Assembly (NCBI GenBank): GCA_002878375.1
Contig: NIRF01000028.1
Location: 1-6,951, forward strand
Length of the DNA stretch: 6,951 nt
Reading direction: 5' to 3'
Source of the DNA: Dictyoglomus sp. NZ13-RE01
Lineage (GTDB): Bacteria > Dictyoglomota > Dictyoglomia > Dictyoglomales > Dictyoglomaceae
Numbering within the stretch: the first letter of the stretch is position 1; each line of letters begins with the position of its first letter. Shown here in pieces: positions 1 through 6,951 of the stretch. The notes beneath the pieces are model-generated. The model was not told the origin of the DNA. It made no database searches and saw only the letters and a program-made list of their open reading frames with translations. Both the position numbers and the translations under genes were made by a program.

Positions 1-66
1 GATGAAACTGATCTGTATTATGAACTTTTAGCATATTATGAAGAAAAGAAAAACCAAAAAGCTTAA
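1..66 (+). CDS. 3' end of an unidentified gene (partial)
   Basis: The first 21 codons of the window are open in frame 1 and end at a TAA (64-66). The peptide ends in a charged, tyrosine- and lysine-rich tail (…YYEEKKNQKA). The stop is followed two bases later by a T7 run, the terminator style used throughout this window, which supports a real gene end. The visible fragment is too short to assign a family. Its beginning lies outside the window. Confidence 0.6.
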   Translation, partial: DETDLYYELLAYYEEKKNQKA

Positions 67-68
67 CA

Positions 69-75
69 TTTTTTT
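69..75 (+). terminator. T7 terminator after the upstream partial gene
   Basis: Seven consecutive T residues start two bases after the stop codon, without a GC hairpin. This is the typical form of an archaeal intrinsic terminator. It separates the upstream transcription unit from the promoter at 106-114. Confidence 0.6.
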
Positions 76-81
76 GGTAAA

Positions 82-124
82 ATTATCGGATCGTATTCCG
101 TAATATTTATAAATATCCGATAAT
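82..124 (+). promoter_or_regulatory. Promoter with TATA box inside a 9-bp inverted repeat (candidate operator)
   Basis: A TATA box TTTATAAAT lies at 106-114, within a 14-bp perfect palindrome ATATTTATAAATAT (103-116). It is flanked by perfect 9-bp inverted arms ATTATCGGA (82-90) and TCCGATAAT (116-124), and a third TTCCG element lies at 96-100. With usual archaeal geometry, transcription would begin near 136, giving a leader of about 13 nt that carries GAGGG (137-141) before the ATG at 149. A regulator bound to the arms would cover the TATA box, so repression is the natural reading. The RHH protein encoded at 507-698 is a candidate ligand, by inference only. Confidence 0.65.
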
Positions 125-148
125 ATAATAGTAATTGAGGGAAAAACT

Positions 149-487
149 ATGAGCAAAAAACAAATTCAGACCCAATCGGAAGATAATAGCTCGGATATAG
201 TTCCTATTAGTGAGCTAAAGAGCGAACTGCTGAAGCAGAGGCTCGGAGTTAAGTATTTGCTGAAGGAATTGATAGGAAAAGAGATTGTAATAGTCGATTT
301 CAACCCGAGCGATAATATAGCATGGGCGAAAGTCAACGGAGAAGATGTCAGTATAGCGATAGGGAGCAAAATCGTCCAGAGAAAGCTGTTAGCATTGAGC
401 AAACTGCTGAAGCAGGGAAAGTTGATAAAAGCTAAAGTGGTCGAGAAAAAATCAAAGAGCGGAAACATCTACATTGACCTTGAATAA
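149..487 (+). CDS. Small protein, possible OB-fold nucleic-acid binder
   Basis: This 112-aa protein is first in the left operon. Its N-terminal ~20 residues are polar and probably disordered. Residues 21-45 look helical. Residues 45-75 alternate short beta strands (KEIVIVDF, IAWAKVNG, DVSIAIG). A helix at 76-92 follows, then a terminal strand pair ending SKSGNIYIDLE. A beta-rich core that closes on a lysine/serine-rich strand pair is reminiscent of single OB-fold proteins that bind single-stranded DNA, but no diagnostic motif is present. The ATG is preceded by GAGGG (137-141). A near-identical 19-nt segment occurs twice in the gene (220-238 and 397-415), encoding SELLKQ and SKLLKQ. A replication-associated role is a guess from fold pattern and neighbours; a hypothetical protein is the safe label. 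Confidence 0.8.
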   Translation: MSKKQIQTQSEDNSSDIVPISELKSELLKQRLGVKYLLKELIGKEIVIVDFNPSDNIAWAKVNGEDVSIAIGSKIVQRKLLALSKLLKQGKLIKAKVVEKKSKSGNIYIDLE

Positions 488-506
488 ACATTGACTGGTG
501 CTAAAA

Positions 507-698
507 ATGTCAGAGGGTCAGAAAGAAAAACTCTTTATTCAAAAGTGTTTTACGCTCGATAGGGAAACATTAGCGATAATAACGGCGGTTGCTAATAGCT
601 TTAAGCTGAACGATTCAAGTGCGTTGAGGTTGATAATCTCTGAGTGGTATAAGTATAAGAATCTGGAAACTAAAATAGAGAAAAGACGAGGGCGATAA
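507..698 (+). CDS. Ribbon-helix-helix (CopG/Arc-type) DNA-binding regulator
   Basis: This 63-aa basic protein matches the ribbon-helix-helix layout: a short N-terminal strand (KCFTL, residues 13-17), helix A (DRETLAIITAVAN, 18-30), a turn (FKLND), and helix B (SSALRLIISEWYKY). A lysine/arginine-rich tail ends in KRRGR. RHH proteins dimerise, insert the beta ribbon in the major groove and usually bind inverted repeats, often at their own promoter. I chose the ATG at 507 because GGTG (497-500) sits 6 nt upstream as a ribosome-binding site; a GTG at 498 would add three residues. It is second in the operon and ends just before the next gene. The inverted repeat at 82-124 is a plausible operator. 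Fold assignment is fairly confident; the target is inferred. Confidence 0.82.
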   Translation: MSEGQKEKLFIQKCFTLDRETLAIITAVANSFKLNDSSALRLIISEWYKYKNLETKIEKRRGR

Positions 699-702
699 AA
701 GG

Positions 703-993
703 GTGAGTGAAAAAGCAACAGACGAGATAAAAAAAGAGCTTAACGAAAAGTGCAAAGGTGTGCGTTATTTAGTGGTGTGTCAAGACGATGAAGTGGTGGT
801 GAGAGTCGGACGCTATTACTGGGAAGGAAAAGTGCTTGAGATTGGAAAGCTCGGAATGGTGATATTAAACGGTAATGAAGAGCATTCAATAGCTCTCAAC
901 AAAATCGCTTCGATAACTGTGGTTCAAGACGGTAAATACAGAAAAGCTTTCAGAGAAATATATGGGAAGACTACCATGAGACCTGTGGAATAA
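703..993 (+). CDS. Small beta-barrel-like protein of unknown function
   Basis: The 96-aa protein starts with GTG; GAGGG at 688-692, inside the end of the RHH gene, is the likely ribosome-binding site. After a charged helix (1-17), residues 21-75 form a run of alternating strands: RYLVVCQDD, EVVVRVG, YYWEGKVLEIG, MVILNG, EHSIALNKIASITVV. The pattern 'G-K-V-x-x-I-G…V-I-L…I-x-x-I-x-x-I' resembles small SH3/Sm-like barrels, in which one late strand ends in an isoleucine-rich closing element. The C-terminal 20 residues are basic. RNA or DNA binding would suit an Sm-like barrel, but the Sm signature residues are not clear, so this is a fold-level suggestion only. It lies 4 nt after the regulator gene, in the same operon. 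Confidence 0.78.
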   Translation: MSEKATDEIKKELNEKCKGVRYLVVCQDDEVVVRVGRYYWEGKVLEIGKLGMVILNGNEEHSIALNKIASITVVQDGKYRKAFREIYGKTTMRPVE

Positions 994-1004
994 AGGGGTT
1001 TTAG

Positions 1005-1460
1005 ATGGCGATTTTGCTATTCGATGAAGAAACTATTAACGAAATAATTGGTTTTTTTAATCCCCGAAATAAAAGGTATTATCTTTTTTTGAGAAACCCC
1101 GCAAATAAGCGTTTTGTAAAAAGGGTAAGGACTCTTTATATCTGTATAACCTGTACTTTCAAATCGGTTAGAGCGGATAGGCACTTTTCAAAGAACTTAT
1201 ATGTAGAAAGTCAGGGAATGTCAGAAGTTGGAAGCTCTGAGTGGGAATTATGCGATTCAGACTCATGCTTTCATGAACTTATTGAAAGCAAAATTAGAGA
1301 AGCTCAAGATGTGTGTGAGCGGTGTTTTGCAAATTTTGGTGTTGATTATGAAATAGGTGGAGCAGAATACAGAACCGCTCCCTGCGAAATATATTGTAGA
1401 GCGGGAAGACCTCTATATGGAACTTCAGTTATCAAGAACTGGAGGGAATATAAAACATGA
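1005..1460 (+). CDS. Cysteine-rich protein, probable zinc-binding
   Basis: The 151-aa protein has eight cysteines in four pairs: C47/C50 (CITC), C83/C88, C104/C107 (CERC) and C127/C131 (CEIYC), plus H60 and H90. This could build two tetrahedral zinc sites or, in a hyperthermophile, disulfides. Residues 20-45 are strongly basic (R/K about every third residue), which would suit nucleic-acid contact. GGGG (995-998) lies 6 nt before the ATG. The 3' end overlaps the next start (ATGA, 1457-1460), so the two are probably translationally coupled. Two T7 runs lie within the early coding sequence (1052-1058 and 1084-1090). I do not recognise the family; a zinc-ribbon-type regulator is possible but unproven. 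Confidence 0.8.
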   Translation: MAILLFDEETINEIIGFFNPRNKRYYLFLRNPANKRFVKRVRTLYICITCTFKSVRADRHFSKNLYVESQGMSEVGSSEWELCDSDSCFHELIESKIREAQDVCERCFANFGVDYEIGGAEYRTAPCEIYCRAGRPLYGTSVIKNWREYKT

Positions 1461-1813
1461 AAGCCCAAAAAGTCAAAAGCATGCGAATTGTTTGGAATGT
1501 ATTGAAAGTTGATATCGATAAAGACTTTGAAACAATGATAAAGAATAAACCGCACTATGAAGAATATGTGAACTGGATTTTGGAGAAACTAGGCTACAAG
1601 GTTGAGCAAATACTATATAGGAAAAGCACCAATGGGAAGACGCATGTATATATTTTTTTGAATAAAGCACCAGAAAGCTGGAAGGAATATGTCTTTTTGC
1701 TATTAGCATGTGGAGATGATATAGGAAGATTCAATGTCAATATGATGCGGTTGAAAATGTTCGGAGACCCCTTGATAAAATTCTTTGCGGTTAAACTTAG
1801 AAGTAAAAACTAA
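1457..1813 (+). CDS. Small protein with AEP-primase/RRM-like motif order
   Basis: The 118-aa protein starts at the ATG overlapping the previous stop (ATGA); GGAGGG at 1441-1446 is the ribosome-binding site. Features in order: a strand ending VDID (18-21), a helix and 'ILEKLGYKVEQI' (41-52), then STNGKTHVYIFL (57-68), then LLACGDDIGRFNVNMMRLK (82-100). An acidic DxD after a strand, followed by a Ser/Gly-rich loop and a His in 'HVYI', is the order of motifs I and II in archaeo-eukaryotic primases and related RRM-fold Rep proteins. The GDDxxR…R element follows where such proteins often carry further conserved residues. The protein is far shorter than a working primase, so it may be a minimal domain, a remnant or a lookalike. 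It is last in the left operon and suits a replication module. Confidence 0.8.
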   Translation: MKAQKVKSMRIVWNVLKVDIDKDFETMIKNKPHYEEYVNWILEKLGYKVEQILYRKSTNGKTHVYIFLNKAPESWKEYVFLLLACGDDIGRFNVNMMRLKMFGDPLIKFFAVKLRSKN

Positions 1814-1838
1814 ACCTTTTTTTGGTTTTTTCTACTTT
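1803..1838. terminator. Shared terminator between convergent genes
   Basis: On the + strand a T7 run (1817-1823) and a T6 run (1826-1831) follow the stop of the preceding gene. AAACC (1812-1816) and GGTTT (1824-1828) can form a weak 5-bp stem around the first run. On the minus strand, the same stem is followed by a T5 run (complement of 1805-1809) after the stop of the 70-aa membrane protein. The element can therefore end transcription from both sides. Confidence 0.55.
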
Positions 1839-2051
1839 TCAGCTAATTGTTAAACCCAAAGTAAAACCAACCATAAACTCAATGAAATCGCTCAAGTTTT
1901 TAGTGTCATCTTCATTATCGAGAGCTTGAAAGACGAAAAAAGTTGTTGCTATTGTTAAGGAAGCTATTGGAAAGCTATATCTAATTATAGCACTAAAGAA
2001 ACCAATAGTAAAATGAACATATGAGTGCCATGACCTAAATGGTCTGGTCAT
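1839..2051 (-). CDS. Small two-helix membrane protein
   Basis: This 70-aa minus-strand protein begins MTRPFRSWHS. It has a long hydrophobic stretch at about residues 12-43 (FTIGFFSAIIRY, then FPIASLTIATTFFVF), an acidic loop (DNEDDTKNLSD, 45-55) and a second hydrophobic segment (FIEFMVGFTLGLTIS) at the C-terminus. It is therefore probably anchored by two or three helices. I chose the ATG at 2051 because AGTGAT lies 4 nt upstream; an in-frame GTG at 2075 would add eight basic residues. It lies 41 nt downstream of a 25-aa membrane microprotein, probably on the same transcript, and converges with the left operon. Function is unknown: minor virion membrane protein, superinfection-exclusion or egress factor are all possible. 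Confidence 0.65.
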   Translation of the reverse strand: MTRPFRSWHSYVHFTIGFFSAIIRYSFPIASLTIATTFFVFQALDNEDDTKNLSDFIEFMVGFTLGLTIS

Positions 2052-2092
2052 CTTTATCACTTTTCTTCTTTGCACTTTTTACAAAAAGCATT

Positions 2093-2170
2093 TTAACATA
2101 TCCTTATGACAATAAGCGTATATATGCCTATTATAATCACCACTTCTACAAATGCTCCCAGACCAGACAT
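2093..2170 (-). CDS. 25-aa single-pass membrane microprotein
   Basis: The minus strand encodes a 25-aa peptide beginning MSGLGAFVEV. Residues 6-25 form one hydrophobic helix rich in Ile/Val and end RIC before TAA. Support beyond the open frame: a GGTGAT ribosome-binding site (complement of 2178-2183) 7 nt before the ATG, and a TATA box TTTATAAA (2208-2215, palindromic) whose 5' edge is 45 nt upstream of the start. The same distance is 43 nt for the promoter at 106. It is followed on the same strand by the 70-aa membrane protein. It is too short for homology assignment. A regulatory or helper membrane peptide, or a minor virion component, is conceivable. Confidence 0.55.
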   Translation of the reverse strand: MSGLGAFVEVVIIIGIYTLIVIRIC

Positions 2171-2188
2171 TATATAGATCACCATAAT

Positions 2189-2216
2189 ATTTATAAAGCA
2201 CAAATTGTTTATAAAT
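2189..2216. promoter_or_regulatory. Symmetric divergent promoter with two TATA boxes
   Basis: Two perfect TTTATAAA palindromes (2190-2197 and 2208-2215) sit inside a 9-bp inverted repeat, ATTTATAAA (2189-2197) and TTTATAAAT (2208-2216), with centres 18 nt apart. The left box is 43 nt from the + start at 2233; the right box is 45 nt from the minus start at 2170. Each direction thus appears to use the box farther from its gene, so the two promoters interleave and probably compete for TBP/TFB. Confidence 0.6.
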
Positions 2217-2232
2217 GTTTAGAGTGAGAAAT

Positions 2233-2637
2233 ATGGCTAGGAAAAGAGTATTTAATATGGCTACTCCGGTAAAGATGCAGGGTAAATTGGAAAGACTGCT
2301 TATAGGAAGGATTTCGGAAGAAACTGCACTAACTCTGGCAAGACTCGGAGCTTCACAGTGGAATGAGAGCTTTGGAGTATACAAGAGACTGTATGAGCAG
2401 ATGAAGACTATACTGCAGAAGCAGTTCCCAGATGTTCCGCACGGGCAGTATGGACTTTACAGGAGCTTTATGCTGAAAGCATATAAGAGCATTCCAAAAG
2501 GTGCTGACCCAGAAGCATTGATAAGCGATTATGTCAAGATAACTGGAGTTAGAGAAGATGTGTTGAGGTATCTGCTCGACTACTTTGGACTGATTACGGA
2601 GAGAAGCGGGGAAGAGACTGCACCAACTGGAAGGTAA
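2233..2637 (+). CDS. Helical protein of unknown function
   Basis: This 134-aa soluble protein has a basic start (MARKRVFN). Its predicted helices lie at residues 18-27, 28-64 (ISEETALTLARLGASQWNES… KRLYEQMKTILQKQ), 74-87, 93-104 and 106-122, with a flexible polar tail (ERSGEETAPTGR). No membrane segment or catalytic motif is visible. I chose the ATG at 2233: GAGTGAG (2222-2228) precedes it and the TATA box at 2190 has the expected spacing. An upstream ATG at 2215 overlaps a TATA box, and an ATG at 2257 is an alternative if the nearer TATA box is used. Codons are richer in G/C (CTG, CAG, GGA, AGC) than in the fibre genes, as also in the 69-aa coat-like gene. It is transcribed alone. It could be a DNA-binding or minor virion protein; no family recognised. 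Confidence 0.82.
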   Translation: MARKRVFNMATPVKMQGKLERLLIGRISEETALTLARLGASQWNESFGVYKRLYEQMKTILQKQFPDVPHGQYGLYRSFMLKAYKSIPKGADPEALISDYVKITGVREDVLRYLLDYFGLITERSGEETAPTGR

Positions 2638-2642
2638 AAAAA
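2636..2642 (-). terminator. T7 terminator of the minus-strand pair
   Basis: An A7 run on the + strand gives T7 on the minus strand, 4 nt past the end (2647) of the 108-aa gene. It overlaps the last stop codon of the convergent + gene, so the two units end tail to tail with no spacer. Confidence 0.5.
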
Positions 2643-2646
2643 TACT

Positions 2647-2973
2647 TTATTCTGAATATCTTTTTTTCAGTTCTTCCAGCCGTTTTAACTCATCTTCTGA
2701 AAGCTCGAAGTCTTCTTCTGCTTCAGGTTCTTCAGCTTGTGTCTGCTTTCTTTGTTGAGCTAATATCATCTCCATGAGCCTATCTTCGGGTCTAGTGCTT
2801 TTAGAACCGACCATAGATGAGAACCGCTTCATTAATATTTCAGCTTTTTTGTATTCGTTCATGAATTCAGCTAATATCTTTATAGCTATTTTAATGTCTT
2901 TGAGCGTTATTTCTTCTCTATCATTCGCTCTAACATCTTCTGCTTCAGACTTTGGGGCATTTCTCCCTTCCAA
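2647..2973 (-). CDS. Charged coiled-coil-like protein (TTG start)
   Basis: This 108-aa minus-strand protein is very rich in Glu, Lys and Arg. Residues 1-22 are polar. Residues 23-53 form an amphipathic helix (TLKDIKIAIKILAEFMNEYKK). A short break (SKSTRPED) leads to a second helix (65-79), an acidic linker (EEPEAEEDFE, 81-90) and a closing helix (92-106). It looks like a soluble oligomerisation or scaffold protein, not an enzyme. Its only usable start is TTG at 2973, supported by GGTGGTG (complement of 2979-2985) 5 nt upstream. It overlaps the end of the 95-aa gene by 67 nt, so the two are surely co-transcribed and perhaps coupled. The family is not recognised; a chaperone or scaffold for virion assembly is speculative. 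Confidence 0.75.
   Translation of the reverse strand: MEGRNAPKSEAEDVRANDREEITLKDIKIAIKILAEFMNEYKKAEILMKRFSSMVGSKSTRPEDRLMEMILAQQRKQTQAEEPEAEEDFELSEDELKRLEELKKRYSE
2661..2667 (+). terminator. T7 terminator of the 134-aa gene, inside the opposing gene
   Basis: A + strand T7 run lies 23 nt after the stop at 2637. It is within the 3' coding end of the convergent 108-aa gene, where the complement encodes Lys codons. Together with 2636-2642 it forms an interlocked pair of convergent terminators. Confidence 0.45.
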
Positions 2974-3194
2974 AAGTGCACCACCAACACATTGAGTTCT
3001 TTATTATATTCTATATAGCTTTTTGGGTAAGTTATATTTTTGCTTACAAGACGCTTAACTGTATTTATTATACTTTCTCCAGTTATCACCAGCATTAAGT
3101 GATTGTCATTAACAACTTCAGCTTGACCTTTTAGCCCTAAGTTATTCAAGCGTCTTATGGTTTTTTCAATTACTTCATTCGTCTTGATGCTCAT
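2907..3194 (-). CDS. Small alpha/beta protein of unknown function
   Basis: This 95-aa minus-strand protein has a helix (5-19), a strand pair (GQAEVVNDN and HLMLVITG, 23-39), a helix (ESIINTVKRLVSK, 40-52), a strand pair (SYIEYNKE and LNVLVVHFW, 59-75) and a lysine-rich C-terminal helix. I chose the ATG at 3194, which has GGTGCC 6 nt upstream (complement of 3201-3206). An ATG at 3210 falls on the edge of a TATA box (3214-3221), and the longer reading to 3275 runs through the whole divergent promoter. It is first in a two-gene minus unit, diverging from the coat-like operon. Its strand/helix order resembles that of the + strand 69-aa protein at 3789. Function unknown; a DNA-binding or adaptor protein is possible. 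Confidence 0.78.
   Translation of the reverse strand: MSIKTNEVIEKTIRRLNNLGLKGQAEVVNDNHLMLVITGESIINTVKRLVSKNITYPKSYIEYNKELNVLVVHFWKGEMPQSLKQKMLERMIEKK
2979..2985 (-). promoter_or_regulatory. Ribosome-binding site that fixes a TTG start
   Basis: The minus strand reads GGTGGTG, five bases before TTG at 2973. No ATG or GTG in that frame lies between the upstream in-frame stop (3001-3003) and this TTG, and the next ATG is 37 codons inside. The motif is the same GGTGGT used before the starts at 3789 and 5794. Confidence 0.6.
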
Positions 3195-3213
3195 TATTTC
3201 GGCACCAACCATA

Positions 3214-3221
3214 TTTATAAA
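3214..3221 (-). promoter_or_regulatory. TATA box for the minus-strand pair
   Basis: TTTATAAA lies 20 nt upstream of the minus start at 3194. Usual spacing would place initiation within a few bases of that ATG, implying a leaderless or nearly leaderless mRNA. The box is palindromic, so a contribution to + transcription cannot be excluded. Confidence 0.45.
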
Positions 3222-3229
3222 CCTCCAGC

Positions 3230-3238
3230 TTAAAAAAA
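3230..3238 (+). promoter_or_regulatory. A-rich TATA-like element for the coat-like operon
   Basis: TTAAAAAAA lies about 43 nt before the ATG at 3274, the same distance as the TATA boxes at 106 and 2190 from their starts. The leader would carry GGAGG (3260-3264), the strongest Shine-Dalgarno-like site in the window, which suits a highly expressed virion protein. Confidence 0.4.
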
Positions 3239-3273
3239 TTTTTCCAGAAATATGAGAATGGAGGAAATGAAAC

Positions 3274-3483
3274 ATGTCTCAGGCTACGGCTCCCTCTTGG
3301 AGCGATGTAGTAAACAGCTTCCTTGGTGCAGTCCAGAGTGTGCTGAAGGCTATCGGAGACTGGATAACTAACAATGCAACCGCACTTGCGACTGCTATAA
3401 TCGGAATAGGAGTAGCTTACGGAATCGTCAGGATGGCTATGAGACTGCCTCTAGTGAGGGAGTTCTTCGGAAGATTCATTTAA
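3274..3483 (+). CDS. Candidate major coat protein, single-TM
   Basis: This 69-aa protein has an N-terminal amphipathic helix (WSDVVNSFLGAVQSVLKAIGDW, about 9-30) and a short polar turn (ITNNAT). A glycine-containing transmembrane helix (ALATAIIGIGVAYGIV, 37-52) follows, and the tail is basic (RMAMRLPLVREFFGRF). No signal peptide is visible. Amphipathic helix + TM + positive tail is the plan of helical coat subunits in inoviruses and of small hydrophobic coat proteins in archaeal spindle-shaped viruses; homology to either is not claimed. Expression looks strong: GGAGG 9 nt before the ATG, a dedicated terminator (T7, 3506-3512) and comparatively G/C-rich codons. It heads the structural block. 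Alternatives: a small membrane pore or holin. The structural role is inferred. Confidence 0.82.
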   Translation: MSQATAPSWSDVVNSFLGAVQSVLKAIGDWITNNATALATAIIGIGVAYGIVRMAMRLPLVREFFGRFI

Positions 3484-3505
3484 AACAAAATATTTTAATC
3501 AAATC

Positions 3506-3512
3506 TTTTTTT
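3506..3512 (+). terminator. T7 terminator after the coat-like gene
   Basis: A T7 run lies 22 nt after the stop at 3483 and is followed by more T-rich sequence (3523-3533). It would give the coat-like gene a short monocistronic transcript, with read-through or a new start for the genes downstream. Confidence 0.55.
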
Positions 3513-3542
3513 AACCATAAACTTTTTAGCTTTAGTTTCACA

Positions 3543-3550
3543 TTTATAAG
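3543..3550 (+). promoter_or_regulatory. TATA-like TTTATAAG close to the start codon
   Basis: The motif matches the window's TATA consensus, but its 5' edge is only 19 nt before the ATG at 3562. Conventional spacing would start transcription inside the gene. A weaker CATAAAC (3516-3522) is better placed, 46 nt from the start. Which one works, if either, is open. Confidence 0.3.
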
Positions 3551-3561
3551 TAGTGGTGATT

Positions 3562-3777
3562 ATGGCTGAAGAACTTCCAGTTTTGCTGACTGGAACTACT
3601 GGAGCAGAAGAAGAAGCTCGGAGCACAATAGGAACAGTATTAGCTCAAATATTTACCATCATAAGAAACATATTGAACTATGTGCTTGAATACTCTAGAA
3701 GATTCTTCCAATGGGCTGGAGAAAATCCATTATACGCAACTTTATTTGTAAGTAATTTGATAATATGGTTATCGTGA
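3562..3777 (+). CDS. Second coat-like small membrane protein
   Basis: This 71-aa protein has a polar acidic N-terminus (1-20, with EEEAR). An amphipathic/hydrophobic helix follows (STIGTVLAQIFTIIRNILNY, 21-40), then a basic-aromatic segment (SRRFFQW) and a C-terminal TM helix (LYATLFVSNLIIWLS). I chose the ATG at 3562 because GGTGAT (3555-3560) lies immediately upstream; GTG at 3553 would place the start inside that site. Its plan mirrors the preceding 69-aa protein, including a shared W-x3-N…A-T segment at the helix-to-TM turn (WITNNATALAT against WAGENPLYAT). A minor coat subunit or a diverged paralogue is likely. It leads a run of genes joined by 5-12 nt gaps. Confidence 0.8.
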   Translation: MAEELPVLLTGTTGAEEEARSTIGTVLAQIFTIIRNILNYVLEYSRRFFQWAGENPLYATLFVSNLIIWLS

Positions 3778-3788
3778 GGTGGTAATAG

Positions 3789-3998
3789 ATGGAAGGACTG
3801 TTAGGCGGAATATTGAACCAGCTAAAAGCAAGTGGTCTTAATGCTAAAACAGGATTGGAAAATGGAACCGTAATAATAGAGTTTTCAGCAGACGATATAA
3901 AGAATGCTATAACCAAAGGAATGAACGAACAAGCTAAAAAGCTGATAGATCTCGAACTCCATGAGGGTAAAATGACCATAAAAATAAAGCTGTTCTAA
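3789..3998 (+). CDS. Small soluble alpha/beta protein
   Basis: This 69-aa protein starts 5 nt after GGTGGT (3778-3783). It has an N-terminal glycine-rich helix (MEGLLGGILNQLKASG), a strand pair (LNAKTGL, then GTVIIEFSA), a helix (DDIKNAITKGMNEQAKKL) and a final hairpin (IDLELHEG, KMTIKIKLF). There is no TM segment. Located between coat-like and large membrane-associated genes, it may be a virion assembly or linker protein. Its helix-hairpin-helix-hairpin order resembles the minus-strand 95-aa protein (2907-3194), with a similar 'GL…strand…S/G-x-x-I-x-N-x-x' section. That may be common descent or a common small fold. Family not recognised. Confidence 0.8.
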   Translation: MEGLLGGILNQLKASGLNAKTGLENGTVIIEFSADDIKNAITKGMNEQAKKLIDLELHEGKMTIKIKLF

Positions 3999-4008
3999 GT
4001 GGTGATAA

Positions 4009-5037
4009 ATGGATATACCAGGAATAAGTGATATAGTCAATGCTATAATAAACGGACTGAAAACAATAGCTGAATGGATAGAGAAGGCATTTTATACATT
4101 AGGATCTTGGATATGGAACACATTCGGAAGCATAGCTAATGCAATTTACAGCGCACTGCAATGGATTTACAACGGTCTGAAGTATATAGCTTCAACATTC
4201 GTAAACATTATAAAAGCTATTTGGAACTGGATAGTAGGTGTAATAAAGTCAATCTACAATACAATAAAGGGATGGATAGATGGATTTATCGACACAGTAA
4301 ACAATTGGTGGAACAGCATTATAATGAACATAAGACGGAAAATATACTTAACAGTATTGACTGATGTAAGTATAACAATGACTTGGAAAAGCTATGAAAA
4401 ATTCGCTAATGACCCAAGTAAAAAGACTTTCTTAACGGCTTTGACCAGTCCTTTATGGAGTCCACTACTTGGAACATTAGCAGGAAGTCTAATTGATTCA
4501 CTACTACCTAAACAGACTTCGCAGACTGTAAGCATGATTCCAAAGCTCAACTTACCAGACATAAGCTTTAATGAACTGCAAATAGAGAGTGCAGTAGAAC
4601 CAACTGCACCAGAAGCCCCGCAACTTCCACAAATAAGCTTTACAGTAGAAGAAGATATATTAGGAAGCTCAATTGGACTGTCTGTTATAGCTGGATTTCC
4701 ATCATACCCTGAAATAGATATAACTAATGTAATAGGAACCACGACTTTAAACAGTATAGAAACACTACCAATGATAAACATGTTTTCATCAATAGGATTG
4801 GTTTCAACTGGAACTATAATTCAAACAACGGTTAATAATACAGTTGGAGGAGTTAGTGGAGGAACTAATGTATTAGGTAATGCAATTGGTCTAGTAATGA
4901 TACCAGTATTATCTGATTTACACCAAGATATGACAAACAACAAGATAGGTTTAGTGATGGTATCAGTATTATCTAACTTGCACCAAGATATGGTAAACAA
5001 CCAAATAGGCTTAACAGTTATAGCTAACATAAAGTAA
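4009..5037 (+). CDS. Large protein with amphipathic hendecad repeats and C-terminal 20-residue repeats
   Basis: This 342-aa protein begins 2 nt after GGTGAT (4001-4006). Residues 8-110 are a Trp-rich, highly regular amphipathic helix in 11-residue units, clearest at 45-110 (AIYSALQWIYN, GLKYIASTFVN, IIKAIWNWIVG, VIKSIYNTIKG, WIDGFIDTVNN, WWNSIIMNIRR). Such hendecads favour lying on or wrapping membranes. Residues 111-168 mix strands and a hydrophobic segment (LLGTLAGSLIDSLL). Residues 169-215 are a Pro/Glu-rich linker. From 222, units of 20 residues begin with IGL or IG (222, 242, 262, then 293, 313, 333); the units at 293 and 313 are almost the same. It is the largest protein here, between coat-like and fibre-like genes, so a membrane-binding spike, end-cap or tail protein is the best inference. 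Family not recognised. Confidence 0.85.
   Translation: MDIPGISDIVNAIINGLKTIAEWIEKAFYTLGSWIWNTFGSIANAIYSALQWIYNGLKYIASTFVNIIKAIWNWIVGVIKSIYNTIKGWIDGFIDTVNNWWNSIIMNIRRKIYLTVLTDVSITMTWKSYEKFANDPSKKTFLTALTSPLWSPLLGTLAGSLIDSLLPKQTSQTVSMIPKLNLPDISFNELQIESAVEPTAPEAPQLPQISFTVEEDILGSSIGLSVIAGFPSYPEIDITNVIGTTTLNSIETLPMINMFSSIGLVSTGTIIQTTVNNTVGGVSGGTNVLGNAIGLVMIPVLSDLHQDMTNNKIGLVMVSVLSNLHQDMVNNQIGLTVIANIK
4885..5034 (+). repeat. Tandem 60-bp coding repeat
   Basis: Two adjacent 60-bp units (4885-4944 and 4945-5004) agree at 48 of 60 positions, followed by a half unit (5005-5034). They encode IGLVMIPVLSDLHQDMTNNK and its near copy at residues 293-332. Third-position differences among conserved codons show the units have been diverging under protein-level constraint. 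Confidence 0.8.
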
Positions 5038-5039
5038 AG

Positions 5040-5045
5040 TTTTTT
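5040..5045 (+). terminator. T6 run after the 342-aa gene
   Basis: Six T residues follow the stop at 5037 by two bases. A TATA-like box lies soon after (5062). The run is shorter than the T7 sites, so partial read-through to the fibre-like genes is likely. Confidence 0.35.
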
Positions 5046-5061
5046 ACTCTGAATAATACAA

Positions 5062-5070
5062 TTTATAAAA
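5062..5070 (+). promoter_or_regulatory. TATA-like TTTATAAAA before the fibre-like genes
   Basis: The motif is a good TATA match in the only sizeable gap of this block, after a T-run. However, its 5' edge is 21 nt from the GTG at 5083, too close for a conventional leader, and there is no early alternative start in frame. It may be a non-canonical promoter or just AT-rich spacer. Confidence 0.3.
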
Positions 5071-5082
5071 AGGTGTAAAGTA

Positions 5083-5781
5083 GTGAGTGGAATAAAGTTT
5101 GAAGAAATAAAAGAGATTTTAGCAAACTCGATAAAGAACAACAGAAAACCAAAAGACCATTTCATAAAAACATATCTTCATTTAGAAGTCCGCAATGAAG
5201 ACGACGAAACAATAGCAAAAAGAAAGTATCTAAGCAGAAGCTGGGTGCAACCATTCGCCTATGTGCTGTATGGATTAATGAACGGATCGAAACCAACAGT
5301 ATACGGAATACCATATAAAGGTAATTTGAATACTGGCCCAGTTTGTGCTATGAGCATAAGTAGTTCTACAGTTTATATTGGAAACTTATTTAATGTATTA
5401 GCACCAGATGGTAACGGAAAATATGGAATAGTTGCAGGAACAGGAACTATTCCAGTATCTGCAACTGGTATGTTAATGCAACAATGGATAGATGAAGGTA
5501 ATATACACTACTATGGAACTACATTATCACAACTAACTCCAATAACTGGTGGCTATGAGTTTGCAGTAGTAAGGCAAATATCTAATAAAACACAAAATCC
5601 AATACAATTAACAGAATTTGGCCTTGTAGCAAAACCTGTCCTTGGTTATAGCGGTTCATGTGGTGGTGATCCTAACGCAGACCTATACTGGATGCTGTTG
5701 CATGATGTAAGAACAAGTGCACCATCAATACCATCTAACAGTGTATTAATAGTTAAATACATATTTAACTTCCTAGTCTAA
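5083..5781 (+). CDS. Virion/fibre-like beta protein, paralogue 1
   Basis: This 232-aa protein starts with GTG, with GGTG (5072-5075) 7 nt upstream. It is related to the next gene along most of its length: Y-x-H/D-x-x-V/L (31-36), SRSWV (51-55), YGIVAGTGTIPVS (114-126), FAVVRQISNKTQ (160-171), ExGLV (178-182), and a final LLHDVR…P…S…VLIVKYIF. The 'YGI-x-x-G-x-GT-x-P', 'E-x-GL' and 'R/H-D…P…G/S-x-x-L-x-V-x-Y' spacing is typical, in my knowledge, of beta-sandwich virion or fibre proteins of archaeal viruses. It has about 27 extra N-terminal residues, a Gly/Ser-rich loop (100-112) and an insertion with two nearby Gly pairs around C193. Host recognition or a virion surface component is the likely role. 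Confidence 0.8.
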   Translation: MSGIKFEEIKEILANSIKNNRKPKDHFIKTYLHLEVRNEDDETIAKRKYLSRSWVQPFAYVLYGLMNGSKPTVYGIPYKGNLNTGPVCAMSISSSTVYIGNLFNVLAPDGNGKYGIVAGTGTIPVSATGMLMQQWIDEGNIHYYGTTLSQLTPITGGYEFAVVRQISNKTQNPIQLTEFGLVAKPVLGYSGSCGGDPNADLYWMLLHDVRTSAPSIPSNSVLIVKYIFNFLV

Positions 5782-5793
5782 AGGTGGTAAAGT

Positions 5794-6357
5794 ATGGCTA
5801 AACCTGGAATACATGCCTATATAGATATACAACTAAAAGACAAAAACGGAAAGGTATTAAAAAAGTTAAGGTTTAAGAGCAAAAGCTGGGTCAAAAATAT
5901 GGCTATATTATTAAGTGGAGCTTTAAGTAATACAAGTTTTACATTAATAGATCAAAGCGGTAATAATGCTAATGTATCAAACAATACTGATGTAGTAAGT
6001 GTATTTAAAACAAATGCACCAGCAGGAGAAGACAGATATGGAATATTAGTAGGAAGTGGAACTAACCCCGTATCACCAAATGATTACAAACTATACAATA
6101 AAATATCAAATTCGGTATTAGCATATTCTGATACAAATATCGGACAATTTACTGGAGACGAAAACGGATTCACTTTCGCTATAAGCAGAACATTCACAAA
6201 CAATGGAACACAAGCTGTAACAGTATCAGAAGTTGGGTTAGCTATTTTAGGCGCTTCATTGTGGATATTAATAGCAAGAGATCTATTAAGCAGTCCTATA
6301 ACAGTTCAACCTGGTCAAGTCCTTCAAGTAGTATATGCTATATCGTTGCTACCGTGA
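5794..6357 (+). CDS. Virion/fibre-like beta protein, paralogue 2
   Basis: This 187-aa protein starts 5 nt after GGTGGT (5783-5788). It is predicted to be almost all beta. Landmarks: SKSWV (29-33), RYGILVGSGTNPVS (81-94), FTFAISRTFTNNGTQ (126-140), VSEVGLAILG (144-153) and WILIARDLLSSPITVQPG (157-174), closing with LQVVYAISLL. The end closely resembles the recurring 'LIARDxL-SP-x-x-V-x-PG-x-x-L-x-V-x-Y' signature I associate with virion proteins of archaeal viruses and some phages. It shares the core of the preceding gene, so a duplication is likely, possibly giving two subunits of one fibre or alternative receptor binders. An Asn/Ser-rich loop (53-66) is a candidate variable, surface-exposed region. 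Its stop overlaps the ribosome-binding site of the next gene. Confidence 0.83.
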   Translation: MAKPGIHAYIDIQLKDKNGKVLKKLRFKSKSWVKNMAILLSGALSNTSFTLIDQSGNNANVSNNTDVVSVFKTNAPAGEDRYGILVGSGTNPVSPNDYKLYNKISNSVLAYSDTNIGQFTGDENGFTFAISRTFTNNGTQAVTVSEVGLAILGASLWILIARDLLSSPITVQPGQVLQVVYAISLLP

Positions 6358-6362
6358 TAACT

Positions 6363-6530
6363 ATGGAAATCGATAATACAACAATCGTAAAACTGACTGC
6401 AATAGTAAGCTTAACTATATTAGGAGCTTTAGCATTTTATAAAAATATAGACCACGGCTTAATTACAAGTATAAGTGCAATTATAGGGGGGTTAGCTGGG
6501 TATGAGTTCGGATCTAAAAAGGGAAAGTGA
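6363..6530 (+). CDS. Holin-like two-TM small membrane protein
   Basis: This 55-aa protein starts at the ATG at 6363. GTGAT (6354-6358), which overlaps the preceding stop, is 4 nt upstream. An upstream reading to 6261 lies inside the fibre gene and is not supported. The protein has a short polar start (MEIDNTT), TM1 (IVKLTAIVSLTILGALAFY), a loop with charged residues (KNIDHG), TM2 rich in Gly (LITSISAIIGGLAGYEFG) and a lysine-rich end (SKKGK). Size, two helices, the glycine-zipper TM2 and basic tail are all holin-like, and the position after fibre genes is usual for lysis or egress genes. A small structural membrane protein is equally possible, since archaeal viruses often leave without classical holins. 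Confidence 0.78.
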   Translation: MEIDNTTIVKLTAIVSLTILGALAFYKNIDHGLITSISAIIGGLAGYEFGSKKGK

Positions 6531-6918
6531 TATATGCTCTGAAGTGCGTTATTGGACTGACAAAATAAGAAAGTTCATGAACGAAAATTATTCTGAAGGT
6601 GATTTAATAGAACAAGATGCTGTAAATATAGCTTCAATGCTTATCGCAATTGTAAGGGGAAACTTATACTTTAGAAAATACTGCTATACTGAATTAGTAG
6701 AAAAGACTGAAGTAGAAAAATACGAAACTAAAGCCTACCCTACCGAAACAGTAATAATAAAGGAGAAGGAAGTCCCTGAGAAAAAGAAAGTAATAAAGAA
6801 GATAATAAAATCGAAGCCAAAACCTGAAACCGTTGAAGTAGTTGAAAAGGAAATTGAATTAGAACCAGAAGAAGTGGAAGAGTTAGCCGAAGAATTGGAG
6901 GAAGAAGAAGAAAAATAA
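6502..6918 (+). CDS. Protein with helical head and strongly acidic low-complexity tail
   Basis: This 138-aa protein overlaps the holin-like gene by 29 nt. GGGGGG (6485-6490) lies 11 nt before the ATG, so translation is probably coupled. Residues 1-62 look folded and helical (SEVRYWTDKIRKFMNEN, DAVNIASMLIAIVRG, NLYFRKYCYTE). From about 66 the sequence becomes Lys/Glu/Pro/Val-rich (KEKEVPEKKKVIKKIIKS, then KPKPETVEVVEKE) and ends in an almost continuous run of Glu (121-137). The last part resembles acidic tails used for electrostatic tethering. Alternating basic and acidic blocks may fold on each other. It could be an assembly chaperone, a partner of the membrane protein, or a host-interaction factor. 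Family not recognised. Confidence 0.78.
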   Translation: MSSDLKRESDICSEVRYWTDKIRKFMNENYSEGDLIEQDAVNIASMLIAIVRGNLYFRKYCYTELVEKTEVEKYETKAYPTETVIIKEKEVPEKKKVIKKIIKSKPKPETVEVVEKEIELEPEEVEELAEELEEEEEK

Positions 6919-6930
6919 TTTGAAACCAAC

Positions 6931-6937
6931 TTTTTTT
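6931..6937 (+). terminator. T7 terminator of the structural block
   Basis: Seven T residues follow the final stop at 6918 by 12 nt, with a further T4 at 6943-6946. It ends the long co-oriented run of structural genes. What follows beyond 6951 is not visible. Confidence 0.55.
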
Positions 6938-6951
6938 CTAACTTTTCACTT

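Follow-up and report, generated by a model that had tools for sequence, protein, structure and literature searches.

The open reading frame at positions 4,009 to 5,037 (+ strand) of the 6,951-nucleotide stretch analyzed here, which we call the window, encodes a 342-residue protein that begins with a long amphipathic helix of 11-residue (hendecad, 11/3) period. On sequence grounds, the protein is a divergent, short member of the SIFV0056-like family of lipothrixviruses, filamentous viruses of archaea in hot springs; the family is known but functionally uncharacterised. The helix and its period, the family membership, and the adnaviral context are each supported directly, and the gene order is similar, in part through weak matches. 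We put the chances at about even that the product is a low-copy protein of the virion end, with its helices assembled into an oligomeric bundle and its C-terminus facing outward.

The hendecad helix

The helix was first noticed in an earlier note made from the letters of the sequence, which correctly located a segment of about 100 residues at positions 4,009 to 4,338 (residues 1-110) and proposed an 11-residue period. Fourier analysis of hydrophobicity over these residues revealed a clear peak at 98.5-99 degrees per residue, compared with 98.2 degrees for an 11/3 periodicity. The spectral power was 21.9-26.8 at or near 11/3, a value reached by none of 1000 shuffles (mean maximum about 4), as opposed to 0.87 at the heptad frequency. 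At lag 11 we counted 25 identities, the highest number among lags up to 39. AlphaFold2, run on the single sequence, predicted one uninterrupted helix for residues 6-133 (4,024 to 4,407; pLDDT about 90-92 at residues 11-100), which would measure about 19 nm if straight; the rest of the protein lacked a confident model. Neither a compact globular fold nor an ordinary heptad coiled coil, the two outcomes named beforehand as contrary to the proposal, was found. The same periodicity filter was passed by 0 of 174 ORFs of at least 100 residues in other contigs of the bin (C1, C10, and C18-C27).

Ten 11-residue units run in register through residues 1-110 without a break. The hendecads described earlier for residues 45-110 are thus real, while their extent was understated, with ten units from residue 1 instead of six. 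Five of the eleven positions (1, 2, 5, 6, and 9) are hydrophobic and lie on one face, and Asn, Ser, Gly, and Lys predominate at positions 4, 7, and 11. The polar phases are rich in Asn, Ser, Gly, and Thr, leaving the polar face uncharged, and the net charge is +2 for residues 1-110 or +3 for residues 1-115. The suggested alignment of Trp, Ile, and Tyr with a closing Asn fared unevenly. The alignment is strong for Ile, with 7+7 of 24 residues falling at two phases (p<0.0002 by shuffling), and modest for Asn (p=0.013). Trp is aligned weakly, as 4 of its 9 residues share a phase (p=0.03, rising to p=0.12 if redistributed among the hydrophobic positions only), and Tyr does not follow the register. 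The observation of a hendecad helix is therefore confirmed, and the interpretation that had been attached to it is partly supported. At the DNA level, no tandem repeat underlies the helix; the sole repeat in the ORF lies in its C-terminal coding region.

Family membership and viral context

A tblastn search with the ORF matched SIFV0056 and SBFV3 gp28, plus many tape-measure proteins. We built a profile from six lipothrixvirus proteins, SIFV gp56, SFV1 gp50, SBFV2 gp56, SBFV3 gp28, AFV2 ORF554, and AFV7 ORF542 (phrog_38695/phrog_37712), and judged its score against a phase-preserving null, in which residues are shuffled within each hendecad phase and both period and composition stay. The profile scored 35.6 bits against the window protein, and none of 1000 such shuffles reached this score (average 10.7 bits, maximum 33.8). 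The hhalign probability against the six-member family was 96.5. Searching the PDB with the SIFV-like profile gave no hits apart from FtbJ and a helical bundle of designed sequence at E=0.29.

The similarity continues past the helix. Residues 135-173 (4,411 to 4,527; SPLWSPLLGTLAGSLIDSLLPKQTSQ) form a post-helix segment that is also present in the SIFV0056-like proteins and in the ORF249-like proteins of AFV3, AFV6, and AFV9. Residues 111-200 scored 11.2 bits against a profile of the AFV3/6/9 ORF249 type (0 of 1000 shuffles, maximum 5.7) and 7.9 bits against the SIFV-like profile (1 of 1000 shuffles), and a profile of the segment alone scored 14.2 bits (0 of 1000 shuffles). The consensus of the segment reads SPfiAGfTS..AE..l.sFfPe in the SIFV0056-like proteins and iPLisfLAGSIIDSVIPNQ in the ORF249-like ones; the match pairs SPLWSPLLGTLAGSLIDSLLPKQ in the window protein with IPLISFLAGSIIDSVIPNQ in AFV3.

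Sequence and alignment delimit a Pro/Gln-containing linker at residues 174-212 (4,528 to 4,644), after which residues 213-342 (4,645 to 5,034) constitute a beta-rich, variable C-terminal region for which AlphaFold2 gave no confident model. Residues 176-342 can be aligned by position with the SIFV0056-like proteins, at a score of only 1.6 bits. This region contains a 60-bp tandem repeat of 2.2 copies (4,884 to 5,013), encoding 20-residue units of the form ..IGLVM.PVLS.LHQDM.NN. Since comparable 54-60-bp repeats occur in the C-terminal parts of SBFV2 gp56 and SFV1 gp50, the repeat suggests a rapidly varying surface part.

The window protein has in common with the SIFV0056-like proteins an N-terminal 11/3 helix, with which every member tested opens, followed by an SP..AG..S hydrophobic segment and a Pro-rich linker. 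Its C-terminal region may be comparable to theirs, which is also beta-rich and bears tandem repeats in some cases, and the gene, like theirs, seems to adjoin fibre-like genes. It differs in its helix of about 130 residues, half the length of the roughly 200-240 residues in the family, in its total length (342 versus 542-615 residues, at about 20% identity), and in being rich in Trp. ORF249/250 of AFV3, AFV6, and AFV9 (phrog_18465) are similarly short, carry an N-terminal amphipathic helix, which scored as 11/3 in our scan, and have a nearly identical motif after it (LAGSIIDSVIPNQ versus LAGSLIDSLLPKQ), but they are only 249-250 residues long, end in a Cys-rich C-terminus, and lie in a different gene neighbourhood. 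These three betalipothrixviruses are without a full-length SIFV0056-like gene and have instead a 1170-1369-residue ORF together with the helix-bearing ORF249/250; because of this swap, the terminal module seems exchangeable. Separately, the 9.5-kb contig IMGVR_UViG_3300017469_000064 carries two inverted copies of a SIFV0056-like gene (1162-2952 and 6522-8372), possibly an assembly palindrome.

Structural modelling and sequence matches together place the virus of the window in Adnaviria. The candidate major capsid protein (133 residues; 2,236 to 2,637, +) has the helical coat-protein fold of these viruses in its AlphaFold2 model (single sequence; pLDDT 70.6 on average and about 90 within the core). 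In a VIA-align comparison with the PDB, the top seven entries were all adnaviral coat proteins (SSRV1, AFV1 ORF140, two SIRV-type entries, SIFV, AFV1 ORF132, and the AFV1 virion entry) with Z of 8.1-10.0, and the next, unrelated chain had 6.6; Z may be inflated for helical bundles, yet no unrelated fold appeared among the top seven. Foldseek also ranked adnaviral chains first to sixth, with weak E-values of 0.02-0.6. The protein matched phrog_18994, to which AFV1 ORF132 belongs, with E=6.7e-4, and AFV1 ORF132 itself by phmmer at E of about 1e-5 in a small database.

Several neighbours, all on the + strand, have adnaviral relatives as well. The gene at 1,457 to 1,813 encodes a 118-residue homologue of AFV1 ORF144 and AFV7 ORF267 (phrog_12608), and that at 3,274 to 3,483 a 69-residue protein with one hydrophobic segment, assigned by sequence matches to the lipothrixvirus family phrog_9875. 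An unannotated ORF of SIFV (2357-2578), in the numbering gap of SIFV0042, belongs to the same conserved family. The run of genes containing the helix gene starts at 3,562 to 3,777 with a 71-residue small hydrophobic protein that weakly matches lipothrixvirus ORF80 (12.3 bits); a 69-residue protein without a detectable relative (3,789 to 3,998) separates the two. The presence of a small hydrophobic protein of lipothrixvirus type suggests that the virus would be of the enveloped kind; the coat protein fits either a rudivirus-like or a lipothrixvirus-like placement.

The window is an entire contig and was assigned to a bacterial bin, whose largest contig encodes trigger factor and ClpX. Its tetranucleotide correlation with that contig is 0.42, compared with 0.54-0.73 for the other contigs of at least 8 kb, and archaeal TATA-like TTTATAA boxes occur upstream of ATG ten times against 2.2 expected (0 of 200 shuffles). 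The compositional misfit and the enrichment of these boxes are therefore most simply explained by a fragment of an archaeal adnavirus that was mis-binned with the bacterium. A provirus of the bacterial host was considered and rejected; relatives gave only short DNA matches, with E of about 1e-3 or more. Seven genomes related at the order, class, and phylum levels returned only the window itself. Two more of the bin's small contigs likewise resemble archaeal DNA or plasmids. One of them (C29, 1-5973) is viral- or plasmid-like, with ribbon-helix-helix-like and small hydrophobic proteins and a 510-residue integrase/recombinase-like ORF. The other (C31, 1-3216) encodes a rolling-circle Rep (PF23343, Rep_1) and an AAA ATPase, and appears to be a circular replicon of about 3.08 kb, since its ends overlap by exactly 139 bp. 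No close relatives of the window were found in IMG/VR with six of its proteins as queries or in GTDB genomes with two, and none of 13 window proteins (ten, then three more) had a Pfam match above the cut-off.

A putative virion-end protein and its alternatives

In AFV2, AFV7, and SBFV3, three ORFs come after the family gene that are mostly beta-rich and resemble fibre or lectin proteins, one of them being annotated as a lectin, and a small membrane protein of the ORF80 type is also encoded there. In the window, the ORF80-like gene lies two genes upstream of the hendecad gene and two fibre-like genes lie downstream. The first of these (5,083 to 5,781, +; 232 residues) has a fibre-like position without a family match. 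The second (5,794 to 6,357, +; 187 residues) encodes a beta-rich fibre-like protein with weak matches to the phage tail-fibre family phrog_4176 and to the lipothrixvirus ORF249/258 family of AFV7 and AFV2 (9.4 bits for ORF249). The gene order is similar to that of the lipothrixviruses, a likeness that rests partly on weak matches of 9-12 bits and is not an identity of order.

The ends of lipothrixvirus virions bear claws, brushes, or mops that mediate adsorption (PMC4456609). From these terminal structures, the gene order of the family, and the fibre-like neighbours, we infer a location at the virion end; an oligomeric bundle and a role at the membrane or on the DNA are proposed in addition. 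A few copies of the protein would sit at the end of an enveloped-type filamentous archaeal virus. The 128-residue helix would self-associate through its wide Ile/Trp/Leu face into a long helical bundle that may anchor or plug the virion terminus. The Pro/Gln linker and the repeat-bearing, beta-rich C-terminus would then project outward together with the products of the two fibre-like genes. During entry, the bundle may insert into or cross the host membrane, perhaps as a conduit, much as has been proposed for the tape-measure proteins of tailed phages.

The physical character of the helix also bears on a role in membrane wrapping, which the earlier note had proposed alongside a place at the virion tip. 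Its hydrophobic arc covers about half of the helix, the hydrophobic moment averages 0.57 with a maximum of 0.73 per 18 residues, and Trp residues line the edge of the hydrophobic face. A HeliQuest-type lipid-binding score of at least 0.68, the usual threshold, was obtained in 46% of its 18-residue windows. These features could be accounted for by an interfacial membrane helix lying flat on, or curving, a viral or host membrane, as in envelope closure at the virion end or at a budding neck; the homologues in enveloped lipothrixviruses and the three small hydrophobic proteins encoded nearby would agree with it. In most relatives, however, the score is low (5-16% of windows), and Trp makes up 0-3% of residues, compared with 8% in the window protein. 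The lipid-binding traits are thus not conserved in the family, in whose helices only the periodicity is constant. Because the polar face is nearly uncharged and the rudiviruses, which lack an envelope, have an equivalent helix, we regard membrane wrapping as possible but rather unlikely. Of the two earlier proposals, the tip role fits the homologues and the gene order, while wrapping as the main function was not established.

The published proteomics permits a different explanation. Mass spectrometry of SFV1 virions yielded a list of eight proteins from which ORF50, the member of this family, is missing (PMC6105669); the records of AFV3, AFV6, and AFV9 likewise leave ORF249/250 without a virion-protein label. 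A non-virion factor that acts within the infected cell, for instance by helping to envelop the particle there, to scaffold its end, or to bring about egress, and that mature particles do not keep, would explain both observations. Gel-band mass spectrometry, however, easily misses low-copy proteins, and the beta-rich fibre- or lectin-like neighbours speak for the virion end, as does the likeness to the terminal-filament protein of rudiviruses, so that we consider such a factor improbable. Conversely, a virion-end protein is compatible with the missing ORF50 and the unlabelled ORF249/250 only if its copy number is low. In AFV1, cryo-EM revealed density in the lumen that was assigned to a minor protein of either the virus or its host (PMC5517147), which is only suggestive that adnavirus lumens hold minor proteins, since our scan detected no protein with a long 11/3 helix in AFV1.

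The hendecads and the Asn-rich polar face would also suit a DNA-translocating tube for genome exit, in which several copies turn an Asn-rich face inward by analogy with the phiX174 H protein, a decameric tube whose hendecads direct amide and guanidinium side chains inward (PMC7354561). The H hendecads, however, are rich in Gln, Lys, and Glu and hardly hydrophobic, whereas the window helix is far more hydrophobic, and the two proteins have no sequence relation, which makes this explanation very unlikely.

Finally, there is next to no probability that the protein is a true tape-measure protein from a virus with a tail. In its favour, residues 5-110 are matched by about 15 tape-measure profiles (best E=2.6e-6), and proteins of this class typically carry 11-residue Trp/Phe repeats (PMC3271669, PMC5099701). 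The matches, however, end where the helix does or close to it, we recognised no gene for a tail tube, portal, or terminase in the window, and the coat-protein fold contradicts such membership. Size excludes a length-measuring role, because filaments of about a micrometre are far too long for a helix of 19 nm to measure. The profile matches could reflect common periodicity alone.

Comparison with known systems

End closure, attachment, and DNA delivery of filamentous archaeal viruses are largely open topics (PMC4456609). The recurring N-terminal hendecad helix offers a concrete candidate among the proteins of lipothrixvirus terminal structures, most of which are unassigned, and the window adds a divergent adnavirus that, with the queries tried, has no close relative in IMG/VR or GTDB.

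To survey the recurrence of such helices, we scanned ORFs of at least 60 residues in the window, in three IMG/VR contigs, and in adnavirus records, some of them partial. Few of the encoded proteins had a long helix of 11/3 period. The large ones were the SIFV0056-like proteins and the rudivirus proteins SIRV2 P1070 and ARV1 ORF1115, with N-terminal 11/3 helices of 168 and 171 residues, respectively; a few small proteins also passed. P1070 is the presumed building block of the terminal filaments by which the host is recognised (PMC10848311). P1070 and ORF1115 (phrog_7334) resemble the window protein in their uncharged N-terminal 11/3 helix and in a gene position beside fibre-like genes, but they exceed 1000 residues, come from a non-enveloped virus, and are comparable only in helix architecture. 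With P1070, the similarity did not extend beyond periodicity, as 50-90 of 1000 phase-preserving shuffles reached the score, and the post-helix segment profile gave no match. The link is therefore architectural rather than a proven homology, and our comparison gave no support for homology beyond the helix.

Both the SIFV0056-like and the P1070-like proteins all match tape-measure profiles as well. The helix sequence matched only two PDB entries, each with three chains: FtbJ at E=0.02 and CD1366, a tape-measure protein, at E=7. CD1366 is reported to form a homotrimeric coiled coil that lies within the lumen of the tube (PMC11329794). Both entries speak for an oligomeric bundle, the form in which tape-measure proteins work. 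It is conceivable, if somewhat doubtful, that enveloped and non-enveloped viruses of the Ligamenvirales type have in common a tape-measure-like terminal device, of which the window protein would be a small version. With the same reserve, the device might consist of an oligomeric hendecad bundle held in the virion end and released on entry to open the membrane and let the genome through, to which each family would add its own adhesin domains.

The helices of apolipoproteins and synuclein, to which the earlier note had likened this one, agree with it in the 11/3 period and the broad hydrophobic face. Their polar faces are charged, whereas that of the window protein consists of Asn, Ser, Gly, and Thr, so this part of the likeness does not hold. 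The DNA pilot protein H of phiX174 likewise combines a hendecad helix with amide side chains, but is far less hydrophobic and unrelated in sequence. The tape-measure proteins, such as TP901-1 TMP and CD1366, present the same kind of hendecad, aromatic-marked amphipathic helix, and the window protein has 11-residue Trp/Phe hendecads of their type, but they belong to another virus realm, the match is confined to the helix, and the window protein cannot measure length. In sum, the helix architecture is common to the window protein and the rudivirus terminal-filament protein, and the periodicity is common to it and the phage tape-measure proteins.
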